Assembly: GCA_023657465.1 (NCBI GenBank)
Contig: JAGTJX010000002.1
Location: 124,001 to 188,000 of the forward strand
From: Lysobacteraceae bacterium
Lineage (GTDB): Bacteria > Bdellovibrionota > UBA1018 > JAGTJX01
Reading direction: 5' to 3'
Length of the DNA stretch: 64,000 nt
Positions 1 through 64,000 of this stretch are shown piece after piece. Positions within the stretch are counted from its first letter, which is position 1; each line of letters opens with the position of its first letter. Both the position numbers and the translations under genes were made by a program. The notes under the pieces are model-generated. The model was given only the letters and a program-made list of their open reading frames with translations. It had not been told where the DNA came from and ran no database searches.

Positions 1-586
1 CACCACGGATCGGACTCTCGTGATTGAAGAGAATTCCGTTGGAAGCAAACATTCCGTAAGCCTCACGATAGTTCACAGTGATCCAGTATCCGTAGAGCTT
101 CGCTACACCATAAGGACTGCGTGGGTAGAAGGGGGTGGTTTCTTTCTGTGGGATCTCCTGAACTTTTCCGAAAAGTTCGCTCGTGGATGCTTGATAGAAT
201 TTTGTTTTCTTAGTGAGTCCTAAGATACGAACTGATTCGAGTAATCTGAGCACACCCATTGCATCAGAGTTTGCAGTGTATTCTGGAGTATCGAAGCTTA
301 CTTGAACGTGACTTTGAGCGCCCAAGTTATAAATTTCATCAGGTTGAATTTCTTGCATGAGGCGAATCAGATTCGTGCTGTCGGTGAGATCTCCGTAGTG
401 CATGAAGAATCTCTCGCGAGTGAGATTACGATCTTCAAACCAATGATCGAGTCGCTGAGTATTGAATGAACTCGAGCGTCTTTTCATCCCGTGAACGATG
501 TAGTTTTTTTTGAGTAAAAGGTTGATGAGGTAAGCACCGTCTTGACCTGTTGCACCAACAACGAATGCTATTTTTTGAGCCGCCAT
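1..586 (-). CDS. gmd: GDP-mannose 4,6-dehydratase, N-terminal part (cut by window edge)
   Basis: This enzyme converts GDP-mannose to GDP-4-keto-6-deoxymannose, the first step to GDP-fucose and related sugars. About 195 codons are visible from the ATG at 586-584; the gene runs off the left edge, so it has no stop here. The N-terminus has the Rossmann signature [11 protein letters not shown], then [10 protein letters not shown], the STSELFG segment and the [10 protein letters not shown] motif carrying the catalytic Tyr and Lys, and NHESPIRG. All are typical of Gmd rather than of generic epimerases. An AGGAAA-like ribosome site precedes the start. It points away from wecB, and the fucosyltransferase at 10.2 kb is a plausible consumer of its product. 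Confidence 0.93.
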
Positions 587-657
587 TTTATTTGTTTTCC
601 TAGTGCGAACGTTTTATCTTCTGTTCGCTGTATAGGCAAGGAGCAGGGCGTCAGTTT

Positions 658-1779
658 ATGAAGTTTTTACTCATAGTTGGGACTAGGCCTGAGGCTATCA
701 AAATGTCTTCCGTTTGCCGATCACTTCGTGCTGTTTCTGGGTTTGAAACAGAGATCTGCTTCACGGGTCAGCACCAAGAGTTGGTTTCTCCGATGTTAGA
801 TCTCTTCCAGATGAAACCCAAGTTCACACTTGCGTCCATGAAGCCGGGGCAAAGTCTCTCTGAACTCACTTCTTCGCTTTTTCAAGGGATAAGCTCAGTT
901 ATTACTGAATACAAGCCAGACGGAATCCTCGTTCAAGGGGATACGACGAGTGTTTTTGTCGGTGGGGTTTGTGGGTTTTATCAGAAAATCCCTGTTTTCC
1001 ATGTCGAGGCAGGGCTTAGGACAGGTGATCTCACTTCTCCATTTCCTGAAGAAGCCAATCGAAGGCTCGTCTCTGAGATCACTTCACTTCATTTTGCTCC
1101 TACAGAAGGAGCAAAGCTGGCGTTGCTGAATGAAGGATTTAAGGCCGAGACAGTTGAAGTGACGGGAAACACTGGAATTGACGCTACTCACCTGGCTGTC
1201 AGAGCACTTGAAAAAGGAGAATGGAAGCCCAAAACTCCAGCTCCAAAAACTCCTTTCATCTTGGTCACTCTACACAGAAGAGAGTCTCAAGCGACAGGTA
1301 TCACAGCAGTCAGCAAGGCTCTTGATAGAATTTCTGAGAAGCACGGTCTACCCATTATTTTCCCTGTGCACTTAAACCCACAAGTGCGCGATGTGGTGTT
1401 TAGAGAATTGAGTCCGACAGGTGAGCGTATCCAATTAGTTGAGCCTATGGATTACGCATCTTTCATGGATCATCTGAGGTCAGCGCGAATCATCGTGACG
1501 GATTCTGGAGGGATTCAAGAAGAAGCAACCGCACTTGGAAAAGCGATTGTGATTGCGCGGGATAATACCGAGCGACCTGAAGTACTCAATAGTCCGCTCT
1601 GCAAAATCGCTGGAACGACTGAAGAGGGGATTGTCCAAGCTACAGAAGAACTACTGTCATCGCGTGCAGTTCCGACTACCGAGCAAAAAAATAGTTTTGG
1701 GGATGGCCAAGCATCAGAGAGAATTGTCAAAAGATTGAGGAGCTATTATGAAAATTTGGGTCGTATTACCCGCGTATAA
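658..1779 (+). CDS. wecB: UDP-N-acetylglucosamine 2-epimerase (non-hydrolysing)
   Basis: It interconverts UDP-GlcNAc and UDP-ManNAc, supplying N-acetylmannosamine-type sugars for surface glycans. The protein has 373 residues, the usual length. It opens with FLLIVGTRPEAIKM and has the family motifs VQGDTTS near residue 95, HVEAGLRTGD near 117, FPEEANRR near 130, and a C-terminal TDSGGIQEEA followed by the RDNTERPE segment. An AAGGAG lies about 14 bases upstream of the ATG. The 3' end overlaps the next glycosyltransferase gene by 32 bases, so the two are probably co-transcribed and coupled. Confidence 0.95.
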   Translation: MKFLLIVGTRPEAIKMSSVCRSLRAVSGFETEICFTGQHQELVSPMLDLFQMKPKFTLASMKPGQSLSELTSSLFQGISSVITEYKPDGILVQGDTTSVFVGGVCGFYQKIPVFHVEAGLRTGDLTSPFPEEANRRLVSEITSLHFAPTEGAKLALLNEGFKAETVEVTGNTGIDATHLAVRALEKGEWKPKTPAPKTPFILVTLHRRESQATGITAVSKALDRISEKHGLPIIFPVHLNPQVRDVVFRELSPTGERIQLVEPMDYASFMDHLRSARIIVTDSGGIQEEATALGKAIVIARDNTERPEVLNSPLCKIAGTTEEGIVQATEELLSSRAVPTTEQKNSFGDGQASERIVKRLRSYYENLGRITRV

Positions 1780-2488
1780 CGAAGAACTAGGATTACCTCC
1801 ACTCATCCAATCTCTCGAAGAGCATTTGGCTGAAACTGGGAGAGAGTTCAAAATCCTGATCGTCAATGACGGAAGTCGTGATGGTACAGGAAAGTTACTT
1901 GATTCTTATGCCGCACAAAACCGCGTGATCGCAGTCCACAACGAGAAGAATAGGGGCCTAGCAGAAACTATTAAGCGCGGACTCTTAGAAGGTGCAAAAC
2001 TAGCAAACGATGATGACTTGATTCTCACTATGGATGCAGACAATACTCATCCAGCTGGACTGGCTCTCAGGATGGTGCGTCTCATTCGTGAAGGAAACGA
2101 TGTCGTAATCGCAAGTCGTTACCGGGAAGGAAGTCATGTTCGAGGACTTGCAATTCATCGAAGAATGTTGAGTTGGTTTGCGAGTATTCTCTTTCGCTTA
2201 ATGTTTCCGATACCAGGAGTTAGAGATTATACTTGTGGTTATAGGGCGTATCGAGTTCTCGCACTTAAAAAATTAATTAATAGATACAATCAAGACATCA
2301 TCACCGAACGTGGATTCTCATGCATGGTGGATATTCTGTTGAGACTGAGAAATGAAGACTTAGTTTTCACAGAAGTGCCACTCGTGCTGAGATACGATCA
2401 GAAGCAAGGTAATTCAAAAATGCAAATCATGCGTACGATCATGGATACATTGAAGTTGATGCTTCGTCGTCGAATAGGTCAAGTTTAA
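1748..2488 (+). CDS. Family 2 glycosyltransferase, polyprenyl-phosphate mannosyltransferase type
   Basis: A 246-residue GT-A fold enzyme that probably transfers a sugar from a nucleotide donor to polyprenyl phosphate on the cytoplasmic face. The N-terminus IWVVLPAYNEELGLPPLI, the VNDGSRDGTG motif near residue 40 and the metal-binding TMDADNTHP near residue 95 are standard for DPM1-like GT2 proteins. The C-terminus lacks the paired membrane helices of longer relatives. It starts inside wecB (32-base overlap). Its stop is ten bases from the stop of the convergent membrane gene, with no clear terminator between. Confidence 0.85.
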   Translation: MKIWVVLPAYNEELGLPPLIQSLEEHLAETGREFKILIVNDGSRDGTGKLLDSYAAQNRVIAVHNEKNRGLAETIKRGLLEGAKLANDDDLILTMDADNTHPAGLALRMVRLIREGNDVVIASRYREGSHVRGLAIHRRMLSWFASILFRLMFPIPGVRDYTCGYRAYRVLALKKLINRYNQDIITERGFSCMVDILLRLRNEDLVFTEVPLVLRYDQKQGNSKMQIMRTIMDTLKLMLRRRIGQV

Positions 2489-2497
2489 AAAATGAAA

Positions 2498-4021
2498 TTA
2501 TACCCCTAAGTCACAAGGAAAGTTTCCTGTTTTACGAGGCCATTCTTTCGGTAGAGGATTATAGATTTTACCGTTGGAAAAAACTTCTACCTTTTGATCG
2601 AGCTTAGCCCATCGGATGATTGCCAAGCTGCTCTCGGGTACATCATAAAACACCGAGGCAATATGACAAGCGTCGTAATCAAAACGAATAATTGATTGAG
2701 ACTTTAAAGCCTCAGCATTGAGAGATTGATAGAAAGTCGCAGCCCTTGTACCTATAGAGTTCCATGCTTCCCACCATTGATAACCTTGCTTCACTTGAGT
2801 GGGAATACGATAGAGTGAAATCATTACTCCAATAGAGATTGCAGCAATTTCAAAAGCTTTATAATGATTTTTTAAATAATTTTTAGCTGTCATGAATAAG
2901 AATAGAGCAAGTAGTCCTAGTCCTATCATGTAGTGATGCATCGGAAGAATGCGAGCTCGCTCAGGAAAATAAAGAGAAACGAGTTGAGTGATTTGGGTGA
3001 GGTATCCCATCCACAGGAACAAGACTGAAAAATAAAGGATTCGTGATTCAGAGCGAACGAGTTTTCCTCTTTTCCTATAAATCCAAATAAATAAGCCTAT
3101 AGTCAGAGCGACCAAAATATAGAGAAAGGGTCTAGCCAAGTTTCCATGCCATGCCATTGGAAGGGTCATTAGCTTACCTAAAGTATGAGTAGATTCGAAG
3201 ACCCACCAGAAGAGATGAAGAGTGGTTTTACCGCTCGGATCAAGCGTTTTCATTCGTGCGGTTTGTCCTGGTGCAAGAAGTACTGTAACTAACGAAGAAC
3301 CAACAATTAATAAAGTAATGACAGCATGTTTTAAGAACTGTTTCCAAGAAATTCGACCAGCAAAATAATTAAACAAAGTGATTCCTGGTAGCAATATACT
3401 CATCGTAAATACAAGCTGTTCGTGAATAACGGATATGTACCAACAGAATAGTGTCAATGCCAGTGAGTTCAGAATTGTTAAAGAAGGAATTTTCTCACGG
3501 CTGATCCATAAAAATACAAGTGAAGTTAAGAATATAGGGGTGCAATAATTAGAGTGAATAATGGCCAAGCTCATTCCTTCTGAAATGGGAACAGAAAGAG
3601 CTAAAAAAACAAAACCAAATAGATAAATCAAATAAACAGGTAAAGATGTTACGACTCCACTCATACGTAGAATCCCGTGAGTGAAATTACCAAAGGAAAG
3701 CGAAACGACTACTCCACCTAAAAGACGAAGTGTGAACCAGGGAAAATTAAACGGAGTAAATCCAATCCCATGAGTGATCCAATTCATGAAGACCAGATTA
3801 ATAGTCTCTCCTAATCGACCACACCTCAGCATGTAGTAGTCAACGATGCGATCAAATAATTGAGAAGCCGGTAGTGGGCTTAAGAAGTGGGGGTCGTCTT
3901 GCCAGCCCATTCCTTCAGACGGAAAAATGAATTTAAGACTTACAAAATAGATCGCAACAAGTGAGTAGAAAAACCAAATAGGCTTAATCCGTTTTATCCA
4001 CATAAAGCCACACCCTAGCAT
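2498..4021 (-). CDS. Polytopic membrane protein of the polysaccharide locus, function unknown
   Basis: A 507-residue protein with roughly ten hydrophobic segments (for example the stretches beginning FFYSLVAIYFVSL and YILVALTIGLFIW) and a soluble C-terminal tail of about 80 residues. An acidic patch (GMGWQDDPHF, near residue 40) follows the first membrane helix, an arrangement seen in GT-C glycosyltransferases and some DUF6056-like proteins, but no family-defining motif was secure. The start could also be the ATG at 4003. The gene is AT-rich compared with wecB and lies alone on the minus strand between plus-strand sugar genes. A role in moving or assembling glycan is inferred from context only. 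Confidence 0.7.
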   Translation of the reverse strand: MLGCGFMWIKRIKPIWFFYSLVAIYFVSLKFIFPSEGMGWQDDPHFLSPLPASQLFDRIVDYYMLRCGRLGETINLVFMNWITHGIGFTPFNFPWFTLRLLGGVVVSLSFGNFTHGILRMSGVVTSLPVYLIYLFGFVFLALSVPISEGMSLAIIHSNYCTPIFLTSLVFLWISREKIPSLTILNSLALTLFCWYISVIHEQLVFTMSILLPGITLFNYFAGRISWKQFLKHAVITLLIVGSSLVTVLLAPGQTARMKTLDPSGKTTLHLFWWVFESTHTLGKLMTLPMAWHGNLARPFLYILVALTIGLFIWIYRKRGKLVRSESRILYFSVLFLWMGYLTQITQLVSLYFPERARILPMHHYMIGLGLLALFLFMTAKNYLKNHYKAFEIAAISIGVMISLYRIPTQVKQGYQWWEAWNSIGTRAATFYQSLNAEALKSQSIIRFDYDACHIASVFYDVPESSLAIIRWAKLDQKVEVFSNGKIYNPLPKEWPRKTGNFPCDLGV

Positions 4022-4065
4022 GAAAATCAGTTGTTTTTTTTTAAAAAATAAGCAAGTTTCTCAAA

Positions 4066-4953
4066 ATGAATCAGACTTACGCATCAGAATCACGAGTGAT
4101 GGTTTTTTTTAAAAGTCTGGGACTCGAGAAAATAGCCTGGTCTCTGCGTAGAATTCATACTCCGGTTGATCGCAATGCGTTAGTTCTCGAAGTAGGCTCT
4201 GGCGGTAATCCTTATCCAAGAGCAAATGTTCTCTTGGATGCATACGAAGACACAAGCGAGCGTCATTGGGTGCCTCTCACAGTAGATCGTCCGTTTGTGC
4301 TCGGGTTTGTAGAGAATTTGCCGTTTAAGGATAAGTCATTTGATTTCGTCATCGCCTCTCACGTACTCGAGCATTCAAAAGATCCCGAGAAGTTTCTCTC
4401 AGAACTCATGAGGGTTTCAAAAGGCGGGTACATCGAGGTTCCAGATGCATTCATGGAGCGTATCAATCCCTACGAAGATCACAGGTTAGAAATCTATGAA
4501 GAGCAGAAACAACTTATCATTCGTAAAAAAGCTCAGTGGAAACTAGAGCCAGATACTGTCAGTCTTTATGAACGTAAGGCTAAGCGTTGGACGACAGGAG
4601 AGATGATTCCTTCACATCCATTTGATTTCCATGTCAGGTATTATTGGAAGGATAAAGTTGCTTTTAAAATCTTGAATCCAGATGCTGATGCCGGTTGGAA
4701 AGAAACCATCAGAACTCATGGTAGTACTGTTCCATCTCGTTCTGCAGTTGCGAGAGTGAAGACATGGACGATGAAGTTATTCCGTTGGGTTAACTCTCAG
4801 AACAGCCGTAATCAAAAAATTGATTTGATGAGTTTATTACAATGCGTGAGTTGTAAGAGCAGTGATCTGAAGAAAGTTTCTAGTAGTGAGATTCAGTGTC
4901 AGAATTGTAAGCGCATATATTTTGTGAAAAATAATATTCCGGTAATGCAGTAA
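4066..4953 (+). CDS. SAM-dependent methyltransferase with C-terminal Trm112-like zinc ribbon
   Basis: A 295-residue protein. Residues 35-130 look like a class I methyltransferase: VLEVGSGGNPYP is the SAM-binding glycine-rich motif, VENLPFKDKSFDFVIASHVLEH covers motif II/III (a Methyltransf_11 pattern), and a middle region follows. The last 45 residues carry two Cys pairs (CVSCKSS and CQNCKRI) ending NNIPVM, the pattern of a Trm112/YcaR zinc ribbon. The fusion suggests a glycan or lipid-linked intermediate modifier. The substrate is unknown. It is convergent with the GT4 gene that follows (15 bases between stops). Confidence 0.8.
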   Translation: MNQTYASESRVMVFFKSLGLEKIAWSLRRIHTPVDRNALVLEVGSGGNPYPRANVLLDAYEDTSERHWVPLTVDRPFVLGFVENLPFKDKSFDFVIASHVLEHSKDPEKFLSELMRVSKGGYIEVPDAFMERINPYEDHRLEIYEEQKQLIIRKKAQWKLEPDTVSLYERKAKRWTTGEMIPSHPFDFHVRYYWKDKVAFKILNPDADAGWKETIRTHGSTVPSRSAVARVKTWTMKLFRWVNSQNSRNQKIDLMSLLQCVSCKSSDLKKVSSSEIQCQNCKRIYFVKNNIPVMQ

Positions 4954-4968
4954 AATTTTCATCTGTTT

Positions 4969-6183
4969 TCAGAGATCTTTGAATATTTTTGTAAACTTAC
5001 TAACACCAACGGAGAGCGACATCTCTTTACGATAAAACTCTAATCCATTTTTGCTCATCTCTGCTCGCTCAGTGGGAGAGTTGTGAGACAAATTGATGCA
5101 AGCAATAGCCAATGCATCAGGATCATCTGGCTTGCAGCTCACTCCTGCTCTGGCACGATCAATGATCTCTGCAGATTCTCCAGGTACGGCCATGATGATG
5201 GGTTTACCAGAAGCTAGATACCCTTGGGTTTTGGAAGGAATGGTGATTTCGAAGAGCGGGTCGTTCTTAAGATGCACGAGAAGGACATCTGCAAGGGCAA
5301 GGATATTTCCGATATCAGTGATGGGTACTCGCTCCAAAAAAATCACGTTAGGGATTGCCTCTGAGATCACTCTTCTCTGAAGTCTATCGCGTTCGATTCC
5401 TCCGCCGATGAAAGCAAACTGAATGTCAGGATGAGTTTTAGAAACTATCTTAGCTGCATCGATGACAGAGTCTAAGCCTTGTGCCTTGCCCATTTGGCCT
5501 GCGAAGAGAATGGTGAATTTGCCGAGTAGTCCTAGATCTCGTGCTCTGTTTTGATCAGGAATGTATTTCTTCTCAGCGGATTCGTCCGCCCAGTTATAAA
5601 TCGTCGTAATCTTGTTCTCAGGAACGCCTCTTTCGATCAGACATTTCTTAAAACCATCAGACAGCACAACAATGTGATCGACCCAAGAGTAAGTGAACTT
5701 GCAGAATGCACCTACGATCTTAAGCAACAGGGAAGAGTTCATCATCCCTGTTGCCTGTAGAGTATCAGGCCAGAGGTCTTGGATATCGAGAACCGCCCGT
5801 TTGGCTTTGAAGAGCCTGAGCATGAGACCTCCAAAAGGCGTCGATGCTGGCGGTTGGTAGATGTAGAGAATATCGGCGCGTCTAACGAACCAAACTCCGA
5901 TGAATGCTGCAGAGAGTGCAAAACTGATGTATGTCGCAATGCGTTTTAATGGTGAGAAGTCATGACTCGGGTAGAGAGGGACTCGAATGATCTCCACGCC
6001 TTCTATAACTTCTTTTTGGATGAGTTTGATTTTATAGCCGGGATAGACTTTTCCGCCTGGATAATTGGGGAATCCCGTTAAAACTTGAACCTCAAAACCC
6101 TGTCTCATCAGCTCGCGAGCAAAGCTCAAACCCTTGAAGTGGGGTTCCGGATTGAAGCCTTGAGAGAGTATTAAAACACGCAT
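4969..6183 (-). CDS. Family 4 glycosyltransferase (WbuB-like)
   Basis: A GT-B fold glycosyltransferase of 404 residues. The N-terminal acceptor domain begins RVLILSQGFNPEPHFKG and contains VQVLTGFPNYPGG, typical of WbuB/L-fucosamine transferase-type GT4 enzymes. The linker includes YNWADE near residue 205, and the donor domain has FTILFAGQMGKAQG, then IPSKTQGYLASGKPI with the E/Q-rich nucleotide-sugar site near residue 330. It probably adds one residue to the growing lipid-linked oligosaccharide. It is divergent from the epimerase at 6225, with about 40 bases between start codons. Confidence 0.88.
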   Translation of the reverse strand: MRVLILSQGFNPEPHFKGLSFARELMRQGFEVQVLTGFPNYPGGKVYPGYKIKLIQKEVIEGVEIIRVPLYPSHDFSPLKRIATYISFALSAAFIGVWFVRRADILYIYQPPASTPFGGLMLRLFKAKRAVLDIQDLWPDTLQATGMMNSSLLLKIVGAFCKFTYSWVDHIVVLSDGFKKCLIERGVPENKITTIYNWADESAEKKYIPDQNRARDLGLLGKFTILFAGQMGKAQGLDSVIDAAKIVSKTHPDIQFAFIGGGIERDRLQRRVISEAIPNVIFLERVPITDIGNILALADVLLVHLKNDPLFEITIPSKTQGYLASGKPIIMAVPGESAEIIDRARAGVSCKPDDPDALAIACINLSHNSPTERAEMSKNGLEFYRKEMSLSVGVSKFTKIFKDL

Positions 6184-6224
6184 GATCGATCGCGATTCTA
6201 TGATACATCTACTTCAAAGACGAT

Positions 6225-7193
6225 ATGAAAAAGACGGTACTAGTCACAGGCGCAGCAGGATTCATCGGCATGCACCTGTGTCGCGCACTCCTGGAACGTG
6301 GTCTAGAGGTCATCGGCATTGATAACCTCAACGATTATTATGATCCGAAGCTCAAGCTCGCACGCTTGAAGCAGTTGGAAGGCCGTCCTGGTTTTAGATT
6401 TTTAAAATTAGATATCTCAAATACGAATGAGACTTCGGAGCTATTCCGCTCGTACAAGTTCGATCGAGTGGCACATCTTGCGGCGCAAGTGGGTGTCCGC
6501 TACAGCGTGAAGAATCCTCATTCGTATATCTCGAGCAACATCTTGGGATTCACCAATATTCTAGAAGGCTGCAGACACTCTGGTGTGAAGCACCTTGTGT
6601 ACGCATCGAGCTCCAGTGTGTATGGACTTAACGCCAAGATGCCGTTCTCTACTGAAGACAAAACGGATCAGCCTGTGAGTCTCTATGGTGCCACGAAGAA
6701 GGCAAATGAGCTCATGGCTCATTCTTACAGTCATTTGTACGGTTTACCGACAACAGGTCTCAGGTTCTTCACGGTCTATGGACCTTGGGGAAGGCCAGAC
6801 ATGGCGCCAATGTTATTCGCTGATGCGATCAGCTCAGGCAAAACTCTCGACGTGTTTAATAACGGTGAGATGAAGCGTGACTTCACTTATGTCGGTGATG
6901 TGGTGGAGAGTCTCGTTCGCATTCTGGACATAATTCCTAGTGCTTCTGGAAAAGTTCCATTTGAGGTTTATAATATTGGTAATCATACTCCTGTAGAGCT
7001 CATGACTTTCATTAAGACTCTTGAAGACGCTCTTGAGAAGAAAGCAAAACTCTACTTCCTTCCGATGCAACCCGGTGACATGACGGCGACTTATGCAGAT
7101 GTGAGTGCATTAGAGAAAGCGACAGGATTCACGCCCAAAACCTCTCTCAAAGAAGGAATCAGTAAATTCATTCAGTGGTATAGAGAGCGGTAG
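6225..7193 (+). CDS. NAD-dependent sugar epimerase (UDP-glucuronate 4-epimerase type)
   Basis: An extended short-chain dehydrogenase/reductase of 322 residues. VTGAAGFIGMHL binds NAD, GIDNLNDYYDPKLK is a signature of the UDP-glucuronate 4-epimerase branch, SSSSVYG and the catalytic YGATKKANE follow near residue 155, and RFFTVYGPWGRPDMA completes the pattern. The likely reaction is UDP-GlcA to UDP-GalA or the N-acetylated equivalents. It ends five bases before the asparagine-synthase-like gene, so both are probably one transcript, which fits supply of a uronic acid that is then amidated. Confidence 0.88.
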   Translation: MKKTVLVTGAAGFIGMHLCRALLERGLEVIGIDNLNDYYDPKLKLARLKQLEGRPGFRFLKLDISNTNETSELFRSYKFDRVAHLAAQVGVRYSVKNPHSYISSNILGFTNILEGCRHSGVKHLVYASSSSVYGLNAKMPFSTEDKTDQPVSLYGATKKANELMAHSYSHLYGLPTTGLRFFTVYGPWGRPDMAPMLFADAISSGKTLDVFNNGEMKRDFTYVGDVVESLVRILDIIPSASGKVPFEVYNIGNHTPVELMTFIKTLEDALEKKAKLYFLPMQPGDMTATYADVSALEKATGFTPKTSLKEGISKFIQWYRER

Positions 7194-7198
7194 TCCAG

Positions 7199-9109
7199 AT
7201 GTGTGGAATCGCAGGCATCGTCAGTATAGATCGTACACTCTCAAAATACGAACTCAGTTCTCGCATCGAGAGGATGACAACAGCGATTCGATATCGAGGT
7301 CCGGATCATGAGCAGTTCTATGTGGATGAGAGTGTGGGACTTGCATTTGGGCATAGGCGACTAGCGATCATCGATCTCTCTCCCTCTGGCAATCAGCCCA
7401 AGGAATCCAACTGTGGAAGGTTCATTACGGTTTATAACGGCGAAATTTATAATTACCGAGAGCTGAGAGCTGAACTAGAGAAGAAGGGACATCAGTTCCG
7501 TGGAGCGAGTGACACTGAAGTGATGCTCACTGGGTTCACTGAGTGGGGTATCGCGCGAACATTACCAAAGCTCTTAGGCATGTTCGCTATTGCGGTTTGG
7601 GATCGCAAGGAGAAAAGGCTCACTCTCGTGCGCGATCGTGTAGGGAAGAAGCCTCTCTATTATGGATGGGTGGGACGCGAGCTTGTGTTTGCCTCTGAGT
7701 TGAAGGCGATACGTGCTTTGCCGAATTACTTTGGTGAAATCAATCAGTCGGCTCTGGGATCTTTCCTTCATTACTCTTATGTTCCTTCACCTCTCACTAT
7801 TGACCAAGGCATTCATCAGCTCAATCCAGGTTCATTCATTGAGTATGATTTTAATGTTTCTAAAGTGTATCACCCTGAATCTCAAGAGTATTGGTCGATG
7901 AGTGAAGCACAGAGAGTTGGGGGATCAGACCCCTTCATGGGCTCAGAGAAGGAAGCCATTGATCAACTGGATTTCCTGCTCACGGATGCCACCGACAAAC
8001 GAATGCTATCTGACGTACCACTCGGAGCGTTTCTCTCAGGTGGGATCGACTCCTCACTGATTGTCTCACTCATGCAAAAGTTAAGCTCCAAGCCTATTCG
8101 TACGTTCACGATTGGATATGATGATCCTTCATTCAATGAGTCGCATCATGCAAAGGCTGTTGCTGATCATTTGGGTACACAGCACACAGAGCTTGTCGCT
8201 ACAGAAAAAGACGCAATGGGTTTTGTCGAGAGTCTGGGACAGATTTATGATGAACCCTTCTCTGATGCATCTCAAATTCCTATGCTGCTTGTATCAAAAC
8301 TCACTCGTCAACATGTGACCGTCGCTCTCTCAGGAGATGGTGGGGATGAGTTCTTCGGAGGGTATGATCGTTACCGAACCACTCAGAAACTAGAAATGGT
8401 TCCGTCACTCGCTGCTCCGCTCGTATCAGGTGCAGCAGGACTCATGTTTGAAACTCTGAATAAGATCACTCACCAAGAGAAGTACTTGAGAGCTTCCAGG
8501 ATCATCAAAAACTTCGATTCAGAATCTGTTTATTATCACTACTGTGCCAATTGGAATGTGCCCGAAAATCTCATTCCTGGTTTCGGATCTTCGGATGCAA
8601 TCACTCAGTGGACTGCTGGACTTAATCCTAAATCTCGCGGGTTACTCAGTGGTATCTTCTATTGGGACGCGCGAAGGTATCTCACCGACGACGGATTAGT
8701 AAAAGTAGATCGCGCAAGTATGCGCAATGCTCTAGAAATCAGAGCGCCACTCCTCGATCATCGTGTGATTGAGTTTGCATGGAGATTACCTATTGAGATG
8801 AAGCTAGGTCGGAATCACGGGAAACATATTCTTCGTGAGCTTCTCTACCGAAATGTACCCAGAGAATTGGTTGATCGTCCTAAACAAGGGTTTGGTCTTC
8901 CACTTGCGAAGTGGCTCTCTGGAGGTTTAAAGTCTTGGAGTGAAGACCTCATGACTGAAGAGTGTCTGAAGAAAAGCGGACAGCTCGACGTGAAGCTTGC
9001 GCGTGGAGTTTGGAATGAGTTTCAGTCAGGCAGGAAAAACCTGCTCAACACTGTTTGGGCTATGCTGATGTTTCAATCTTGGTATTTTGCTAGGGAGAAG
9101 GCTTCATGA
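7199..9109 (+). CDS. asnB: Asparagine synthase (glutamine-hydrolysing)-like amidotransferase
   Basis: A 636-residue two-domain enzyme. The N-terminal class II glutaminase starts MCGIAGIVS with the nucleophile Cys2 and contains YNGEIYNYRELR. The ATP-pyrophosphatase synthetase domain has the PP-loop FLSGGIDSSL near residue 277, then LSGDGGDEFFGGYDRY and the C-terminal RAPLLDHRVIEFA. In polysaccharide loci such proteins often amidate uronic acids (WbpS-like) rather than make free asparagine. That reading is favoured here by the epimerase directly upstream but is not proved. Its stop overlaps the next start as ATGA. Confidence 0.92.
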   Translation: MCGIAGIVSIDRTLSKYELSSRIERMTTAIRYRGPDHEQFYVDESVGLAFGHRRLAIIDLSPSGNQPKESNCGRFITVYNGEIYNYRELRAELEKKGHQFRGASDTEVMLTGFTEWGIARTLPKLLGMFAIAVWDRKEKRLTLVRDRVGKKPLYYGWVGRELVFASELKAIRALPNYFGEINQSALGSFLHYSYVPSPLTIDQGIHQLNPGSFIEYDFNVSKVYHPESQEYWSMSEAQRVGGSDPFMGSEKEAIDQLDFLLTDATDKRMLSDVPLGAFLSGGIDSSLIVSLMQKLSSKPIRTFTIGYDDPSFNESHHAKAVADHLGTQHTELVATEKDAMGFVESLGQIYDEPFSDASQIPMLLVSKLTRQHVTVALSGDGGDEFFGGYDRYRTTQKLEMVPSLAAPLVSGAAGLMFETLNKITHQEKYLRASRIIKNFDSESVYYHYCANWNVPENLIPGFGSSDAITQWTAGLNPKSRGLLSGIFYWDARRYLTDDGLVKVDRASMRNALEIRAPLLDHRVIEFAWRLPIEMKLGRNHGKHILRELLYRNVPRELVDRPKQGFGLPLAKWLSGGLKSWSEDLMTEECLKKSGQLDVKLARGVWNEFQSGRKNLLNTVWAMLMFQSWYFAREKAS

Positions 9110-10158
9110 AAATATTAGTAGCAGGAGACTGGCACTCAGATATTCACGAAAAACCACTCTCCGATGCATTTATAAAACTCGGCCACGAAGTGAGGCCGTT
9201 TTCTTGGCATGAGAGATACGACGCTAAGACTGATCTTCAGAAGTGGATGGCCAGAGCTGAATCTAAGTTCTTGATCGGCCCTAGAATCCATCAAGTGAAT
9301 GATGATCTCTTTGATGAGGTGAAGAAGTTCCGTCCCGATATTCTATTTGCTTATCGTGGAACTCATATTCTGCCAGACACACTAGATAAGATTCACAAGG
9401 AGTCTCCTAGCACCTACTTAATTGGATATAATAACGATAATCCCTTTTCAGAGAAGGGCACGCAGTTTGGTTGGAGGCATTTCATCGCTTCAATCCCTAA
9501 GTACGATCTCAACTTGGCTTATCGCCATGAAAACATGCAAGACTTCGCTGGAGCTGGAGCGAAACGTGTAGAATTGCTCCGGAGTTGGTTTATTCCGGAG
9601 AGAAATCGTCCTGTGGAGTTGTCAGCTGCTGACAAACAGAAATACAGCTGTGATGTCGCATTCATTGGTCACTTTGAGGCTGACGGACGAGAACAGTACC
9701 TGGCTGAAATCGTAAATCGAAAGTTTGATTTTAGATTATTTGGTCCCGAGTGGAATAGGGTGATCGACGAAGTCCCAGAGCTGAAGAAATTCAATCCTGT
9801 TTCTTCTCCAAGAGCAGAGGAATATAATAAGGCTATTAATGGTGCACGAGTTGGACTTTGTTTTTTGTCTAAACTCAATCATGATACTTATACCAGGCGT
9901 TGTTTTGAGATCCCCGCAACTCGTAGACTGCTTCTCTCAGAGTTTTCAGAAGACTTAAATTCTATGTTTAAAGAAGGTGTTGAGGCGGATTATTTTAGAA
10001 GCAAAGATGAGTTGATTGATAAGTTAGACTTCTATATTAAGAATCCAGCAATAAGAGAGCGTGTCGCCCAAGCAGGTTATGACAAGGTTTTTCTCGCTGG
10101 TCATGATGTAACAAGTAGAGCTAAACAAATTATTAACTGGTATCAAGAAAAATGGTGA
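9106..10158 (+). CDS. CgeB-like glycosyltransferase family protein
   Basis: A 350-residue GT-B-like protein beginning KILVAGDWHSDIHEKPL. Features shared with CgeB-type proteins are the DILFAYRGTHI segment, YNNDNPF near residue 110, CDVAFIGHFEADGRE near 185 and a C-terminal part with YTRRCFEIPAT and LDFYIKNPAIRERVA. The donor and acceptor are unknown; transfer to a lipid-linked glycan is inferred from the locus. It overlaps asnB by four bases (ATGA) and is followed five bases later by the fucosyltransferase. Confidence 0.78.
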   Translation: MKILVAGDWHSDIHEKPLSDAFIKLGHEVRPFSWHERYDAKTDLQKWMARAESKFLIGPRIHQVNDDLFDEVKKFRPDILFAYRGTHILPDTLDKIHKESPSTYLIGYNNDNPFSEKGTQFGWRHFIASIPKYDLNLAYRHENMQDFAGAGAKRVELLRSWFIPERNRPVELSAADKQKYSCDVAFIGHFEADGREQYLAEIVNRKFDFRLFGPEWNRVIDEVPELKKFNPVSSPRAEEYNKAINGARVGLCFLSKLNHDTYTRRCFEIPATRRLLLSEFSEDLNSMFKEGVEADYFRSKDELIDKLDFYIKNPAIRERVAQAGYDKVFLAGHDVTSRAKQIINWYQEKW

Positions 10159-10162
10159 CACT

Positions 10163-11140
10163 TTGAAACATGTTATTATTCGTCTTGCTGGCGGACTTGG
10201 AAATCAGATGTTCCAATATGCAGCGGGTTTAGCTTTAGCTCGTAAGCTTGGAGTTTCGTTAAAGGTTGATCTTTGCTATTTTGATTTTACACCTAAGTTT
10301 GTCTATTCTCTCAGTTGTTTTGTTGGTACCCCGAAAGATTTAAATGATTTTGCTACATTCAAAGAAGTGAGATCATATTCTGGAGTTTTTCTTAGGTTTG
10401 TTAACTCGCTTAATTGGTATTATAAACTATTTCATAAATATTATTATATGTGGCCAAAGTTGAGACCATTTTTTACTATAGGAAATTCTGTCTATCGTGA
10501 AAAACAGTTTAATTTTGATCCTCAATATTTCGAGCAATCTACGCCTAAGCTAGTCATTGGATACTTTCAGTCCGAACGATATTTTAGTGAGATCATTCCG
10601 GAGATTCGAAAGACATTCGAGTTGCCACTCAGCATATTGAATGAGGAAAATAAAAAGCTCTTTGATTCTATAAAGAGTGAAGACTCTGTATCGATACATA
10701 TTCGTCGTGGAGATTATGTATCAGATGGGGCTGCAAACCAACTACACGGAGTTTGTGATTTGAGTTATTTTTATGAAGCTGTTCGGTTAATTCAAAGAAA
10801 AAGAAATGGAAAAGCGCTTTCACTTTATGTGTTTTCAAACTCTCCAGAATGGGCCAAGGAAAACTGGAACCTGGATGGTTTTAAAGTTCATTTTGTAACC
10901 GGAAATTACTCTGGAAGTTATGATGGAATTCGTGATTCTATAGACTTGTTATTGATGTCGAGTTGCAAAGATCATGTGATTGCAAATAGTAGTTTTAGTT
11001 GGTGGGCGGCGTGGTTGAATAATCGTGAAGATAAGTTAGTGGTTGCACCTCAAGCATGGTTTAAGGACACTCAGTATAATGATGTAGATATCATCCCCTC
11101 TCATTGGATAAGGTTAGGGGATCGTTCCTTGTTGAGATAA
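10163..11140 (+). CDS. Alpha-1,2-fucosyltransferase (GT11)
   Basis: It transfers fucose from GDP-fucose to a galactose-like acceptor. The 325-residue protein starts with a TTG codon giving KHVIIRLAGGLGNQMFQYAAG, the GT11 N-terminal motif. The GDP-fucose-binding motif HIRRGDYV lies near residue 178, and ANSSFSWWAAWL near residue 275 is the third conserved motif. No ATG is available in frame near the N-terminus, so TTG is needed. The gene is visibly more AT-rich than its neighbours (whole 60-base lines with few G or C), which suggests later acquisition. Confidence 0.93.
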   Translation: MKHVIIRLAGGLGNQMFQYAAGLALARKLGVSLKVDLCYFDFTPKFVYSLSCFVGTPKDLNDFATFKEVRSYSGVFLRFVNSLNWYYKLFHKYYYMWPKLRPFFTIGNSVYREKQFNFDPQYFEQSTPKLVIGYFQSERYFSEIIPEIRKTFELPLSILNEENKKLFDSIKSEDSVSIHIRRGDYVSDGAANQLHGVCDLSYFYEAVRLIQRKRNGKALSLYVFSNSPEWAKENWNLDGFKVHFVTGNYSGSYDGIRDSIDLLLMSSCKDHVIANSSFSWWAAWLNNREDKLVVAPQAWFKDTQYNDVDIIPSHWIRLGDRSLLR

Positions 11141-11192
11141 AATAGCAGTCAATGCCGCTATGCGTTTTTGTCCATAAATCATCACAGACACA

Positions 11193-12641
11193 ATGTTTTG
11201 TGATACAAAAAAAAAGATGTCCCAGTCGACTCTAAGTAATTCAAATTTGCAAAATCGCTCTATGCCCATCTCACGTAAAATCTCTCGAGTCTTAAGCGAA
11301 CTCTTACTCTCAAAAGACTTACGCTTCTATTTTGTTTCAGATTTCGCAGTGAGCTTCATGGCTTTCTCGCTAGTAGCCGGATGGAATCCTCGTGTGTGGA
11401 TGCAGACTTCGGCTGAGATATGGATTTCGTCGCTTGTATTCTCACTGAGCTTCACTGGCATTGCTCTAGGTACGGGCTTGTTTGAACGTGAACATCGCTT
11501 CTACGCTAAATCTTTCATTCGTTCGATTGCAATTTCATGTGTACTTGCATTGATCTCAACACTGTTTGTGATTTACTTTGCTCTCTTCTGGAAAATCGGT
11601 CGATTCCTTCTCGTATTCGGAAGCATTGGTGCGCTAGTTGGCGTGCTTCTCTATCACTGGGTACTCTCGTTAGTGCTGAATAAGTATCCTTATCGTTTCG
11701 TGGTCATTGGGGAAGCATCTCCCATCACTCAGGGACTTCGTGGTCTAGGAAAGCGCGCGAAGAAATGGATGAACTACTTACATCTCAACGAGCTTCAGGA
11801 GTGGTTCTTCGCGAACAAAAACCTGAGTGCGGATCAGTTGGCACATAAAATCCAAGAATCTCGCGTAATCGATGTAGTGATGACCGATCAAGCGGCTAAG
11901 GACCCACGTGCCACAGAGTTTGCGATCGCAGCGATGCAGGTGGGTTGCAGGGTCATTGACGAAGTCGGTTTCTACAGCGAGATTCATGAAGCTTTTCCAT
12001 CTCAGATTCTCTCTCAGAATTGGTTCGTGTTTGCAGGAATTGATACGAGACAGAACTGGAGCAACTTCTTCAAACGGATTTTTGATCTCTCGTTTGCTTC
12101 CGTATGTTTGGTAGTGCTTTCACCATTACTCCTTATTCTTGCTTTTATTGTCATGGTCTCAAGCCCAGGCCCTGTGCTCTTCATTCAAGAGCGTCAGGGT
12201 AGGTATCGTAAGCCGTTTAAGATATTAAAATTCCGTACGATGAAGCTTGATGTGAATGGATCTGAGAATCCGCCATCGACTCGCGCCAATGATCCACGTG
12301 TGACTTGGATTGGTCGACTCATGAGACCACTTCACTTGGATGAGCTTCCTCAGATCTGGAATATTCTTAGAGGTGAGATGTCGTTTGTAGGACCTAGACC
12401 TGAGGTCTATTCTTTCACTCAAGAGATTATTCGTGAGGTGCCTATCTATGAATTCCGTTGTTTAGTGCGTCCGGGACTGACAGGGCTCTCGCAGATTCGT
12501 GTGGGATACACACTCGATAACGTCGAGGCCACGTTCACGAAGCTCGCGTATGATCTCTACTACGTGAAGAATCATAGCTTCGTGATGGATATTTTGATTA
12601 TTTTACGGACGGCGTTTGTGCTGACGAAGAAGGTTCACTAA
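11193..12641 (+). CDS. Initiating polyprenyl-phosphate sugar-1-phosphate transferase
   Basis: A 482-residue membrane enzyme of the bacterial sugar transferase family (WbaP/WcaJ type). It loads the first sugar phosphate onto undecaprenyl phosphate. The N-terminal half has four hydrophobic segments and a CoA-binding-like domain. The C-terminal 190 residues form the catalytic part: KRIFDLSFASVCLVVLSPLL, PGPVLFIQERQGR, FKILKFRTMK, then LHLDELPQIWNILRGEMSFVGPRPE. Start codons at 11193, 11217 and 11262 are all possible; none has a strong ribosome site. It ends exactly where the convergent hipA gene ends. Confidence 0.93.
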   Translation: MFCDTKKKMSQSTLSNSNLQNRSMPISRKISRVLSELLLSKDLRFYFVSDFAVSFMAFSLVAGWNPRVWMQTSAEIWISSLVFSLSFTGIALGTGLFEREHRFYAKSFIRSIAISCVLALISTLFVIYFALFWKIGRFLLVFGSIGALVGVLLYHWVLSLVLNKYPYRFVVIGEASPITQGLRGLGKRAKKWMNYLHLNELQEWFFANKNLSADQLAHKIQESRVIDVVMTDQAAKDPRATEFAIAAMQVGCRVIDEVGFYSEIHEAFPSQILSQNWFVFAGIDTRQNWSNFFKRIFDLSFASVCLVVLSPLLLILAFIVMVSSPGPVLFIQERQGRYRKPFKILKFRTMKLDVNGSENPPSTRANDPRVTWIGRLMRPLHLDELPQIWNILRGEMSFVGPRPEVYSFTQEIIREVPIYEFRCLVRPGLTGLSQIRVGYTLDNVEATFTKLAYDLYYVKNHSFVMDILIILRTAFVLTKKVH

Positions 12642-13919
12642 CTAGGTCTCTAGCAGTTTTACTCGCTTCAGCATCATTTTAAAAATGGGTTCACTGACTT
12701 TCTTTGGAAAACCTTTTGGAAGTTTTCTAATACTAGATTCAATCACTTGAGAAGTCTGATGAGTGACTTCTGATATGATATTTTCCATTCCACTAAATTT
12801 ATATTTTTTTGCTGTTTGAAGCCAGTGACGAGTCTGAATCTCTTTGATTTTATAATATCTTTTATCTCCAACGGCCATTGCTAGTTTGAGTTTTTCTTCG
12901 GGTAGAGTCTGCGCATTCACGTGAGGGTCTGCTGACATCACGTCATAAAGTGGCGTCATCGTAAACCCATGGGGCTGAATGAAGGCACTGAAGTTCTTGG
13001 CGTGGCTGTCGATTGCGGCAATGATCCAGAAGATCAGCTGGGTTTTCATAAAATCAGTTCGATCACGATCTCGATCATTCGATTCATTGAGTAATGAGAG
13101 AATAGAACCTATTCCAGGTCCGCCGTCAGTCTCATACTTTTTCTCAGGACCCACTCCTAATGCCTGACAGAGATCTTCTTGGGGAATACGTAATAATTTT
13201 TTACCTGACCACTCTCTATCGAATCTTTTGATGCTGAGAGCGCGGGTGTCTTTGAAGTCAATGATTTCTGTATCAGCTACATTCAGCCCATAAGCTCTTA
13301 GGATTTCTAAGCAGAGCCATTCATTCTCGACAGAAAGAGAAAAATCAGGCCCATCTGGGATTTTCCCAATTGCAGGTTTTAAGATGTGTGTGGTGGGTGT
13401 TACTCCTCCGGGGAGCATCCATCGTCCCTCATGATAAAGAAGAGCAGTTTTGTTTTGAGCTCCTGCTAGTGAGATCCTGAAGTCGGGTTGGTTACCGATT
13501 CCCAATGGATTAAGTCTTAGGTTTTGAATAAGTTTCGCTATTTGAGTGTCACTTATAGGAGTACCGTAAGCTGCTTTTGGTTTCTCATGGTCGTCTGTTT
13601 CAGGATAAAATTGTAAGGCACCAACGCAATCCCGTCCCAGTGCGGATAAAAGATCAAACACTTGTGCGCTTCCTGCTTTTGATTGCGCTGCGAGTTTCTC
13701 TCTGACTCTTAGGTCATCAGGTAAAAGATTGTCAAAATACGTGCGCACTCGTGCATCAGAAAAAGGTTTCTCCTGGAGAGGGAGTTGTCTTGAGATGGGA
13801 ATAGGATATTCACGCTCAAGCCAAGTCGACGCATATTCAAATGAGATTGCTCCATTTGATTTTCTGATGAGTGTTCCAACAGGAATACTATTCATCAGTA
13901 GGGAGAGCTTTTCCGTCAT
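12642..13919 (-). CDS. hipA: HipA-family serine/threonine kinase toxin
   Basis: A 425-residue HipA. Known HipA kinases phosphorylate aminoacyl-tRNA synthetases (GltX in E. coli) and slow growth. The N-terminal couple_hipA domain (1-105) is followed by the kinase: SLAGAQNKTALL with Ser150 (the E. coli autophosphorylation position), ILKP with the ATP-binding Lys181, IKRFDR, the catalytic loop IDSHAKNFS with Asp304 and the metal site LYDVMS with Asp326. All key residues are present, so it should be active. The ATG overlaps the hipB stop (ATGA). Its stop abuts that of the convergent sugar transferase. Confidence 0.94.
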   Translation of the reverse strand: MTEKLSLLMNSIPVGTLIRKSNGAISFEYASTWLEREYPIPISRQLPLQEKPFSDARVRTYFDNLLPDDLRVREKLAAQSKAGSAQVFDLLSALGRDCVGALQFYPETDDHEKPKAAYGTPISDTQIAKLIQNLRLNPLGIGNQPDFRISLAGAQNKTALLYHEGRWMLPGGVTPTTHILKPAIGKIPDGPDFSLSVENEWLCLEILRAYGLNVADTEIIDFKDTRALSIKRFDREWSGKKLLRIPQEDLCQALGVGPEKKYETDGGPGIGSILSLLNESNDRDRDRTDFMKTQLIFWIIAAIDSHAKNFSAFIQPHGFTMTPLYDVMSADPHVNAQTLPEEKLKLAMAVGDKRYYKIKEIQTRHWLQTAKKYKFSGMENIISEVTHQTSQVIESSIRKLPKGFPKKVSEPIFKMMLKRVKLLET

Positions 13920-14197
13920 TCAAACCAACTTTGCGTTGAAGAAGGTTTTTTTGATGACGACGCTCTTTCTCGAAGAACGACTTCAATTCCAAGAGCTGCG
14001 CAAATGGCAAATAAAGTTTCTATTTTTGTGGAGCCAATCCCTTTTTCAATATTTGAGATTGTGGCCTGTCGTGTTCCTGCGCTCTTAGCAAGGAGTGTTT
14101 GGCTGAGGTCGAGTCGTTTACGCGCCCTTTCGATAGCTTGACCCAGTTGATTGGAGGCTCTAATGGAAATCTCAAGAGGTTTAGAGGGCTTCTTCAT
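13916..14197 (-). CDS. hipB: HipB-family antitoxin, HTH transcriptional repressor
   Basis: A 93-residue protein with an XRE-type helix-turn-helix from about residue 17 to 75 (LGQAIERARKRLDLSQTLLA, then TRQATISNIEKG as recognition helix). The C-terminal tail is short and charged. HipB proteins neutralise HipA and repress their own operon. The gene lies upstream of hipA with a four-base overlap. No ribosome site is visible before the ATG at 14197, and the first operator begins 11 bases upstream, so repression would block transcription start directly; the message may be leaderless. Confidence 0.92.
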   Translation of the reverse strand: MKKPSKPLEISIRASNQLGQAIERARKRLDLSQTLLAKSAGTRQATISNIEKGIGSTKIETLFAICAALGIEVVLRERASSSKKPSSTQSWFE

Positions 14198-14207
14198 TTA
14201 GTGATAA

Positions 14208-14225
14208 TATACGCTAGGGCGTATA
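14208..14225. promoter_or_regulatory. hip operator O1
   Basis: A perfect dyad TATACG-N6-CGTATA with centre CTAGGG. It lies in the core of a longer perfect inverted repeat from 14201 to 14232 with 14-base arms (GTGATAATATACGC and its complement) around TAGG. It sits just before the hipB start codon and probably overlaps the -10 region on the minus strand. Binding by HipB is inferred from position and symmetry. Confidence 0.8.
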
Positions 14226-14235
14226 TTATCACTAT

Positions 14236-14253
14236 TATACTCTGTAGCGTATA
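14236..14253. promoter_or_regulatory. hip operator O2
   Basis: A near-perfect copy of the O1 dyad: TATACT-N6-CGTATA, with one mismatched arm position. Its centre is 28 bases from the centre of O1. Confidence 0.72.
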
Positions 14254-14263
14254 TTTTGTTTTT

Positions 14264-14281
14264 TATACGTTTTGGCGTATA
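14264..14281. promoter_or_regulatory. hip operator O3
   Basis: A perfect TATACG-N6-CGTATA dyad, extending to eight-base arms (14262-14283). Its centre is again 28 bases from O2. It ends 16 bases before the stop of the upstream methyltransferase gene, so the whole control region fits in about 100 bases. Confidence 0.77.
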
Positions 14282-14296
14282 AACGTCAGTATGTTG

Positions 14297-15016
14297 TCAA
14301 TACTTCTTCTGCGCAACGATCACTGAATACGTGAAAACATCACGCGGTCCGAAGTAATACTCCAGCACATTGAAACCAGCTTTTTCGAAGATCTCGTAAG
14401 CTTGCTTCTTCGATTGAATGCGCGAGATCTCGTCAGGGTGGAACTTCACGTCCTTCTTGCCTGTGAGAGTGGTGATGATGACTTTCAATACCTTGAAGAA
14501 CATCACGCTGAGTCCGAATTCGGGTGGCCAGAGGATCACGAGTTTGCCTGAGTTTTTCACCACGCGTCTGAACTCTGCCAAGATCTTCTCGATCTCTTCC
14601 ATCGTGAAATGTTCCATCACGCCTAGGTTATGGATTCCATCTACGGAGTCATTGGCGAGAGGGATTTGGAAAATGCTACCGTGCAGGCTCTTGGCCTTGC
14701 CCTTGGCTTCAAAATCAAAAACTTTCAGAGCATTGACTGAAATATCGAGTCCCGTGATGTTCACGTAATCTCGAATGTCTTGATCCACTTGACCACTTCC
14801 GCAACCAGCGTGAAGGACTTGATCTCCTGGCTTCATGTACTTCTTGATGAAGTGATTGAGCGATGGGCGGATGATGAACTTGCGATAGAACTCAGCAATC
14901 ACATCATAGAGCATGCTGCCTTTTTGTTTCTTCTCGCCCCAGTAAGCATCCCAGCCCTGGTTATCGATGAGTCCGTTTTGTGAAGGTGTTTTGTTTGTCA
15001 TATCTTTTTTATCCAT
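14297..15016 (-). CDS. Class I SAM-dependent methyltransferase
   Basis: A 239-residue methyltransferase. VLHAGCGSGQVDQDI near residue 67 is the SAM-binding motif I, GLDISVNAL gives the acidic loop, and SVDGIHNLGVMEHF matches the motif seen in Methyltransf_11 enzymes. The C-terminal part is moderately hydrophobic (LSVMFFKVLKVIITTL), as in some membrane-associated glycan methyltransferases. The stop of the preceding glycosyltransferase and this start share one base (TAATG), so translation is coupled. The substrate is likely a sugar or lipid-linked glycan, from context. Confidence 0.82.
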   Translation of the reverse strand: MDKKDMTNKTPSQNGLIDNQGWDAYWGEKKQKGSMLYDVIAEFYRKFIIRPSLNHFIKKYMKPGDQVLHAGCGSGQVDQDIRDYVNITGLDISVNALKVFDFEAKGKAKSLHGSIFQIPLANDSVDGIHNLGVMEHFTMEEIEKILAEFRRVVKNSGKLVILWPPEFGLSVMFFKVLKVIITTLTGKKDVKFHPDEISRIQSKKQAYEIFEKAGFNVLEYYFGPRDVFTYSVIVAQKKY

Positions 15017-15774
15017 TAGGTTTTGTTCGTGAGCGCGTGACCTGCTCGGTATTCGGTTTTGATTTTCCTTCTGAATAAGAAAATCGTGAATAAAGTCTTA
15101 ATGCTCTTCAGTGCTTCGAAGTAGCTCATCTTCGATGAACCATAAGTACGAGGCGGGAGCGAGATTGGAACTTCATTAATGCGGTACTTGCCCACATTCA
15201 GCAGATGAAGGCTCTCGAAGAAAAACGCATATCCATTGGACTGCACTTCTGAGAAAAATCCTCTGTGGATTCGGTCGAGTTTGTAGAGACGGAACGCCCC
15301 TGTGGAGTCGTACTTCAGTCCCAAGAGGAACGTAGTTAAGAAGTGCGCAGTCCATGTCAGGAACTTACGCATGGAGTTCCAGCCATCGAGACTATTCTTC
15401 TCCATATAACGTGAGCCCACGACGACATCGAAGTTCTGATTGTTTTGAAAAAGCTCTGGTATTCTGTGAGGCGGATGAGTGAAGTCTGCATCCATGGTGA
15501 CTAGAGTCTTGTATCCATGATCGAACGCCCATTGAATGCCGTCTTTGTGCGCGCCGCCGATGCCGTTGCGATTCATTTTGTGAATCACATGGAGGTGAGG
15601 GCGGGTGAGTTTGAGTTCATCTAAGATACGTCCAGTGCCATCAGGTGAATTGTCATCGAGAACGAGGATGTCATAAGCATCTGGCATTTTCACTTTTTCG
15701 ATTTCCTGGAGAAGCAGAGTGATGTTCTGTGCTTCGTTCAGAGTAGGCGTGAAAATCAGAAATTTGTCAGTCAA
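15016..15774 (-). CDS. Family 2 glycosyltransferase, dolichol-phosphate mannose synthase-like
   Basis: A 252-residue GT2 protein. FLIFTPTLNEAQNI, VLDDNSPDGTG near residue 40, TMDADFTHPP near 92 and VGSRYM near 117 are the DPM1-like donor and metal motifs, and LPPRTYGSSKMS near 205 is the acceptor-side segment. No C-terminal membrane anchors are present. The start is TTG at 15774, as no ATG occurs before residue 30. It overlaps the upstream dehydratase-like gene by eight bases. It probably makes polyprenyl-phosphate-linked sugar for the locus. Confidence 0.87.
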   Translation of the reverse strand: MTDKFLIFTPTLNEAQNITLLLQEIEKVKMPDAYDILVLDDNSPDGTGRILDELKLTRPHLHVIHKMNRNGIGGAHKDGIQWAFDHGYKTLVTMDADFTHPPHRIPELFQNNQNFDVVVGSRYMEKNSLDGWNSMRKFLTWTAHFLTTFLLGLKYDSTGAFRLYKLDRIHRGFFSEVQSNGYAFFFESLHLLNVGKYRINEVPISLPPRTYGSSKMSYFEALKSIKTLFTIFLFRRKIKTEYRAGHALTNKT

Positions 15775-16666
15775 TTGAAACCCCTTCGGCCATGATCATG
15801 TCCCTAATCATTGTTTTAAAATCGTACTGAGGCACCCACTTCGTCTGCATCTTGAGCTTAGATGAATTCCCGACCAAGGTGTGTTTGGCTCTTTGTATTA
15901 AATCTTTATCAAGCTCAACATGGTCTTTCCAGTCTAAATTCAGGAGCCCAAACGTAGTCTGTACAAAATCCCTAACAGTATGCCCAATACCGCTAGAAAT
16001 GACAAAGTCCTGAGGCTCTTTGCATTGCAAGATGAGTTGAAACGCTCTCACGAAATCACGTGCGTCACTCCAGTCTACTGTGGAATCGAGATCGCCTAGT
16101 TTAAGCTTCTCTTGTGAGCCGTTTTTGATGCGGGTTGCGGCAAGTACGACTTTGCGAGAGAGGAACTGGGGTTTTCGATATCGTGACTCATGATTATAGA
16201 GAATCCCGCTTGAGGCGTAGACGCCCTTCGTCTCTCTGTACTTCTTGCAGAGAAGCATCCCTTGTTGCTTCGTGATTCCATAAGCTGTGTCTGGAGCAAG
16301 TGGCGTGGATTCACTCTGAGAGGTCGATGCGGGCTTACCAAACACCATGGAAGAAGAAGCGTAAAACAGTCTCGCTTTGTGTCCAGCCTTCAGAATCCCT
16401 TCTAAACAGTGCCCGAGTCCCGTGACATGAACCTCAGTGCTCTTACGGAGGAGCTCTGCTTCATCAGGGATCTGGTCTTGTGAAGTGTGGTGATAAGCTG
16501 CGAGATAGTAGATCTCGTCGATTCCAGTGAAACTCAGTTTCGATAAATCGTCTTTTTTAGTGACGGGGACAACTTGGTAATTCAATGGCTGGAGATGCTC
16601 TGTGAGAAGCACTCCGTCTTGACCCGCGCTGCCTACGATCATTGCGCGCTTATTCTGAGAGCTCAT
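15767..16666 (-). CDS. NAD-dependent dehydratase/epimerase related to GDP-mannose 4,6-dehydratase
   Basis: A 299-residue extended SDR. MIVGSAGQDGVLLTEHL resembles the Gmd N-terminus, SSSMVFG and the catalytic YGITKQQGMLL follow, and LYNHESRYRKPQFLSRKV and the DWSDARDFVRAF segment are Gmd-like. It is about 50 residues shorter than true Gmd and more divergent, so it may be a 4-reductase or dehydratase acting on another GDP-sugar. The start ATG follows the upstream methyltransferase stop with no gap. Confidence 0.82.
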   Translation of the reverse strand: MSSQNKRAMIVGSAGQDGVLLTEHLQPLNYQVVPVTKKDDLSKLSFTGIDEIYYLAAYHHTSQDQIPDEAELLRKSTEVHVTGLGHCLEGILKAGHKARLFYASSSMVFGKPASTSQSESTPLAPDTAYGITKQQGMLLCKKYRETKGVYASSGILYNHESRYRKPQFLSRKVVLAATRIKNGSQEKLKLGDLDSTVDWSDARDFVRAFQLILQCKEPQDFVISSGIGHTVRDFVQTTFGLLNLDWKDHVELDKDLIQRAKHTLVGNSSKLKMQTKWVPQYDFKTMIRDMIMAEGVSID

Positions 16667-17905
16667 TTATGAAGAAACGATTTCTAATTCTGGAAGAGGG
16701 AATACCATCTTGCCACCTTGGTTCATGTACTCTTTTTCACGACCCAAGATGCCCTTCTTGAAGTGCCAAGGTAGGACAACCATGTAATCAGGTTTCATCG
16801 CTTTGACTTCCTTCTCAGAGAGAATAGGGATAAGAGTTCCTGGAGTGAACGATCCAAACTTGTCTTCGTTCACTTCCGCTATCGCAACAAAATCAGAAGG
16901 GGAAATGCCGTAGTACTGAAGGAGAACGTTACCCTTGGTGGATGCTCCATAACCAAAAACTTTTTTGCCTGAGAGTTTAGCCTCGGCGAGGAAAGTTATG
17001 AGTTTGCTCTTCTGATCATTCATGCGATCAATAAAAGCTTTATAGGTGTCGAGGTTGAAAAGTCCTTCGGTCTTCTCCTGCTGAAGAATTGTGGTAACAA
17101 TCGGCGCTTCTGTAGGATGGAGAGAATTCTTCTTCGTGGCAGTGATGCAGAAGCTTCCGCCGTTCACATCGTTGAACTCGACATCCAAGATCACCATGTT
17201 CACAGCATCTAGAATCCATTTGATTTGTTTCAATCCGTAATACTCTAAGTGCTCATGGCAGATCGTATCGAATGAATTGGTCTTGAGCATCGCGCCTACA
17301 TAGCTCTGTTCAAACATCCACACGCCATCAGTGTCGAGTGCGTCTGCGATCTGCTGAGCAAATGCGATCGGGTCTTCGAGATCGTAGAACATGGCAATGG
17401 AGGTGAGCGCTTTCACCATTTTTCCTGGATAGGATTTTTTAATTGCAGCAGCAGAGAAAAACTCTGGAACGAGTTTGATGTAATCAGGATAGTAGTTCTT
17501 GAACTTCACTCCTGAAGGGTCAATTCCTAAGAAGAGTAAGTCTTGTCTCTCGTATGATCTCAAGAGAGTAGAGTCGTTACTTCCAATATCAACGACCATA
17601 TCTCCCGGAGAGAGCTTCACAAATTTTTGGATTTTCTGTGTGCGAGTTTTCAAGTGAGCAACCATCGATTGGTTGAGACCTGAGCGGTACCCATAATTCA
17701 TTCCGTACATTTGATTGAGATCGAAGTTGTGAGCGAGTTGAACGAGATCGCAGTTTTTGCATTTAACTAATGTCAGTTCGCCGGTAGGTACTTGCTGAGA
17801 TTTTGTTTTGGGGAAGATACCAGTGAAGGCCTGATCTCCTAATTCAACAATGGTATCAAATTTCTGGGTCTGACAAATTCTGCAGTGAGTAATTTTTTTT
17901 GACAT
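16667..17905 (-). CDS. Sugar C-methyltransferase (zinc-binding N-terminal, class I SAM)
   Basis: A 412-residue protein with the three-part layout of NDP-hexose C-methyltransferases (TylCIII-like): an N-terminal zinc site (CRICQTQKF and CKNCDLVQ), a SAM domain with VVDIGSNDSTLL near residue 88 and MFEQSYVGAM near 195, the HEHLEYYGLKQI motif near 218, and a C-terminal domain with GYGASTKGNVLLQYYGI near 320. Such enzymes add a methyl branch at C3 of a keto-deoxysugar. It heads a leftward run with the dehydratase-like gene, which could supply a keto-sugar substrate. Confidence 0.9.
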   Translation of the reverse strand: MSKKITHCRICQTQKFDTIVELGDQAFTGIFPKTKSQQVPTGELTLVKCKNCDLVQLAHNFDLNQMYGMNYGYRSGLNQSMVAHLKTRTQKIQKFVKLSPGDMVVDIGSNDSTLLRSYERQDLLFLGIDPSGVKFKNYYPDYIKLVPEFFSAAAIKKSYPGKMVKALTSIAMFYDLEDPIAFAQQIADALDTDGVWMFEQSYVGAMLKTNSFDTICHEHLEYYGLKQIKWILDAVNMVILDVEFNDVNGGSFCITATKKNSLHPTEAPIVTTILQQEKTEGLFNLDTYKAFIDRMNDQKSKLITFLAEAKLSGKKVFGYGASTKGNVLLQYYGISPSDFVAIAEVNEDKFGSFTPGTLIPILSEKEVKAMKPDYMVVLPWHFKKGILGREKEYMNQGGKMVFPLPELEIVSS

Positions 17906-17976
17906 TGTCCTAAGAATCTCTTCTAAGTGATTTTCTTAGTCAATTAAAAACACCATGCGTTAGCGGCTTAAATGCG

Positions 17977-19257
17977 TTACAAATTAAAGCGTTTAGCACG
18001 ATATTCACACATGAGTTTCCCTGGAATATCGACACCCCAGTAATCATCGTGTTCAGGGCTCACCTTGATGTGAATGGGCTTATCGCAGGGTATCGGTTTG
18101 ACTGTTGATTCCCTCAGCTGTCCAATCCACGTTAGCCCACCCGTTCGTTTAATCTCAAAAAGATAGAGATTATGGATGAATACAAATGCGAGTAACCAAT
18201 TGAAAGTTTTCTGACTAAACCTACCAGAGAGTCGTGTGAGTTGACTCAAGGTGAAGATCAGTGCGATTTGAGACATGTTCATGCTGTATCGATTGTAATG
18301 CCAATACCAATAACTGCGATCACGTGCGTAAAGACTAAACGCAACTTTCCTCACAATCCAAGAAAGTGCCACGGTGGCTAAAAACGCAAGCGGTACGATG
18401 TAGATGAGTCGTTCCTGAGCGGTCTTGGTTTTGAAAAAAGCTCTTGAGTAGAGTGTAATGACTAGAACGCTGAACAGCCAAAATAGAGGTTCGTAGTACG
18501 CAATGTACTGAGTCGTGTGAGTTCCAAAGAGAGGAGCAAAGAGGAAATGATTCATGACGGTGTAATAAATTCTCTCCATGAAGGTGTTCAAGAGAATGAT
18601 GTGGTCTTTGAAATGTCTCTCGTCTCGATAAATGATGTTGATGATTCCAATACAAATCAGTCCAATAGTAATCGCAGATTCTTTCCAAGATTCACGAGTA
18701 GTCGACTTACGTTGTAACCAGGCTCTCAGTGCAAAAAGAGGAGCAAACATGAGACTCTCGCCAGCAGAGAAACCAAAAAGAATTGCGATGATGATGTGAA
18801 CGGGCTTCGTCTCACGGTCTAATCGTCTCATTGCGAGTAATCCCAAGCCAAAACTAAAATACCAATGGAGATTGCAGAGGTTGCCGAGGCACTCACCAAT
18901 ACCTGCAACTACACAAAGAGTTCCAGCAATGAAAAATCTGTTTTTGGCTTTGGTTATGATGTGTTCAAAATCATCGTGAACAAAGTAAGCAATCACTGCA
19001 GATGCGCAGAGAATATAAGTCTCAAAATAAAAATGAGCTAGCGCCTCAAGAGGTACATAAGTTCCAATGATTGCAATGAATCTTTGGATGATCGTTTGAT
19101 ATCCTGCAATGGGAAGTAAAAGACTGCCCCAACCTAATTCAAAAGCAGATCTAGCGTAATCATTCGCATCCTCTGCCCAAAGGTTTAAGTGCATGAGTCG
19201 GTCATACGCCCTCACGTTGAACAAGAGTACGCAGAGAATGAACGCACGTAAGATCAT
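17977..19257 (-). CDS. Polytopic membrane protein, unknown function
   Basis: About 426 residues with around ten hydrophobic segments and a C-terminal soluble tail with HIKVSPEHDDYWG. The ATG at 19257 makes an ATGA overlap with galE and is preferred over the ATG at 19278, which would overlap more. An acidic motif after the first helix (LNLWAEDANDYARSAF, near residue 25) and the overall shape resemble GT-C-type glycosyltransferases, but no family was recognised with certainty. It follows galE in a coupled pair, so a role in glycan assembly is likely. Confidence 0.72.
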   Translation of the reverse strand: MILRAFILCVLLFNVRAYDRLMHLNLWAEDANDYARSAFELGWGSLLLPIAGYQTIIQRFIAIIGTYVPLEALAHFYFETYILCASAVIAYFVHDDFEHIITKAKNRFFIAGTLCVVAGIGECLGNLCNLHWYFSFGLGLLAMRRLDRETKPVHIIIAILFGFSAGESLMFAPLFALRAWLQRKSTTRESWKESAITIGLICIGIINIIYRDERHFKDHIILLNTFMERIYYTVMNHFLFAPLFGTHTTQYIAYYEPLFWLFSVLVITLYSRAFFKTKTAQERLIYIVPLAFLATVALSWIVRKVAFSLYARDRSYWYWHYNRYSMNMSQIALIFTLSQLTRLSGRFSQKTFNWLLAFVFIHNLYLFEIKRTGGLTWIGQLRESTVKPIPCDKPIHIKVSPEHDDYWGVDIPGKLMCEYRAKRFNL

Positions 19258-20225
19258 AGTTTTTGGATCCACTTCCAAGCATCTCGGATGATGTGATCAA
19301 TAGAAGAGTGCTGAAGTTTCCATCCCAGCTCCCTCTTGGCTAGGCTCGCATCGGCAACAAGTACAGGTGGATCTCCTGCACGGCGAGGGGAGTGTTTCAC
19401 TTTGAGTTTCTTGCCCGAGACTTTTTCAGCGGCTTTGATGATTTCTAGAACACTTGTTCCTGTCTCAGTCCCGAGATTAAACGCATGCACTCCAGGTTTT
19501 TTCTCCAGGTACTTGAGCGCAAGCACATGCGCCTCTGCTAAATCCATCACGTGAATGTAATCACGGATGCAGCTTCCGTCTGCTGTCGGATAATCGGTGC
19601 CCAAGACTTCGATCTCTGCTCTCTTGCCCAGAGCAGTCTGAAGCGTGAGTGGAATGAGGTGAGTCTCAGGATGGTGATTCTCACCGATCTCTCCTTCAGG
19701 ATCTGCTCCTGCGGCGTTGAAATATCTCAGAGAGACACTCTCTAGTCCGTAAGCCGTGTGAGCATCCCGCAAGATCTGCTCGACCATGAGTTTGGTCTGG
19801 CCGTAAGGATTGATCGGATGTTGAGGAGTGGATTCGGTAATCGGAATGATCTTGGGTTCACCGTAAGTCGCGCAGGTACTTGAAAAAACGAGCTTCGAGC
19901 ACTTCGCTGATTTCATCGCCTTCAAAAGATTGAGAGTGCCAAGGACATTGTTCTCGTAATACTTCACTGGCTCGCGCACAGACTCTCCGACGTAAGCATA
20001 AGCTGCGAAGTGTAGCACGCTCTCAGGTTCAAACTGATTGAGAGCATCGGTGAGTGCTTCTAAATTGAGTAAGTCGATCTTCTCAAGATCTCCCCATTTC
20101 ACGGCTTCAGCGTGACCGTGTACAAGATTGTCGATGACTAAGATCTCATGGCCATCATGGGCTAATCTCTTGACAGCGTGAGAGCCAACATATCCTGCTC
20201 CACCTGTAACAATGATTTTTGCCAT
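19254..20225 (-). CDS. galE: UDP-glucose 4-epimerase
   Basis: It interconverts UDP-glucose and UDP-galactose. The 323-residue protein has VTGGAGYVGSHA at the N-terminus, FAAYAYVGESV, SSTCATYGEP and the catalytic YGQTKLMVEQ near residue 145, RYFNAAGADPEGEIGE near 175 and DGSCIRDYIHVMDLA near 215, all diagnostic of GalE. The stop overlaps the start of the next membrane gene as ATGA. It closes the polysaccharide region and can supply galactose for the alpha-1,2-fucosyltransferase acceptor. Confidence 0.96.
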   Translation of the reverse strand: MAKIIVTGGAGYVGSHAVKRLAHDGHEILVIDNLVHGHAEAVKWGDLEKIDLLNLEALTDALNQFEPESVLHFAAYAYVGESVREPVKYYENNVLGTLNLLKAMKSAKCSKLVFSSTCATYGEPKIIPITESTPQHPINPYGQTKLMVEQILRDAHTAYGLESVSLRYFNAAGADPEGEIGENHHPETHLIPLTLQTALGKRAEIEVLGTDYPTADGSCIRDYIHVMDLAEAHVLALKYLEKKPGVHAFNLGTETGTSVLEIIKAAEKVSGKKLKVKHSPRRAGDPPVLVADASLAKRELGWKLQHSSIDHIIRDAWKWIQKL

Positions 20226-20231
20226 AACGCT

Positions 20232-20552
20232 TTATCGAGTCGTTTTTTTATTTAGTTTTTGTCCGCCTTGGAGAGCTTCGCGGACGATTTCTTTTTTGGA
20301 CTTAGTCCAGAACTGACGAGTCTCAGCGATGAGTTCTTCAATCGCACGAAGTTCGTCTTCGAGTTCCCACTTCGACAGAAGCATTGCTGCCATGTCTTCG
20401 TGAGTCTCAGGCATCTTCATGCTGTCATGGACTTTGAGTTTATGACGGATACCTAAGCTTCGCTGAATGAGCTCCATCTTCTGGTCCCGATCAAACCCAC
20501 CGATATCCGCTGGAGGGCTTTTTCGTGATTTAGTGTCTTTAGTATCAGCCAT
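20232..20552 (-). CDS. Small charged protein, unknown
   Basis: A 106-residue soluble protein with no recognised domain. It is rich in Lys and Glu and has a predicted alpha-helical middle (ELEDELRAIEELIAETRQFW, residues about 65-85). It begins five bases after the aconitase stop and ends six bases before galE, so it is probably in the same leftward transcript. The position and start look real; the function is unknown. Confidence 0.65.
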   Translation of the reverse strand: MADTKDTKSRKSPPADIGGFDRDQKMELIQRSLGIRHKLKVHDSMKMPETHEDMAAMLLSKWELEDELRAIEELIAETRQFWTKSKKEIVREALQGGQKLNKKTTR

Positions 20553-20556
20553 GGCT

Positions 20557-23235
20557 TCAGTTCCCTTTGACGATCTGTCTTAGCACGTAAGGTAGAATTC
20601 CACCATTTTTGTAGTATTCGACCTCGTTAGGGGTATCGATACGTACTTTGACTTGAAAGGTTGTTTTTTTGCCGCTCGAATCCACAGCATTCACAGTGAG
20701 TGTGCCACCAGCCGTAACACTTGTGACGCCATCGATGTCAAAGGTTTCTGTGCCCTTGAGACCTAGTGTTTCTGCGTTCTCGCCCGTTTTGAATTGGAGG
20801 GGGAGTACACCCATTCCTACCAAGTTACTGCGGTGAATACGCTCGAAGCTCTCTGCGATCACAGCTCTGACTCCTAAGAGTAGAGTGCCTTTTGCTGCCC
20901 AGTCACGGCTTGATCCTGTGCCGTATTCCTTGCCTGCGATGATCATGAGAGGAGTCTTCTCGGATTGATATTGCATCGATGTATCGTAGATCGAACCTTG
21001 CTTACCACTTGGCTGATGAACTGATACTCCTCCTTCAATTCCTGGAGTGAGTTGGTTCTTGAGACGTACGTTTGCGAACGTTCCACGCATCATGATCTCG
21101 TGGTTACCTCTGCGTGCGCCGTAGGAGTTGAAGTCCTTCGCGTCCACTCCAAGACTGCCCAAGTACGCTGCTGCAGTGGACTTCTTAGAGATATCGCCTG
21201 CAGGAGAGATATGGTCAGTTGTGATGGAGTCTTTGAGGAGAGCAAGAAGCTTAGCACCCTTGATATTCGTGATCGGAGGCACATCCATGGTCATCGTTTC
21301 GAAGAATGGAGGAGCTTTGATGTAAGTGGACTTCGCATCCCACTTGTAGAGATCGCCTTTGGGGAATTGAATTCCCTGCCAGTTTTCGTCACCCTTAAAC
21401 ACATCGCTATATGACTCTTTGAACATTTCTCCAGTAACGTGCTTGGAGCTCACTGCTGCAATCTCATCTGACGATGGCCAAATGTCTTTCAAGAAAACGT
21501 CGTTGCCATCTTTGCCTTTCCCGATTGGATCTTTCGTCAGATTAACCTGGAGATGTCCTGCGATTGCGTAAGCGACAACGAGTGCAGGGGAAGCGAGATA
21601 GTTTGCTCTCACATTCGGATGCACGCGACCTTCAAAGTTACGGTTACCAGAGAGAACGCTTGAGACTGCGAGTCCTCCGTCTACGATGTTCTTCATGATG
21701 TCAGCAGCAAGTGGGCCAGAGTTACCGATGCAGGTCGTGCAGCCGTATCCGACAACGTTGAACTTGAGGGCTTCCAGTGGTTTCATCAGTCCTGAAGCGT
21801 TCAAATAATCGGTGACGACCTTAGATCCAGGAGCAAGTGATGTCTTCACCCAAGGTTTCACAGTGAGGCCTTTTGCTACAGCTTTCTGTGCGAGTAATCC
21901 CGCTGCGATGAGGCCAGCTGGATTCGAAGTATTCGTGCAAGAGGTGATCGCTGCGATAACGACAGATCCGTGAGAGAGATTGCCTTGAGACTTCTTAGGA
22001 TCCACTTCTTCAGGTTTCTTCTGAAGAACGGTCGCGAGATTCTTATAAAAATTATCAGTCATGTTCGACAGACTCACGCGGTCTTGTGGACGTGAAGGTC
22101 CTGCAAGCGATGGCTCAACAGATCCAAGGTCAAGATCGAGTACATCGCTGTACTCAGCGTCTGGCTGACCTGCAGTGAACCACATGCCTTGTTCTTGGTA
22201 ATAAGCTTCAACCAGTGGAACGAGGTGCGAGCGGTTAGTGAGCTTGAGGTATTCAGAGGTCTTCTCATCGACTGGGAAGATTCCGCAGGTAGCGCCGTAT
22301 TCTGGTGCCATGTTTGCGATCGTCGCACGGTCTGCAAGAGTGAGGTTTGCAAGTCCAGGTCCGTAGAATTCTACGAATTTTCCTACGACGCCTTTTTTGC
22401 GGAGTAAGTGAGTTACCGTGAGAACCAAGTCTGTGGCTGTGGTTCCTGGCTTCATTTTGCCAGTGAGTTTGAATCCCACGACTTGAGGGATGAGCATGAC
22501 GGAAGGTTGGCCTAACATTGCAGCTTCGGCTTCGATACCGCCTACGCCCCAGCCTAATACGCCTAGACCATTGATCATGGTGGTGTGTGAATCAGTGCCT
22601 ACGAGAGTGTCTGGGTAAACCCAAGTTTCGCCGTCTTTTTCACCTGTCATCGCAACGTGAGCGAGAAATTCCAAGTTCACTTGGTGAACGATTCCAGTAT
22701 CGGGTGGAACAACTCTGAAGTTCTTGAACGCGCTCTGACCCCAACGGAGGAACTCGTAGCGCTCTTGATTGCGTGAGAATTCCAAATCTGAGTTTTGCTT
22801 CAGCGCTTGTGGAGTTCCGAAGTAATCAACTTGTACCGAGTGATCGATCACGAGATCTGCAGGTTGAAGCGGATTAATGCGTGATGGATCTCCGCCTAAG
22901 CGTTTCACTGCGTCCCTCATCGCTGCGAGATCGGCTACGACAGGAACTCCTGTGAAGTCTTGAAGGAGAATGCGTGCGGGCATGAACTGGATTTCTTTGT
23001 CAGGCTCGGCTTTTGGATTCCATTCAGCGATAGCAACCACGTCGCCTTTTTTCATCGCGATACCATCTTCACCCCTGAGGAGATTCTCTAAGAGAATCTT
23101 GAGTGAGAAGGGAAGTTTGGCGAGAGATTTTCCTGATGATTTTTCAAACGTTTTTAGTGAGTGGAAGGAGTAGTTTTTTCCGCCAACTTTGAGGGTGGAC
23201 TTGGTGCCGAAGCTATTGAGATTTTTGGTTGTCAT
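20557..23235 (-). CDS. acnA: Aconitate hydratase A
   Basis: The TCA-cycle enzyme interconverting citrate and isocitrate, 892 residues, full length for AcnA/IRP1-type aconitases. Three cluster cysteines are visible: AAITSCTNTSNP near residue 437 and GYGCTTCIGNSG near 500. LVGTDSHTTMINGLGVLGWG and the C-terminal swivel domain with EYGTGSSRDWAAKG are also present. A short dyad, GTTAA-CAAA-TTAAC, lies just upstream of the start (23239-23252) and might be an operator or start-region structure. It lies divergent from the zincin pseudogene. Confidence 0.97.
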   Translation of the reverse strand: MTTKNLNSFGTKSTLKVGGKNYSFHSLKTFEKSSGKSLAKLPFSLKILLENLLRGEDGIAMKKGDVVAIAEWNPKAEPDKEIQFMPARILLQDFTGVPVVADLAAMRDAVKRLGGDPSRINPLQPADLVIDHSVQVDYFGTPQALKQNSDLEFSRNQERYEFLRWGQSAFKNFRVVPPDTGIVHQVNLEFLAHVAMTGEKDGETWVYPDTLVGTDSHTTMINGLGVLGWGVGGIEAEAAMLGQPSVMLIPQVVGFKLTGKMKPGTTATDLVLTVTHLLRKKGVVGKFVEFYGPGLANLTLADRATIANMAPEYGATCGIFPVDEKTSEYLKLTNRSHLVPLVEAYYQEQGMWFTAGQPDAEYSDVLDLDLGSVEPSLAGPSRPQDRVSLSNMTDNFYKNLATVLQKKPEEVDPKKSQGNLSHGSVVIAAITSCTNTSNPAGLIAAGLLAQKAVAKGLTVKPWVKTSLAPGSKVVTDYLNASGLMKPLEALKFNVVGYGCTTCIGNSGPLAADIMKNIVDGGLAVSSVLSGNRNFEGRVHPNVRANYLASPALVVAYAIAGHLQVNLTKDPIGKGKDGNDVFLKDIWPSSDEIAAVSSKHVTGEMFKESYSDVFKGDENWQGIQFPKGDLYKWDAKSTYIKAPPFFETMTMDVPPITNIKGAKLLALLKDSITTDHISPAGDISKKSTAAAYLGSLGVDAKDFNSYGARRGNHEIMMRGTFANVRLKNQLTPGIEGGVSVHQPSGKQGSIYDTSMQYQSEKTPLMIIAGKEYGTGSSRDWAAKGTLLLGVRAVIAESFERIHRSNLVGMGVLPLQFKTGENAETLGLKGTETFDIDGVTSVTAGGTLTVNAVDSSGKKTTFQVKVRIDTPNEVEYYKNGGILPYVLRQIVKGN

Positions 23236-23403
23236 AGTGTTAACAAATTAACCGATTTTTTAGGGTAACGCGGCATGGTATTTTTTTAGGTCAATTTCGA
23301 CACAGTTTTGCGCTGATGCACTTGCTTAATTTTTAGATACTTTACTGGCCCTTAGTCCTCTAAAATTGAGGTTTTTTGGAACCACTTTCGCTTTATAGAC
23401 GGT

Positions 23404-24230
23404 ATGAGATTCATTGGATCTAAGGCCATTATTTTAGCAGTTTTGATAGTAACACTGCCTGCGGAAAGCCTGCTCGTTTGAGCTCCAGTGCATCTAGTCT
23501 GAGTGACAATGAGTTTGAGTCGTCTTGGTATTACTTTAATCGTGCGCACGTATTGGGAATTGAAGTGTTTTACGAGCCGGGTGCTGAGCCTTACGTAGGA
23601 CTTACTGATTCTGGTACTAACTCGATGCCTTATTGGCAAATTCTAGAAAGTAACATTCAATCATTATTCCAAACTAGGGCGATCATGCCATTGTTCCAAA
23701 TTCCTAAAAATATTGAAAACATGACTCAAATTGAAGCTCAGAGCAAAGCCTCTTGGAATGATGAAGAAATATATAGTTTGGGTACTCAATTAAGAAAGTC
23801 TCATGCCAAAGACGGCGAAACTCGTTTTGTTATTCTGTTTCTAAAAGGAAATTATAATGATGGAAAAAAGATTCTAGAAAAAGTTCAAGGCATTGCTGCA
23901 GGTGGAACGAGAGTTATTGGGATTTTCAAACAAGTGATTATAGATTCGTTTACCGAACAGTCGACTCTGGTTAATAAAATGGTTTATTCACTGGGGCTAG
24001 TCAATAACGGACTGCCAATGATCGCAGGTCTTAAAGATTTTTATGAAGGTCACGGTGAAGGTCAGTTCCATTGTGATAATCCAAACTGCGTCATGCATTG
24101 GACATCGACCAATCCGAATGCTTCAGAAGAGTTTTGGGATAGTTTAAAAAAATCTGGATTAGTTTCTTTGTTTGGAGATGAGTGCTTGAAAGACGCGAGA
24201 CTTTACACTGGCAATTCAGAAAATCTATAA
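23404..24230 (+). pseudogene. Decayed exported zincin-like lipoprotein (frameshifted, active site lost)
   Basis: A broken paralogue of the gene at 24366. The ATG at 23404 opens a signal peptide (RFIGSKAIILAVLIVTL) that meets a stop after 25 codons; reading one base out gives ACGKPARLSSSASS, so restoring one base near 23458 would recreate a lipobox (VTLAC) and join the frames. The body aligns with the intact copy throughout: NEFESSWYYF, GAEPYVG, MPYWQILE, GGTRVIGIFKQVI and the final CDNPNCVMHW. The zinc motif is gone: where the paralogue has HEMGHALGLVNNG this one has NKMVYSLGLVNNG. Two independent lesions make a pseudogene the best reading; a short protein from the TTG at 23478 without export signal is the alternative. 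Confidence 0.8.
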
Positions 24231-24259
24231 GTGGAAATTAAAACTCGCTGATTTGTCAT

Positions 24260-24330
24260 TGATACCTGAGTGTATAAAAGATCTACACTGACTCGTGTTT
24301 ATAACTGTATTTACGAGTTATTACGCTCTT
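24260..24330. other. Intergenic stretch with two short dyads
   Basis: Between the decayed and intact zincin genes there are AGTGTA...TACACT (24269-24289) and ACTCGT...ACGAGT (24291-24318). Either may be a weak terminator or operator. No T-run follows closely, so this is not called a terminator. Confidence 0.25.
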
Positions 24331-24365
24331 TTTGAGCTGGCACTCTTCTCGCAATAGGAGACCCC

Positions 24366-25193
24366 TTGAGTATGGTTTCACGTTTTTTACTAACTTTGAT
24401 TCTGTCTATAGCCCTCGTAAACTCGAGCTGTGGACCTCTTTCTGATGGAGCTTCTGGCTTAAGCCAGAACCAATTCGAATCCTCGAAGTATTATTTTTCA
24501 AGTGTGAAGAAGGTCGCAGTAGAAGTCATCTACGAGCAGGGTGCTGATCCCTATATCGGAATGACTCAGACTCCCTATAATCGCATTCCTTACTGGCAGA
24601 TTTTAGAGGAAAACTTAAGAGCACTCTATCAAGGGAGAACCTTGCAACCTCAGTTCGTTGTTCCTAAGGATCTTACTCAAATGAGACAGATCACCAAGCA
24701 AAACAAAACTGAATGGACTGATCAAGAGATCTATGACTTGTCTGAAACTGTAAGACTCAATCACTCTTCTTCTGAACAAGCTCATTTTCTCGTTCTTTTT
24801 TTAAACGGGTACTACAAAAGCAGCGCAGGTGTGCAACCTAAAACTCTCGGAGTGAGCATCGGTGGTACGAGCGTGATTGCGATGTTCAAGCAAGTGATCG
24901 AAGCCAGTAGTTCAGCTATCGCTTCATCGACGGACAAGTATGTCGAACAAAGTACGCTGGTTCACGAAATGGGGCATGCCTTAGGTCTCGTGAATAATGG
25001 ATTGCCAATGGTGAATGGACATGATGATCTCCAGCACACTACTCACTGCTCTAATCCCAACTGTGTGATGTATTGGGAGAACTCTGGAAGTCAGGCCCTT
25101 TCTGCTTTTATTAATAAGATTAATCAAACGGGTAGCGTAGTGATGTTTGATTCCGCCTGCTTAAACGATGCTCGAAATTTTATGGTTCAGTAG
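24366..25193 (+). CDS. Exported zincin-like metalloprotease lipoprotein
   Basis: A 275-residue predicted lipoprotein: hydrophobic signal followed by VNSSCGP, Cys22 as lipidation site. The catalytic motif HEMGHALGLVNNG lies at residues 200-212, an HEXXH with a following glycine turn as in metzincin-like peptidases; the third zinc ligand is not certain (Asn, or His/Asp in GHDDLQHTTH). A late Cys pair (CSNPNC) may form a disulfide. AGGAG sits five bases before the TTG at 24366; the ATG at 24372 is the alternative. Its 3' end overlaps the convergent membrane gene by 33 bases. Confidence 0.82.
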   Translation: MSMVSRFLLTLILSIALVNSSCGPLSDGASGLSQNQFESSKYYFSSVKKVAVEVIYEQGADPYIGMTQTPYNRIPYWQILEENLRALYQGRTLQPQFVVPKDLTQMRQITKQNKTEWTDQEIYDLSETVRLNHSSSEQAHFLVLFLNGYYKSSAGVQPKTLGVSIGGTSVIAMFKQVIEASSSAIASSTDKYVEQSTLVHEMGHALGLVNNGLPMVNGHDDLQHTTHCSNPNCVMYWENSGSQALSAFINKINQTGSVVMFDSACLNDARNFMVQ

Positions 25194-27656
25194 TTTGAGT
25201 GTTGTGAATAGAAGTGCGACGAGCACAACATTTCTCAGCGCTACGACATGAACGAAGAATGGATTAAACTTCGTAAACTCCCAATAGCCTAAATCAAAGC
25301 CAATATAAGTAAGTCCGTAAAGTGCTAGAGTCAATCCAAGCATGCGCTTGTTTCTAAAACAAACGATAGAGATTGCTAAAAATGGCATGAGCCAAATAAA
25401 AAACTGTGGGGAGAGTACTCTCTGAGTGCTGAGGAATATGAGAAGCACAGAGAGGGGTGTGAGTAGATAGAGATCAATAGAGGGTTTTGGTTTTTTGATC
25501 AGTAAGTAAACGCCGAAGAGTCCTAGTATTAAAAAACCCAGAGTCTTACTGAGCAGAAGCACCACACCTGAGATCATTTCGTCTTTCAGATGTTGACCAC
25601 CGAAGACAGTATCAATTCCTACGGAGCTTTTCGAAGACCAAACTTCTTGTATCATGTAGGGAGTAGCCCAGACGGATTCAATTTGTATTCCACGTTCTCC
25701 ATGTTCGAAGAGATATTTGTAGATCCCAGGGTGAGAACTGTTTTCTAGCATCGCAATCACGATCAGTGCTGGAATCAAGAAGAGTGATTGCTTCATGAAG
25801 AGTTGAGGTTTTTTCTCTTTCGAATTTTGTAGCAGGGATAAAAACACTGCTGGGAAAAACGGAATAAATTTGAAAAGTACACCGGCATTAGAAACGAGAG
25901 CGCGGAAACCAAATGCTGCGCTATTCACGCTCATAGCAAAAAGTGAGAAATTGAAAAATGAAACTCCAAGATCGATCCTGTCGTAGATCAGATGTCCCTG
26001 AAGCAATCCCATCACAGAGAGTAGACAAAGGAGTGAAAAAATCATTGGCTCTGAAAACTTAAAGTGTTTCTTGGCAACGCGAACAGTGAAGTAAGTCATC
26101 AGTAGATCTATCAAAAAGAAAACTTTATTGAAAATATTGCGATAACTGAAGAATTCTTCGGCACCTAACCACTGAGGGAGATAAATCAGTGGAAGTGAGA
26201 GAGGTGGATAAGGATAGAAGAAGTCTCGGTAGGCTCTAAGACCCTGTGACGCTTGTTGAGCTTGATCAGCATAGAGAACGACATCCGTTACATAAGGTTG
26301 AAACCCAAACAAAATGAAGAGCCTGCTCACTAAGAAAATAAAAACTCCAAGTGGGAGCCAGGGGATAGATTTCAGGGGGCGCTCGGACTCGTTTTTTTTG
26401 AGCTGTGTTGTTCCCATGATGAGAGTCATTGTTGCAAGTAAGTGATGCTGATTACAGAATGCGTGAGATCCTAATAGGAAAGTTAAAGATAAAAACGCAA
26501 AGGATCTTGAGATCCAGGTTTTGCCAATAAAGTAAGACAGAGCAAAAAGAATCAGAAGAAACCAAGAGTGTTTTGCAAGATCTGGAACACTCTCTGGGTT
26601 CATGAATTTTGCAGCTATTGTGGTGAAACTCATGGAGTCTAATCTCAAAGGCATGTTTTGGAATAAACCAAAAATAGATTGAGTAAACGCTGAAGAGTCA
26701 ATAATCCAAAACGGCAAGATAAGAAGCGCAAGGGTCGATGCACTTAAACTAAGAGCACGGATGAATTGTTTTCTGCTTAAGGTCTTGTAAGCATCAAGAG
26801 CAACGAAGATACAGAGAAAGAGGGCATACTGCTTGATCCCTGCTGCTAGCGCCAAAACAACAGCACCTGTGAGAGTCTTTCTGTCCTGAATGAAAATCCA
26901 TCCCCAGAGGATGACAGCAATCATGAGCGTGTCTGACCAAGCTTGTTCTAGTAGGAACCAGTTCACCGGAGCACTTAAGAAGAGGAGCGCTGGCAGAGCA
27001 GCATGCTTGAAGTTTTTAAGCTGTGAGTGTGCGATCTTGAAAATCCCAAGAGCGATGAAGAGTTCTGATAGCCAAAGGAGCACTCTCGGATCTAATCCTA
27101 AGAGTCGAAACGGAGCAGTGAGGTAGAGTAGTGATGGCAGGTAGGAAAAGGTAGTCTGGTAGCCGTAGGCTTCACTCATTGAGTTAGAATAAGCAAGCGA
27201 GTAGGGGTTGTGCCCCGAGAGGAACCCATCGGTGCCTGCGCGCATGACATAATTGACATCAATCGAGGGGTTAGGGCTCGCAGTAATGACTGAGTACTTC
27301 GAGATCGCATAAACACACGCAAGTGCGCCGATTGCGAATACGGAAACTTGCTTGTCGAGTTTTTGGAAAAGTAAAACTCCAGACAAAACGAGAGAGAGAT
27401 TCCTGAGGTTCAATATTAGAGCCAGTGCCTCTTCGTTCTGAGAGTAAAGAATTCCGTGATGAGTGAAAAAGAGTAGCGAGTTGAAAACCAGGAGCCACGA
27501 CCAAAGTTTGGGATTGAACTCATCGGATAGTTTGAAGAACTGAGTGAAGAGCGCTGCCGCGATACACACGACAATGATTGCGAAACTCTCTATTTGAAAA
27601 TGTCCGTGCGAGAAATGAAGAGCGGCGGTGTAGAGAGTGAAGCTAATGGCTATCAT
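25161..27656 (-). CDS. Large double-module GT-C-like membrane glycosyltransferase
   Basis: An 831-residue protein with about twenty hydrophobic segments. It looks like two tandem GT-C (GT87/DUF2029-like) halves. Each half has the characteristic loop after an early helix: YVMRAGTDGFLSGHNPYSLA near residue 140 and YADQAQQASQGLRAYRDFF near residue 465, the second followed by YPYPPLSLPLIYLP. Such enzymes use polyprenyl-phosphate sugars outside the membrane. The ATG shares one base with the trpS stop (TAATG), giving coupling to a housekeeping gene. Acceptor and donor are unknown. Confidence 0.75.
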   Translation of the reverse strand: MIAISFTLYTAALHFSHGHFQIESFAIIVVCIAAALFTQFFKLSDEFNPKLWSWLLVFNSLLFFTHHGILYSQNEEALALILNLRNLSLVLSGVLLFQKLDKQVSVFAIGALACVYAISKYSVITASPNPSIDVNYVMRAGTDGFLSGHNPYSLAYSNSMSEAYGYQTTFSYLPSLLYLTAPFRLLGLDPRVLLWLSELFIALGIFKIAHSQLKNFKHAALPALLFLSAPVNWFLLEQAWSDTLMIAVILWGWIFIQDRKTLTGAVVLALAAGIKQYALFLCIFVALDAYKTLSRKQFIRALSLSASTLALLILPFWIIDSSAFTQSIFGLFQNMPLRLDSMSFTTIAAKFMNPESVPDLAKHSWFLLILFALSYFIGKTWISRSFAFLSLTFLLGSHAFCNQHHLLATMTLIMGTTQLKKNESERPLKSIPWLPLGVFIFLVSRLFILFGFQPYVTDVVLYADQAQQASQGLRAYRDFFYPYPPLSLPLIYLPQWLGAEEFFSYRNIFNKVFFLIDLLMTYFTVRVAKKHFKFSEPMIFSLLCLLSVMGLLQGHLIYDRIDLGVSFFNFSLFAMSVNSAAFGFRALVSNAGVLFKFIPFFPAVFLSLLQNSKEKKPQLFMKQSLFLIPALIVIAMLENSSHPGIYKYLFEHGERGIQIESVWATPYMIQEVWSSKSSVGIDTVFGGQHLKDEMISGVVLLLSKTLGFLILGLFGVYLLIKKPKPSIDLYLLTPLSVLLIFLSTQRVLSPQFFIWLMPFLAISIVCFRNKRMLGLTLALYGLTYIGFDLGYWEFTKFNPFFVHVVALRNVVLVALLFTTLKLLNHKISSIV

Positions 27657-28651
27657 TATCTAGGGATAAATCCTAAGCGGTCATAAACTCTTGCGAGAGT
27701 CTTGGAAGCGCGCTCACGTGCATTCTCGGCACCCTTTTTGAGCAATTCATTTAAATAACCCAGATCGCCCATGAGTTTTTCAATCTCAGTTCGGATAGGG
27801 TTGATCGCAGCTGCGACAATATCGCCTGTTTCTACTTTGAGGTGGCCATATTGTTTGCCTGCGTAACTATCTGCCAATTCTTGAATCGACTTGCCTAAGA
27901 TACAAGATTGAATCGTGAGTAGATTGTGCACGCCCGATTGTTTGGTGTCTGCAGTAATCTCAGATCCCGAGTCAGTGACAGCGCGTTTGATTTTCTTTCG
28001 AATCGTATCCTCTGAATCGGTGAGGAACACGGATGCGTTTGCGTTCACGTCACTCTTCGACATCTTGGATTCTGGATCGAGAAGGCTCATGATCTTGGCA
28101 CCTACTGGAGCGATGTATGGCTCAGGGATGACAAAAGTGTCCTTGCCGTAGAGATTGTTCATGCGGATCGCGATATCACGAGTGAGTTCGATGTGTTGCT
28201 TCTGATCAGCACCTACGGGTACAGCGTTTGAATCATAGAGCAGAATGTCTGCAGCCATGAGTGCAGGGTAGGTGAAGAGTCCAGTTGGGATGTGGTCACC
28301 TTGCTTGCCTGACTTGTCCTTGAACTGAGTCATACGATTCAATTCACCCATCGTCGAGTAGCAAGTGAGTACCCAGCCTAGTTCAGCGTGCTCAGAGACA
28401 TGAGACTGAACGAACATGTTGCAGGTTTTAGGATGGATGCCAGCAGCTAAATAGGTTGCGATACCATAGTAAGTTGCGTCTCTCAGTTCCTTGGGATCTT
28501 GCTTGAGGGTGATTGCGTGTAGATCGACCGACATGAAGTAACATTGATATTCTTTTTGGAGTTTCACCCAGTTCTTAATTGCGCCTAAGTAATTGCCGAG
28601 AGTGATCGCGCGAGTGGGCTGCACACCTGAGAGCATGATCTTCTTACTCAT
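27656..28651 (-). CDS. trpS: Tryptophanyl-tRNA synthetase
   Basis: It charges tRNA-Trp. The 331-residue length is standard for bacterial TrpS. The class I signature appears as GVQPTRAITLGNYLGAI (the HIGH-equivalent is TLGN), MAADILLYDSNAVPVGADQKQH is the tryptophan/ATP region, and SKMSKSD near residue 197 is the KMSKS loop. It starts five bases after the S2P-like gene stop and shares one base with the following membrane gene, so these three are probably one leftward operon. Confidence 0.97.
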   Translation of the reverse strand: MSKKIMLSGVQPTRAITLGNYLGAIKNWVKLQKEYQCYFMSVDLHAITLKQDPKELRDATYYGIATYLAAGIHPKTCNMFVQSHVSEHAELGWVLTCYSTMGELNRMTQFKDKSGKQGDHIPTGLFTYPALMAADILLYDSNAVPVGADQKQHIELTRDIAIRMNNLYGKDTFVIPEPYIAPVGAKIMSLLDPESKMSKSDVNANASVFLTDSEDTIRKKIKRAVTDSGSEITADTKQSGVHNLLTIQSCILGKSIQELADSYAGKQYGHLKVETGDIVAAAINPIRTEIEKLMGDLGYLNELLKKGAENARERASKTLARVYDRLGFIPR

Positions 28652-28655
28652 AAAA

Positions 28656-29336
28656 CTAGTACAAACCTCCGAGACCGAACATTGATCCTGCTAAGAAGAG
28701 CATGAGATTAGCGAGGAGATTGATCGGTGCGCTTAAAATCTGAAACGCTCCCGTGAACATGAGTCCCAGGAGAATGAAAAACGAATAGGGTGCGATCGAC
28801 TCATACGTGCGAGTGGCGTTGTACGAGAGGAAGCTCTCAATCATCTTGCTGCCATCGAGCGGAGGAAGTGGAATGAGATTGAAAATCCCCAGCGCGATGT
28901 TGAGATAAACAGAAACCCTAGTCATCGCAATGAGTGGTTCGAACAAATAAAAATCTTGAGGCGCCCACTTCACCATCATGCAAAATCCAATCGCTGAAAC
29001 AAATGCGAGTAGGAAATTCATGAGAGGTCCTGCAAATGACACCCAGAAGAGTCCCGAGCGGTATGTCTTGAAACGAGTGGGATCAATCGGAACAGGTTTC
29101 GCCCAACCAAAGAGAATGTTGAGTCCTGAGAGCATGTTGATGAGTGGGAAGAGTACCGTTCCCATCCAGTCGATGTGAGGGAGAGGATTGAGTGTAAGTC
29201 GTCCTGCGTCCTTCGCAGTGGTGTCGCCGAAGCGCTCTGCCATCAGCCCGTGTGCGTATTCATGAAAAATCACTGCCATCATGAAGGGGACGAACTGCAC
29301 GGAGAGCATCTGGAGGTTATGAGCGAAAGATTCCAT
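28656..29336 (-). CDS. Site-2-protease family membrane metalloprotease (M50, YwhC-like)
   Basis: A 226-residue membrane protease. HEYAHGLMAERFGD near residue 25 is the HEXXH zinc site in the first membrane helix, and NLIPLPPLDGSKM near residue 157 is the second ligand motif (the N-P-D-G pattern). Four to five hydrophobic segments are present and there is no PDZ domain, which matches the short S2P subgroup found next to trpS and scpA in many genomes. The substrate is unknown. Confidence 0.92.
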   Translation of the reverse strand: MESFAHNLQMLSVQFVPFMMAVIFHEYAHGLMAERFGDTTAKDAGRLTLNPLPHIDWMGTVLFPLINMLSGLNILFGWAKPVPIDPTRFKTYRSGLFWVSFAGPLMNFLLAFVSAIGFCMMVKWAPQDFYLFEPLIAMTRVSVYLNIALGIFNLIPLPPLDGSKMIESFLSYNATRTYESIAPYSFFILLGLMFTGAFQILSAPINLLANLMLFLAGSMFGLGGLY

Positions 29337-29360
29337 TGGTGAGGAAACGATATCATGGGC

Positions 29361-30254
29361 TCACCCCCGCGGATGAAATTTCTTGTGCGCATCCTTTAAA
29401 TACTGCGGCGTGATATGGGTATAGATTTGTGTAGTTGAGAGATCGGAGTGACCGAGTAACTGTTGGAGCGAGCGCAAATTCATTCCGTTTTGGAGCAGGT
29501 GCGTTGCAAACGAATGTCTCAGTACGTGGGGGGAGAGGTTCTCGGGAATCCCTGAGAGAGTGCCTAGTTTTTTCAAAATCTCCCAGAACCCCTGTCGTGT
29601 GATTCTCCCGCCACGGTCATTCACGAAGAGCGAGTCATCTGCTGGGTTAAGAAGGGGTCTGTAGTGTGCTAGGTGTGCAGAGAGCAGCGCTCCCGCTTGT
29701 GGCGCCATGGGAATCCATCTCGTTTTAGAGCCCTTACCCGACACCTTCACAGCGCAGAGATCAGAGTCGAATTGAGGGACAGTGAGGTTCACGAGCTCAC
29801 TCACACGCATGCCTGTAGCGTACAGCAGAATGATCATCGTGTGATCCCTGTGAACGAGCGCTTCACGTTTAGGGTTATCGCTGTAGGGGAGGCCAGTTCG
29901 TGCGGCTTCGATGAGCATCTCGATACTCTCATGAGACAGTAGTTTGGGGAGTCGCTTCTCTAGCCCAGGGCTTTCAATTTGTGAGGCTGGATTATTCTCA
30001 AGCTCGCCTTCCAAAACCAAAAATTTATAAAACTGCCTGATGGCACTGAGCTTGCGATTAATCGTAGCAGCACTCATACCTTGTTTGGAGAGTTTGTGGA
30101 AAAACTGAGTGAGCTCTTCGCTGGTGAGAGATTTCAAATTTCCGTGTGATTCACTCAGCTGTTTTAGGTCTCTGGAATAAGACTGAACGGTATTCTCAGA
30201 GCGGCCTTCATCGACTCTCAGAGATCCTAGAAAAAGTTCAAGCCAACGCTCCAT
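29361..30254 (-). CDS. XerC/XerD-type tyrosine recombinase
   Basis: A 297-residue site-specific recombinase, the exact size of XerC/XerD, which resolve chromosome dimers at dif. The N-terminal core-binding domain begins ERWLELFLGSLRVDEGRS, and the catalytic domain has the first Arg in YATGMRVSELVNL, then SPHVLRHSFATHLL, LLGHSDLSTTQIYTHI with the nucleophile Tyr near residue 278. The frame is open further upstream, to 30308, but that would overlap thyA; the ATG at 30254 gives the family length. Whether it is XerC or XerD was not decided. Confidence 0.92.
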   Translation of the reverse strand: MERWLELFLGSLRVDEGRSENTVQSYSRDLKQLSESHGNLKSLTSEELTQFFHKLSKQGMSAATINRKLSAIRQFYKFLVLEGELENNPASQIESPGLEKRLPKLLSHESIEMLIEAARTGLPYSDNPKREALVHRDHTMIILLYATGMRVSELVNLTVPQFDSDLCAVKVSGKGSKTRWIPMAPQAGALLSAHLAHYRPLLNPADDSLFVNDRGGRITRQGFWEILKKLGTLSGIPENLSPHVLRHSFATHLLQNGMNLRSLQQLLGHSDLSTTQIYTHITPQYLKDAHKKFHPRG

Positions 30255-30261
30255 TTTTAAG

Positions 30262-30269
30262 ATTATACT
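30262..30269. promoter_or_regulatory. Possible shared -10 element between xer and thyA
   Basis: Only 24 bases separate the divergent starts at 30254 and 30279. They contain ATTATACT, which reads TATACT toward thyA and TATAAT toward the recombinase gene. Either -10 would give almost leaderless messages. No convincing -35 was found on either side. Confidence 0.35.
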
Positions 30270-30278
30270 CGAGAGCAG

Positions 30279-31073
30279 ATGAAAGCCTATCATGATTTGC
30301 TCAAACACATTTTAGAGCATGGAGTGAAAAAAGAAGATCGCACAGGCACGGGAACACTCAGTGTTTTTGGCCACCAGATGCGGTTCGATCTTTCCCAAGG
30401 TTTCCCACTCATTACGACAAAGAAAGTTCATCTTAAGTCCATCATTCATGAGCTGCTCTGGTTCTTAAAAGGCGAAACTAATATTAAATACTTAACAGAT
30501 AATGGCGTCACAATCTGGGACGAATGGGCAGATGCTGAAGGCAATCTTGGTCCCGTCTACGGATCTCAGTGGAGATCTTGGCGTGGGGCTGATGGCCAGA
30601 CGATCGACCAGATCACAAACGTGATTGATCAGATCAAAAAAAATCCAGACTCTCGTAGACTCATTGTGAGTGCATGGAACGTGGCAGAGATTCCCAAGAT
30701 GAAGCTTCCACCTTGTCATGCGTTCTTCCAATTCTACGTCGCGAATGGAAAACTCTCGTGCCAGCTCTATCAGCGAAGTGCAGATGTGTTCTTAGGAGTT
30801 CCTTTTAATATCGCAAGCTATGCTCTACTGATGCAGATGGTGGCGCAAGTGACAGGACTGAAACTAGGCGACTTCGTTCATACGTTAGGTGACGCGCACT
30901 TGTATCTCAATCACTTAGATCAAGCGCAGCTTCAGCTCTCGCGTGATCATCGCGCTCTTCCGCAGATGAAGATCAATCCTGCAGTCAAATCTATTTTTGA
31001 ATTTAAGTACGAGGACTTCGAACTCGTAGGCTACGACCCGCATCCAGGGATCAAAGCGCCGATCGCAGTGTAA
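30279..31073 (+). CDS. thyA: Thymidylate synthase
   Basis: It makes dTMP from dUMP with methylene-tetrahydrofolate. The protein has 264 residues, identical in length to E. coli ThyA. It contains [37 protein letters not shown], the catalytic Cys in [12 protein letters not shown] near residue 146, [18 protein letters not shown] and HLYLNHLDQ. It is divergent from the recombinase gene and is followed immediately by a clear terminator. Confidence 0.98.
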
Positions 31074-31076
31074 AAA

Positions 31077-31110
31077 AAAGCCCCGTGTTCAGTTAAGAAC
31101 ATAGGGCTTT
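31077..31110. terminator. Bidirectional intrinsic terminator after thyA
   Basis: A hairpin with outer arms AAAGCCC and GGGCTTT and inner arms TGTTC and GAACA around the loop AGTTAA, with one mismatch and one G-T wobble pair between the two. The A-run on the left serves as the U-tract on the minus strand; on the plus strand GGGCTTTCT follows. It separates thyA from the convergent regulator gene. Confidence 0.82.
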
Positions 31111-31130
31111 CTAGATTAATTTTCTGAACT

Positions 31131-31607
31131 CTATTCAGAAACGAGCATACGCTTCGCTTCGATCACAAACTTCTTCTTAGAAGCGATCGATGCGGCTTGA
31201 TACTTCTGGATGATCTCACGAAGGCTCAAATCTTGAGCGGTGAGAGTCATGAGAGAAGCAGTGTCTTTCATTCCTGAGAGAGCAGTCTGTGACTTGCCCA
31301 CTTTTTTGGTGCCAGTTGTTTTGATGAAACTTTTGAAATCAGAACGGATCGCGAGATTCGCTGCGTGTAATTCTTCTGGATTGATCTCCAAGAATTTTGC
31401 GAGTTGTTCTGTTTTGTCCCATGGAAGTGGTGCACGGCCATGTTCAATGTTTGAAATAAATTGTACGGAGCATTTCACTGCTTTCGCAACGTCGCCTAAG
31501 CCCAAGTTTTTTTGAATTCTGTGAGCTCTGATTAAATCTCCCAATGGACCAAACGAACGTTTGTCAGTGGAACGACCTTTTGGACGGCCGCGTTTCGAAA
31601 TTTGCAT
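31131..31607 (-). CDS. HTH transcriptional regulator with AT-hook-like N-terminus
   Basis: About 158 residues from the ATG at 31607. The N-terminus KRGRPKGRSTDKR matches an AT-hook (core GRP flanked by basic residues). An XRE-type helix-turn-helix follows (DLIRAHRIQKNLGLGDVAKA, then CSVQFISNIEHGRAPLP) and a C-terminal helical region with KYQAASIASKKKF. The frame is open to an ATG at 31715, giving a 194-residue version whose extra part has no recognisable content. It is convergent with thyA, sharing the terminator, and divergent from the MBL hydrolase gene. The target genes are unknown. Confidence 0.8.
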   Translation of the reverse strand: MQISKRGRPKGRSTDKRSFGPLGDLIRAHRIQKNLGLGDVAKAVKCSVQFISNIEHGRAPLPWDKTEQLAKFLEINPEELHAANLAIRSDFKSFIKTTGTKKVGKSQTALSGMKDTASLMTLTAQDLSLREIIQKYQAASIASKKKFVIEAKRMLVSE

Positions 31608-31716
31608 GTGAATTATTTTCCCCTCTTCATCATTGTTGATAATGCTTGCTGGGATTTTGTAATGCTCTTTACAAGAGAGTGCAAGATTGTTTTTTTTTTC
31701 GTTCTCCCCTACCATT

Positions 31717-32703
31717 ATGAGTAGTCATATGAAGGTCAAAATTCTTGGAGCAAGAGGCAGTCTACCCGCACCGATGTCACCCTCTCAGGTGGAAGCGCGC
31801 TCTGCGTCTATTCTCAATCAATTCATTGAACAAGGCTCTGTTAGCTTAGATAAAATTCCAGAATTCCTAAAAACTCTGAAGCCACACCAGTTCGGTGGTT
31901 ACGGCGGAAATACGCCATGCGTTGAGATTAATGCTGGCCAGACTCAGGTCATCATTGATGGAGGAAGTGGAATTAGAACTCTGGGTTATGAGTTGCTTTC
32001 AGGGCCATGCGGCAAAGGTGAAGGCGAAGTTCATATCTTCTTCACTCACTTCCATTGGGATCATTTGATTGGTCTTTGTTTCTTCGTTCCTCTCTTCATT
32101 CCTGGAAACAAAATTCACGTTTACTCTGTTCAGCCTGAGCTCCCACATGTTTTCAAAACACTTTTTAAGAAACCGTTCTTCCCAGTAGAACTGGAACATT
32201 TGGGCGCGAAGATTATTTATCATCAGCTCGATCCTAGGAAACCTTTTACGCACAAGGATCTCGTTCTCACACCTTACCAGCTCGATCATCCTGACCCATG
32301 TTGGGGTTACAAAGTAAGAGCAGGTGAGAAGGTCTACGCTCACTGTGTGGACACTGAAGCTACTAGAATGACTCGCGATGAACTCGGTGCGGATCTACCT
32401 CTTTATCAAGGGATAGATCTCATGGTGTTTGATGCTCAGTACACGGTCATGGAGACAATCGAGAAGATCAATTGGGGTCATTCAGCGGGTTTAGTCGGTC
32501 TCGATATAGCCATGCGTGAAGGAATCAAGCAAGTCATCTTCATGCACCATGATCCTGCATCGAATGATGACAAAGTTTTCGCCGCAGAAACAGAAGTACA
32601 AAAATATCATCAGAGTCAGATCAAATCTTCTATTCGCATGGGGCAAGTCGTAAACACTGTCGATTGGAAATTCGCCGTAGAGGGAATGGAAATCCAGCTG
32701 TGA
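31717..32703 (+). CDS. MBL-fold metallo-hydrolase
   Basis: A metallo-beta-lactamase-fold hydrolase of about 328 residues. FGGYGGNTPCVEI near the N-terminus, the metal motif FTHFHWDHLIGL (HxHxDH) near residue 105, HCVDTE near 210 and IFMHHDPAS near 275 are all present. This form, with an N-terminal VKILGARGS, is common beside signalling domains and is thought to act on phosphodiesters, but the substrate is unknown. The ATG at 31717 or 31729 may be the start; the ORF is open to 31687 with a poly-Phe stretch that is probably not translated. Its stop overlaps the HNH gene start. Confidence 0.85.
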   Translation: MSSHMKVKILGARGSLPAPMSPSQVEARSASILNQFIEQGSVSLDKIPEFLKTLKPHQFGGYGGNTPCVEINAGQTQVIIDGGSGIRTLGYELLSGPCGKGEGEVHIFFTHFHWDHLIGLCFFVPLFIPGNKIHVYSVQPELPHVFKTLFKKPFFPVELEHLGAKIIYHQLDPRKPFTHKDLVLTPYQLDHPDPCWGYKVRAGEKVYAHCVDTEATRMTRDELGADLPLYQGIDLMVFDAQYTVMETIEKINWGHSAGLVGLDIAMREGIKQVIFMHHDPASNDDKVFAAETEVQKYHQSQIKSSIRMGQVVNTVDWKFAVEGMEIQL

Positions 32704-32993
32704 ATTATTATTTGGATCCCAAGTTCACCGATCCCAAGCGGATCGCACGTGAACGAAACAAAGCTCGCGAACTCAAAAAAACTTCCTGGTGGAAGCAAAA
32801 AATTCAAAAAGGAATTTGTAATTACTGTGAGAAAAAATATGCTGCAGGCGAGTTGACGATGGATCACATTGTTCCGATTGCGCGTGGTGGCGAGAGCGTA
32901 AAAAATAATATTGTTCCAGCGTGTCGTGAATGTAACCAGAAAAAACGTCTCGATACTCCAGTTGACGCATTACTCAAGCAGAATTCGGATTGA
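32700..32993 (+). CDS. HNH endonuclease domain protein
   Basis: A protein of about 97 residues from the GTG at 32700, which overlaps the MBL gene stop by four bases (GTGA). CNYCEKKYAAGELTMDHIVPIARGG and NIVPACRECNQKKR form a complete HNH finger with two Cys pairs as structural zinc ligands and the catalytic His in MDHIVP. The lack of any other domain suggests a small housekeeping or repair nuclease of the type linked to MBL or tRNA genes; the role is unproven. A TTG at 32664 in frame would extend it by 12 residues. Confidence 0.87.
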   Translation: MNYYLDPKFTDPKRIARERNKARELKKTSWWKQKIQKGICNYCEKKYAAGELTMDHIVPIARGGESVKNNIVPACRECNQKKRLDTPVDALLKQNSD

Positions 32994-33052
32994 CTCTCTC
33001 TTACACTATCGTTATTTAGACCTCGTTAAATATTCTGGGCGGGGGCTTTGAA

Positions 33053-33481
33053 GTGAATAAAATTATTTTTGGTGGAGTGATCTTAGTGCTATTGGCAGCA
33101 GGTTCAATTTGGGCTGCACCTCAGTATCCTCTGAAGTATTCTTGTGAATGCATCGATACAGGAATGGAATGCGGCGATGTCTACATGAATATGGAAGTAC
33201 TTGTTCGAAGCAATAAGAGTATGAAGTTCAGAATCACTGATGCCGAAGGTCATCTGTTTGCATCACTCGAATCTCTTCGTGATGTTACGAAGCCTACAAA
33301 AGGAAAAAATTTCAAACGTTTCTATCACAACAATAAGAAGTGGACGAAACCATTCCCGCATCTCTATGTAGAAGACGAAATTCTACGGGGTGGAAAATCA
33401 GGAACTGTGAAGATGCCCGAGTACAACGGTGAGGGCAGTCCTTACACTTGGGAATATGAGTGCGAGAAGCAAAAGAACTAG
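33053..33481 (+). CDS. Small exported protein, unknown
   Basis: A 142-residue protein starting with GTG after a G-rich ribosome site. Residues 1-22 form a signal peptide (NKIIFGGVILVLLAAGSIWA, then A-P-Q). The mature part has four Cys (CECIDTGMEC near residue 31 and one near the end in YECEKQKN), which may pair in the periplasm. No family was recognised. Its stop is followed immediately by the first inverted repeat. Confidence 0.75.
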   Translation: MNKIIFGGVILVLLAAGSIWAAPQYPLKYSCECIDTGMECGDVYMNMEVLVRSNKSMKFRITDAEGHLFASLESLRDVTKPTKGKNFKRFYHNNKKWTKPFPHLYVEDEILRGGKSGTVKMPEYNGEGSPYTWEYECEKQKN

Positions 33482-33588
33482 TTCTACCTGATATTATTTT
33501 AACCTTCTTTCGGTCGGGCTCCTGCCCTTTATTGGGTCGCATCACGCTCAATAAAACCTCAATCAGATTAAAATAATATCAGGTAGAA
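33482..33588. repeat. Long inverted repeat with 21-base perfect arms
   Basis: The left arm 33482-33502 and the right arm 33568-33588 are perfect reverse complements (core CTACCTGATATTATTTTAA). They enclose 65 bases holding a smaller GGGC-TCCT-GCCC hairpin and a TTTATTG...CAATAAA pair. The structure begins one base after the preceding stop codon. It could be a strong terminator, a processed RNA, a recombination site or a short non-autonomous mobile element. No reading frame lies inside. Confidence 0.85.
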
Positions 33589-33595
33589 ATACGAC

Positions 33596-33736
33596 GTTTA
33601 CAGGTTAGTCTGCTGTTTTTATCGTTTTATTTTTTTGAGATTGAGCGAAGTTTTTTTCAACAGGATGTGACAGAAAAAGAGGCAGGATGCCGAACTGAGT
33701 GAGAGCTTAAAAAAATAAAACGAAGAACCTGTAGAC
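33596..33736. repeat. Second, imperfect inverted repeat beside the DUF971 gene
   Basis: Outer arms GTTTACAGGTT (33596-33606) and AACCTGTAGAC (33726-33736) match at ten of eleven positions. Inner arms CGTTTTATTTTTTT (33623-33636) and its exact complement (33709-33722) are perfect over 14 bases. The left arm has about 16 bases between inner and outer parts and the right arm has three. It ends at the first base of the DUF971 stop codon, so it may terminate that transcript, but the size suggests an inserted element. Confidence 0.65.
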
Positions 33737-34068
33737 TACTGAATCTTTTTGCCGAGTTTCTCACAGAGCTCATACAGACGATCGAAGTGATACATTCCTG
33801 TCTGATGCTGGTCATTCCATGTGATCTGAAGAGCGTAGCGTCCTACAACTGTCGCTTTCGTAGGCTTGATGTCTGCAGAGACCGAGTCACGAGTGATCGT
33901 GCGTTGACCAGTGTGCTCGTCTACACATCCTGCACAAGGACAATGGAATCGGATCTCAGCATAAGGAACGCTGAAGGATACGCCATCATTCCAAGAGATA
34001 TGAGCCTCCCATTGATTGAGGGATTCAAAACGCGATGGAATCTTTATTGCTTGTGTGTCGCTTTGCAT
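33736..34068 (-). CDS. DUF971 domain protein (gamma-butyrobetaine hydroxylase-like N-terminal domain)
   Basis: A 110-residue DUF971 protein. The motif FHCPCAGCVDEHTGQ with three nearby Cys/His and VVGRYALQITWNDQHQTGMYHFDRLYELCEKL are typical. Proteins of this family are often linked with iron-sulfur cluster and Mrp proteins; the exact role is uncertain. The start overlaps the end of the upstream exported-protein gene by 25 bases, giving coupling. Confidence 0.88.
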   Translation of the reverse strand: MQSDTQAIKIPSRFESLNQWEAHISWNDGVSFSVPYAEIRFHCPCAGCVDEHTGQRTITRDSVSADIKPTKATVVGRYALQITWNDQHQTGMYHFDRLYELCEKLGKKIQ

Positions 34069-35501
34069 GATTCGATTTTATACCCTAAGTAGCGAGTAAA
34101 CAGAAGAGTGTTTACGGTGCTATCATAGAGTCTAATCATCGGAGGAACTCTGGCGTTCTCTACCAACTGATAGACAACGTAGTGCCCTAGAGACATCTTC
34201 TCATGTGGGTGAACGAATACTTGAGTATCTCGCAGGAACGGATCGTTGAGGAGTTCCATCACGCGGGTGAGGATACGTCCTAAGCTATCCGTTTCAGCAG
34301 TCCTGGTCATAGGGGTAGGCATCGCAGGGATGTTTGAGCCACGATCAGATCTCTCAAGCCAGTCGGTAGTGACTTTCACAGCGTTCATGAGCCAGAGTCT
34401 CGTCTCGTTATCGAAGTAGCGTTTGTTCAGATTCTTCGTATATTGATTGCGCGAAATTGAACCATCCTCATTGGTCTCAAAGAATACTTTCAGCATGAGA
34501 TGGTAAGCTTGTTCGAGTGTTTGATCGTAACTCTGTACACCACGAGCGGCAAGAGTTGCGGCTCCTGCATCTGAAGTATCTATGATCATGAAGTTCTGAC
34601 CTTTGTTTGAATCGTCATCTAAAAAGTCTTTGTACGCCGCGCCTCTATAGCCGACATATCCACTCAGTCCGATGAGAGCCAATCTGCCTTTTGCAGCTGT
34701 TTTTTGTGCGCCAGGATCAAACTGGTTCGGATGAGATTCAGGATATTTTTCTGCATTGTATTCTTCGTAAAAGATTCCAAATTTTACGTTTGGTGCTCCG
34801 TAGAAGATATTTGAAGAAGCCATGACCGCATCCCAGTTATTACCAAGAACGAGTTCATCGGCTGAAAACATTTGGTCGAAGTTCTCGCATCCATATAGCT
34901 CAAGTTGTGAGGCTTCATGAACAGCATGAAGTCCGACAGCACAATCACTTTGAGTAGGTTTAGAATAGAGCGCACGGATCGCTTCACAAGCAGATCCTGC
35001 GGGTTTGGTGAGCAAATTCGATTCATTCACCCATGCACCAGTCGAGTCGAAGGTAGCGAATGGTCCGTTTGGTTTTCTGAATCCAAATCCTTTGTTCATG
35101 TAGAGTTTTCTTGCTGCTCTTTCACCTGCAGTCTTGAGACGAGATTTGTATTCACAAAAAGTAGCGTCTGAGGTGAGTGCGCGATTGAAGTCGCTTTCGA
35201 CTTTTGAAAAATCATCCATTGAACTAGGAATGCTGAGAACGGGAGTGGTTCCAGAGCAACCGTCCGTGTCTGAAGCGAAAGTAATCGATTGGATAGATGG
35301 ACTGGTTTGAAGCTCCCAGCCCATTTCGCTCAAAGTCTGTAGTTTGCAGCCGAGCTTAATCTGCTCATCGGCAGAGAGACCACTGGATCTCAGTGATTCG
35401 ACGAAGGATTGGATCTCTGAACCAGTAGGTTCAGTCGATAATTCAGCCATGGCCATTGGGGATAAGAGTCCCATCAGTAAGCATCTTAGAAATAGTTTCA
35501 T
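34044..35501 (-). CDS. Exported Cys-rich protein, possibly transglutaminase-like
   Basis: A 485-residue protein with a signal peptide (LFLRCLLMGLLSPMAMA). No domain is certain. Residues 173-220 (AIRALYSKPTQSDCAVGLHA and on to YGCENFDQMF) resemble the active-site stretch of Bacillus Tgl-type transglutaminases, in which AIR, a catalytic Cys followed by Ala, and a later E-F run occur in that order; Cys187 would be the nucleophile. The resemblance is from memory and could be chance. Several other Cys (residues 52, 82, 116, 172, 205) suggest disulfides. It is coupled to DUF971 by overlap. The gap 35502-35670 upstream holds no gene. Confidence 0.68.
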   Translation of the reverse strand: MKLFLRCLLMGLLSPMAMAELSTEPTGSEIQSFVESLRSSGLSADEQIKLGCKLQTLSEMGWELQTSPSIQSITFASDTDGCSGTTPVLSIPSSMDDFSKVESDFNRALTSDATFCEYKSRLKTAGERAARKLYMNKGFGFRKPNGPFATFDSTGAWVNESNLLTKPAGSACEAIRALYSKPTQSDCAVGLHAVHEASQLELYGCENFDQMFSADELVLGNNWDAVMASSNIFYGAPNVKFGIFYEEYNAEKYPESHPNQFDPGAQKTAAKGRLALIGLSGYVGYRGAAYKDFLDDDSNKGQNFMIIDTSDAGAATLAARGVQSYDQTLEQAYHLMLKVFFETNEDGSISRNQYTKNLNKRYFDNETRLWLMNAVKVTTDWLERSDRGSNIPAMPTPMTRTAETDSLGRILTRVMELLNDPFLRDTQVFVHPHEKMSLGHYVVYQLVENARVPPMIRLYDSTVNTLLFTRYLGYKIESCKATHKQ

Positions 35502-35670
35502 AATTAGTCCCTTTTCTCTCTCAGGACTTATAATGCAGGGATGGTGCCAGAAACCCTCGATTTTACGATGTTTTTAGGTGGTTTTAGTGTCTAAAGTTTA
35601 GACGGGTGCTCAAGAATAAGAGGGTGTCAGAAGTGACCTATAACGCATCGGCGCTACTTCAAGTATGTGA

Positions 35671-36711
35671 CTACCTTTTTGTAGACGCCTTCTTGAGTCG
35701 GTCTTCAATTGCAGGCCAGAGTCCTGACTTCTCAGTCACAGGTTCAGCAATGATGAGGTCAACTCCTGACTCGTCGACTTCTCTTAAGATTGCAAACAGA
35801 GAGTGTGCGATCTCAGTTGGTTGGTTCTTCTCTGAAAGTGAAAACCACTTGTCAGCCAGAAGCTGAGATCCAGTTTCAAACTTCGAGCGATGAGAAGCAG
35901 AAAGCATGATGCCAGCGATTTTCTTGGCTCCGTGTTTCTTCTTTAAATCCCAGACCCAGTTTTTTAAGTCTTGTATCGGAGCGCCTAGAAGGGAAGTAGG
36001 AATGAGGAAGAGCTTAGTCTTAGGTGCGTAATGATTGTCGAGAGTTCCAGGAGATGCGCTCAGCGTACCGTGAGATGACGTGGATTGATTGACTCTGAGG
36101 CCTGTGCAAGCTGTGAGTTCCTCTTGGCTCACTCCTCCAGGTCTCAAGATTTCAATAGAGTCATCGTGAATGCGGATGACCGTCGATTCAACTCCGATGA
36201 GCGATGAACCGCCATTAAGAACAAGAGTCACGCGTGATCCCAGTTCCTTCAGTACGTGTGAAGATGTCGTAGGACTGATACTTCCAAACTTGTTCGCGCT
36301 CGGTGCTGCGAGTGGGCGATCTACTTCATCAATAAGCGCTTGAGCGACAGGATGGTTAGGCATGCGGATCGCCACTTCGGGTAATCCACTGGTCGCTAGA
36401 TCAGGAACAATGGGTTTCTTCTGGAAAAGAATCGTGAGAGCGCCTGGCCAGAATTTTCCAGAGAGCTTCTTAAACGTGACTTCTTGTTTAGGGTTTTTGA
36501 AAGTGACCCATTCGTTTAGCCTTGAGAGAATCTTGGGAGAGATGTGGAGAATGAGTGGATCAAAAGTGGGGCGTTCTTTGATTTCAAATATTCGAGCAAG
36601 TGCTTTGGGATTGAGTGCATCTCCTGCTAATCCATAGACAGTTTCTGTAGGCATGCCCACGCATTGACCTTGCCTAATGAGTTCTGCTGCTTGCTTAAGA
36701 TTTGGACTCAT
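35671..36711 (-). CDS. tsaC: Threonylcarbamoyl-AMP synthase (Sua5 type)
   Basis: It makes threonylcarbamoyl-AMP for the t6A modification of tRNA. The 346-residue length shows the longer Sua5 form: a YrdC domain (1-205) plus a Sua5-specific C-terminal domain. Motifs include GMPTETVYGLAGDA, KERPTFDPLILHI, PGALTILFQKK, VAIRMPNHPVAQALI, APSANKFGSISPT and VESTVIRI, then SPGTLDNHYAPKT at the domain boundary, typical of Sua5. The ATG lies inside the end of murF (17-base overlap), so they are co-translated. Confidence 0.94.
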   Translation of the reverse strand: MSPNLKQAAELIRQGQCVGMPTETVYGLAGDALNPKALARIFEIKERPTFDPLILHISPKILSRLNEWVTFKNPKQEVTFKKLSGKFWPGALTILFQKKPIVPDLATSGLPEVAIRMPNHPVAQALIDEVDRPLAAPSANKFGSISPTTSSHVLKELGSRVTLVLNGGSSLIGVESTVIRIHDDSIEILRPGGVSQEELTACTGLRVNQSTSSHGTLSASPGTLDNHYAPKTKLFLIPTSLLGAPIQDLKNWVWDLKKKHGAKKIAGIMLSASHRSKFETGSQLLADKWFSLSEKNQPTEIAHSLFAILREVDESGVDLIIAEPVTEKSGLWPAIEDRLKKASTKR

Positions 36712-38086
36712 GGAGCGCTTTCCAAACTCGTTCCATTTTCATGGAGCGAGAGCCCTTGATGAGACAGATATCACCTGAATGAATGTTCTTCTTCAGATGA
36801 GTGGTGAGCTCTTCAATGGTTTCAAAATGAAGATTCTCGCCAGAGAATTTGAGGTGTTTCAGTTCTTCATGCAAAGACTTCATGCGATTGCCAAAGAGGA
36901 GAACGTTTGAAAAAGCACCAACGATTTTCTTCGAGAGGTCCCTATGGAACTTGAGCTCATCAGTCCCCAATTCGAGCATGTCTGCTAGTGCTACCCATTT
37001 TTTACCTTTTGCAGTGTGAGATTTGAGAACATCAAGTGCAGCACCGACAGATACAGGACTTGCATTGTAATAATCACAGAGGACATCGATTCCGAGCTGA
37101 TCCACATGTTCCCACCGTGATCTGCCTTCAGCATTTTCAAAGTGATGAATGAATCCATCTATGAGTTTTTCAGTATTCTGACCGAGACTCTTTGCGAGCG
37201 CGAATGCACCTAAAAAATTTCTAGCGTTATGAATTCCAGGAAGTGGTGTTTTGACTTTGGTTTTCTCGCCCTTATTATCAGTGATAGTGATGGTCTGCGT
37301 GGATTCACTCCATTCACCGAAGTAATCAGCAGTTGATTCGGTCAGAGAAAATGTTGTGACATTCTCTTTCTTCCAGCTCTTCACATGAGGTGAGATGTAC
37401 GGATCATCGAGATTCACAGAGATCACGCCGTTATGATCGTGTGTCCACTGGAGTGAGATCAATTCTTCCTTCGCGACAGTTTCTACATCTTTTAGTTTTT
37501 CAAGATGTTCAGGTCCAATGGCAGTCAGAAGACATGCAGTAGGACGCACGAGTTCCATGTGTGGAAGCATGGCTCCGATTTCATCAATGCCTATTTCGAT
37601 GATCGCTGCCTTATGATTCACTCTTAGATCAAGAAGCGTCATGGGGATGCCTACGAATCCATTCTGACTACCAATCGTTTTTAAGACAGAATTAAGTGAG
37701 CCTTGGAGAAGGCTTGTGAGAATTTCTTTCGAAGTGGTTTTGCCTACACTGCCAGTGATTCCGATGACAGGGATATCAAACTTCGCGCGCCAAGAAGCCC
37801 CGAGCTTCCGATAGGCTTCGAGAGTGTCGTTCACGGTATAGATATTCGCGGATTGAAGATGCTCGTCAAGATGAGGCACAGTCTTGTGGACGATGACTCC
37901 TGATGCGCCTTTGCCAAGAGCTTGGATGACGTAATCGTGTCCATCCATCTTCTCTCCTACGATAGCGATGAAGCAGTCACCGGGCTGGATTTTCCTAGAA
38001 TCAGAAATAATTCGGTTAAAATGTGCAAAACGGCACTTAGGAGGTTCAGTCCCAAGCGCCGTTTCAATCCATGAAGACTCAAACAC
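36695..38086 (-). CDS. murF: UDP-N-acetylmuramoyl-tripeptide--D-Ala-D-Ala ligase
   Basis: It adds D-Ala-D-Ala to the UDP-MurNAc-tripeptide in peptidoglycan synthesis. The 463-residue protein has SDSRKIQPGDCFIAI, the ATP site VIGITGSVGKTTSKEIL near residue 113, LTAIGPEHLEKL and EIGIDEIGAM, and a C-terminal ligase domain with VLCDYYNASPVSVGAALDVL and LADMLELG. Its 3' end overlaps the Sua5 gene by 17 bases. It starts five bases after the stop of the thioredoxin-fold lipoprotein. Confidence 0.95.
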   Translation of the reverse strand: MFESSWIETALGTEPPKCRFAHFNRIISDSRKIQPGDCFIAIVGEKMDGHDYVIQALGKGASGVIVHKTVPHLDEHLQSANIYTVNDTLEAYRKLGASWRAKFDIPVIGITGSVGKTTSKEILTSLLQGSLNSVLKTIGSQNGFVGIPMTLLDLRVNHKAAIIEIGIDEIGAMLPHMELVRPTACLLTAIGPEHLEKLKDVETVAKEELISLQWTHDHNGVISVNLDDPYISPHVKSWKKENVTTFSLTESTADYFGEWSESTQTITITDNKGEKTKVKTPLPGIHNARNFLGAFALAKSLGQNTEKLIDGFIHHFENAEGRSRWEHVDQLGIDVLCDYYNASPVSVGAALDVLKSHTAKGKKWVALADMLELGTDELKFHRDLSKKIVGAFSNVLLFGNRMKSLHEELKHLKFSGENLHFETIEELTTHLKKNIHSGDICLIKGSRSMKMERVWKALHESKS

Positions 38087-38091
38087 GGTTT

Positions 38092-39147
38092 TTAGTTTTT
38101 CAATGCTTCGTCAATCACTTCAGAGAATTGTTCGATAGGAACAGCTCCGCTGATGAGTTGACCGTTAATGAAGAATGTCGGTGTAGAGCGTACGCCGATT
38201 TTTTCACCGTATTGCATGTCTGCTTCAACTGCTGCAGCAAATTTCTTAGAGGCTACGCACTCTTTGAATTTGGCTTCCTTGATGCCTAAGTCTTTTGCAT
38301 ATTTTTCAAGGCTTGCGCTGTCGAGCTTGTCTTGGTTTTTGAAGAGTAAGTCATGATACTTCCAGAACTTGTCTGCTCCGCCTTCTGCATTCACGCAGAG
38401 AGCAGCTTCAGAAGCGGGTTTAGCATCTGGGTGCATCGGAAGAGGGAAGTGCTTGAATGCGATCTTCACTTTGCCTTTGTACTTCTTCTTAATCTCGTCA
38501 ACAGAGTTAGCTCCACGAGAACAGAATGGGCACTGGAAGTCTGAGAACTCTACGATAGATACTTTTGCATCTTTGTTTCCCCAAGATACAGAGTCGCCCA
38601 CGGCAACTTCAATCGACATCTTAGGTTTAGAGAAGAAAACTTCTACAGGGTTAGACTTGGTGATCTTTGCGATATAGGCATCGATCAATTCGTCGTTCTT
38701 TTGTTCTTTTAAGAATCCCATGATTCTTTGTTTGAGTTGGTCGTTGATTTGGCCTTCTGGGATTTTCTTGTCTGCTACGAATTTTTTGAATTCAGAATCG
38801 CTGATTTTGATTTCACCTTTAAGGACATTCTTCTTGATGTAGTCTTGAAGGCTCATTCCTGCTTTTTTGGCTTCTTCACCAATCAAACGTTCTACGAGTA
38901 ATTTTTTGAGTTGTCCGATTTTGAATTCGTACTCTTTCTTCTTGATATCCATGTAAGCGAGTTTGTCGTCGCCTACGAGTACTTCTTCAGAGATTTCCTT
39001 ACCGCCGATTTTTGCAAGAACGTTCGGTTTTTCAGGATTCTTGAAAACGAAGTTTGGCTGCGGCTTAGCAGTGCTGTTAGTGCAAGCTGTAGCGATGGAT
39101 AAAATGATAAGAGTGGCTAGGGTTTTGAGTGTGAGTTTTTTATTCAT
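38092..39147 (-). CDS. Thioredoxin-fold lipoprotein (DsbA-like)
   Basis: A 351-residue protein from the ATG at 39147, whose start overlaps the preceding stop by eight bases. Signal with lipobox: LIILSIATACTN, Cys as lipidation site. Residues about 40-170 are charged and helical, like the N-terminal part of SurA-type chaperones. The C-terminal DsbA-like domain has IVEFSDFQCPFCSRG with the CPFC redox pair and FPLPMHPDAKPASEAALCV, then GVRSTPTFFINGQLI containing the cis-proline. It probably acts as a periplasmic thiol oxidoreductase or isomerase. Confidence 0.86.
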   Translation of the reverse strand: MNKKLTLKTLATLIILSIATACTNSTAKPQPNFVFKNPEKPNVLAKIGGKEISEEVLVGDDKLAYMDIKKKEYEFKIGQLKKLLVERLIGEEAKKAGMSLQDYIKKNVLKGEIKISDSEFKKFVADKKIPEGQINDQLKQRIMGFLKEQKNDELIDAYIAKITKSNPVEVFFSKPKMSIEVAVGDSVSWGNKDAKVSIVEFSDFQCPFCSRGANSVDEIKKKYKGKVKIAFKHFPLPMHPDAKPASEAALCVNAEGGADKFWKYHDLLFKNQDKLDSASLEKYAKDLGIKEAKFKECVASKKFAAAVEADMQYGEKIGVRSTPTFFINGQLISGAVPIEQFSEVIDEALKN

Positions 39148-39415
39148 CCGATGATGGTAAGTCACGCTCACAGCGTATGCAATGGTAAATTCGGATACGA
39201 GCTTTCATCCTGCCCCGTACCAAAAGCAAACCAAGTCCAAATTGAAACGCGCTCCATCCCCATAAGATGATTGGCCTGGAGGTGAAGGCTTCATTGAAGA
39301 AAAGAAACGCTGCGAAACTCAGTGCAAAGACGATTTGAATCCATACTGGATAAGGATGCACGGACTTCTGCACAAGTCGTGTGCCACATTTCTTACAGAG
39401 TTCGGATGAGATCAT
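39140..39415 (-). CDS. Small membrane protein with split zinc-ribbon cysteines
   Basis: A 91-residue protein. It has CKKCGTRL at the N-terminus, two hydrophobic segments (WIQIVFALSFAAFLFF and PIILWGWSAFQFGLGLLLV) and CIRCERDL at the C-terminus. The two Cys pairs could meet on the cytoplasmic side to bind one zinc. It starts inside kdsD (23-base overlap) and its stop overlaps the thioredoxin-fold gene, so it is a genuine member of this operon. No family was recognised. Confidence 0.75.
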   Translation of the reverse strand: MISSELCKKCGTRLVQKSVHPYPVWIQIVFALSFAAFLFFNEAFTSRPIILWGWSAFQFGLGLLLVRGRMKARIRIYHCIRCERDLPSSDE

Positions 39416-40376
39416 GAAGTCTGATGAGTCCTACGAGTTTTTCGGATTGAGCTGTGTCTACAACGGGTAAGACTGAGATCTGAGAGCTTCTGCTTTCCAT
39501 GAGGTGGAGAGCGTCTGCTGCGAGTGAGTTTTGGTCGATGGTGATTGGTTTTGCAGTCATGAAGTCTTGAGCTCGGAAACCAAAAAACTTCTCTTGATGT
39601 GAAAGTGCGCGTCTGATGTCGCCATCGGTAATGAGACCAGCGAGCTTACCGTTTTCAACGACAGCAACAGCTCCGAGTTTCTTCTCGGTCGACATCTCGA
39701 TCACATCCGTTGCAGATGTAGCAAGCGTGACAATAGGAAGGTTTTTGCCTGAGTGCATGAGGTCTTTTACGGTTGATGTGAGTTTGCGTCCCAGTGCTCC
39801 GCCTGGATGATTGGTAGCGAAGTCTTCGCTCTTAAATTTGCGAAGTATCATGAGTGAGATAGCAAGTGCATCGCCGATGGCTAGCATGAGAGTTGTGCTG
39901 GTAGTCGGTGCGAGATTATGTGGACAGGCTTCTTCTTTCACAGTGGTGTTGATCCAGAATTCTCCAAGTGAACCTAGCTCAGAATCTTTCCTGCTCGAGA
40001 AAACAATGAGACCACGAGACCTGCCAGTAATGGCACGTGCAAATCGCACGATTTCTTCGCTGTTGCCGGTTTGACTGAGCGCAATAACTGTGTCGTTTTT
40101 CTGTACGATACCTAAGTCACCATGAAGGGCTTCTGTAGGATGGAGAAATACTGATGAGCTACCAGTGCTAGTAAGAGTTGATGAAATTTTTTGGCCAATT
40201 TTTCCTGATTTTCCTACTCCGGTAATCACGATTTTTCCGCCGAGATCCAGAGTCTGATTGAGTAGATCAATACTGCCTGAAATTTGGCTCTGAGAGTCAG
40301 AGTCACTGAGTTGAGCGACGCCGGCTACGAGAGCGTCTGATTCCATTTTGAGTACTTTTAGAAAGTCTTGAATCAT
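39393..40376 (-). CDS. kdsD: D-arabinose 5-phosphate isomerase
   Basis: It makes arabinose 5-phosphate for Kdo, a core sugar of LPS. From the ATG at 40376 it has 327 residues, matching KdsD/GutQ. The SIS domain has KIVITGVGKSGKIGQKISST, SVFLHPTEALHGDLGI, ALSQTGNSEEIVR and HNLAPTTSTTLMLAIGDALA. Two CBS domains follow (LMHSGKNLPIV and DFMTAKPITID). The frame is open to 40448, but that would overlap the lipoprotein gene on the other strand, so the internal ATG is preferred. Confidence 0.94.
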   Translation of the reverse strand: MIQDFLKVLKMESDALVAGVAQLSDSDSQSQISGSIDLLNQTLDLGGKIVITGVGKSGKIGQKISSTLTSTGSSSVFLHPTEALHGDLGIVQKNDTVIALSQTGNSEEIVRFARAITGRSRGLIVFSSRKDSELGSLGEFWINTTVKEEACPHNLAPTTSTTLMLAIGDALAISLMILRKFKSEDFATNHPGGALGRKLTSTVKDLMHSGKNLPIVTLATSATDVIEMSTEKKLGAVAVVENGKLAGLITDGDIRRALSHQEKFFGFRAQDFMTAKPITIDQNSLAADALHLMESRSSQISVLPVVDTAQSEKLVGLIRLHDLIRTL

Positions 40377-40429
40377 AGATATTACGAGTTCAAGTTGCCA
40401 GAATGATGGGTTTAACGCAACATGAAAGG

Positions 40430-40972
40430 ATGAAGTCTTCGCTCTCACTCGTACTCATTGCTTTGGTTTCGGGTTGCAGTTCGGCCTATGTAAAACAAAT
40501 TGGTGGAGACACTGACAGACATTATTCCAAAACTTTTATTACGGATTATGATTTGGTCTGGGACTCAGTGCAAGATGCTCTAAAGACTGAGCGCTTTGAT
40601 CTCACAAACAAAGATACAGGATTCATTCAAACGCGCTGGAACGATAATACAGCTGCAATGAATACCCTTGAATCAGTTCAAGGTGCTCATTCGTTTGTAA
40701 AGTCTGAATATCGAATGAAAGTAGTACTGTCTAAAACATTCTACGAAGGTATCCCCGCGGTACGTGTCTCTGTTCAGAAAGATCAAGTCATTCAGCAAGA
40801 TATTCTCGATAGACCGAGAGTGATTGAAACGAACGGTATAGACGAAAATACGTTTCTCTATCGAATAGCTCGATTGATTGTAATGAAGCAGAAAGTTGAT
40901 GCTTACGACAAAGAACAAAAAGAAATGGAGTTGCAGCAAACAGCTCCTCAAGATGACAAAAAAGTAAATTAA
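40430..40972 (+). CDS. Lipoprotein of unknown function (BamC-like pattern)
   Basis: About 180 residues from the ATG at 40430 (an ATG at 40403 is also open). Signal KSSLSLVLIALVSGCSS with lipobox LVSGC. The mature part has TDYDLVWDSVQDALK and FDLTNKDTGFIQTRW, a pattern found in BamC/NlpB-like outer membrane lipoproteins and related families; it is too weak to name. The stop codon region overlaps the convergent Ala-rich gene by four bases. Confidence 0.75.
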   Translation: MKSSLSLVLIALVSGCSSAYVKQIGGDTDRHYSKTFITDYDLVWDSVQDALKTERFDLTNKDTGFIQTRWNDNTAAMNTLESVQGAHSFVKSEYRMKVVLSKTFYEGIPAVRVSVQKDQVIQQDILDRPRVIETNGIDENTFLYRIARLIVMKQKVDAYDKEQKEMELQQTAPQDDKKVN

Positions 40973-41979
40973 GTACCTAACATTTTTTCAAACTCAGCTA
41001 GCAGATCTTCGTCATTCTTAGGCTTAGCTTCTGGAGCCGCAGTTGCTGCCTCGGCGGCAGCTGCTTCAGGAGAGGTTGATGTGGTTGAGATAGCTGGAGC
41101 TGCAGTCTCTGGTGAGAGAGCCGCTTCAACTTGATCCACTGCTGTTTCGAATTTTGTACCAGGCGCTTGAAGGCCGCTACCATCTTTGAAATTTCCGTCT
41201 TTGGATGCGGAACCAGCTGCAGGTGCTGCGTCTTTGCCAGGACCTTCAATAGCAGGAGCGGTAGCTGCAGAAGCTGGAGCTTTTGCTTCAACCACTTCTG
41301 GTACTGCAGTTGCTGGAGGAGGTGCTGCCACGACTTCAGGTGCTATGGCTGCAGGAGCAGCAGCTGTTGCTCCAGTCTGTGGAGCAGGAGAGCCACCTAC
41401 TTGAGCTTTGAGTTTTGCATTCTCTTGATGGAGACGCTTGAGATTTGCGAGATCGTCTTCAATCACGCTGTATTCTGCTAATCGGTCTTCTGCGTTTTTG
41501 AGTCTTGCACGTAGGTCTTCGGTTTCAGCAGAATTACCTCCGCCGCCACCCGCACCTGCGCCAGGAGCAGTTCCTCCGCCACCCGCAGCGACTTGTGCTT
41601 CGATTTGTTGTTTTTGAACTTTGAGATCTTCAATCATTTTTTGTTGATTGAAGAGTAGTGCTTGGAGCTCTACGACTTTGTTTTGATCTGCGGGACTAGA
41701 AGGAGCTACGTAATTCGCTGGGCCTTGTCCTGGTGGAAGTTCGCCTACGTTGAGGGACTCACCGAAAAGAGCCATTCGGAATTCATTCGTCTCTACAATG
41801 TTTTTGTCGAGGTAACCACGAAGTGCAGACAGTGGAATGAGTTTGTCAGATTCTCTCATGAACCGTTTGGAGAGGATGTAGTAGGCGGTCAGTATCGCAA
41901 CGAGTAGAAAAAAAGCGAAGACCTCAAACACGATTGCTTCATCCGTGAATTTTGAGAAAAAATAAATGTAGTGAGCCAT
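40969..41979 (-). CDS. Membrane-anchored Ala/Pro-rich coiled-coil protein
   Basis: About 336 residues from the ATG at 41979. One membrane helix (VFEVFAFFLLVAILTAYYIL) near the N-terminus is followed by a coiled-coil region (QALLFNQQKMIEDLKVQKQ and ENAKLKAQ) broken by a Gly-rich linker, then about 150 residues rich in Ala, Pro and Glu, ending in an acidic tail with DEDLLAEFEKMLGT. No enzymatic motif is present. It is probably a structural or scaffold protein of the envelope. The low-complexity tail limits confidence in any similarity. Confidence 0.75.
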   Translation of the reverse strand: MAHYIYFFSKFTDEAIVFEVFAFFLLVAILTAYYILSKRFMRESDKLIPLSALRGYLDKNIVETNEFRMALFGESLNVGELPPGQGPANYVAPSSPADQNKVVELQALLFNQQKMIEDLKVQKQQIEAQVAAGGGGTAPGAGAGGGGGNSAETEDLRARLKNAEDRLAEYSVIEDDLANLKRLHQENAKLKAQVGGSPAPQTGATAAAPAAIAPEVVAAPPPATAVPEVVEAKAPASAATAPAIEGPGKDAAPAAGSASKDGNFKDGSGLQAPGTKFETAVDQVEAALSPETAAPAISTTSTSPEAAAAEAATAAPEAKPKNDEDLLAEFEKMLGT

Positions 41980-42346
41980 GGTTTTTACCTGCACTTACAA
42001 GGGTTTTGGATACACGTCCTTGTGCATCGCGATTGCCTTAATTTTACGTTTATTTTAATTAATATTCTAGCTGCAATTGGAGTTGTATTGAGCCTAAAAA
42101 GGCTTGGATCGTCACTAAAATGACGAGTCTTGATCCGTTTGATAGAGTTGGGATACGTTGTGCTGCATGAAACGTTCATTTTTACTCTTTTTATTGGTTT
42201 CTCTCGACCTTTCGTGAAGGATTTCAATATTGCCGTGAGGATGAAGAGAGGGATCAAATTCCTAATGGCATCATCAGTCGTTTTTTCAATCCTGGAATCA
42301 GGTGAGTGGACAGATGAGTTAAGTTATCCCAGTTAAATAAAAAATT
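41980..42346. other. Gene-free interval with two tandem small hairpins
   Basis: No convincing gene lies here. Reading frames of about 68 and 90 codons have no family features. Two stem-loops follow each other: AGCCT-AAAA-AGGCT (42091-42104) and CGTCA-CTAAAA-TGACG (42110-42125). A 16-codon frame at 42167 (ATG...TGA at 42217) reads like a bare signal peptide, KRSFLLFLLVSLDLS, and could be a remnant. The interval probably holds the promoter and leader of the gene at 41979. Confidence 0.4.
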
Positions 42347-43168
42347 TTAAAACTGTTCGAATTTTGGAGCTACTAAATCCTGCAGGCTTGGGTAGAGTTT
42401 CTTGTTTGAAGCCAAGATCTCTTTGCTTTCGACTAGAAACGGTTTACCCGAGAAGTCAGTGACCCTACCTCCTGCTTCCATCACGAGTAGTGCGCCTGCA
42501 GCAGTGTCCCAAGGAGCCAGTCTTCTTTCCCAGAAACCGTCGAAAACCCCACGAGCTGTGTAAGCAAGATCCATGGCTGCACTTCCTGGTCTACGGATTG
42601 CGCGAGCAGTACGTGAGAGTCTTTCGAACGCATCCATCTCCTTATCGAGCCAAGTTTCCTTCTGATAAGTGAATCCCGTTGTGAGGAGTGAATCATTGAG
42701 GCGTTTGGTTTTTGATACCGAAATGGGCTCACCATTTACGGTCGCACCTTGGTCTTTCACAGCGACATAGAGATCTTGCAAAATGGGGTGATAGATCACT
42801 CCGACAGCGAGTTCTCCCTGCCATTCGGCTGCAATGGAGACACAAAACATCGGGAAGCCGTGTACGAAGTTTGTTGTTCCGTCGAGAGGATCAATGATCC
42901 ACCGACCTTCTTTCTTGTGACCTTCGGTGAGGCCTGATTCCTCAGCAAGAATTGAAAAGTTTTTTTGATTCTTCTTTAAGATCTTTAAAGCTACTTTTTC
43001 GGCTTCAAGATCAGCGCTCGTTACCAGTCCCAAAGCTCCTTTGCTTCCTATTTTGAATCGCTTACCGAAGTAAAACTGAATCACAGAACCCGCTGCAAGG
43101 GCTGCTTGAGTTGCTGACTTCTCAAGATCGCTTAGTACTTTCTGTGGGATTTTTAGTTTTTTAGGCAT
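42347..43168 (-). CDS. suhB: Inositol monophosphatase family protein
   Basis: A 273-residue SuhB-like phosphatase. AEESGLTEGHKKEG carries the first metal ligand, IIDPLDGTTNFVHGFP near residue 95 is the central motif and APWDTAAGALLVMEAGGRVT near 225 the C-terminal one, completing the Li+-sensitive phosphatase set. In bacteria SuhB also affects rRNA transcription with Nus factors. It overlaps the upstream aminotransferase by 16 bases. Confidence 0.94.
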   Translation of the reverse strand: MPKKLKIPQKVLSDLEKSATQAALAAGSVIQFYFGKRFKIGSKGALGLVTSADLEAEKVALKILKKNQKNFSILAEESGLTEGHKKEGRWIIDPLDGTTNFVHGFPMFCVSIAAEWQGELAVGVIYHPILQDLYVAVKDQGATVNGEPISVSKTKRLNDSLLTTGFTYQKETWLDKEMDAFERLSRTARAIRRPGSAAMDLAYTARGVFDGFWERRLAPWDTAAGALLVMEAGGRVTDFSGKPFLVESKEILASNKKLYPSLQDLVAPKFEQF

Positions 43169-44034
43169 TGCGCAAGCACTCTCTCGTGGAATATTTCGCG
43201 AAGCTTAAGCGTGAGAGAGCCAGGCTTCTTCTTGTGACGATCAATTTGAGTAACTGGGTAAACTTCTTTCAAAGACGAAGTGATGAACACTTCATCTGCA
43301 GAGTAGAGCTTTTCTTTTTTGAATGGAGTTTCAACAAACGGAATATTTTTCTCTGCAAGGAACTGAATGAGGAGTCTGCGTGTGATTCCATCGAGCATTC
43401 CCAGGGGAAGAGGCGATGTAACCACGATTCCTCTCTTGATGTAGAAAAGATTGAACGTCGTTCCCTCAGTGAGGAAGCCCTGGTGGTTGCACATGAGTGC
43501 ATCGTCGAATCCATCTTCTTGAGCCTCAAGATAGGCCAATAAACTATTGAGATAGTTTCCGCTTTTCATTGCAGGATCGAGTGCGCGCGGATCGTTACGG
43601 AGTCGCCCTACCACTTGAAGACGGATACCCTTTTCGATAGGCGCAGACTTAAAATCATCCACGCTCTGAACGATGATGTAATAATGAGTAGGAGTGGTGA
43701 GATTCTTCAAACCAAACCCAATTTTACCCACGCCACGACTCATGATGATGCGGCAATAAACGTCTGATTTGTTTTTCTCACGGAATTCTTTGATGGTTTT
43801 TATACATTCAGCTTTGAGATGGTCTTGAGTTTGTGAGAGCTTCATTTTGCAAAGTGCTGCAGACACCCAAAGTCTCTCAAAGTGCTCGTGCATGCCAAAT
43901 GGTCTTCCGTCATAGGTTCGGAAGACTTCATACAGACTATCTCCATAGACGAAACTACGATCGAATACTGAGACGTTGTTGGCGTCAAGTCCGCTAGTTA
44001 TCGTTCCGTTTGAGTTGACGAGTGTGTTTTCCAT
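43153..44034 (-). CDS. Class IV aminotransferase (branched-chain/D-amino-acid/ADC lyase type)
   Basis: A 293-residue PLP enzyme. SVFDRSFVYGDSLYEVFRTYDGRPFGMHEHFERL is spread over residues 22-55 as in family IV, the catalytic Lys lies in AMKSGNYLNSLLA near residue 158, and CNHQGFLTEGTTFNLFYI with LPLGMLDGITRRLLI follow. The sub-type (IlvE, D-amino-acid transaminase or 4-amino-4-deoxychorismate lyase) could not be decided. It starts opposite hflX with few bases between, and is coupled to suhB. Confidence 0.9.
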   Translation of the reverse strand: MENTLVNSNGTITSGLDANNVSVFDRSFVYGDSLYEVFRTYDGRPFGMHEHFERLWVSAALCKMKLSQTQDHLKAECIKTIKEFREKNKSDVYCRIIMSRGVGKIGFGLKNLTTPTHYYIIVQSVDDFKSAPIEKGIRLQVVGRLRNDPRALDPAMKSGNYLNSLLAYLEAQEDGFDDALMCNHQGFLTEGTTFNLFYIKRGIVVTSPLPLGMLDGITRRLLIQFLAEKNIPFVETPFKKEKLYSADEVFITSSLKEVYPVTQIDRHKKKPGSLTLKLREIFHERVLAQCLKN

Positions 44035-44108
44035 CTGAAATCAAAAATTACTGTAAGTTTCAGGGTCTGACTAGACTTAAATCAGAGTCATCAGTATCCT
44101 ATCTCTCC

Positions 44109-45374
44109 ATGCTTGAACAAAACGAATCCATGCTCCCACCACTCACCCAAGGAAAAACGACACGCGTCGTAACTGTTGGGTTTGAGCAGGACTCCACAGA
44201 AGAGCTTCACAGGCTGCTGAAGACCCTGGGAGTAGAGGCGGTCTACGATCTCCATGTGAATCAAAAACAAATTTCGGCAGCGACTTATATCGGTAAAGGA
44301 AAAGTCGAAGAGTTACTCAATCACGTCAAGCAACACGAGGCTGACGCAGTCATTGTGGATACTGAACTTTCTCCCAATCAAGTCAGGAATATCGAAAAAA
44401 TTATTGGAAAAGTAATCTTGGATCGCCCAGGAGTGATCATTGAAATCTTCTCTCAGCATGCTCGTTCCAAAGAAGCTAAGACTCAAGTGGAATTAGCCCG
44501 TCTTCAATACTTACTCCCCAGGCTCACTGGACTCTGGACTCACTTCGAGCGTCAGCGCGGTGGTGGAGCGACATCCCGCGGAATGGGTGAGAAACAAATC
44601 GAAGTCGATAAGCGACTGCTTAAAGACCGAATGAACAGGCTGAAGAGTAAATTGAAAGAAATCAAAAAAGAGCGCGGTGTACGTAGGTCGAATCGTGCTG
44701 AAGTCCTGCAAGTTGCATTCGTGGGCTACACCAATGCAGGTAAGTCCACGCTTCTCAATGCCCTTACTCACAGTAACGTGATCGTAGAAAACAAATTATT
44801 CTCCACTCTTGATTCCTACGTCAGAGCGCTCGATCCACACTCTCATCCACCGATGGTCGCCATTGATACGGTTGGATTCATTAAGAAACTGCCTCCGTCA
44901 CTCATCGCTTCATTCAGGTCCACTCTAGAGGAGTTGCAAGAAGCGGATCTCCTAGTGCATGTCGTAGATGCTTCATCAATCACCGCGCAGGAAGAACTAG
45001 AGACAACGGTAGAGATTCTGACTGAGCTTGAGCTTGAGAAGAAACCCAGACTCGTAGTGCTTAACAAGATGGATCTTGTGAAGAGTCCCAGTGAGCTCAA
45101 TTGGGTGAAAATGGTAGCCAAAGGGTCACAGAGAGTTTCAGCTCTAAAGCCAGAAGATGTGAAAGTGCTTAGAGACACGATTTCTAAGTTTTTCATCAAG
45201 AACCTCAAGCTCTTCGAAGTCTTGATACCTTATAGCGAATCTAAGGTAGAAGCTCAGATCCATGAATATGGAGTAGTGGAGTCTAAGAAATTTTTAGACA
45301 AAGGAACCTTCTTTCGTGTGAGAATGGAAACATCATGGGCCGAAAAATTAGGTCTCAAAAAATATCAACCTTAG
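44109..45374 (+). CDS. hflX: GTPase HflX
   Basis: A ribosome-associated GTPase that splits stalled ribosomes. From the ATG at 44109 it has about 421 residues. The N-terminal HflX domain has ISAATYIGKGKVEELL and DTELSPNQVRNIE, then the Gly-rich RQRGGGATSRGMGEKQIEVD. The G domain has G1 VGYTNAGKSTLLNALT near residue 210, G3 DTVGFIKKLPPSLIASF and G4 NKMD. The frame is open further upstream to 44022, but that would overlap the aminotransferase start. Its 3' end overlaps the next gene by 40 bases. Confidence 0.95.
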   Translation: MLEQNESMLPPLTQGKTTRVVTVGFEQDSTEELHRLLKTLGVEAVYDLHVNQKQISAATYIGKGKVEELLNHVKQHEADAVIVDTELSPNQVRNIEKIIGKVILDRPGVIIEIFSQHARSKEAKTQVELARLQYLLPRLTGLWTHFERQRGGGATSRGMGEKQIEVDKRLLKDRMNRLKSKLKEIKKERGVRRSNRAEVLQVAFVGYTNAGKSTLLNALTHSNVIVENKLFSTLDSYVRALDPHSHPPMVAIDTVGFIKKLPPSLIASFRSTLEELQEADLLVHVVDASSITAQEELETTVEILTELELEKKPRLVVLNKMDLVKSPSELNWVKMVAKGSQRVSALKPEDVKVLRDTISKFFIKNLKLFEVLIPYSESKVEAQIHEYGVVESKKFLDKGTFFRVRMETSWAEKLGLKKYQP

Positions 45375-46921
45375 TGTTGGCTTTTTTTGCACTCGTCAGT
45401 ATCGAGGCACACGCGGGTGTCAGCTGGTTACAATCTACAGTGACTGATGCGACTCCACTTCTCACAGATCGAGTTTTGGATTTTGATCAGGATATTTTAA
45501 ACCCCCATCGCACTCGAGTGGCATTCAAACGTTACATTCAAGTCAATGGCCTCGCTGCAATTCCTTATCCAACAGGAAGTGGCTTCAGTGTTTCTGTTGT
45601 AGGGATTGATAGTCATGTGCTGATTGGAGCGAGAGCACCTAGCTCTCCTCTCTTCTCACCGATTGAAGAGTTTCCTTGTTCCCTCCAACCTGATGAGCGT
45701 TTTGCAATGTATGAACCTACAATTGCCAGGTCTCAGAAGAAAGCCGATCGATGGCATGCGATGGTGAAGCAATCTCTACCCAAAATCGAATTTGCACTTC
45801 AGTCAATTCGTGAGCCTGTAGAAAAAATGGCAATCGCCAGGGCAGAAATCATTGTGAACTCTTGGACAAAGCGGCTTCAGACTGAATGGACTGAGTGGAA
45901 CAATAATGATTCCAGAGCTGATGAATGGAAACACTATCAATTGGCGGCAGCAAAACTTGCAGAGCCTTGTAAGTACAAAAAAAGAGGATTCAGACCTTGG
46001 GCTGAGATCATGGATCCAGTTCCTGAATCTCCAAAGGTTACTGAGCCACTAGCTCGGTCACCAGCAAGACGAGTGGGGCAAGGTGAGTGGACTCTCAGAG
46101 TAAATGCTCAAGCTCTCTACACGAAGATCAACGGTCAGTTCCTACTTGATCCTAGTTCATCGATGAGTGTGATCTCTCCAGATTGGTTAGAGGCTCAAGG
46201 CGTGGAACACTACTTGTTAGAAGATCCAGGTAAACGCACCGTACATGTACAGAGACGAAATCGAGAGAATCTGACCAAGATTCTGCTTCTCTCTCATTTT
46301 GAGAGCTCTGGTCAGCAGCTTGGGCTTGATGAATTTGCTCTTCTTAATGTAGATGAATTCAAGACTCCCGAAGATTTTGATATTTGTTGCGATGGAGTTC
46401 TAGGATTGGACTTCTTAAGGAAGAATGTCATTCAGCTTGACTCATCGGCACCACTCGGTGGAGTACTGATCTGGCCAAGATCCAATTACAGAGCTCCTAC
46501 TGGATTCAGATGGAATGAATTAGGAATTGAGCCAGACGGTAGTCTTCCTAAGAAGATCACTGCAGAAATCAGATCGAACACTCCGATGATCATTGATCTT
46601 CCTCATGGCAGAGTTTGGTATCCACCGAGTGAGACTGCTAAGAAAAAACCAAAGTATTCAGGGCTGAAGCTGAAGTATGTCATGGAGAAAGGCTCACGCG
46701 TACTGAAGGTGATCTCCATAGATCCAAAATCAAAAGCCGAAGCGCTCAGGAAGTTTGGAATCACTGAAAAAATGAATCTTGCACGCATTGGAGACTTCAC
46801 TGCTCGTTACCTTAATCAGTGGACAGTGGATGAAATGCTAAAAGGTGTGTGGGGAGATGAGATTGTGATTGAGTATCGGGATTCAAAAGACCAAAATCAA
46901 AAAGCTACTCTGAAGTTATAA
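45335..46921 (+). CDS. Exported retropepsin-like protein with C-terminal PDZ-like domain
   Basis: A 528-residue protein with a signal peptide (STLVLAFFALVSIEAHAG). Residues 255-375 resemble a retropepsin-type domain: ALYTKINGQFLLDPSSSMSVIS near residue 260, where the usual D-T/S-G is D-P-S (Asp272), and DGVLGLDFLRKNVIQLD near 353, the second-strand motif of such domains. Residues 440-528 look like a PDZ domain (ITEKMNLARIGDFTARYL). The changed triad could mean an inactive or altered protease. It starts within hflX. Confidence 0.75.
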   Translation: MGRKIRSQKISTLVLAFFALVSIEAHAGVSWLQSTVTDATPLLTDRVLDFDQDILNPHRTRVAFKRYIQVNGLAAIPYPTGSGFSVSVVGIDSHVLIGARAPSSPLFSPIEEFPCSLQPDERFAMYEPTIARSQKKADRWHAMVKQSLPKIEFALQSIREPVEKMAIARAEIIVNSWTKRLQTEWTEWNNNDSRADEWKHYQLAAAKLAEPCKYKKRGFRPWAEIMDPVPESPKVTEPLARSPARRVGQGEWTLRVNAQALYTKINGQFLLDPSSSMSVISPDWLEAQGVEHYLLEDPGKRTVHVQRRNRENLTKILLLSHFESSGQQLGLDEFALLNVDEFKTPEDFDICCDGVLGLDFLRKNVIQLDSSAPLGGVLIWPRSNYRAPTGFRWNELGIEPDGSLPKKITAEIRSNTPMIIDLPHGRVWYPPSETAKKKPKYSGLKLKYVMEKGSRVLKVISIDPKSKAEALRKFGITEKMNLARIGDFTARYLNQWTVDEMLKGVWGDEIVIEYRDSKDQNQKATLKL

Positions 46922-47807
46922 ACACTTTTGAAATTTTCCAACCATGTTCGCTTTTTGAAACAATTCCACAAAGTTTACTCTCAAAAAACAACGCTATATT
47001 TTTTTTATCTGGACTCACTTTGGAAATATCTAGCTCTAACTGCTGAAACAGTTTTTCCTGCTGGCCTTTGACTAGCATTGAATATGTTTTCTCATCACAT
47101 TCAATGACGGGGAAGATTTGCTGGGAGATCAATTCGCATGTGATGAAAGGTGAGTTGGCAGTGAGTTGATCAAGTGAGATTGCGTTTTTGATTGAGAATA
47201 TTCCTGAACGAAGCCGTCTTAAAGTGGTGAGCATGCCAACCGTGCCTAGCTCACGCGCGAAATCTTGAGCAAGAGTACGGATGTAGGTTCCTGAGCTTAC
47301 AGTTACTGAGAATGTAGCGATCCCTTGAGCTGGGTCGAATTTCTTAATATTAAAGTTTTTCAATATGCAGCTTACCGCTTCTCGTTCAATTGTTTTCCCT
47401 TGGCGAGCCAGTTCGTAGAGCTTTTTGCCATCCACTTTTTTGGCTGAATGCATGGGGGGAATTTGCAAATAAGGAACGCTTGAGAAGCGTTCCGCTTGCA
47501 AATTCATTTCTTCCAAAGATAGGTTAGGAATCACAGCGGATGTTTCAGTAACTGGATTGGTGAGATCTCCTGATTCGGTTGTTTTGCCGAACGCGAGTGT
47601 TGCCTCATATGCCTTCTCGGATTTCAGGAAATACTCTGAGAGTTTCAGTGCTCGGCCTGAGAAGACCATGAGGAGTCCAGTTGCAAACGGATCTAGAGTG
47701 CCTCCGTGGCCTACGTCTTTGATTCCAATAGACTTAAATTTCCTAAGTACATCAAACGAAGTGATGCCTTCGGGTTTATCGATAAGGTAAACACCGTCGG
47801 TGCTCAT
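46905..47807 (-). CDS. truB: tRNA pseudouridine(55) synthase
   Basis: It makes pseudouridine 55 in the T-loop of tRNAs. The 300-residue protein has DKPEGITSFDVLR, GHGGTLDPFATGLLMV with the catalytic Asp near residue 37, KAYEATLAFGKTTESGDLTN, YLQIPPMHSAKKVDGKKLYELAR and SSGTYIRTLAQDFARELG, all standard. Last gene of the rimP-nusA-infB-rbfA-truB run; its start abuts the rbfA stop. The 3' end overlaps the convergent exported-protein gene by 17 bases. Confidence 0.96.
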   Translation of the reverse strand: MSTDGVYLIDKPEGITSFDVLRKFKSIGIKDVGHGGTLDPFATGLLMVFSGRALKLSEYFLKSEKAYEATLAFGKTTESGDLTNPVTETSAVIPNLSLEEMNLQAERFSSVPYLQIPPMHSAKKVDGKKLYELARQGKTIEREAVSCILKNFNIKKFDPAQGIATFSVTVSSGTYIRTLAQDFARELGTVGMLTTLRRLRSGIFSIKNAISLDQLTANSPFITCELISQQIFPVIECDEKTYSMLVKGQQEKLFQQLELDISKVSPDKKNIALFFESKLCGIVSKSEHGWKISKVFITSE

Positions 47808-48188
47808 TTATTCCGATTTTGGTTCGTTTTTGATTTGCTTGAGCAGTTCGTGAACGCGGATTGTGTTCTCAAGGCCTTTGTCTTGTTTGAATAACAGCTG
47901 AGGAATGTGTCTGATCTCTAGTGAAGAAGCCAAGTGTGAGCGCATGACTCCTGCACCAGAAGCTAAGCCCTCAATACAAGTCTTCGTCATCTCTTCGCGC
48001 TTCTCAGTATCCATCGCAGGATCTCCTAGGACTGCAATAAATACGGTAGCTTGCTTAGCATCCTGAGTGACATCGACTTTGGTGATCGTCACAGAAGATA
48101 CACGCGGATCCCTTAATTCACGCAAAATAAAAACAGAGAGTTCTTCCTGAATGACGGAAGCAAGGCGCTTCAAACGGTTTGAATTCAA
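47808..48188 (-). CDS. rbfA: 30S ribosome-binding factor A
   Basis: It assists 16S rRNA maturation and cold adaptation. The 126-residue protein has RLASVIQEELSVFILRELRDPRV and a KH-like fold with TITKVDVTQDAKQATVFIAVLG and HLASSLEIRHIPQLLFKQD, as in RbfA. Position between infB and truB is the usual one. The start overlaps the infB stop by four bases. Confidence 0.95.
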   Translation of the reverse strand: MNSNRLKRLASVIQEELSVFILRELRDPRVSSVTITKVDVTQDAKQATVFIAVLGDPAMDTEKREEMTKTCIEGLASGAGVMRSHLASSLEIRHIPQLLFKQDKGLENTIRVHELLKQIKNEPKSE

Positions 48189-50968
48189 CTCAACTCCTGA
48201 TCGATGAGATCAACTTGGTAAGCTTCGATGATGTCGCCTACCTTGAGGTCATTGTAATTCTCGATGCTCATACCGCACTCGTAACCTTGTGCGACTTCTT
48301 TTGCATCGTCTTTGAAACGTTTCAATGAGCTTAGCTTGCCATCAAAGATGATTTTGCTATCACGAAGCAAGCGAACGTTCGCTCCACGAGTGATTTTGCC
48401 ATCGATGACAGACGATCCAGCAATTGTTCCCACTTTGGAAACAGTGAACGTCTGACGAACTTCCGCACGTCCGAGATACTTTTCGACTTTCTTCTTGTCG
48501 AGGAGTCCAACCATCGCTTTTTTCACATCTTCAAAGATTTCGTAGATGATGCTGTAGGTTTTGATTTCTACATGCTCAGCTTCAGCAGTAGATCTAGCCT
48601 TGGTTTCAGGTCTGACGTTGAATCCAATGATGATCGCATTCGAAGCAGAGGCAAGAAGGACATCGCTCTCAGTGATTCCACCAGTACCGGTATGAATGAC
48701 AGAGACTTTGACTTTCTCCGTAGTGAGTTTGATGAGGCTTTCTTTGATCGCTTCGCAGGAACCATACACGTCAGTTTTTAAGATGACTTTCAGTTCCTTA
48801 TCGCCTTCTGCTTTCATCTTCGAAAAGAGAGAGTCGAGTGACATTTTGTCTGGGCGAGCAGAGTTCTTATCACGAGTAATCTGAGCACGATTTTCTGCAA
48901 TCTTACGTGCAGTAGCATCGTCTTCAGTTGAATTGAAGTTTTCTCCAGCGTTTGGAACGCCTTCGAATCCTAGAATTTCTGCAGCGTGACCTGGAAGCAC
49001 TTCTTTAATAGTTTCGCCTTTGTAGTTGATCATCGCGCGCACTCTACCCACGAATGGACCAGAGACAACAATGTCACCTTGGTGAAGTGTTCCGCGTTTT
49101 ACTAACAACGTCACAACAGCGCCACGGCCTTTGTCTAACTTGGCTTCAAGAACGTTTCCTTCAGCACGAATTTTCGGATTGGCTTTGAGATCTGCCATTT
49201 CAGCTGTGATGAGGATAGATTCTAAGAGCTTGTCTAAGTTTGTTTTCTTCAGAGCTGATACAGGTACGAACATTGTCTGTCCGCCCCAGTCTTCTGCAAG
49301 AAGATCAAGTTCTGCTAAAGCTTGTTTGATTTTCTCAGGGTTTGCACCAGGTTTATCAATTTTGTTTACTGCTACGATGATCGGGACTCCTGCAGCTTTT
49401 GCATGAGAAAGAGCTTCACGAGTCTGAGGCATCACTCCGTCGTCTGCTGAGACTACGAGAATGACGATGTCAGTGACGTTTGCTCCACGAGCACGCATCA
49501 TTGAGAAGGCTTCGTGGCCTGGAGTATCGATGAAAGTGATAAGCTTACCGTCTTTGTTGATGGTGTATGCACCGATGTGCTGAGTGATTCCGCCTGCTTC
49601 GCCTGCGGCTACGTTTGCTTCACGAAGTGAATCGAGGAGCGTGGTCTTACCGTGATCGACGTGACCCATGATGGTCACTACCGGAGGTCGGTTTACGAGA
49701 TCTTTGTCAGCGTCTTTCTCTTGAACGAGAGATTCAGCTTCTTTGAATGTGATGTTCTTCACTTCGTATTGGTATTCATTAGCAACGAGAGTTGCAGTGT
49801 CGAAATCGAGAGCTTGATTTATAGTCGCCATTTGGCCCATCATCATGAGCTTCTTGATAATCTCGCCTGCCTTCACGTTGAGTTGTCCTGCGAAGTCTTG
49901 AACAGAAATGGTCTCGCCCATTTCTACAACGCGCTTGTGTGCAGCGGCTGTAGTGATCTGAGTGCGTTTGATTTCTTTTCCGATAGGGAGACGTTTCTTC
50001 TTAGGAAGAAAAACCATTTCCTTCTTACGGTAGTCGCCATAACGAACATCTTCTGGCTTAACGAAAACGTCTTTAGCGCCTTTTTTCTTACTGGTCTCGT
50101 CTTTAGCCATTTCGTCGAGATTTTCTTTTGTGATCTTGACGATACGGAAACCATCACGGTCTTGTTGATGGGTAGTGCCTTTGAATGCAGTGCCGCTGAA
50201 TCCTGGAGGAGTGTTTGCTCCAACAGGACCTGATCCTGGCTTACCGCCTCCTGAATAAGTTCTCGATACGCCACCACCTGGTCTAGGGGAAGGTAGGCGA
50301 ACAGCGCTCGGTGGAGGAGTCGGTGGAGCTACTTGAATGACTTTAAGTCCAGTGTGAACAGCAGGTGCTGCGGTTCTAAGGATGGAAGTCATTTTCTTTA
50401 CAACAGTAGCTGCAACAGCAGCGATAGGTGCTTCGGGTGACTCAGCTATTTGCTGAGGAGCGGTTTCTACATGCTCTTCAGTTTGTGTAGGGGTGTGCTC
50501 AGTTTGTGATTCAGTTTGAATTTCCTGATCTGAGAATGGTGCTTGTTGAGTCTCAGTAACTGTTGATTTTGGAGGAGTGCTCTTCACAACGATTCCATCT
50601 TCGCTACGAGTTCTTCGGCGAATGAGACCACCACCAGCGAGTGATTCAGTTTTTGCTGTGGCTGTTTGAGGTGCAGGAGCTGCTTCAGTTTCTGAAGCGA
50701 CTACTTTTTTCTTTTTAACAATTGTTGCAGTACCAGCAGTTGCGGTTTTCTTCTTAGCTTTGCTAGCAGGTTCTGGCTTCTTCAGAGCATTACGTGCGGT
50801 GCCGACTTGATCATCTGTCAATTCACTCATGTGATTCTTGACAGCGATTTTTAGGTCTTTGAGGCGATCGAGCAGCGAAATGGAATCCATCCCGAGCTCT
50901 TTGGCCAGTTCGTACACCTTAATCGGTTCTTGGCTTGTCATGGATTGGTTTCCTTCAGTATTCAACAA
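48185..50968 (-). CDS. infB: Translation initiation factor IF-2
   Basis: It delivers initiator tRNA to the 30S subunit. The 927-residue protein has an IF2_N domain ([20 protein letters not shown]), a long low-complexity Ala/Pro/Thr/Glu region (residues about 70-330), a second IF2_N-like segment ([20 protein letters not shown]) and the G domain: G1 [16 protein letters not shown]3 [19 protein letters not shown]4 NKIDKP. The C-terminal beta-barrels complete it. The extended N-terminal region is longer than in E. coli, as is common. Starts five bases after nusA. Confidence 0.98.
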
Positions 50969-50972
50969 TTAA

Positions 50973-52358
50973 TTATGATCCTTGGCTTTCTTCTTTTTTC
51001 ATCATTGCGCGCAAACGATCTTCAGCAGCTGCACGAGCGCTGTTGCGGTTTGGATCAGCAGTGAAGCTGCCCTTACCGTCATCAGAACCTGTTGATGGAG
51101 TGTCGAGTCCTGCAGCTACTGCAATGCCTGCTTTTTCTTTCAAACGAGTTGCTGCTTCGATGAGTTCGTAGCCAGGAATTCTCTGAAGTGCTTCAGGAGC
51201 ATCGGCTGCGAGTTGTTTAATGCTCATGTATCCAGACTGATAGATGGCTTGAGCGAGAGTATCGTTCACACCTTCAATGTGTTGGAAATTAGTGAGAGCA
51301 TCAGTTGTACGCTTAGAAAGCTTAGTTTTAGAAATGATGTCGAGTCTCCAGCCTGTGAGCTGTGCAGCCAATCTCACGTTCTGACCTTTACGACCGATAG
51401 CGAGAGAGAGCTGAGTGTCTTCGACCATGATTTCCATAGTTTTAGAACGCTCATCAAGACGTACTGAGGAAATCTCTGCTGGAGAGAGAGCAGATCTCAC
51501 GAACATGACTGGATTATCAGACCATGGAATGATGTCGATCTTCTCGCCTTTGAGTTCTGCGATGACTTGCTGAACTCGTACACCTTTCATACCGACGCAT
51601 GCGCCGACAGGATCAATGTCACGGTCTTTTGAAATCACAGCGATCTTTGATCTTGCACCTGGCTCACGAGCGCAGGTTTTGATTTCGATAATGCCGTCAC
51701 GGATCTCAGGAACTTCCATTTCGAAAAGTTTCATGAGGAACTTCGGTGATGTGCGTGTGAGGTACAACTGAGTTCCGCGAGTTCCCATGACGATGTCTGA
51801 GAGGTAAGCTTGAACTCTGTCGCCTGGCTTGAATTGTTCGCCAGGGATGATTTCTGTTCTTGGCAAGAGAGCGTCGGTTTTTCCTAAGTCAATGACTAAG
51901 CTGCCGCGTTCAATACGACGAGCGATTCCGTTTAAGATTTCGCCTTTTGAACCTGAATATTCGTTATAAATAATTTCGCGTTCTGCATCACGGACTTTTT
52001 GAAAAATAACTTGTTTAGCAGTTTGTGCATCGATGCGGCCGAAGTCTGGTGTTTCTACTTTGATCCCAAGCTCGTCGCCGATTTGCGCTTCAGGGTCCAT
52101 TTTGTGGGCTTCAGCAATTTTGATTTCTTCTGATTCTTCAAGCATGTCGTCATCTGAATCCACTACTTTTTTGAAAAGGAAAAGATCGATCTCGCCTGAA
52201 TCACCGTTGTAGTGAGCTTCCAAGACTGCGTTCATTCCGTATTTCTTCTGAGCTGCGGAGAGAATCGCTTGCTCGAGAGCTTCGATGATGATCTCGCGTT
52301 TGATTCCACGGTCACGTCCAACTGTTTCGATTACTCGTGTGAGTTCGGTTGCGTTCAT
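50973..52358 (-). CDS. nusA: Transcription termination/antitermination factor NusA
   Basis: It binds RNA polymerase and modulates pausing, termination and antitermination. The 461-residue protein has an N-terminal domain (IKREIIIEALEQAILSAAQKK), the S1 domain (GSLVIDLGKTDALLPRTE), two KH domains (ACVGMKGVRVQQVIAELKGE and LAIGRKGQNVRLAAQLTGW) and one C-terminal helix-hairpin-helix repeat (IEGVNDTLAQAIYQSGY). It overlaps rimP by four bases and is followed closely by infB. Confidence 0.98.
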   Translation of the reverse strand: MNATELTRVIETVGRDRGIKREIIIEALEQAILSAAQKKYGMNAVLEAHYNGDSGEIDLFLFKKVVDSDDDMLEESEEIKIAEAHKMDPEAQIGDELGIKVETPDFGRIDAQTAKQVIFQKVRDAEREIIYNEYSGSKGEILNGIARRIERGSLVIDLGKTDALLPRTEIIPGEQFKPGDRVQAYLSDIVMGTRGTQLYLTRTSPKFLMKLFEMEVPEIRDGIIEIKTCAREPGARSKIAVISKDRDIDPVGACVGMKGVRVQQVIAELKGEKIDIIPWSDNPVMFVRSALSPAEISSVRLDERSKTMEIMVEDTQLSLAIGRKGQNVRLAAQLTGWRLDIISKTKLSKRTTDALTNFQHIEGVNDTLAQAIYQSGYMSIKQLAADAPEALQRIPGYELIEAATRLKEKAGIAVAAGLDTPSTGSDDGKGSFTADPNRNSARAAAEDRLRAMMKKEESQGS

Positions 52359-52915
52359 AGGTTTTTTCCTTTCAATGCGCCTAGTAGGCTTTTCGGTTCA
52401 AGATTCGCTTTAGAGATCAATTGGAAGGGGATGTGGATCGTATTTTTATCCACTTGCATGAGCACATCGTCTCCTGCAATTCCTTCTAATGTTCCAATAA
52501 AGTTTTTTTGTTTTGGGTTGATCGTCGTATATTTTTCGTTTTTGGTTTCAGCAGCTGTGAGCGGTCTGAACGTATGGAGTCTGACTTCTTGAGATTTGAA
52601 GCGATCAAAATCCGTCTTGCGGCGGAGTGGGCGATTGACTCCAGGTGAAGAGACTTCGAGTTCGTAGCCAGAAGGGAATGCTTTCACGACAACTGGGTTG
52701 TTCTCTAGCGGCGCATCAAGAGCCTTGGTTGCGATGACGCAATCCTCGATTCCGATTCCTGTTTTCCCGCTATCACGATTCCAGTCAATAAATAGACGAA
52801 GCTTCTTCTCACGGTGAGTGAGACGCTCAATGGCCACGACTTCGTATCCCAAAGTCGATAAGACCTCGGAGATCACTGGAAATAATGGTTCGTTTTCAAA
52901 GCCTTCTACTTGCAT
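52355..52915 (-). CDS. rimP: Ribosome maturation factor RimP
   Basis: It takes part in 30S assembly. The 186-residue protein has GYEVVAIERLTHREKKLRLFID near residue 30, GIGIEDCVIATKALDA and YELEVSSPGVNRPLRRKTDF, the conserved RimP stretch. It is the first gene of the rimP-nusA-infB-rbfA-truB operon. A structured leader lies directly upstream (52938-52998). Confidence 0.95.
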   Translation of the reverse strand: MQVEGFENEPLFPVISEVLSTLGYEVVAIERLTHREKKLRLFIDWNRDSGKTGIGIEDCVIATKALDAPLENNPVVVKAFPSGYELEVSSPGVNRPLRRKTDFDRFKSQEVRLHTFRPLTAAETKNEKYTTINPKQKNFIGTLEGIAGDDVLMQVDKNTIHIPFQLISKANLEPKSLLGALKGKNL

Positions 52916-52937
52916 GTTTAACCTTAAGTGTTTTCGC

Positions 52938-52998
52938 TAGGGCAAAAAAAAAGCCCACCCCTAACGGATCGGCCACTTGCTTTAAGTCATTTGCCCTA
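52938..52998 (-). promoter_or_regulatory. Structured leader upstream of rimP
   Basis: TAGGGCAAA (52938-52946) and TTTGCCCTA (52990-52998) are perfect nine-base complements. A run of nine A (nine U in the leftward message) lies at 52944-52952, and GGGC at 52940 can instead pair with GCCC at 52953. Two alternative stems therefore share one arm. A role in controlling the operon is a guess. Confidence 0.4.
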
Positions 52999-53063
52999 TC
53001 GACTGGAATTCTTAACATGACTTGGGAATGGATTCCAACCCAAATCTGGGTACAATAGAGGAT

Positions 53064-53759
53064 ATGGTCATCTTGGGTGCGGTTTTGAGCTTATTTGGGG
53101 CTGTTTTATCTCAAGCGGACATCCAAATCAAAGTTAATGACTCTCAGCGACAGGTTACACTACGTACGATTTCTGAAGTAGAGATCAAAGCCTCTAAGTG
53201 GCTGATGAGACAGGGGTATCGACAACACCTCTCGTTGAAGAAGTGGATCGAAGAAGCCACCCTAGGAATGACGGGTGATGAGAATGCTCAAATTGACCTG
53301 CTCATATTTGAAGGCGCTGGAGGCAAGAAGGCATTCGTGCCTAGACATGTACTCCAAAGATTCGATCTCTTTCTCGCTAAACCTACCGCAATGACAGCGG
53401 TGGGCCTAGATATTGTAGTGCCCAGGAAGGTTTACCCAAAGATTAGTTCTGAGCATCTACCACTGGACTCTTACATGATCGAATCAGTGACCACAATCGA
53501 GCTCACCAACTACAAAACTCATTATGGACAATACCTTCTCAAGAAACGCTCCGACCCAGCAGCAGCTCGAGGAGAGAAGTTATTTCTTCAGACTTGTCTG
53601 GGTTGTCATAGTGTTCACAACAAAGTGGAAACAAGCTCACTGAAAACCAAGCTTGAGCAAATGGAAACATTCAAACACAAGGTCGGCGAGGGGTTGCCTT
53701 CGTTTGATGAAAAAGAATCGCGCTCTTTGAAGAGTTATGTGAAGGCGCTGAGTCTTTAG
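53064..53759 (+). CDS. Exported c-type cytochrome
   Basis: About 231 residues from the ATG at 53064. That start leaves a clean signal peptide (VILGAVLSLFGAVLSQA) after a GAGG; the open frame extends to 53022 without improving it. A single heme-binding CLGCHS motif lies near residue 174, with a possible axial Met in EQMETF. The N-terminal 130 residues match no family I know. It could hand electrons to a terminal oxidase, or sense. Its stop lies 89 bases inside the decayed ORF6N gene on the other strand. Confidence 0.85.
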   Translation: MVILGAVLSLFGAVLSQADIQIKVNDSQRQVTLRTISEVEIKASKWLMRQGYRQHLSLKKWIEEATLGMTGDENAQIDLLIFEGAGGKKAFVPRHVLQRFDLFLAKPTAMTAVGLDIVVPRKVYPKISSEHLPLDSYMIESVTTIELTNYKTHYGQYLLKKRSDPAAARGEKLFLQTCLGCHSVHNKVETSSLKTKLEQMETFKHKVGEGLPSFDEKESRSLKSYVKALSL

Positions 53760-54273
53760 CTTCTTTGCTTAAACCAATTATTCTTTTTAGCGGGACAGAT
53801 CTTTCTGATATAAGTTCTCTGATCGCATTGAATACCACTTGAAATTGTCCGTCGTACTTTGATTCAAGATCTTTGATCCGTTTTTCAAACTCTTTGTTTG
53901 AATTTAAGACTTGTCTGAGCTTCACGAAGGTTCGCATGATATTCACTTTTACTTCGATCGCTCTGTCGCTTTTAAGGACTGCAGAGAGCATGGCAACACC
54001 TTGTTCTGTGAAAGCGAGTGGGGTTTTCTTCTGCCACCTCTACCAATGTTTGATATCGCAATTTGCGATATCAAACATGTAAACTCATGGATTTGTAAGC
54101 GGAAAAATAAAGTCTGGAGGGAACCTTTTCAGGTTTCGTCTGACCTGTTCATTGAGTCTCGTGGTGGGGACTTGGTAGAGTTCTGCTAGGTCGTAATCGA
54201 GCATGAATTTCTCTCCGCGGATCAGATAGATTTTGGATATTATGTCTGTAATAAAGTTCTCTGTTGTTTTCAT
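53671..54273 (-). pseudogene. ORF6N/KilA-N-type DNA-binding protein, broken
   Basis: A decayed gene of the ORF6N family, often found in phage and mobile islands. The N-terminal part is intact: [33 protein letters not shown], then TGA. The C-terminal part is intact in the same strand: LAFTEQGVAMLSAVLKSDRA, MRTFVKLRQVL and KYDGQFQVVFNAI. Between them the frame is disturbed: one frame still reads QIAISNIGRGGRRK, the expected conserved stretch, but a one-base loss in the following C run returns to the downstream frame. A perfect 33-base palindrome lies at the break (54046-54078). The ATG at 54273 is the likely original start. Confidence 0.82.
54046..54078. repeat. Perfect 33-base palindrome inside the broken ORF6N gene
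   Basis: Arms of 16 bases (ATGTTTGATATCGCAA and its complement) around a single T. The right-hand half on the minus strand codes the conserved QIAISN part of the family; the other half matches no coding expectation. It looks like an inverted copy made by template switching. Confidence 0.9.
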
Positions 54274-54303
54274 GTCTAGATTACAAAGCAAAAGCTGTGC
54301 CGG

Positions 54304-55023
54304 TTAAATCTTAAACCGTGCAACGACTGGCAAATGATCAGAGAGCCGCTTGAGGGTAGGTGAGGAGAGGACCTCGTGACTGATTAGTTCTAGATCTCTA
54401 AAATAAATTCGATCGAGTGCAAAATAAGGAAAAATAGATGGGAAAGAGGCCTCAGGAGGAATAGCAGATAAGTCGAGTTTCTTCTCTACTTGGAGCGATC
54501 CTCTCCAATCATTGAAATCTCCTGCTAGGATTAATGCCTGTTTAGCGAGCTTGTGAGTCTTCATGGACTGCTCCATCAGAGATACTTGTTTCACTCGGTG
54601 TCGTTCGAGAAGATTGAGATGAGTCGTGAGGATGTTGAGAATCACCTGGCTCTCAGGAACTAAAATCTTTGTCATGAGCATTCCTCGCTTCTCGAACCGA
54701 TGAATACTGAGATCGCAATTGTGATTCTCGATAATTGGGAATTTACTCAAAATGCAGTTTCCGTGGTGACCATCTTCGTAGACGGCGTTCTTGCCATAAG
54801 AGTAATGAGGCCACATCGTATCTGCTAAGAACTCCATCTGAGATTCTTTGAACTGTGATGGAATGTTTTTACCGTAGCGAGAGTGTGCCCCTAGGATTTC
54901 TTGTAAGCAGACAATATTGGCGCCAGAGTCTCTGATGATTGTGCGGATTTCTTCAAGCACAAATTTTCTGCTTAAGAAGTCAAAACCCTTGTGAATGTTG
55001 TAGCTCAGCAGTGTTATGTCCAT
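54304..55023 (-). CDS. Endonuclease/exonuclease/phosphatase family protein (YbhP-like)
   Basis: A 239-residue EEP-fold enzyme: LLSYNIHKGFDFLSRKF at the N-terminus, IVCLQEILG with the metal-binding Glu, LTTHLNLLERHR, AGDFNDWRGSL near residue 165 and LSDHLPVVARFKI at the C-terminus, the full catalytic set. Directly upstream is a ClsB-like phospholipase D gene, overlapping by ten bases; E. coli ybhP and clsB are likewise adjacent. The likely substrate is a phosphodiester in lipid metabolism or nucleic acid, not settled. Confidence 0.9.
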   Translation of the reverse strand: MDITLLSYNIHKGFDFLSRKFVLEEIRTIIRDSGANIVCLQEILGAHSRYGKNIPSQFKESQMEFLADTMWPHYSYGKNAVYEDGHHGNCILSKFPIIENHNCDLSIHRFEKRGMLMTKILVPESQVILNILTTHLNLLERHRVKQVSLMEQSMKTHKLAKQALILAGDFNDWRGSLQVEKKLDLSAIPPEASFPSIFPYFALDRIYFRDLELISHEVLSSPTLKRLSDHLPVVARFKI

Positions 55024-56024
55024 GCTCTAAACACCAATAGTAGTCGACCTAGAAACTTTTCGATCCATGATTTTGAGTCTAAAACCGACGGAGTAATCTC
55101 AATCGAAAGAGTGATGTCCTGGGTGAACTGTTCTTTCAACATTGTTTTAGAGGCTGTTTTTTCTAAGACAATGTCGACCTCAAGATCAAGAGAGAGGGAT
55201 CTGTGATTCAGATTGCTTGTTCCTACGATATACCAATCATCAATGATGGCAGTCTTCGAGTGCAAAACATGCGGTTGATACTCGTAAATTTTGATTCCAC
55301 TGTCGATCAGTGCTTTATAAAATGCATATGAAATCCACTTAGTGAAAAACACATCGCTGATTCCAGGTACTAAAATACGAATGTCCACTCCACGTTTTGA
55401 AGCCACACGAAGTGCTCTCACGAGACTGCGAGCGGGTATAAAGTAAGCCGAGGTAAGCCAAATATTACTCTGAGAAGAGCGAATTCTTCTTAAGAGATCA
55501 AGGTAGAGTCTTCTTCGGTCTAGTCTTCCAATATTCAGCCTAACGAGCGGTGAGACGGGTAAGAAACTTTTCTCAAGTGGCTTCCATTTTTTGCTCCAAG
55601 CCCAAATGAATGCAAACGTGAGATTATGAATCGGACCACCTGTAAGTCTCACTCCAGTGTCGCGCCAGTTTTGGTGAGAATCGTCAACATTCATTCCGCC
55701 AACGTAGGCGATTTCGTCGTCAATCACACAGACTTTTCTGTGATTTCGTTGATTGAGCCACTTAAGCCAAGGGTTAAATCTTTTGAAGGGGACTGGAGAA
55801 GAGAATTTTGAAGGGCTTCCAATGGTATCCACCATTAGTTTCACTGAGACTCCACGGTTGAGTGCTCTTAAAAGCTCAGATTCAATCTTGTCCGCAAGAT
55901 TTCCTGATTCAAAAATATAGCACTCATACAAGATGGTTCTCTTAGCTGTACGAATATCTGAGACTAGCGACTCGAAGAAGGGAGTGGAGTGGAAGAAAAG
56001 TTTTTCACTTTGCCAAGTACTCAT
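55014..56024 (-). CDS. Cardiolipin synthase-like phospholipase D protein (ClsB-like)
   Basis: A 336-residue PLD-superfamily enzyme with two HKD motifs: NHRKVCVIDDEIAYVGGMN near residue 95 and LHSKTAIIDDWYIVGTSNLNHRS near 265. No N-terminal membrane helices are present, as in ClsB rather than ClsA. It would make cardiolipin from phosphatidylglycerol and phosphatidylethanolamine. It overlaps the next gene by ten bases and the preceding TPR gene by four. Confidence 0.9.
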   Translation of the reverse strand: MSTWQSEKLFFHSTPFFESLVSDIRTAKRTILYECYIFESGNLADKIESELLRALNRGVSVKLMVDTIGSPSKFSSPVPFKRFNPWLKWLNQRNHRKVCVIDDEIAYVGGMNVDDSHQNWRDTGVRLTGGPIHNLTFAFIWAWSKKWKPLEKSFLPVSPLVRLNIGRLDRRRLYLDLLRRIRSSQSNIWLTSAYFIPARSLVRALRVASKRGVDIRILVPGISDVFFTKWISYAFYKALIDSGIKIYEYQPHVLHSKTAIIDDWYIVGTSNLNHRSLSLDLEVDIVLEKTASKTMLKEQFTQDITLSIEITPSVLDSKSWIEKFLGRLLLVFRAWT

Positions 56025-57586
56025 ATGGATATCGATAGCGAACTTGAGGCCATCAGTCTAGAAAACGAATAAGTTGAAGAGATACTGGATAGATTCTTTA
56101 GGTAAGAAACATCATTCAACCAGGAGACTCTCTGAGAGAGTCTGGTGCTCGTCGACCAACCTAAGCTCACGGTCAAGTCAGTACGAGCGCCTGCTGCACG
56201 AAGGGGGAAGAGCATCGGGTCAATACTGATTCTTGCCATGCTTCTCCATCTTTCGTTATGGATAAAGGAGTTACCGAAGAACACGCCGCCGCCCACTGAC
56301 CAGAAGGTAGTCCCACTCGTCAAATAAGAGAGCGCCTGAATTCCGAAAGCCGGATTCCAACTCCGATTACCCTTCTCCTGAGACCATTGTGCACGTGCTG
56401 TGAACATCGGACCTGATCTGGCATCTGTCGATGCTGAAGTAGAGTCAAGGAGATAGGTTTGCAATCCCCCAGAGAGCTCTGCGCTGAATGAATAACCATC
56501 GCTCAATATCCATCTCCCAAACGGCCCACCAGTCGCTGACCAGATGAGGCTGCTGTAGACGCGTGACCCAGAAGCTGCTGTTTGGTTTTGGAAGGTGTAG
56601 TTGCCGTCGATCTTGAATCCATAAGAAACTTTTTCGTATGGATTGAAGTTTCCAAGTAGCGAAAGAGAGTTCGTAACGAATTCGCCGTCTTTCGTAGCTG
56701 AGTTAAAATTATAATTGTAGCCCACGCGGTACACTGGAACGAACTGGAAAGCACTCAGTGGTGAAGCAGAACGACCTACAACTCCGGTGAGGAGAGCCTT
56801 CGCAGACCCTGAGGATGACGAAACGGTGAACGCATTCACCGAAGGAAGATAGAGCACGTTGGTATCAAGTGCTATTCCTGTGGTGACCGAAGCGAATACA
56901 CGGTTTTGGACGAACGCACTCAGAGCCTTCTTGGAGGACTCAGCGATTCCCGCAGATCCAGGCCCTGTAGAAACAGAAGACTCCCAGAGATAAGCGAGAG
57001 CATGACCGCTGTTTTGTAGTCCTAAGTAAGCGGTACCTAGATAGAACTCAGCAGCAGGTTTCAAATCTTCAATTCCAGAATAGTAAGCTTCTTGAAGATA
57101 GCTGAGGGCTTCGTAGTGGCGCTCATTTCTGATCGCGATTGTGCCTAAATAAAACGCGACAATAGGACGGTTGAAGTTTGCTGCGTAAGCGTATTTAAAG
57201 AAAAACTCAGCAGACTTGTACTTACCTTTTTTGATATAGATGGATCCTACTTCGAAGTAATAAGGAGCTTGCTCCGAAGGCGGGACGTGCATTTTCTCTT
57301 TGACGTCGATGAGCTGTAAGTAAATTTTGAGAGCTTTCGGATCGTCTTTCAGAGACTTCAAGCAGAGCGCTTTTAATTCGAAGAATTCATAACTCGAGGT
57401 TGCCTGTCTGATCACTTCATCAATCTGAGCAACGCAATCAGCGAATCGCTTCTCGTGGTAGGCGATTAGTGCCTTAGCGTGATCAGCTTCTAGTTTAGAC
57501 GGTATGGGGTCTGAGTGAGCTGTGGTCGATATCAAAAAACATATGTATAGACAGAAAGTGAGTGTCAGTCGTGACACGAAGGTCAT
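56021..57586 (-). CDS. Exported TPR protein with beta-rich C-terminal half
   Basis: About 521 residues from the ATG at 57586, which gives the best signal peptide (VSRLTLTFCLYICFLISTTAHSD); upstream ATGs at 57673 and 57637 are open but add a charged leader. Residues 30-230 carry about five TPR-like repeats (for example AKALIAYHEKRFADCVAQI and YYFEVGSIYIKKGKYKSAEF). The C-terminal 280 residues are rich in Ser, Thr, Gly and aromatics in alternating patterns, as in an outer membrane beta-barrel. It is divergent from fecR with 49 bases between, and looks like its functional partner. Confidence 0.78.
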   Translation of the reverse strand: MTFVSRLTLTFCLYICFLISTTAHSDPIPSKLEADHAKALIAYHEKRFADCVAQIDEVIRQATSSYEFFELKALCLKSLKDDPKALKIYLQLIDVKEKMHVPPSEQAPYYFEVGSIYIKKGKYKSAEFFFKYAYAANFNRPIVAFYLGTIAIRNERHYEALSYLQEAYYSGIEDLKPAAEFYLGTAYLGLQNSGHALAYLWESSVSTGPGSAGIAESSKKALSAFVQNRVFASVTTGIALDTNVLYLPSVNAFTVSSSSGSAKALLTGVVGRSASPLSAFQFVPVYRVGYNYNFNSATKDGEFVTNSLSLLGNFNPYEKVSYGFKIDGNYTFQNQTAASGSRVYSSLIWSATGGPFGRWILSDGYSFSAELSGGLQTYLLDSTSASTDARSGPMFTARAQWSQEKGNRSWNPAFGIQALSYLTSGTTFWSVGGGVFFGNSFIHNERWRSMARISIDPMLFPLRAAGARTDLTVSLGWSTSTRLSQRVSWLNDVSYLKNLSSISSTYSFSRLMASSSLSISI

Positions 57587-57635
57587 CCGTGACGGACTAT
57601 TCAAACAGCGTTTAGATTGAGATTCTATATGAATC

Positions 57636-58604
57636 ATGAATATTGTACGTTTGTTATTCGCCCTATCATTCATTTATAGCACGTCAGTTCTCGCGGAAGA
57701 GCTGAAAAACAAGACCGCAAGGATCTTTAGTTTGAGCGGTGCTGTCAAAATTCAGTCAGCCGATGGGAAAGAGCGTAGTGCAGCAGTGGCAGAGCATCTC
57801 GCTCCAGGCGACCAAATTAAAACAGCTTTAGGATCAAGTGTAAAACTACTCTTGGCAGATGATTCAGTGATCGATCTCGGTCCAGGTTCTGTCTTTAAGA
57901 TTAATGAAATCAATACTGATGGAAAATTGGTCGATCGCAAAGTCGATGTAGCGCTTGAACAAGGAACTGCTCGTTCTGTGATTCGCGAGAAAATCGGATC
58001 GAAGGGTTTCTGGCATCTGAAAACTAAGTCAGCTGTCATGGGTGTTCGTGGAACTGAATTCGTAGTGAACACCAATAATAGCGTTCAAAAAGTTACTGTG
58101 CTTGAAGGTTCTGTCGCTGTTGCAGATACAAGATCAGTAGCGGGACTAGGTTCTGGATTTCAACCTGGATCAAGTGCTTTGCCTTTAGATACTCAGCTTC
58201 TGACTCCTGGACAAGCGATGCAATTCAATGCGGCTCCAGATGCTGGAGGAAGAAGTGTCGCTTCTACTAATTCTGGAGTGCAGCTCCTCACAGGCACTCA
58301 GGTCACTCAGACGACTAATTCAGCTGTCGTGAAGGATCAGACTTTCAGTCAACAAACTTCTATAAATATGGAATCCAATGGTGGCAAAGGTTCAGTCGGT
58401 ACTTCCGCTATGGAGACCTTTGGTGATGTGGCTAAGCTCACTTCACAAAGTATCGATATCGCTAAGAACGTGAAAGACGCACCTCCAGTGATTCCTATGG
58501 CTGACGCTGGAATGATGACTGGGAATGTGGGTTCTATGCTTGCGACTTCACCACTCATGGGTGGCGGAGCAAGTGTCACTGTTAACGTTACGATCTCGCA
58601 ATAA
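57636..58604 (+). CDS. FecR-domain exported protein
   Basis: A 322-residue protein with signal peptide (IVRLLFALSFIYSTSVLAEE). Residues 25-170 form a FecR domain: ARIFSLSGAVKIQSADGK, LAPGDQIKTALGSSVKLLLADDSVIDLGPGS spread over 55-85, and TKSAVMGVRGTEFVVNTN followed by VTVLEGSVAVAD. The C-terminal half is Ser/Thr/Gly-rich and unassigned. No sigma factor lies nearby, so this is not the classic FecI/FecR relay. With the TPR gene and the lipoprotein that follows 18 bases later it forms an envelope cluster. Confidence 0.87.
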   Translation: MNIVRLLFALSFIYSTSVLAEELKNKTARIFSLSGAVKIQSADGKERSAAVAEHLAPGDQIKTALGSSVKLLLADDSVIDLGPGSVFKINEINTDGKLVDRKVDVALEQGTARSVIREKIGSKGFWHLKTKSAVMGVRGTEFVVNTNNSVQKVTVLEGSVAVADTRSVAGLGSGFQPGSSALPLDTQLLTPGQAMQFNAAPDAGGRSVASTNSGVQLLTGTQVTQTTNSAVVKDQTFSQQTSINMESNGGKGSVGTSAMETFGDVAKLTSQSIDIAKNVKDAPPVIPMADAGMMTGNVGSMLATSPLMGGGASVTVNVTISQ

Positions 58605-58622
58605 TTTTTAGGCAGCATAAAT

Positions 58623-60335
58623 ATGAAGAACTTTAAGACAGTAAAAACTAATACTCAAATTCTAGCTCTAGGAGCTTGTACTCTCCTTGCGTCTGCTTGT
58701 TCAATGAATGCTCAGACTGCAAGTATTACTGTTAAGCTTCCAGGTAAACCTAGTAATGCTCTTGCTAGTCACGTCAGTGGCTCCATGAATGTGGGTGGAG
58801 TTGAACTTCCTCCTGCGATGTCATTAGGTGATGTTAACTGCTTATTCGTGAATGTGATTGCGATGGATATTCCTCCTGCGTCTTGGGATGGAGATCAACA
58901 GCAAGGATCCAATAGACCCGATTATAAAGTAAAAGTAGAAAAAGCACTAGAGGGAGAGCCTTGCGGCTATGCTGGCATCACTTCTAAAGTGGTTCCATTC
59001 TCCAGTGCTTCGACTCTCAATCTCAATGTACCGATGGGTCAGCAGCGTGTTTTTCAACTCTTGGGAGTCAAAGCTCCTTCTGGCACTTGTACGAGTGAAA
59101 TGGATGCACAAACTTTTTTTGCAGTTGTTAATAATAAAATCACTCCTAGTGAGTTGGGTAGAGTGATCACGAATGTAAACGGATCCATGAGTGTGAATCT
59201 CAGTGGTCGTTTCGATGAAACGAGAAACATGAATCATTGCTCTGTTGATGGTGGAGGAAGCGGTCCTGAGTGGTACTTTGATGCTGCTCATAAGGTCGCT
59301 ACCGGAAAACCAATACATTCTGTATCGTATGGACCGAATACTTATTTCGCTTTTCAACGAGCTTCTGGTGGCGGTGTTGAAGTATTAAGAATAGGACCTG
59401 ACGGTACTTGGCCAATGTCGGGAAACATAGACTCTAACTTTAGTACTAATGGTGCTACTAGTTATGATATTACAGTTGATCCTTCTGGAAGTGTTTTTGT
59501 TTCGTATACAATTGGTATGAACGTCTATGTTAAGAAAATGGTTTCTGATAGTACTTGGACAATCTTAGGTACACCACCTTCTACTCCTTACCCCATTACT
59601 TCATGTCGAATAAGTTCAGATTCATTAGGAAAAATCTATTCTGCTTGTAATCAAGGTGCTTCGTATCCGATTCATGGTTTCTATTACAATGGATCAACAT
59701 GGTTATCAGTGTCTATTCCAGGAATCACTCCTAGTGCCCCAGGGAAGATTGCTATGTCTGTAGGCCCTGACGATAACGCTATAGTTGCAATTCCTGTGGG
59801 CTCAGCTGTCAAAGTATTTAAAATAAATTCGGCTGTAACTCTTGTAGGAGCTGGCCCTAGCCAAACAGGATATTCTGAAGTAGCTCCAACAAGTCAGATC
59901 AATCTCGTGATTAAGCCAGATGGAAGCCCGATTGTTTCTTTCGTAGATGGAGCATCCATTAAAGTGGGAGATTGCAGTGGACCGAGTAACTGTACAGCAG
60001 CTGCAGATACTTGGACGAGTAGAGACATTACAGGTTTAACTAACCCAGGATCCAATCTTGTCATGAAAATGAATATGAATTGGGAACCGGTAGTATTCTT
60101 TTATTCAGATTTGGCATCGGTTTCACGAGGACAAATCATGAGACTCAATATTTCTGGTGGATTTGTATGGCAACCAATGCAAGACCCCATGTGGCTCACT
60201 CCTTCGACAGATCCAGATGCTGGAGCAAGTTTGGTGATTAACACTAACGCTTTAGGTCTAGATGTGGATGATAATGGAGTCATTAAAGGCTTAGTTTCGA
60301 ATCCAAGCTCAGGAACAGCCTACATCAAGTTCTAG
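58623..60335 (+). CDS. Large exported lipoprotein, possibly beta-propeller
   Basis: A 570-residue lipoprotein with lipobox LLASACSM. Residues 60-210 are unassigned. Residues 220-570 show repeated short beta-rich units with Ser/Asp turns (GATSYDITVDPSGSVFVSY, GKIAMSVGPDDNAIVAIP, INLVIKPDGSPIVSFVDG), resembling a beta-propeller of the kind seen in surface proteins. No catalytic motif was seen. It follows fecR by 18 bases and is probably in the same operon. Confidence 0.75.
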   Translation: MKNFKTVKTNTQILALGACTLLASACSMNAQTASITVKLPGKPSNALASHVSGSMNVGGVELPPAMSLGDVNCLFVNVIAMDIPPASWDGDQQQGSNRPDYKVKVEKALEGEPCGYAGITSKVVPFSSASTLNLNVPMGQQRVFQLLGVKAPSGTCTSEMDAQTFFAVVNNKITPSELGRVITNVNGSMSVNLSGRFDETRNMNHCSVDGGGSGPEWYFDAAHKVATGKPIHSVSYGPNTYFAFQRASGGGVEVLRIGPDGTWPMSGNIDSNFSTNGATSYDITVDPSGSVFVSYTIGMNVYVKKMVSDSTWTILGTPPSTPYPITSCRISSDSLGKIYSACNQGASYPIHGFYYNGSTWLSVSIPGITPSAPGKIAMSVGPDDNAIVAIPVGSAVKVFKINSAVTLVGAGPSQTGYSEVAPTSQINLVIKPDGSPIVSFVDGASIKVGDCSGPSNCTAAADTWTSRDITGLTNPGSNLVMKMNMNWEPVVFFYSDLASVSRGQIMRLNISGGFVWQPMQDPMWLTPSTDPDAGASLVINTNALGLDVDDNGVIKGLVSNPSSGTAYIKF

Positions 60336-60382
60336 AGCTTCTCTGGATTTTATGACCTACTTTGGTGTAAACCTATTCCTAC

Positions 60383-61171
60383 ATGATTAACGGTAAGAAA
60401 ATCACTGTAGTGATGCCTGCATACAACGCGGCTAAAACTCTCGAGAAGACTCTCGCAGAAATCGATCGCTCTATCGTCGATGAAATCATCCTGGTCGATG
60501 ACAGATCTAAGGACAATACCGTTGAGCTTGCTTGTAAGTTCCAACTCCGTACGATAGTTCACCATAAGAACTTAGGTTACGGTGGCAATCAGAAGACCTG
60601 CTACAAAGCAGCACTTGAATCAGGCTCAGACATCATCATTATGGTGCATCCAGATTACCAATACACACCGCTCCTCATCCCTTCGCTTGCGTATCCCATC
60701 GCTCATGGGCTCTACGATGCGATGCTTGCTTCCCGCATCTTAGGCAACGGTGCTCTCTCAGGCGGAATGCCGCTTTATAAGTACATTGCGAATCGATTCC
60801 TCACAGCTACTCAGAATCTACTCATGGGTCAGAAGCTCAGTGAATACCACACGGGTTATCGTGCGTTCTCTCGTAAACTCATTGAGACATTGCCACTGGG
60901 CGAATGTGATGACGATTTTGTTTTCGATAACGAAATGCTCGCACAAACTGCGTACTACGGATTCAACATGGGCGAAGTGAGTTGCCCTACGAAGTACTTC
61001 GAAGAAGCATCTTCGATTAACTTCAGCCGTTCGGTTCAATATGGACTCGGCGTGCTACGAGTGAGCCTCTCGTATTTTTTTTCAAAAAGAGGACTTTGGT
61101 CGAGTTCTATTTTCAAACAAAACGGCCTTAAAGTGTTTCAGCTGCCCAGCCGCGGTGTTGAAGTTAAGTAG
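60383..61171 (+). CDS. Family 2 glycosyltransferase
   Basis: A 262-residue GT2 protein. KITVVMPAYNAAKTLEKTL, ILVDDRSKDNTVEL near residue 38 and IIMVHPDYQYTP near 90 (in place of the usual DxD), then SEYHTGYRAFSRKLIETL and FDNEMLAQ, place it in the polyprenyl-phosphate glycosyltransferase group with conserved HTGYRAF. The D-A-D motif is replaced by H-P-D, a variant seen in some members. It stands alone between the lipoprotein and protease genes, far from the main glycan locus. Confidence 0.85.
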   Translation: MINGKKITVVMPAYNAAKTLEKTLAEIDRSIVDEIILVDDRSKDNTVELACKFQLRTIVHHKNLGYGGNQKTCYKAALESGSDIIIMVHPDYQYTPLLIPSLAYPIAHGLYDAMLASRILGNGALSGGMPLYKYIANRFLTATQNLLMGQKLSEYHTGYRAFSRKLIETLPLGECDDDFVFDNEMLAQTAYYGFNMGEVSCPTKYFEEASSINFSRSVQYGLGVLRVSLSYFFSKRGLWSSSIFKQNGLKVFQLPSRGVEVK

Positions 61172-61259
61172 CTGTATTTCTGCACGCGCTCTGTCGTTAT
61201 AAATATTACTCGCCACCTATTCATTTTTTACAGATCGGATACAAATACCTTGCTTTTTA

Positions 61260-61268
61260 GGGGGGGGG
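61260..61268 (+). repeat. Nine-G run at the ribosome-binding site of the S8 protease gene
   Basis: Nine consecutive G bases end four bases before the TTG start at 61273. The run serves as the Shine-Dalgarno region. Homopolymer runs of this length slip during replication, so spacing and translation could vary between cells. Confidence 0.8.
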
Positions 61269-61272
61269 AATC

Positions 61273-63057
61273 TTGAGAGGCACAAAACGTTCCGTAATAG
61301 GGGGGAGTGTTTTAGCAGTCGTCTTAGTGTTGTCCGGTTGCGGATCACAGAGCGGCGCTGAGGCACAAAAGTTCGTCAATCAAGCGCCGAAATCGGCTGC
61401 AGATGCAGGTCTGATTGTGAGGTTTGATTCTCAACATCAGGCCACGCAATATTTTGAGGAGCACGCCATTGAGGTGCGTCCGATTCATGAAGCATCTCTG
61501 ATGTACGAAATCAGAGGTGTGAGTGAAGAGGATTTCAAAAGGCAAGTGGGCTCGCACCAGTTCTTAGAGAAAAACAGAATCATCAAAAGTCTCGTGCCTA
61601 CTCAGAGAGCACGCTTTTTTTTTGATCAACAACTCAAACGAGTGAGTCTTCCGAAAACAACAAAAGTCAAAGCTGCTGGAACGTTTGATGTGGGTCAGTG
61701 CGTGTTCCGTTCTGATGCTAATCCAAGGTTGAAAGTCCCTAAGCCTTTGCTCGACGTGATCGAACCCATTGCACTTCGTGATGCTGAATCTCCACAAGTA
61801 AGATTAGGAACAAAAATCAAACTGGATTCTTCACGCTCCAGAAACACTGTGGATGGAATCAGGAAGCCTGATGTGTTTTGGAAAGTATGGGGTCCTACAG
61901 GGACGGTCCTTTCGGCTACAGAATCTTTCGGCACTGAGTTTAGCTTCACACCTGATATGCCTGGAATGTTCGACGTGACGTTAGTCGCTCGTGACGAAGA
62001 CGATCATTGTGCGTATATTCCTTATACTATTGGTGTGAATTACGCTGAACCTTACGCAGGTATTAAGCCTATAAGAGCACTCTCAGACAAGGACAGACAA
62101 GTGTTCTCTCACTTGGCTTCTATCTCTGCGTATGATGCTTGGAAGACCTCGAGTGGAGATCGGCAGATCATAGCGATCTTAGATTCTGGCGTAAATTATA
62201 ATCACCCGGATCTCGCGCAGAATATTTATGTGAATTCAAACAGCGAATATGGCAAGGACATGATCAATGGAACGGGAATGCCGTTTGATGACTTAGGTCA
62301 CGGTACTCACGTTGCAGGTCTTGCGGCATCTGCTGTGACAGGTGTAGCAAGACGCGCGATGATTCTTCCTGTGAAAGTCTTAGATGGAATGGGAGGCGGG
62401 GATCTAGCGAGTATCCTTGCGGGTATTTCATACGCTGTAGATCAAGGAGCAAAAGTGCTCAATTTGTCGCTCTCTTCTCAATCCGTATTCCAAGATGATC
62501 GCGAAAGACTCTCTGCTGCTTATCAGGAAGTATTGAAAGAGGTTGGTCGTAAGGGTGCTGTAGTGGTCGCTGCTGCTGGAAACGATAATAAAGATATCGA
62601 TGTTTTCCCAGTGTATCCATCTGCGCTCTCACTGGAATCGAATATTGTTATCTCAGTAGGCTCGACAAACTTGAAAGGGAGTCTCAGCGAGTACTCAAAC
62701 TATGGCGGCAAGACTGTGAATGTTTCTGCTCCAGGTGGTTCTTCTTCTGACGCTGATGCTGGCTCAGGAAACGACACGGGCGGACTCATGGCGACCTACT
62801 ACTGGCCTGTGGGAGGGAAGTACGGATATGTGAGACTCATGGGTACTTCCATGGCGACTCCTGTAACTTCTGGAGTGGTGGCTCTCATGAAAGCTGCGAA
62901 TCCTCAGATGACTAATTTTCAGCTTCGTACCGCTCTGATGAATTCATCAGATAAGTTGTCAGATCTCACAGGAAAGATTGCATCGGGAGGAAGAATCAAC
63001 GCAGCTCGAGCAGTATTACCGGTTGCTAAACCTGGTAAGGGTTGGACGAAACTGTAG
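61273..63057 (+). CDS. S8 (subtilisin-like) serine protease lipoprotein
   Basis: A 594-residue lipoprotein starting with TTG: signal then VLVLSGCGSQ with the lipobox Cys near residue 23. A propeptide-like region (residues 45-110) precedes the catalytic domain from about residue 270: IAILDSGVNYNHPDL (Asp), GHGTHVAGLAASAV (His), VVAAAGNDN and GTSMATPVTSGVVALMKAA (Ser). An immunoglobulin-like segment (residues 155-260) lies between. The triad is intact. The last 42 bases overlap the convergent heme A synthase gene. Confidence 0.93.
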   Translation: MRGTKRSVIGGSVLAVVLVLSGCGSQSGAEAQKFVNQAPKSAADAGLIVRFDSQHQATQYFEEHAIEVRPIHEASLMYEIRGVSEEDFKRQVGSHQFLEKNRIIKSLVPTQRARFFFDQQLKRVSLPKTTKVKAAGTFDVGQCVFRSDANPRLKVPKPLLDVIEPIALRDAESPQVRLGTKIKLDSSRSRNTVDGIRKPDVFWKVWGPTGTVLSATESFGTEFSFTPDMPGMFDVTLVARDEDDHCAYIPYTIGVNYAEPYAGIKPIRALSDKDRQVFSHLASISAYDAWKTSSGDRQIIAILDSGVNYNHPDLAQNIYVNSNSEYGKDMINGTGMPFDDLGHGTHVAGLAASAVTGVARRAMILPVKVLDGMGGGDLASILAGISYAVDQGAKVLNLSLSSQSVFQDDRERLSAAYQEVLKEVGRKGAVVVAAAGNDNKDIDVFPVYPSALSLESNIVISVGSTNLKGSLSEYSNYGGKTVNVSAPGGSSSDADAGSGNDTGGLMATYYWPVGGKYGYVRLMGTSMATPVTSGVVALMKAANPQMTNFQLRTALMNSSDKLSDLTGKIASGGRINAARAVLPVAKPGKGWTKL

Positions 63058-63915
63058 TTGGATCCACAGTACCCAAAGCGTGTTGGAGACTGCAAGGTGC
63101 AGAATCTGAATTCCAACGGGGGCTAGCGTGAGCCAGTTAATCACACCTAAAGTAATCTGCAAAAGAATGGTGTGTTGAAATGCCTTGGATGTTTTTGATT
63201 CAATTTTGAGTGCGTAAGCAAATCCTAAAAAAGCAAAGAGTACAGCAAGCACAGGATGAATTGCGCGCAGTCTGATGATCCAGTGAGACGAAGTGTCTAG
63301 GTCTTGTGCAATCCCGTGAGCAATCGATGTTGATGGAAAAAGCGTATCACCCAGAGCGCAAATCGCGCCAGTAGCAGCAATTAGCAGAAAGAGTACGGTG
63401 ATGCCAAACGAAGCTCCATCAAATCTGAGTTTAGAGTCTTGCGAGACATTGGATTTTAGTGATGAGGCGGTGAGAGTGAGAGAAGCGACGAGTAGAAGTG
63501 TGTTGATCAAGTGAAACGAAATCACCCAGACGCGTCCTGCAGAATCATCCTTCGCAACTAAACCAAAAATCACAAGACCTGCACCGATGAGTGCTTCGCA
63601 GATGATGAGGAAGAGACTGATGCTCGAGTACATTCGCGCACGATGCGGACGCTTCAAAAACTTCAAACATCCGATCCAAAGAGCCAAGACAAGCATGAGG
63701 CTTAAGCCAGAAGTGAATCTGTGGAAAAATTCAATGCTTGTAGCGATCGTTTTTGCAATCGGAATGACTTCGCCATTGCAGAGTGGCCAGTGACTTCCGC
63801 ATCCCGCTCCAGAGCCAGTAGCGCGTACTACAGCACCCCAGAGGATCACAAACACGATGTAAACGACCGATATCCATGCGATCTGATTTAAACGTTGTTG
63901 AATTTTGATGGTCAT
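63016..63915 (-). CDS. ctaA: Heme A synthase (COX15/CtaA)
   Basis: It converts heme O to heme A for aa3-type oxidases. From the ATG at 63915 it has 299 residues, the usual size, with eight hydrophobic segments. Heme-ligand His residues occur in EFFHRFTSG, ISFHLINT, RAIHPVLAV and ILHLAVSN. GAGCGSHWPLCNG in the first loop holds the Cys pair of the CtaA type. The frame is open upstream to 63993 but the extra part is not membrane-like. A gene for an exported protein starts divergently at 63933. Confidence 0.93.
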   Translation of the reverse strand: MTIKIQQRLNQIAWISVVYIVFVILWGAVVRATGSGAGCGSHWPLCNGEVIPIAKTIATSIEFFHRFTSGLSLMLVLALWIGCLKFLKRPHRARMYSSISLFLIICEALIGAGLVIFGLVAKDDSAGRVWVISFHLINTLLLVASLTLTASSLKSNVSQDSKLRFDGASFGITVLFLLIAATGAICALGDTLFPSTSIAHGIAQDLDTSSHWIIRLRAIHPVLAVLFAFLGFAYALKIESKTSKAFQHTILLQITLGVINWLTLAPVGIQILHLAVSNTLWVLWIQLQFRPTLTRFSNR

Positions 63916-63932
63916 AGGGGGAAAATAACAAA

Positions 63933-64000
63933 ATGTTCCGATACTTGTTACCGATATTTTTTCTCTTCGTTCATTTGGAGGAATCTCAGGCACAGAGTCT
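63933..64000 (+). CDS. Start of an exported protein, cut by window edge
   Basis: Twenty-two codons are visible: FRYLLPIFFLFVHLEESQAQ after the Met, a signal peptide with a likely cleavage after an Ala. AGGGGG lies 11 bases before the ATG. It is divergent from ctaA with 17 bases between the starts. Genes for cytochrome oxidase subunits often stand here, but nothing in the visible part proves it. Confidence 0.6.
   Translation, partial: MFRYLLPIFFLFVHLEESQAQS

Follow-up and report, generated by a model that had tools for sequence, protein, structure and literature searches.

Three evenly spaced predicted operators before a chromosomal hipBA operon and a probable family-wide rule for the gap between hipBA operators

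The control region of a chromosomal hipBA operon in the window (the whole 64,000-nt stretch of DNA that was analysed) carries three 18-bp dyads in an even row, and a survey of 52 hipBA loci points to the gap between operators as the best-conserved feature of such control regions. Most loci, from several phyla, keep the gap while the half-site sequence changes. We lean toward a family-wide rule in which dyads lie 9–10 bp apart edge-to-edge (18-bp dyads at 27/28 bp, 17-bp dyads at 26 bp), usually in arrays of three or four, while half-sites shift with residues of the HipB helix, and in which selection is stricter on the bridged nucleoprotein chain than on the sites themselves. The locus alone is one more hipBA promoter; of more interest is the gap rule that emerged from the survey it prompted. 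E. coli-like repeat intervals were already noted in the Caulobacter paper (PMC7029023). We found no earlier statement of such a 9–10 bp rule in the literature examined, outside which the key structural papers lie, and priority is uncertain. If the rule is true, a gap altered by half a turn of the helix should break repression despite perfect operators, and the gap would offer a simple guide to HipB operators in genomes not yet studied.

The operon consists of a gene for an Xre/Cro-type helix-turn-helix protein followed, with a 4-base overlap, by a gene for a HipA kinase (Table 1). HipB matches Pfam HTH_3 (1.8e-13), and its best PDB match is E. coli HipB (2wiu_B, 5.5e-7). HipA is full-length with an N-domain, is nearest to E. 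coli HipA, and aligns over residues 4–413 with the solved structures of that protein (about 1e-93). Residues equivalent to S150, K181, D309, and D332 of E. coli HipA are present, and the toxin is therefore probably active. Based on gene order and homology, this chromosomal hipBA locus is a type II toxin–antitoxin operon, with neutralisation of the kinase predicted. No other HipA_C protein was found in the genome. A close HipA occurs in 3 of 55 genomes of the order, the source genome included; a fourth match, L011, is distant (34%). The operon sits amid surface-polysaccharide-type genes (asparagine synthase-like, glycosyltransferases, and sugar epimerases, from translated frames only) at 7199–20225 of the window.

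Table 1. Features of the hipBA locus, in window coordinates.
Feature	Position	Strand	Sequence	Description
hipA	12642-13919	minus		425 aa; full-length Ser/Thr kinase toxin by homology; Couple_hipA + HipA_C (Pfam)
hipB	13916-14197	minus		93 aa; antitoxin and repressor by homology; Xre/Cro-type helix-turn-helix; RQATIS recognition helix
Operator O1	14208-14225		TATACGCTAGGGCGTATA	closest to hipB; dyad-to-ATG 10 nt; same dyad and position in L009 and L010
Operator O2	14236-14253		TATACTCTGTAGCGTATA	one base altered at half-site position 6
Operator O3	14264-14281		TATACGTTTTGGCGTATA	most distant from hipB
Perfect inverted repeat around O1	14199-14234			16-bp arms, 14199-14214 / 14219-14234; 4-base loop
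Candidate promoter	14204-14232	minus		-35 GTGATA 14232-14227; 17-bp spacer; -10 TATTAT 14209-14204; consensus scan only

Upstream of hipB, the original prediction had placed three dyads of the form TATACG-N6-CGTATA, the middle one with one changed base, in exact 28-base steps, and the coordinates reproduce all of this: the three are 18 bp long, with start-to-start distances of 28 and 28 and centres at 14216.5, 14244.5, and 14272.5. With at most one mismatch, this motif has three matches in the whole 2,832,305-base genome, namely O1, O2, and O3; with at most two, it has four matches in the window against 0.67 expected. Exact sites of the looser form TATAC-N8-GTATA are likewise O1–O3 only. The proposal that these dyads are hip operators is borne out by the genuine hipBA operon beside them and by close homologues: as the prediction's own check of upstream regions required, L009 and L010, two loci from the same order (64% and 61% HipA identity), keep the consensus before hipBA, with TATACG dyads at 28 + 28 and O1 just before the hipB ATG. 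The dyads, their spacing, the operon, and their conservation in relatives can be read directly from the DNA. O1–O3 are almost certainly HipB operators, going by these comparisons, and they are one further hipBA operator array of a known type.

We rejected a wider HipB regulon elsewhere in the genome: TATAC-N8-GTATA with at most one mismatch has 25 sites, compared with 35 for the reversed control. One isolated site with a single mismatch to the looser dyad, TATACGCTAAGCGTTATA, lies at G000:C1:51489-51506 (L086); such sites occur at chance number.

The survey comprised the window, E. coli, two public genome contigs, 30 loci from the order or phylum, and 18 plasmid or phage records, and thus spans several phyla; HipB was found by profile search. 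Each upstream region was scanned over all spacings from 18 to 60 for its best pair of similar dyads (18 bp), and in 45 loci this pair outdid nearly all shuffles. Of these 45, 27 loci had a spacing of 27, eight had 28, and six had the double (54–56). A third dyad, unconstrained in position, had its nearest neighbour at 27 or 28 bp in 30 of 42 loci and at 54 bp in a further five. Arrays usually hold three or four dyads (the extension script favoured spacings of about 27, 32, and 39; the pair and third-dyad scans were unbiased). Some seeming exceptions fit once dyad length is allowed to vary: L013, L015, L037, and L053 carry 17-bp dyads mostly 26 bp apart, which keeps the gap at 9–10 bp. With dyads of either 17 or 18 bp allowed, 37 of the 52 loci had an edge-to-edge gap of 9–10 bp, and most of the others showed doubled spacing; the loci are related by descent and hence not 52 independent cases. 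In shuffled regions, a 9–10 bp gap was best in 20 of 208. L011 (distant HipA) and L038 (AT-rich repeats) fall outside the rule, and the arrays of L006, L014, L027, and L036 are weak. Relatives in viral contigs were not found, and phages yielded two records only.

The negative control was a set of 28 loci that encode divergent HipA_C kinases in the same order (L011 included); 27/28 was the best spacing in one only (L070). Together with the 53-bp gaps of Legionella, described below, this indicates that the rule goes with the HipA clade that holds E. coli and the window. On the HipA tree, 27-bp and 28-bp states are clustered (11 changes over all labels versus a shuffled mean of 19.7), with labels that preceded recognition of the 17-bp dyads, so that the "none" group is too large. 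The two states have switched several times, so a change of one base either way is tolerated in evolution. A tie between loss of HipA G22 and loss of the array was considered and dropped. The sole clade with Q, K, or N at position 22 is L012–L015, L018, and L020, whose arrays had looked weak; of these, L013 and L015 carry the 17-bp dyads, mostly at 26–27 bp.

Three further observations come from individual loci. Upstream of hipB in L020, palindromes recur every 14 bp, which makes two interleaved 28-bp registers, and the inter-operator gaps are palindromic too. In L013 and L004 (E. coli MG1655), a single interval is longer, at 37 and 39 bp respectively; it exceeds the usual one by 11, roughly a turn of the helix. 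On L045, a Photobacterium plasmid, a gene of the reverse transcriptase family (2966-3928) adjoins hipBA.

Half-sites drift across the survey. The consensus of 298 half-sites is T-A-T-A-C-(G/C/T), with A at position 2 in 98%, C at position 5 in 85%, and A (74%) or C (15%) at position 4; of the six positions, the sixth is the weakest across the family. We compared these with the residue at the first recognition-helix position of HipB, which is Arg43 here and Lys38 in E. coli. Half-site position 4 is A in 26 of 26 loci with Arg, and C in five of seven with Lys; L041 makes a sixth once the TACAGC dyads chosen automatically are replaced by a better set, three TATCC dyads. A permutation test supported the residue–base association (0/300), a statistic that still contains kinship among the related loci. 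The pairing of Arg with TATAC and of Lys mostly with TATCC makes a first rule that relates residue to base. Position 4 follows the residue, and therefore a single recognition-helix residue may explain most of what the original prediction called a distinct recognition code. That code comes down to the change from C to A at half-site position 4 and a preference at position 6. In geometry, the dyads do not depart from E. coli: TATCC-N8-GGATA has the same length, 18 bp, as TATACG-N6-CGTATA, which can be written TATAC-N8-GTATA, and the two have TAT.C/G.ATA in common. The further claim that E. coli operators are spaced differently had to be given up, because the dyads have the same length and the four perfect dyads before MG1655 hipB (L004) start at 2965, 2993, 3032, and 3060, in steps of 28, 39, and 28. 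Since the MG1655 pairs lie at 28, the 28-bp interval is the E. coli interval. MG1655 carries one extra perfect TATCC-N8-GGATA at L004:555-572 (about 1590054), 3' of hipA and between ydeT and yneL.

We infer binding, cooperativity, bridging, and repression at this promoter, and consider it very likely that the dyads are autoregulatory hipBA operators whose neighbours are held in register for cooperative promoter occupancy and repression. Each 18-bp dyad would be bound by one HipB dimer, alone or as HipA2HipB2, and the 10-bp gaps would fix the register of neighbouring complexes so that they touch. The contact would most likely be HipA–HipA, as in E. coli, and the promoter would be filled cooperatively. 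O1 lies over the likely -10 and the O1–O2 gap over the likely -35, so occupancy would block RNA polymerase; on degradation of HipB, repression would lift and HipB would be synthesised anew. The model of HipA–HipA bridging derives from E. coli work, as relayed in secondary sources, and by that analogy cooperative, bridged binding is plausible at this locus. In E. coli, HipB binding to its operators is established (PMC3376134), and cooperative filling of neighbouring operators by HipB dimers or HipA2HipB2 represses the operon (PMC3376134; PMC3920265). The HipA7 substitution G22S is thought to disturb HipA dimerisation within such complexes (PMC7029023).

The candidate promoter is a weak to modest match (9/12), and its -10 lies six bases ahead of the ATG and overlaps the hipB-proximal edge of O1. 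At the equivalent placement relative to O1, L009 scores higher (TGGACA-17-TATACT). In many survey loci, the best sigma-70-like match places the -35 within an inter-operator gap and the -10 over an operator edge or the adjoining gap. If the candidate is right, the hipB message would be nearly leaderless, with O1 covering the -10.

It is possible, though rather unlikely, that the dyads are true operators whose spacing serves HipB–HipB contact or DNA bending alone, with HipA forming no bridge. E. coli HipB binds cooperatively and its complex bends the operator by about 70 degrees (PMC3376134; PMC3920265), and the quantity conserved in the survey, a 9–10 bp edge gap, would fit touching HipB dimers as well. 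However, the HipBST system of Legionella pneumophila, which has no fused HipA N-domain, has 18-nt operators separated by 53-bp gaps (PMC10653801), and the 9–10 bp gap is missing beside the divergent HipA_C kinases of the order. These comparisons hint at a link between the gap and full-length HipA, though the HipBs of the compared systems differ too. Conservation of the gap points to selection for contact between neighbours, be it through HipA or HipB.

Independent binding of the dyads, with equal spacing as a relic of a tandemly duplicated 28-bp unit, is very improbable. Duplication can yield constantly spaced direct repeats, and three to four copies are common, but the 10-bp spacers differ among the copies in the window, and the 27/28 spacing is retained in loci with other half-sites (TATTCC, TACATC, TAACC, TACACG, and ATTACG). 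That spacing outlives sequence points to selection on geometry. We give hardly any credence to the idea that the inverted repeat at O1 is mainly an RNA hairpin, an attenuator or a shield of the hipB start codon, with the other dyads minor. The repeat itself was called correctly: O1 does lie within a perfect inverted repeat of 32 paired bases, whose arms add nine paired bases beyond the dyad on each side. As RNA, it folds into a 16-bp hairpin (-21.9 kcal/mol, z -8.5) that ends one base 5' of the ATG, and a read-through transcript would carry this strong hairpin directly ahead of hipB. Yet L009 lacks the extended 16-bp arms while keeping all three dyads, O2 and O3 lack such arms as well, and the predicted promoter, if right, would start the message past the hairpin.

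Among known systems, Legionella hipBST resembles this locus in having three evenly spaced inverted-repeat operators of 18 nt 5' of an Xre-type antitoxin gene. It differs in its 53-bp gaps (10 bp here), in its motif, and in its toxin, which is split into HipS and HipT, whereas the window encodes a single full-length HipA. In Caulobacter crescentus, an alphaproteobacterium, the hipBA1 and hipBA2 promoters carry inverted repeats whose spacing would fit complexes of the E. coli kind, as described in PMC7029023. O1–O4 of E. coli K-12 are alike in these points: 18-bp TAT.C-N8-G.ATA dyads lie 5' of hipB and then hipA, neighbours within pairs are 28 bp apart centre-to-centre, the half-site is identical at four of five bases (TAT.C), and the QATISN segment of the HipB recognition helix is identical. 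The differences are that E. coli has four operators in two pairs with a 39-bp middle interval, whereas here three stand in an even row (28/28); that half-site position 4 is C in E. coli and A here, so that the half-site reads TATAC instead of the exact TATCC; and that the first recognition-helix residue is Lys in E. coli and Arg here.

Follow-up and report, generated by a model that had tools for sequence, protein, structure and literature searches.

A long perfect hairpin, here called H1, in the 64-kb stretch of DNA that was analyzed (the window) probably belongs to a family of mobile hairpins, non-coding and non-autonomous, that is spread across a phylum and whose arms are built by inverted copying of flanking sequence. 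The evidence lies in a core that recurs at dispersed sites, in arms that are nearly perfect and mostly private to each site, in arm ends that coincide with stop codons, and in the manner in which the stems change.

Structure and neighborhood of H1

The original prediction described a perfect 21-base inverted repeat around a structured interior and proposed a small non-autonomous mobile element, a recombination site, or a structured RNA processed from the upstream message. The geometry was confirmed: the arms are reverse complements at 21 of 21 positions and enclose 65 nt, within which lie a GC hairpin (GGGC 33516-33519 with GCCC 33524-33527) and a second arm pair (TTTATTGGG 33528-33536 with CTCAATAAA 33547-33555). 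An inverted-repeat scan of the window ranked H1 first in strength, and sites resembling its arms (up to 3 mismatches) were found neither elsewhere in the 64-kb window nor in 100 shuffles. Its minimum free energy was −43.3 kcal/mol, compared with −15.9 for shuffled sequences (z = −9.5, 0 of 200 shuffles). Two details of the site were amended. H1 does follow a stop codon, but with zero bases between them instead of one, as TAG 33479-33481 directly abuts the repeat; and the absence of a reading frame inside is true for plausible genes only, since a mechanical 79-aa minus-strand ORF (33312-33551) overlaps H1. As predicted, no T-run of the terminator type was present 3' of the right arm.

The gap between H1 and the convergent gene is filled by a second copy, H2, in inverted orientation (Table 1). 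The 142-aa gene upstream of H1 had no Pfam match. One gene further upstream lies a small HNH endonuclease gene (PF14279/PF01844, 32664-32993). Elsewhere in the window, we noted a convergent gap at 31074-31130 that folds far above shuffles (z = −5.3) and is probably an ordinary terminator, an inverted repeat of 23 nt around a 4-nt loop (14206-14255), and a 544-nt convergent gap with a mild folding excess (53760-54303, z = −2.3).

Table 1. Coordinates of H1, H2, and the adjoining genes in the window
Feature	Position	Strand	Description
Element copy H1	33482..33588	+	Hairpin; core conserved, arms private; R1 match 33481-33589, E 1.4e-22, H1 being among the copies used to build R1
H1 left arm (P1, 5' side)	33482..33502	+	Directly abuts TAG stop
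H1 right arm (P1, 3' side)	33568..33588	+	Exact reverse complement of left arm
H1 P2 hairpin, CGGGCTCCTGCCCT	33515..33528	+	4-bp stem, TCCT loop; most conserved part of the family
H1 P3 stem-loop, ending in TCGCATCACGCT	33528..33555	+	Stem varies between copies by compensated pairs
Element copy H2	33600..33732	−	Inverted relative to H1; R1 match 33618-33727, minus strand, E 4.1e-9
H2 arms	33622-33639 / 33706-33723		18 nt, 94%
H2 outer arms	33600-33606 / 33726-33732		ACAGGTT / AACCTGT
Upstream gene, 142 aa	33053..33481	+	Stop codon abuts H1
Convergent gene, GBBH-like_N domain (PF06155)	33736..34068	−	Stop 3 bases past outer H2 arm

A dispersed family with a conserved core and private arms

When the host genome was searched with positions 33470-33600, the strong matches elsewhere aligned to the interior and not to the arms. 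The search for further copies that had been proposed for H1 was therefore borne out for the interior, which recurs, but not for the perfect arms, which are private to the H1 locus. By its best TrpS match (67%), the host is related to MAGs of Bdellovibrionales/Oligoflexia. A covariance model built from an alignment of nine copies (R1) detected 13 loci at E < 0.001 in the 2.83-Mb host genome, H2 among them; at E up to 10 there were 17 rows, of which the extra four repeat loci already counted, read on the opposite strand. Inverted neighbors such as H1 and H2 occur in a second case, beside C2:440129. R1 matched 3 of 57 other genomes of the class (E up to 0.05); the core there is the same, and the arms differ. 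In the phylum as a whole, 7 of 368 genomes contain the exact pattern CTCCTGYCCT-N(12-42)-CGCWTCACGCTT, 23 times in all, and a reversed-pattern control gave none in the 368. With a threshold of E ≤ 0.01, a second covariance model (R2), built from these 23 copies, matched at least 50 of the 368; the R2 counts are lower bounds because at most 12 candidates were scored per genome, and the R1 and R2 searches both included the genomes that supplied their training copies. Within genera, the distribution of the exact pattern is patchy: G305 has four copies, and its genus mates G303, G304, and G306 have none.

The family is distinct from convergent gaps in general. The idea that every such gap is a hairpin was rejected, as the window survey and a scan for long inverted repeats point instead to a discrete family. 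In that scan, which covered the window and 20 stretches (5 of the 20 picked for holding known copies), eight long inverted repeats were found compared with none in shuffles, and five of the eight belonged to the H1 family. No Rfam family reached the gathering threshold in the window. Nineteen loci returned two tRNAs only, the element family being absent from Rfam 15, and a search of nine loci relaxed to E up to 1 gave three matches, one to a tRNA and two of subthreshold score, none of them credible for the core. Spread by phages or plasmids was discarded after H1 found no match in phage and plasmid collections, and viral contigs held no match to the family. A literature search, which covered few subscription papers, found no description of this hairpin family. 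H1 apparently belongs to a mobile non-coding hairpin family without prior description.

Between copies, loops and junctions are conserved and the long stems differ; within a copy, the stems pair almost perfectly. The conserved core of about 80 nt consists of P2 with a UCCU-type loop, P3, an optional hairpin P3a, and a CGC[A/U]UCACGCUU loop, and arm length ranges from about 20 to more than 100 nt. In 31 of 41 copies, a copy's own left-right complementarity exceeded the best of 123 cross-copy left-right pairs, and in the other 10 this mismatched-arm maximum was not exceeded. Lenient extension of the outer arms drifted into coding sequence, and exact helices were used instead. The longest of these measured 53, 48, 36, 34, and 33 bp, and a helix of at least 8 bp was present in 55 of 57 copies, the remaining two being left out of the arm-end count below. 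The stretches taken for the truncated loci L207, L208, and L226 are off-center from the element and were left unused. Copies in the host genome have a second block and the inner stem in common and differ in their outer arms, and several carry nested arms of at least 100 nt per side, reaching nearly from stop to stop of two convergent genes. L228 has a core nearly identical to those of L229 and L230, with different arms and flanks. Three of the G305 copies have common arms of about 24-27 bp and the fourth retains the left arm, indicating that the hairpin can also move together with its arms.

Some copies had features of their own. L045 and L051 (G000:C1:466872 and 493419), which lie 26 kb apart, both contain, in an outer arm, a sequence close to ATACTTCACGTAGC; at L045, the complement of this sequence is found in the first codons of a downstream ORF, as if a captured flank had moved from one locus to another. 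At L049 (G000:C2:60638-60784), the P2 loop is broken by about 40 nt, resembling an insertion into the core, and L214 holds two P2 motifs of opposite orientation as a tight head-to-head pair (ACACGGACTCCTGTCC ... GGACAGGAGTCCGTGT). The left arms are pyrimidine-rich (T-A 402, A-T 254, C-G 253, G-C 154 in 41 copies).

Mobility of the element is supported by the site behind ndk (gene names such as this one were assigned by eye), where G287 carries a copy; in four of four relatives, G284, G285, G286, and G288, the same two genes are separated by a short, element-free gap. G284 and G286 hold family copies at other places. The ndk gaps are too diverged for the junction to be read, and thus no target duplication can be stated. 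A putative empty site for L194 was set aside, as the upstream gene is missing from G303, G304, and G306. With this lineage-specific insertion and a core that is multi-copy, dispersed, and patchy in the phylum, the small non-autonomous mobile element of the original prediction was upheld; a recombination site found no evidence in its favor. A single copy absent from other genomes, which had been named as the outcome favoring a terminator, is not what H1 proved to be. The element would presumably be moved by a mobilizing enzyme. Certain elements occupy the same site in different species, a persistence not explained by mobility alone.

Stem changes and placement at gene 3' ends

Of 440 cells in the alignment of 23 cores, 94.8% are paired. 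Core stems contain 125 double-change cells versus 2 one-sided cells, where shuffles give 39.6 double, and their covariation score is 0.670 versus 0.183 in shuffled alignments. RNA families under selection normally show many G-U pairs, and G-U intermediates are almost missing from these stems. Arm mismatches in 22 copies comprised 63 G.T and 53 A.C (61 and 52 without one mis-centered row, G006b, from a truncated locus), so that neither strand is clearly favored. L218 and L223, which occupy an orthologous site in genus g89, differ by seven pairs changed on both sides with Watson-Crick pairing kept and by one changed on one side; between L229 and L230 there are eight double changes, two one-sided changes, and one other. 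Paired changes at orthologous sites are the pattern expected if one arm is inversely copied onto the other. Double changes that bypass G-U, together with similar numbers of G.T and A.C, argue against ordinary RNA-level selection and for inverted copying of a flank.

Template switching, in the available text of Monttinen and Loytynoja (2022), is predicted to yield perfect stems from one event and instantaneous double changes, and its intrastrand form predicts enrichment of G-C and U-A (PMC8794818). Half of this asymmetry was observed in the H1 family, where U-A exceeds A-U (402:254) but C-G exceeds G-C (253:154).

Of 57 copies, classified with crude ORF calls of the kind also used in the arm-end count and in the survey of convergent gaps, 26 were convergent, 15 tandem sense, 11 tandem antisense, 4 divergent, and 1 undetermined. 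Tandem orientation was 15:11 (p 0.56), and a stop lay within 60 nt in seven tandem-sense versus no tandem-antisense copies. Arm ends were placed at stop codons above chance: 24 of the 66 that face a gene end within 400 nt fell between −15 and +12 nt of a stop, compared with 4% of displaced ends, and the other 42 lay away from stops. Arm helices take in the stop or last codons at L180 (CAAACGGTTGTAA), L183, C1_438, and C2_440b, and right-side helices reach them at C3_28 and C1_254. The stops of convergent genes are mirrored about the arm ends at C2_924 (2/2), C3_260 (2/2), and C1_438 (−5/−5 nt). Three tRNA-adjacent copies were tested for inverted tRNA pieces. Part of tRNA-Arg recurs in inverted form in the right flank of L231 (score 34 versus a maximum of 31 in 300 shuffles); behind other tRNA genes, L177 was suggestive (31 versus a shuffle maximum of 34) and L222 was at chance. 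That arms derive from gene ends in some copies is well supported.

A different short hairpin, of the form GGT..palindrome..GTAC[CA]TT, stands in the right flanks of L163, L165, L173, and L177 in G006, and a tRNA-like sequence comes after it; this may be a further class of repeat that is linked to tRNA genes. A tmRNA beside L163 was considered and dropped, as ARAGORN finds none.

We propose that the core of about 80 nt is the conserved, moving part, which settles at gene 3' ends. The arms lie mostly outside any fixed repeat and would be made, lengthened, and kept perfect by backward copying of one flank across the core. The copying step may most simply be replication template switching, that is, fold-back synthesis primed at the hairpin, and could continue until selection on the adjoining coding sequence or tRNA halts it. 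By such inverted copying, some gene ends would become giant hairpins, carried in any transcripts that cross them. Conservation of the core across the phylum suggests some selected or transposition function.

Known systems and alternative explanations

Several described repeats resemble the H1 family in part. YPAL (RU-2) of Yersinia is a mobile, structured repeat of about 168 bp that is read with upstream genes; by the description available, it is one repeat family, whereas members of the H1 family have a core in common, with arms that mostly belong to one locus and can enter gene ends (PMC2229807). ERIC (RU-1) and other MITEs are dispersed hairpin repeats that are thought, in the same source as available, to affect mRNA stability (PMC2229807). 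The H1 family is likewise non-coding, multi-copy, and dispersed; MITEs are described by their terminal inverted repeats, but the termini of the H1 family are its variable part and are not conserved between copies, the shared arms of G305 aside. REP sequences and REPtrons (RAYT) are short palindromes scattered in intergenic DNA, described in the text at hand as 20-40 bp long, tagged with GTAG or CGTC, and frequently accompanied by a RAYT (PMC3733652); inspection by eye showed no such tags here. Template-switch hairpins are described, in the accessible part of the source, for microRNA and rRNA stems and not for one conserved mobile core (PMC8794818). Coding palindromes in the mitochondria of Nematomorpha are perfect inverted repeats of up to 284 bp that also enter coding sequence; they differ in being mitochondrial and, in the portion of the report drawn on, are described without a conserved core or dispersal (PMC6649704).

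An intrinsic terminator, a short GC-rich stem with a T-run after it, was rejected for H1, as no T-run follows position 33588; the elements L179 and L182 each have a distinct GC-rich hairpin plus T-run behind them (by eye). Integron attC sites carry RYYYAAC / GTTRRRY boxes at the hairpin base, and inspection of both strands of H1 by eye found no such boxes. A CsrA sponge, for which several GGA loops per transcript were looked for, appears doubtful: csrA is present, but the loops fit inconsistently, as the P2 loop has its GGA on the minus strand and the second loop has GGA in some copies only (by eye).

The chief competing explanation is a family of structured 3'-UTR RNAs, acting as transcript end, stabilizer, or bidirectional transcription barrier, whose arms would be complementary through selection on the RNA. 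It would account for the strong covariation of the core stems, for the location at gene 3' ends with 26 of 57 copies convergent, for the nearby stops in tandem-sense copies alone, and for retention of the element at an orthologous site. The stems nevertheless evolve unlike those usually selected in RNA, one-sided (G-U) changes being almost nil beside the double ones; overall tandem orientation is close to even, arms of more than 50 bp are beyond any ordinary need, and the family is patchily distributed. The similar G.T and A.C counts also speak against it, although the same is expected if both strands are selected. We therefore retain this part of the original prediction as an unlikely explanation of the whole, while noting that the RNA and mobile-hairpin readings may be partly true together.

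The arms might instead be old target sequence, if a mobile element inserted preferentially into the loops of existing palindromes such as terminator stems or REP-like repeats. The targets of YPAL span or adjoin dyad symmetry, as far as the source at hand describes them (PMC2229807). Element-free relatives do have terminator hairpins behind ndk, but with stems of about 12 bp (by eye), unlike the arms in G287; arms of tens to more than 100 nt that contain last codons, and once a tRNA fragment, are no terminators, and double changes go on after insertion. Such an origin appears quite improbable. Some library methods produce inverted chimeras as a known artifact, yet an assembly chimera or a chance fold deserves almost no credence given a core present in at least 50 of 368 genomes, including the single-contig G190, G193, and G196, and given the placement of arm ends at stop codons. 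Our preferred reading remains a mobile hairpin with arms made by inverted flank copying. We tentatively entertain its extension to a palindrome-building element, in which the core moves to gene ends, one flank is copied backwards over the other, and the loops alone are heritable, with all stems, those of the core included, rewritten at each site and over time.

How long perfect stems originate and are kept up without broken intermediates is an open question, and the authors of the template-switch work call the evidence for stem maintenance circumstantial in the text available (PMC8794818). The H1 family places very large hairpins at gene ends, where they may affect the transcripts that carry them. 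Because the same core stands at many unrelated sites and also at orthologous sites, it becomes possible to measure how fast inverted copying proceeds, in which direction, and within what limits.
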